A DNA stretch of 6,233 bases from Chloroflexota bacterium (GTDB taxonomy: Bacteria; Chloroflexota; Anaerolineae; Promineifilales; Promineifilaceae), in the NCBI GenBank assembly GCA_024223125.1, contig JAAEOP010000054.1:1-6233 (forward strand), in the 5' to 3' direction. The notes beneath the pieces were generated by a model. It searched no databases and was not told the origin of the DNA. It saw only the letters and a list, made by a program, of their open reading frames with translations. Positions 1 through 6,233 of this stretch are shown here, in pieces. Numbering within the stretch: position 1 is the stretch's first letter; each line of letters begins with the position of its first letter. The position numbers and the translations under genes were made by a program.

Positions 1-212
1 AATTGCTAAGTCTAAAGCAAAATGCGCCTGATCTGTTGATTTGTTTGGAAAGGTACTATTCTACGCGGTTTTCTTAAGTTAAAACTGCTTGTATTTGAAG
101 GAAAAAGTTAAAACCCGCTGAGTTTGTACAAAAATAAGGTATCATACCCGCGGGAATCCACTCCTCAGAAAAGATGGATTCCTGCCTTCGCAGGAATGAC
201 AACTTTCGGGTT
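1..212. other. AT-rich non-coding left edge, no gene recognised
   Basis: This stretch is visibly more AT-rich than the rest of the window, and I found no convincing coding sequence on either strand. The 10-mer AAGTTAAAAC occurs twice in direct orientation (76-85 and 105-114, period 29), and a short interspersed repeat lies at about 147-200. The C-terminal half of the neighbouring cobT, which should continue leftward into this region, is not here. The segment may therefore be foreign or rearranged DNA, or the flank of an assembly join. I see no transposase, tRNA or recognisable attachment site. Confidence 0.5.
147..200. repeat. Short interspersed hairpin repeat (ATTCC...GGAAT type)
   Basis: A perfect 8-bp stem ATTCCTGC (178-185) and GCAGGAAT (190-197) closes a CTTC loop. 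A second inverted pair, GGAATCCA (153-160) and TGGATTCC (175-182), overlaps the first stem, so two alternative folds are possible. The palindrome CCCGCGGG sits at 147-154. Read on the minus strand, the element begins GTCATTCCTGCGAAGGCAGG, which is the style of the widespread intergenic repeats known from many bacteria (dRS3-like ATTCCC-n-GGGAAT elements). It lies directly downstream of the broken end of cobT. Membership in a genomic repeat family is inferred from similarity of pattern only. Confidence 0.6.
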
Positions 213-656
213 TTATTTAATCCTTATTCCCTGCGTAATGTTGCCTGTACCCGCCCCAATTTTATGATCAATCAATTGTGGATGAGGCGGCAAATCGGCC
301 GTTATACCCATATCTACTATCACTACCTGCGCTCCGGCCGCTTGAGCCAAAACATTGATCGCTGCCCCGCCGTGCAAAAAGTTGCCGATCATTTGCGCCG
401 TCACTTCCGGTGGATAGGCGCTGACGCCAGCGGCCGTGACGCCATGATCGCCAGCCATAATAAGAACCGCTTTCTCCTTGAGGCGGGGGCGTGGTTGAGC
501 CGTAATGCCGGCCAATTGAATGGACAATGTTTCCAGACGGCCGAGGCTGCCCGCTGGTTTAGTCAATATCGTATGACGGGCGCGTACTCCATCCATTGCC
601 TTTTTGTCTAATGGTTCAATCAGGCCAATAAAGTGTTCCCAGTTCGTTTTTGTCAT
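213..656 (-). pseudogene. cobT: Truncated nicotinate-nucleotide--dimethylbenzimidazole phosphoribosyltransferase (CobT), N-terminal part
   Basis: CobT transfers phosphoribose from nicotinate mononucleotide to 5,6-dimethylbenzimidazole, giving alpha-ribazole phosphate for the lower ligand of cobalamin, in the cytoplasm. The 147-residue product shows family signatures: KPAGSLGRLE at residues 33-42, MAGDHGVTAAGVSAYPPEVTAQM near 67-89, and NFLHGGAAINVLAQAAGA near 91-108. Complete CobT is about 350 residues. Here the expected continuation after GAGTGNITQG (a Gly-Pro-Ala-Met-type stretch) is replaced by IRIK and a stop, so about 200 residues are missing, including the C-terminal catalytic glutamate region. 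The start ATG lies 16 bp after the upstream membrane-protein gene on the same strand and has only a weak ribosome binding site. It probably belongs to the fabH transcription unit. The product is unlikely to be active. The break could be a genuine truncation at the repeat, or an assembly junction. Confidence 0.85.
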
Positions 657-672
657 ATGCTGTTGTCTTCAA

Positions 673-1296
673 TCAATAACCAGATTCCTGTGTCGGCCGC
701 CCCCAAAACCAAGCCAACCACACCCCCACCAGACTAAACAACACAAACACCGCTAGAAACGTCAGTTGAATATGGCTGGATTCTGTGGTTCGTACCGGAT
801 TTGGCGGATGCAGCACTAATGCGGCCTGCCCATTCAGCCAAATAATCAGACCAAATAGCAACGGTGGCAGCAAACCAAGCCATCGTTTGGGTGGCAGCCA
901 GGCGAGCAAAACCTGTACGATGAGGGCAATTGCCAACCCATTGAGCGCGGCTGCCATGCGCGGTTCCTGCAGCAGTACCCCACCCCAATTTACCTGTGAG
1001 GCCACCATGCTCATGAAAATGCCGGCGCCGTACACGGCCGTGCCAACCCATCCCACCGTCTTCATCCAACTGTCCCACAAGAGATTGTTTGTGATCGACA
1101 ATAACAAGCCCAAAAAAGCGGCCACGCCTAAACCGGCCATCCCCGCCCAGGTTAGCCCTACATGCACATACACCGATTTTATCCCGTTGCCCAATGTTTG
1201 TTCGTCCGGCCCTAACCAGATAACGGCCGTCAACAACACAAAAATGACAGCCAACACAACCCAGGCCCATTTGGGCGTTTCCCGCGCCCTGGTCAT
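673..1296 (-). CDS. Six-helix membrane protein, divergent CcmC/CcsA-like cytochrome c assembly protein
   Basis: The product has 207 residues with about six hydrophobic segments (near 10-29, 44-68, 79-100, 112-134, 137-155 and 177-198), matching the six helices of CcmC, an inner-membrane haem-handling protein of cytochrome c maturation. The segment SVYVHVGLTWAGM (41-53) resembles the CcmC stretch with its first haem-ligand histidine (here H45). NWGGVLLQEPRM (103-114) sits where the Trp-rich WGTWWVWDPRL motif is expected, but it keeps only one Trp and has EPR for DPR. H163 and H175 before the last helix could stand in for the second histidine. The start at 1296 is preferred over GTG at 1314, because the GGAGGAGG in that 18-base extension is a perfectly spaced ribosome binding site. 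The ATG overlaps the fabH stop as ATGA, implying coupling. Haem binding is inferred. It could also be an unrelated polytopic protein. Confidence 0.5.
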   Translation of the reverse strand: MTRARETPKWAWVVLAVIFVLLTAVIWLGPDEQTLGNGIKSVYVHVGLTWAGMAGLGVAAFLGLLLSITNNLLWDSWMKTVGWVGTAVYGAGIFMSMVASQVNWGGVLLQEPRMAAALNGLAIALIVQVLLAWLPPKRWLGLLPPLLFGLIIWLNGQAALVLHPPNPVRTTESSHIQLTFLAVFVLFSLVGVWLAWFWGRPTQESGY

Positions 1297-2471
1297 GAAG
1301 CGTCCTCCTCCCACGGCTTTTTATCGGCGTCTTTCATACGCGCGTCCGGCGTTGGCGAACCGGCCATCCAGGCGCCCATTCGACGCCGTGCCTTTTTCAT
1401 CTTGGAACGGCCGCGAGCAACCACATACCGCGCCCGCCGCCATTCCCGGCGACGACGGGAAATATCTGGCGGAGTCACATTCCATTTGACCACTGAAGCC
1501 GCCCAGGTCAACCCGCCGCCAAAGCCGACAAAAACGACATGATCATCGGGATGAAGACGGCCGTCGGCTACCGCATCACACAAGGCTATGGGAATGGAAG
1601 CGGCCGATGTATTGCCCATTAAATGGACGTTGGTGAAAAACTTCTCTTCGGAGATTTTTAATCGTTTAGCGGCCGATTCAATAATACGGGTATTAGCCTG
1701 GTGAGGGATAATCAGATCAACATCTTCAATTGTCATATCTGCTTTACGCAAGGCTGCCAGCACGGAGTTGGCTATAACTTTCGTGGCAAAACGAAAAACC
1801 TGACGGCCGTTCATCGCTATCGTATTTTGCTTGTGTCCATTATGTAAATATTCCGGCCCCAACATCGGCATTGGATTGTGGTAAACGGCCGGTAAACTCA
1901 ACAAATCGCCACCCGACCCATCAGAGCGCAAAGTGGAAGCCATCACCCCACCTTCAATGCTGCTGCCCCGGAGTACCACAGCCCCGGCCCCATCGCCAAA
2001 CAAAATACACGTTTCCCGGTCTTCCCAATCCAACACCCGCGACATTGTTTCAGCGCCAATAACCACCGCATTCCGTACAGAACCGGTGGCAATTGCCTGT
2101 GAAGCCATATCCAATCCATACACAAAACCAGAACAAGCCGCGCTTAAGTCAAACGCGCCGGCTTTTACTGCGCCCAGATAATCTTGTACTCGGCAGGCGG
2201 TAGAAGGGAAAATATATTCTGGTGTCGAGGTGGCGACAATAATCAAATCTACCTGTGAGGGATGAATATCGGCTACAGCCAAAGCGCGAGCGGCCGCTTC
2301 AAAAGCCAATGTAGCCGTCGTTTCCCGTTCATCCGCAATATACCGCTGGCGGATACCCGTCCGCCGGGCAATCCATTCATCCGATGTGTCAATAATCCGC
2401 TCTAAATCATGGTTGGTCATCACATGGTCAGGCACATACTTGCCCCAACCGATAATGTGCGCGTATTTCAT
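1293..2471 (-). CDS. fabH: 3-oxoacyl-[ACP] synthase III (FabH) with basic C-terminal extension
   Basis: This enzyme starts type II fatty acid synthesis by condensing an acyl-CoA (acetyl or branched) with malonyl-ACP in the cytoplasm. The thiolase-fold signatures are complete. The nucleophile is C113 in DLSAACSGFVYGL, H257 lies in IIPHQANTRI, and N287 lies in HLMGNTSAASIP. The N-terminal TSDEWIARRTGIRQR (29-43) and the glycine-rich end VFVGFGGGLTWAASVVKW (313-330) are typical. The fold normally ends here, at about 320-335 residues, but this protein continues for about 60 more. That tail has clusters of Arg/Lys (for example SRRRREWRRAR and MKKARRR) and then an acidic end, with no fold I recognise. 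The start ATG at 2471 has GAGGT seven bases upstream. It is the first gene of a leftward cluster with the CcmC-like protein (ATGA overlap) and the cobT remnant. A related KAS III used in secondary metabolism is possible but less likely, since no other biosynthetic genes are visible. Confidence 0.93.
   Translation of the reverse strand: MKYAHIIGWGKYVPDHVMTNHDLERIIDTSDEWIARRTGIRQRYIADERETTATLAFEAAARALAVADIHPSQVDLIIVATSTPEYIFPSTACRVQDYLGAVKAGAFDLSAACSGFVYGLDMASQAIATGSVRNAVVIGAETMSRVLDWEDRETCILFGDGAGAVVLRGSSIEGGVMASTLRSDGSGGDLLSLPAVYHNPMPMLGPEYLHNGHKQNTIAMNGRQVFRFATKVIANSVLAALRKADMTIEDVDLIIPHQANTRIIESAAKRLKISEEKFFTNVHLMGNTSAASIPIALCDAVADGRLHPDDHVVFVGFGGGLTWAASVVKWNVTPPDISRRRREWRRARYVVARGRSKMKKARRRMGAWMAGSPTPDARMKDADKKPWEEDAS
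1304..1311 (-). promoter_or_regulatory. Strong ribosome binding site deciding the start at 1296
   Basis: On the minus strand the sequence reads GTGGGAGGAGGACGCTTCATG. The GGAGG at 1308-1304 is seven bases before the ATG at 1296-1294. This favours the internal ATG over the upstream in-frame GTG at 1314-1312, whose own codons make up the site. It lies inside the end of fabH, so translation of the membrane protein is probably coupled to fabH termination. Confidence 0.75.
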
Positions 2472-2478
2472 ATGTTTA

Positions 2479-2482
2479 CCTC
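2479..2482 (-). promoter_or_regulatory. fabH ribosome binding site (GAGG)
   Basis: The minus strand reads TTGAGGTAAACATATG, placing GAGG seven bases before the fabH ATG at 2471. It supports this start and contrasts with the two rightward genes, which have no such site. Confidence 0.7.
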
Positions 2483-2500
2483 AAGTTGGTGGATGGTTGT

Positions 2501-2540
2501 TGGTTGCTAGTGGCTGGTGGTTTGTACCAGCTACCAACCA
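2501..2540. repeat. Imperfect inverted repeat in the divergent intergenic region
   Basis: The left arm is TGGTTG (2501-2506) plus GTGGCTGGT (2510-2518). The right arm is ACCAGCTAC (2526-2534) plus CAACCA (2535-2540). They pair with one mismatch (a G-U pair in plus-strand RNA), a three-base bulge (CTA, 2507-2509) and a seven-base loop. No T-run follows on either side, so it is not a typical intrinsic terminator. It lies within or just at the start of the predicted fabH leader, and may be a regulator-binding dyad, a leader hairpin or a remnant of an interspersed repeat. Confidence 0.5.
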
Positions 2541-2544
2541 CTTA

Positions 2545-2553
2545 TATATACCA
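2545..2553 (-). promoter_or_regulatory. Candidate extended -10 promoter for the fabH cluster
   Basis: The minus strand reads TGGTATATATAAG, giving the extended -10 pattern TGN followed by TATATA (2550-2545). There is no good -35 hexamer at 16-18 bp, where the sequence is GGTGGG-like. Extended -10 promoters can work without one. Transcription would start near 2538, giving a leader of about 65 bases that begins with the hairpin at 2501-2540. The TATATATA run offers several registers, so the exact site is uncertain. Confidence 0.3.
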
Positions 2554-2582
2554 TAGATCAAAACCCACCCATTTTAGTTCAG

Positions 2583-2610
2583 TTGCGTTCATATTTCACG
2601 GCCGTATAAT
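2583..2610 (+). promoter_or_regulatory. Promoter of the lipoprotein peptidase gene, near-leaderless
   Basis: A perfect TATAAT stands at 2605-2610, with a weak -35 TTGCGT at 2583-2588 and 16 bp between them. A start site about seven bases after the -10 would fall at roughly 2616-2619, on or next to the ATG at 2619. No Shine-Dalgarno sequence is visible before that ATG. The first T of the -10 is the last base of an ACGGCCGT palindrome (2598-2605), so the palindrome fills the spacer next to the -10. Confidence 0.6.
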
Positions 2611-2618
2611 TCGCAGCT

Positions 2619-4535
2619 ATGAAAAGAATTAACACACAAGCATCGTTGGGGAGTCGAATCCTGTTCATTGTAACATTTTTTCTCATCTGGATGTCAGGCT
2701 GTAGTTTGTTGCCCGGTGGCCATGAAGAGCCGCTTCCCGACCTGATTCTGATGCCGCCACCAACGGCCGCTTATGATTCTTTGACGCGATTGACCCAGGC
2801 TGCCGCCCCGGAACGAGACATGCCCGCTCTGGTTAGCAGTTTTCAGGGGACACCCATTCAGCGCATTGTCGAAGGGGGGTTGCCAGAGACGCCACCGGGG
2901 GAAACGGCCGCATTCTGGGTAACAAATAACGATGACGCCAGCAATCGTCAAATTGACGCCCGTCTTCTAGCACAAACGGCCGATTTGAATATGTGGGTGG
3001 AAGAAGGGCTGCATGTAGATAGTGAAGAACTGCTTGCGGCCGCTAACAAAATTGAAGCGGAAACCTTACCGGCCAACCGCGCCTTTTTTGGTACAGAATG
3101 GCAGCCCGGCATTGACGGCGACAATCGCATCAATATTTTGCACGCCGAAAAGTTGGGGCAAAATGTAGCTGCTTATTATTCTGCTTCAGATGAGATGGTG
3201 ACGGCCGTCAACCCCTTCTCCAACCAACGCGAAATGCTCTATGTTAATATGGATGGTTACAAAATCAACAGCGACGATTATCATAGTACCATCGCCCACG
3301 AACTACAACACCTCATCCAATGGCACACCGACAAAAATGAAGAAGGTTGGATGGGTGAAGGACTGTCTGAACTGGCCTCCTACCTCAGCGGCTACCCGCC
3401 TGACCGGGCGGCCGATTTTGTGGCTCAAACCGATCTGCCTTTAACCAATCTCAGCCAGCAGCCGGATGTAATAGCCGGACATTATGCGGCCGCTTACCTC
3501 TTTGCCAACTACTTCTATGAGCGCTTCGGGGCAGAGGCTACGCAGGCATTGGTCACTCATCCGGCCAATGGGTTGGTGGGGGTAGATGGCGTATTGGCGG
3601 AAATGGGAGAATCGGACACGGCCGTCACCCTTTACGCTGACTGGTTGGCAGATACCTATCTGGCCGGCGCCGGTTATGAGACGCCGTACCAGATTGAGAT
3701 ACCCGCTCTTGAACCGCACATAATCAATCGTTTTCCGGCTGATGGGTTAACGGCCGTCTACCCCTTCGGCGCTGATATTTACCAAATTGAAAATGACAGC
3801 CCCGTTAGCCTTATCTTTACCGGCACACAGCAAACCCGGCTGGTGGATGCTGCGCCCCACAGTGGCCGTTTTGTGTATGCTACGCTGCCGGCCGATGAAT
3901 CTGATATGCGTCTGACACGGCCGTTTGACCTGACTGATTTAGACAGCGCTGCCCTCACCTTTTGGACCTGGTATGACATTGAAGAAGGGTGGGATTACGC
4001 ATATGTCACTGTGTCTAGCGATGACGGCCAGACCTGGGATATTTTGGAAACAGCTTCTACCACGTTAGACAATCCTCAAGGCAACAGCTTTGGTCCCGGT
4101 TACAGTGGACTAAGCGGCGGCGGAGAAACGGCCGTCTGGATTCAAGAAACGGCCGACCTCACCCCTTACGCCGGACAAGAAATTTTACTGCGCTTCCAAT
4201 ACGTCACCGATGACGCCGTGCATGAAGCCGGATTCTTGGTAGATGACATCGCCATCCCCGAATTGGGCTACCAGGATAACGCCGAGCAAGATGGTGGCTG
4301 GCAGGAGGAAGGTCTCATCCGCAGCAGCCACATTTTGCCCCAATCCTTCATCGTGCAGCGCATTTTGTTGACGGATGATGGCCCGGTGGTGGAACAGTTA
4401 CCATTAGATGAGAATAATCAGGCTGTCTGGAAATTTCCATTGGACGGCCGCAACCGTCGGGCTATTCTTATCGTATCAGGCAGCACGGCCGTAACCAACC
4501 AACGCGCCGCTTACCAATATGAGTGGAGAGAATAA
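2619..4535 (+). CDS. Secreted lipoprotein zinc metallopeptidase (HExxH) with immune-inhibitor-A-type jelly-roll domain
   Basis: The 638-residue product begins with a basic N-terminus, a hydrophobic stretch (about 13-27) and a lipobox-like MSGC ending at C28, so it is probably a lipid-anchored exported protein. The catalytic motif is HELQH (H227, E228, H231) in STIAHELQHLIQWH. GWMGEGLSELA follows, where E247, 15 residues after H231, is the likely third zinc ligand. This is a gluzincin pattern, closest in style to M30 (hyicolysin-like) peptidases. I cannot name the exact family. Residues about 434-546 (RPFDLTDLDSAALTFWTWYDIEEGWDYAYV... DGQTW... LRFQYVTD... GFLVDDI) match the beta-sandwich found at the C-terminus of immune inhibitor A peptidases, a likely substrate- or sugar-binding module. 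The last 90 residues are unassigned. The ATG lacks a ribosome binding site and sits right behind a TATAAT, suggesting a leaderless mRNA. It is paralogous to the next gene, 79 bp downstream. Confidence 0.8.
   Translation: MKRINTQASLGSRILFIVTFFLIWMSGCSLLPGGHEEPLPDLILMPPPTAAYDSLTRLTQAAAPERDMPALVSSFQGTPIQRIVEGGLPETPPGETAAFWVTNNDDASNRQIDARLLAQTADLNMWVEEGLHVDSEELLAAANKIEAETLPANRAFFGTEWQPGIDGDNRINILHAEKLGQNVAAYYSASDEMVTAVNPFSNQREMLYVNMDGYKINSDDYHSTIAHELQHLIQWHTDKNEEGWMGEGLSELASYLSGYPPDRAADFVAQTDLPLTNLSQQPDVIAGHYAAAYLFANYFYERFGAEATQALVTHPANGLVGVDGVLAEMGESDTAVTLYADWLADTYLAGAGYETPYQIEIPALEPHIINRFPADGLTAVYPFGADIYQIENDSPVSLIFTGTQQTRLVDAAPHSGRFVYATLPADESDMRLTRPFDLTDLDSAALTFWTWYDIEEGWDYAYVTVSSDDGQTWDILETASTTLDNPQGNSFGPGYSGLSGGGETAVWIQETADLTPYAGQEILLRFQYVTDDAVHEAGFLVDDIAIPELGYQDNAEQDGGWQEEGLIRSSHILPQSFIVQRILLTDDGPVVEQLPLDENNQAVWKFPLDGRNRRAILIVSGSTAVTNQRAAYQYEWRE
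3557..3574 (+). repeat. 18-bp identical segment shared with the paralogue (copy 1)
   Basis: TCATCCGGCCAATGGGTT here is identical to 5808-5825. It encodes the HPANGL block that follows the catalytic domain in both peptidases and supports their origin by duplication. The rest of the two genes is clearly diverged. Confidence 0.6.
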
Positions 4536-4614
4536 GGTACAGACCAACTTCACAATCCACAATTCATTATTCATTATTTCTTACTTGGGTAAGTTATTTA
4601 AGCGCCATTCCTAA
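4536..4614. other. AT-rich spacer between the two peptidase genes
   Basis: This 79-bp gap has a short tandem repeat (ATTCATT twice, 4562-4575) and a small hairpin, CTTAC (4580-4584) and GTAAG (4589-4593) with a TTGG loop. TTATTTAA follows the hairpin. The stem has only five base pairs, so I do not call it a terminator. A weak promoter-like pair, TTCACA (4549-4554) and CATTAT (4572-4577) with 17 bp between, could start transcription of the second gene. Read-through from the first gene is equally possible. Confidence 0.35.
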
Positions 4615-6233
4615 ATGAACGACTACACTCGCATCACCCCAGACCCGCTATCCTCCCCAAATAACAACCGGCGCAACCTGCTTATTGGCGGGGGCTGTCT
4701 CTTATTGTTTATGTGTCTGGCCTGTGCCGGACTGATTGTCGGCATCAGCGGCTACATGGTTTACTTGAACTACGGGGAAGAATTGACGGCCGTCTCCGCC
4801 ACCCAAGAACCCCAGGTTCCCATCACCCCATCACCAGAACAACTAACGGTTGCCACCCGTATCACCCCATCACCTTTGCCCACCTTCACAAATACCCCAT
4901 CTGCCACTCATGACACGGCGCTTGCTGATCCGGCGCTCACGCCCGAAACCACCGAACCGCCCACCCACACGGCCGTGCCCTCACTAAACTTGCCTGTACC
5001 CCCAGAAATCAACCAGACGGCCGTGCCCGCCAACGCCCAAACATATTTAGACCAACTTTACCAGACTGAATACCCCTCTCATGATTATTACCAAACGGCC
5101 CAACATTTGGGCGAACACAATCCGCCCCCAACATTAGACCCACCCCCCGGCCCTTACCAGATTGGCGACAATCACACCTTTTTCAATGACACAGACGCAG
5201 TGAACGCTACGCTGCTGGCGATCACTGACCACGCTTATTTTTGGGTGGAAGATGAACTAAATCTGGACCAGACCGACGTAGCTGAAGCGGCCAATCAATT
5301 TGAAAATGAATATTACGACCGTCTCATCCATTTATTCGGCCAGGTGTGGGATCCGGGCATAGACAACGATCCCCACATCTCCGTGCTGCACATCAGCAAC
5401 AGCGCTGCCGATGAATTGGGCTACTTCAACAGCGAAGATGAGTACATCAGCGACCTTTTTGAATACTCCAACGAGCAAGAAATCATCTATCTCAATATGG
5501 GTGAATTAAACCTGGGTGATGATCTGTATTACGCTACGCTGGTTCATGAAACACAGCATCTCATCCAATGGTATGTGGACCCCAGCGAATCCGTCTGGCT
5601 TAACGAGGGGCTTTCCCAGTTAGCCGAGGTTTATCTGGGCTTCACGGACACGGCCGAAACAATAGATTATCTGCAAAACCCGGCCACCCAATTAAACAAA
5701 TGGAACTATGACGAGGATGAAGTTTATGCCCATTATGCCGCCGCCTTTTTATTTTCCGTTTATTTGTGGGAGCAGTTGGGGGAAACGGCCGTGCAAGAAC
5801 TCTCTCGTCATCCGGCCAATGGGTTAGCGGCCGTTTACGCCATCTTGCAAGGGTACGCCCCCGAAGAGATGACCCTGGAAACATTCAGCGCCAATTGGGC
5901 CGCGGCCAACTTTCTGGATGATTCCCAGGCTGCCCCCCAATATTATTATCGCAACCTCGACTTTCGCCAGCCGTCCTTCCAACACGAAGTCGAAGAGAAT
6001 ACGCCTTTTGAGGTAACAGAATCGCTGAATCAATTTGGCGTCCATTACATTGATCTACGCGATCTGCACGGCGAGACAACCATCACCTTTGCCGCAGACA
6101 CTGCCACCAGCCTCATTGACACGCCAGCCCGTGAAGATGAGATTTTTTGGTACGCTCCGGCCGTCAATGAAATGGACGCTTATCTGACGGCCGGATTTGA
6201 TCTGACGGCCGTAAACCAGGCCAACCTGGGCTA
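4615..6233 (+). CDS. Membrane-anchored zinc metallopeptidase (HExxH), paralogue of the preceding gene, 3' end outside window
   Basis: The reading frame stays open from ATG 4615 to the window edge (539 complete codons). A TAA lies immediately upstream in frame (4612-4614), so this is the earliest possible ATG. There is no Shine-Dalgarno sequence. The product has a short polar N-terminus (1-20) and one hydrophobic anchor (about 22-50, with C28, C34 and C37). A Pro/Thr-rich linker follows to about 145 and probably spans the cell wall or envelope. The catalytic domain has HETQH (H311, E312, H315) and WLNEGLSQLAE, where E331 is again 15 residues after the second His. Shared blocks with the upstream protein include the WDPGID-type turn, HLIQW, and HPANGL (399-404; 314-319 in the neighbour). 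At the edge, FDLTAVNQANLGY aligns with the start of the neighbour's jelly roll, so that domain probably continues outside. The substrate is unknown. A surface protease acting on external protein is inferred. Confidence 0.8.
   Translation, partial: MNDYTRITPDPLSSPNNNRRNLLIGGGCLLLFMCLACAGLIVGISGYMVYLNYGEELTAVSATQEPQVPITPSPEQLTVATRITPSPLPTFTNTPSATHDTALADPALTPETTEPPTHTAVPSLNLPVPPEINQTAVPANAQTYLDQLYQTEYPSHDYYQTAQHLGEHNPPPTLDPPPGPYQIGDNHTFFNDTDAVNATLLAITDHAYFWVEDELNLDQTDVAEAANQFENEYYDRLIHLFGQVWDPGIDNDPHISVLHISNSAADELGYFNSEDEYISDLFEYSNEQEIIYLNMGELNLGDDLYYATLVHETQHLIQWYVDPSESVWLNEGLSQLAEVYLGFTDTAETIDYLQNPATQLNKWNYDEDEVYAHYAAAFLFSVYLWEQLGETAVQELSRHPANGLAAVYAILQGYAPEEMTLETFSANWAAANFLDDSQAAPQYYYRNLDFRQPSFQHEVEENTPFEVTESLNQFGVHYIDLRDLHGETTITFAADTATSLIDTPAREDEIFWYAPAVNEMDAYLTAGFDLTAVNQANLG
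5808..5825 (+). repeat. 18-bp identical segment shared with the paralogue (copy 2)
   Basis: This is the second copy of the segment at 3557-3574 and encodes the same HPANGL residues in the membrane-anchored peptidase. It may be retained by selection on the protein block, or be a trace of gene conversion. Confidence 0.6.

Follow-up and report, generated by a model that had tools for sequence, protein, structure and literature searches.

An octamer palindrome iterated across an order of Chloroflexota, its lineage dialects and its presence in tailed phages

The palindrome HIP1 has been known since 1995, and to our knowledge there is no agreement on its function. Xu, Lawrence and Durand are said to have found in 2018 that it is conserved by selection. 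Chi, the word of RecBCD/AddAB, is a polar, over-represented and lineage-specific sequence of octamer scale that is read by DNA-processing machinery, and Dcm/Vsr short-patch repair is a route able to raise the frequency of a word. The tetranucleotide GGCC is the Dnd core in Streptomyces.

In the passages of Elhai 2015 (PMC4390886) that concern these words, HIP1 is given as GCGATCGC, with TCGATCGA, GGGATCCC, GGCGCC and rCCGGy as alternates, and a table lists 300-2,700 HIP per Mb and observed to expected ratios (O/E) of 55-228 for typical cyanobacteria. According to the same passages, a candidate methyltransferase is present in every cyanobacterial genome with HIP words, and where the word has switched, the methyltransferase has changed too. 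In the published counts for the HIP1 10-mer in Synechocystis there are 1,830 one-off copies vs 160 expected; for the uptake sequence of A. pleuropneumoniae the section on such copies in PMC1939737 gives 947 vs 86, and the uptake words treated there are stated to be non-palindromes. Uptake sequences of the Neisseriaceae are described as having dialects in the relevant part of PMC3630211, and genomic islands in Neisseria as being without the host uptake word in that of PMC7371117.

The octamer in the window and across the order

The window, i.e. the whole 6,233-nt stretch of Chloroflexota DNA analyzed here, contains 16 exact copies of ACGGCCGT between positions 1034 and 6212. The first-pass annotation had reported this number as far above chance; it was reproduced in a recount of the full window, and in 200 dinucleotide shuffles the mean was 0.12 and the maximum 1. 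As also stated there, the copies lie in four genes of both orientations and once between genes. On the minus strand, two are in an ORF at 673-1314 (1034..1041 and 1223..1230) and two in fabH at 1293-2471 (1557..1564 and 1803..1810). On the plus strand, the ORF at 2619-4535 holds six (3201..3208, spelling Thr-Ala-Val; 3618..3625; 3750..3757; 3917..3924, in a Thr-Arg-Pro frame; 4128..4135; 4485..4492), and the reading frame starting at 4618, which is open at the window end, holds five (4786..4793, 4969..4976, 5017..5024, 5785..5792 and 6205..6212). The intergenic copy (2598..2605) is located directly upstream of the ORF at 2619-4535. Thr-Ala-Val accounts for 12 of the 15 coding copies, and in those window ORFs that reach 150 amino acids or more the octamer spells 12/12 Thr-Ala-Val, 2/3 [YHND]-Gly-Arg and 1/1 Arg-Pro contexts. 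HIP1 proper, GCGATCGC, has no copy in the window or in loci L001-L011.

The proposed resemblance to a highly iterated palindrome (HIP) held genome-wide in relatives, in both coding orientations, in all reading frames and outside ORFs. The order examined was that of the Anaerolineae-type Chloroflexota relatives of the window, represented by 56 MAG-type genomes, 27 of which carry ACGGCCGT at 991-2,102 per Mb; the octamer or its lineage variant recurs approximately every 500 to 1,000 bases. Genome G264, of 7.7 Mb and with contigs longer than 540 kb, has 14,867 sites. More than 5,000 copies were found in only 7 of 249 sampled genomes of the class, and all seven belong to this order. Inside the clade, the word was lost in G275.

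Where tested, ACGGCCGT is present at about 80 times expectation. In 160 kb of G003 (loci without overlap) 308 copies were counted, corresponding to 1,925 per Mb, and Markov models of orders 0-4 predict 3.7, 3.4, 6.5, 11.6 and 33; masking CGGCCG brings the order-2 value to 3.9. Orders 5 and 6 predict 116 and 257. In the Markov comparison, which the first-pass annotation had suggested, the excess is therefore large at orders 0-4; at order 6 the ratio is only 1.2, a value that we regard as uninformative because most 7-mers predicting the octamer are its own pieces. When octamers were ranked by Markov-4 z, ACGGCCGT came first in all five A-dialect genomes sampled (for dialects, see below).

Like HIP1, the word is a GC-rich palindrome and the top octamer with an O/E of tens to hundreds; unlike HIP1, it is another word in another phylum. 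With Chi it shares the octamer scale, over-representation and lineage specificity, but ACGGCCGT is a perfect palindrome, for which no polarity is possible, and Chi (1,008 copies in 4.64-Mb E. coli K-12 in the published count) is about nine times rarer. The open-licence literature searched contained no HIP outside cyanobacteria, and ACGGCCGT as a whole word occurred there in an unrelated context only.

Dialects, persistence and spacing of the sites

ACGGCCGT (A dialect) is a local dialect with the core CGGCCG, and the outer base pair differs by lineage. The T dialect, TCGGCCGA, is found in G265 and G109, the G dialect, GCGGCCGC, in G196, and TGCCGGCA is the word of G274; bare CGGCCG occurs at 10-17 times expectation in G166, G289, G219 and G009-G011 (the dialect counts include one overlapping locus in G003, L003 inside L094-L095, and count 1.4 kb of G014 twice). 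Alternates confined to single lineages are also a feature of HIP1, but three octamer dialects on one hexamer core together with hexamer-only lineages in one order are not. Lineage dialects on a constant core and thousands of copies are shared with the uptake sequences of Neisseriaceae and Pasteurellaceae. Neither the dialects nor the phages described below are visible from the window alone.

In alignments of orthologous ORFs, some of which overlapped and whose pairs were not independent, the T-dialect octamer stood opposite 2 of 140 A sites. Of 51 T sites, 11 were aligned to some CGGCCG in A genomes (two of these being the A octamer), and for the 11 G sites the count was 0; against hexamer-only genomes, the core was kept at 118 of 354 A sites. 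Retuning of the same sites as the mode of dialect change was rejected: few sites align across dialects, therefore the switches look mostly like turnover.

The first-pass annotation had proposed an examination of conservation at synonymous positions. At amino-acid-identical orthologous positions in non-overlapping ORFs (gene pairs not independent), the octamer was retained in 194/196, 296/310, 1381/1501 and 418/437 cases from the near to the very far class, and GC-matched octamer controls in 63, 31, 17 and 20%; overall, 92-99% of sites persist vs 17-63% of controls. In a near trio, 17 of the 22 differences listed were single-base (redundantly counted; overlapping ORFs).

Protection of the amino acids that the sites encode is inconsistent. 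In a set with overlapping stop-to-stop ORFs, some of them spurious, Thr and Val varied as much at sites as elsewhere. With non-overlapping ORFs, residues at sites showed the higher conservation in the near and mid classes, and in the far class Thr was less conserved at sites (0.32 vs 0.76), as were Ala and Val. This inconsistency counts against strong selection on single sites, unless the sites occupy permissive positions.

Spacing bears on the possibility that the octamer is a chromosome-organization site, bound by a host protein of the nucleoid or of chromosome segregation. Sites are distributed genome-wide and strand-symmetrically, and T-dialect spacing is slightly even (CV 0.82, P 0.0005 in G109; 0.86, P 0.015 in G265); there is also a deficit of gaps shorter than 75 bp (119 vs 186 expected). 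All of this would fit such a role. A-dialect spacing, however, is random or clustered (CV 1.00, 1.12 and 1.01), and the high density in phages (see below) is not required by a function in chromosome structure. We consider this explanation decidedly unlikely. No helical phasing of site pairs was detected.

Maintenance at the DNA level and imprint on proteins

In six genomes representing three dialects, the log odds of site use over codon usage were 3.8-6.0 whichever of the three frames was considered. Outside ORFs the word is dense as well, with sparser sites there in G196 (0.66 vs 1.55 per kb). The force thus acts on DNA: its strength is similar from one reading frame to the next, and the word is not confined to ORFs. 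The preponderance of Thr-Ala-Val among the coding copies of the window (see above) would be compatible with a codon-pair or peptide artefact producing the octamer, and the first-pass annotation had named codon-pair bias for Thr-Ala-Val as an alternative. That alternative is refuted by the density outside ORFs and the equal excess in the other two frames, and different tripeptides are favored in other dialects; its probability is virtually nil.

The word governs the choice of codons and even the sequence of proteins, and this imprint on the proteome follows the dialect. In G003, 152 of 154 Thr-Ala-Val are encoded as ACG-GCC-GT. The O/E of Thr-Ala-Val was 7.1, 6.9 and 6.0 in three A-dialect genomes and near 1 in three T- or G-dialect genomes, that of SA[DE] was 4.7 in both T-dialect genomes, and that of AAA was 4.1 in the G-dialect genome vs 1.1-1.8 in A and T genomes.

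One-off octamers with the mismatch inside the core are near background, so that the word behaves as all-or-none, unlike the HIP1 10-mer in Synechocystis. At the first and last positions one-off copies are clearly in excess in G005 (49 vs 9.5 and 34 vs 5.3), less so in G003 and G265 and not in G109 and G196; the outer-position deviants in some genomes may be a likeness to HIP1. No type of core deviant was consistently enriched or depleted in these five genomes.

The word differs from uptake sequences in being palindromic, in having no one-off excess in the core and in its presence in phages. Under the uptake explanation, competence receptors would prefer word-bearing DNA and transformation would raise the word. 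The dialects resemble those reported for Neisseriaceae (PMC3630211, as cited above), and ComEC is present in 50 of 56 genomes; lineages that lack the word (G270, G271, G274 and G275) have ComEC too, however, and it does not discriminate. A one-off excess would be expected, the uptake words covered in PMC1939737 are non-palindromic, and Neisseria islands as described in PMC7371117 are without the host word, whereas phages here carry theirs. Taking these points together, we regard DNA uptake as very improbable.

Tailed phages, candidate genes and a putative reader

Sequence records that include genes for a terminase, portal, capsid or tape measure contain 1.1-3.5 sites per kb, densities that are inflated since most phage contigs were picked by two sites within 30 bases and then by high density. 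Two phage relatives that were retrieved through homology of the portal, not through the motif, and lie outside the 120 motif-selected stretches have 1.96 and 2.17 per kb. Site density in phages equals that of the host or exceeds it, and phage sites are conserved from G300 to G293 (14/14 vs 344/920 controls, non-overlapping ORFs). Six phage cousins at 48-68% terminase identity have 0 sites. Tailed phages appear to infect these Chloroflexota, the shared word being the only link. A CRISPR array search for phage-host links yielded one doubtful repeat array in fetched host DNA, and a scan of T-dialect phages for site pairs found one palindromic pair per contig among the matches listed.

In the mechanism envisaged by Elhai, a solitary cytosine methyltransferase would act on CGGCCG or GGCC; neighboring bases would be ratcheted towards the palindrome through methyl-directed mismatch repair. 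The association and coincident switches in cyanobacteria (PMC4390886, passages cited above) argue for it, as does the enrichment of outer-position deviants, which is mild in G003 and G265, stronger in G005 and also seen in cyanobacteria. PF00145 is present in 14 of the 27 HIP-rich genomes and PF01555 in most. However, 13 of the 27 are without PF00145 (these MAGs may be incomplete), and among the 13, PF01555 matches are marginal in G264 and G284, their only ones (E about 5e-4), and weak in G014 and G182. When 30 loci out of 64 PF00145 matches were compared (ORFs picked by motif), similar C5 genes were common to small groups only (G006/G257/G272; G006/G148; G010/G011/G166/G082). No methyltransferase of PF00145 or PF01555 was found to accompany the word consistently in the 27 HIP-rich MAGs. 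The solitary methyltransferase suggested earlier is therefore unsupported as a universal cause, and we think this mechanism unlikely.

Vsr repair was rejected as the cause: Vsr is present in only 8 of 56 genomes, and all 10 matches adjoin PF00145 genes, which sets the word apart from Dcm/Vsr short-patch repair. Dnd phosphorothioation was likewise rejected (DndE in 3 of 56 genomes, all three HIP-rich). As explanations of the word, cytosine methyltransferases, Vsr, Dnd and DNA uptake are all poor.

A neutral mutation or repair process, such as biased conversion or site hypomutability, might create and protect the octamer without function. Biased repair or conversion could give equal saturation, and the nearly complete saturation at synonymous positions, the mostly single-base differences in the near trio, the inconsistent slowing of amino-acid changes at sites and the presence of the word in phages, which share host replication and repair, are compatible with it. 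Such a process would need to recognize all eight bases and to correct mismatches of many kinds, as no core deviant type stands out by consistent enrichment or depletion; the rarity of Vsr also speaks against it. A mutational or repair bias is the less likely cause, and we rate it as quite unlikely.

The word saturates genomes, is maintained at the DNA level with similar strength across contexts and is carried by tailed phages as well. Our tentative explanation, to which we give somewhat less than an even chance, is that ACGGCCGT is a dialect of an order-wide HIP with CGGCCG core, kept through a putative reader acting on all cellular DNA. This sequence-specific, probably dimeric protein would act on the chromosome, mobile elements and phages, and DNA short of sites would be at a disadvantage; changed outer contacts of the reader would lead to the rewriting of thousands of sites, producing the dialects. 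Most likely, the word may serve as a 'self' or processing signal during replication, end-processing or recombinational repair of DNA; in function it would resemble Chi, with the difference that a palindrome can be read from either direction. A gene for the reader was not found, and the random or clustered A-dialect spacing, the sparser sites outside ORFs in G196 and the inconsistent protection of site residues count against this explanation. A more specific version is fairly unlikely: the word might be a genome-wide password, with a surveillance or DNA-processing machine that spares or correctly handles dialect-bearing DNA, and phages and mobile elements would have adopted it.

The HIP in Chloroflexota is apparently an independent instance in a second phylum, differing from HIP1 in its presence in phages, its strong imprint on the proteome and the absence of a consistent cytosine methyltransferase (PF00145 and PF01555 covered). 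The consistency of the word points to cell machinery reading it. The swaps of one outer base pair, the loss in G275 and the carriage by phages offer material for separating methylation, repair bias, chromosome structure and self-recognition. The word is also a simple sequence tag linking phages and plasmids to their hosts in metagenomes, and a DNA word that reshapes proteomes (Thr-Ala-Val up to 7-fold) bears on how protein evolution is read. If the password interpretation is true, these bacteria would have a sequence-based self-recognition system without modification, in which the dialects of host and phage could be swapped in evolution by one outer base pair.

Occurrence of the octamer in the window and in the order

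The window contains 16 exact copies of ACGGCCGT, compared with a mean of 0.12 in 200 dinucleotide shuffles, which confirms the excess on which the first-pass annotation had based its comparison with HIP1, the highly iterated palindrome (HIP) of cyanobacteria. As had been described, the copies are spread over four ORFs of both orientations (15 copies) and one intergenic site. The window totals for the core CGGCCG and for GGCC were 39 and 68, respectively. FabH of the window (families PF08541/PF08545) had its best matches, at no more than 84% identity, in Chloroflexota MAGs, and in the FabH tree loci L001-L003 were the sister of the window (support 0.99). An imperfect dyad was seen by eye in the intergenic segment 2486-2545, where the repeat finder reported none. 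The adjacent genes at 2619-4535 and 4618-6233 are metallopeptidase-like paralogs (31% identity over 343 aa) with HELQH and HETQH discernible by eye, and the first of the pair encodes an InhA-like MAM domain.

Relatives G001-G008 and G014 carry 6,888-15,176 copies each (backwards-read control, 40-202). In a class sample of 249 genomes seven had more than 5,000 copies, the next counts being 1,727 and 1,189, and all nine top-count genomes fall in the 56-genome order of the relatives. The proposed HIP-like behavior was borne out in this order, 27 of the 56 genomes having 991-2,102 octamers per Mb. In 160 kb of G003, 308 octamers were observed, with expectations of 3.7, 3.4, 6.5, 11.6, 33, 116 and 257 for Markov orders 0-6, and of 3.9 for order 2 after masking of CGGCCG. 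At the highest orders the expectation nears the observed count because the octamer itself supplies their subwords, and the low ratio there is taken as uninformative. ACGGCCGT was the octamer with the highest Markov-4 z in five of five sampled genomes using this word.

The closest known system is cyanobacterial HIP1 with its alternates, as described in PMC4390886, in whose main text the words phage and Chloroflex are absent. The contrast to uptake sequences is drawn from PMC1939737, PMC3630211 and PMC7371117, and passages of PMC12772301 that mention methylation motifs in sludge bacteria yielded nothing on this octamer. No report of the octamer, or of any HIP outside cyanobacteria, was found in the open-licence paper library searched.

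Dialects and coding context

The CGGCCG core is common to most lineages of the order, and the outer base pair, after which the dialects were named, varies. In fetched DNA the T dialect word TCGGCCGA accounted for 240/341 (G265) and 275/343 (G109) of the CGGCCG sites, and the G dialect word GCGGCCGC for 150/174 (G196). G274 has 3,665 copies of TGCCGGCA vs 14 of ACGGCCGT, the A dialect word. In the hexamer-only genomes G166, G289, G219 and G009-G011 CGGCCG occurs at 10-17 times the composition expectation with mixed flanks. The GC-rich G082 group (3,806 CGGCCG per Mb at 65% GC) is barely above composition expectation and was therefore not counted as a HIP lineage. GCCGGC is almost missing from G196 (51 copies in 8.0 Mb) and G166 (132 in 4.1 Mb), which looks like restriction avoidance; unlike in these two, it is abundant in G270, G274 and G275.

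In a tree of RpoB from 50 genomes, built on ORFs of 638 aa or more, the A dialect lies within one large clade, with a modest deep support of 0.78. Two members of this clade stand apart: G275 has lost the octamer (155 copies in 4.7 Mb), and G268, with 437 per Mb, has an intermediate count. Low-GC G284, G266 and G267 (45-48% GC in fetched stretches) still have about 1,000 octamers per Mb, with 75-85% of their CGGCCG within the octamer.

Densities inside/outside ORFs of at least 150 aa were, per kb, 1.98/1.58 (G003), 1.94/2.07 (G264) and 1.74/2.54 (G005) for the A dialect, and 1.41/1.04 (G265) and 1.58/1.86 (G109) for the T dialect; G196 had clearly fewer sites outside (1.55/0.66). Where the protein permits, the word is almost always used, as seen in contexts of G003, G265 and G196. 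In G003 Thr-Ala-Val (TAV) was written as the octamer in 152/154 cases, [YHND]GR in 82/92 and RP contexts in 38/51 (24, 3.9 and 0.7 predicted from codon usage); G265 wrote 129/144 SA[DE] with its dialect word, and AAA was written through the dialect word in 79/85 cases in G196 and as GCGGCCGC in only 3/91 in G003. Expressed as log odds, the strength of word use was 3.8-6.0 in each reading frame of six genomes. The excess therefore extends beyond TAV codon pairs, the bias named as an alternative in the first-pass annotation, the word being dense outside ORFs and strong in all frames. Proteome composition follows dialect: A genomes had observed/expected ratios of 7.1, 6.9 and 6.0 for TAV, compared with 0.8, 1.0 and 1.2 for T and G genomes, and for SA[DE] the ratio was 4.7 in both T genomes and 0.6-1.0 in the A and G genomes.

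Site spacing was random in G003, G005 and G196, clustered in G264, and more even than random in the T-dialect genomes G109 and G265; gaps below 75 bp were depleted (pooled, 119 observed vs 186 expected). A 5.2 kb stretch of G264 (C1 38513-43677; L229, L230) lacks the octamer, encodes, by eye, nucleotidyltransferase-like and membrane proteins, and is possibly recently acquired DNA. Dispersed repeats of about 60-70 bp (in L097 at about 3638-3709, 4796-4868 and 13788-13855) are scattered over many contigs in G001-G003, G263 and G264; some of them match both strands at one place, like REP palindromes.

Maintenance of the sites and their spread to phages

Retention was determined in non-overlapping ORFs of the rpoB and fabH regions, with gene pairs that are non-independent. 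Conservation at synonymous positions, a check suggested by the first-pass annotation, was evident: at amino acid-identical positions 194/196, 296/310, 1381/1501 and 418/437 sites were intact in near, mid, far and very far comparisons, against 63, 31, 17 and 20% of GC-matched control octamers. With changed amino acids included, the values were 198/208, 334/377, 1531/2280 and 506/1153. In the near trio of genomes site differences were mostly single point changes. Octamers one-off in the core (positions 2-4) were near background in G003 (42 observed vs about 54 expected), and there is therefore little decay debris. Residues at sites were not consistently better conserved than elsewhere, which speaks against simple purifying selection.

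The octamer has spread to phages. An IMG/VR scan for two octamers within 30 bases gave at least 120 stretches; 20 were chosen among the densest of these (the best 25 listed) and lie in 16 records, a choice that favors dense records. The whole records had 1.1-3.5 octamers per kb, the backwards-read control counting 0-7 in all. Eight of the 16 records (G293, G294, G295, G298, G300, G301, G302 and G303) carry phage hallmark genes, and G296 and G300 have a portal gene in common; G304 is nearly identical to G294, and G297 looks like a conjugative element. No integrase families were detected in 39/52 (G302) and 21/25 (G300) larger ORFs scanned, which is no proof of lytic life. TAV was written as the octamer in 74/77 (G302) and 49/52 (G293) cases. 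Between G300 and G293 (71% nucleotide identity) amino acid-identical sites were kept in 14/14 and 14/15 cases (controls, 344/920 and 344/1049), and between G300 and G296 in 13/15 each way. G302, the phage densest in octamers (L365-L367), encodes PAPS reductase, DUF3440, D12 and N6 methylase families and an SNF2-related domain.

Further phage relatives were fetched by protein homology to lessen the density bias of the motif-based choice. Two portal relatives, outside the at least 120 motif-selected stretches listed, had 1.96 and 2.17 octamers per kb, and the count was zero in six terminase cousins (48-68% identity) and in another six relatives fetched with two further phage genes. Members of one phage family can thus either have or lack the octamer, which is what control by the host would predict. 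L506, L507 and L511, phages related to octamer-bearing ones, avoid the CGGCCG core (0-1 copies vs 10-17 expected).

Candidate mechanisms

A solitary methyltransferase, suggested in the first-pass annotation as a cause, found no support as a universal cause: 13 of the 27 HIP-rich genomes had no C5 methylase gene, and no gene group among the 30 C5 loci compared spans the HIP-rich clade. N4/N6 methylase matches were marginal in G264 and G284. A conserved C5 methylase (65-76%; L050, L051, L052, L071) is present in G010, G011, G166 and G082, which are of hexamer-only or GC-rich types. Three other candidates were rejected: the Vsr repair gene occurs in 8/56 genomes, DndE of the Dnd system in 3/56, and ComEC (DNA uptake) in 50/56, among them genomes that have the word and genomes that lack it.

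The analysis establishes the pattern, how it is maintained and that it has reached phages. Because it is the complete word that is recognized, irrespective of frame and strand and also in phages, a putative sequence reader is favored. We infer that this protein would act on all DNA resident in the cell, where its role may be DNA processing or self-recognition.
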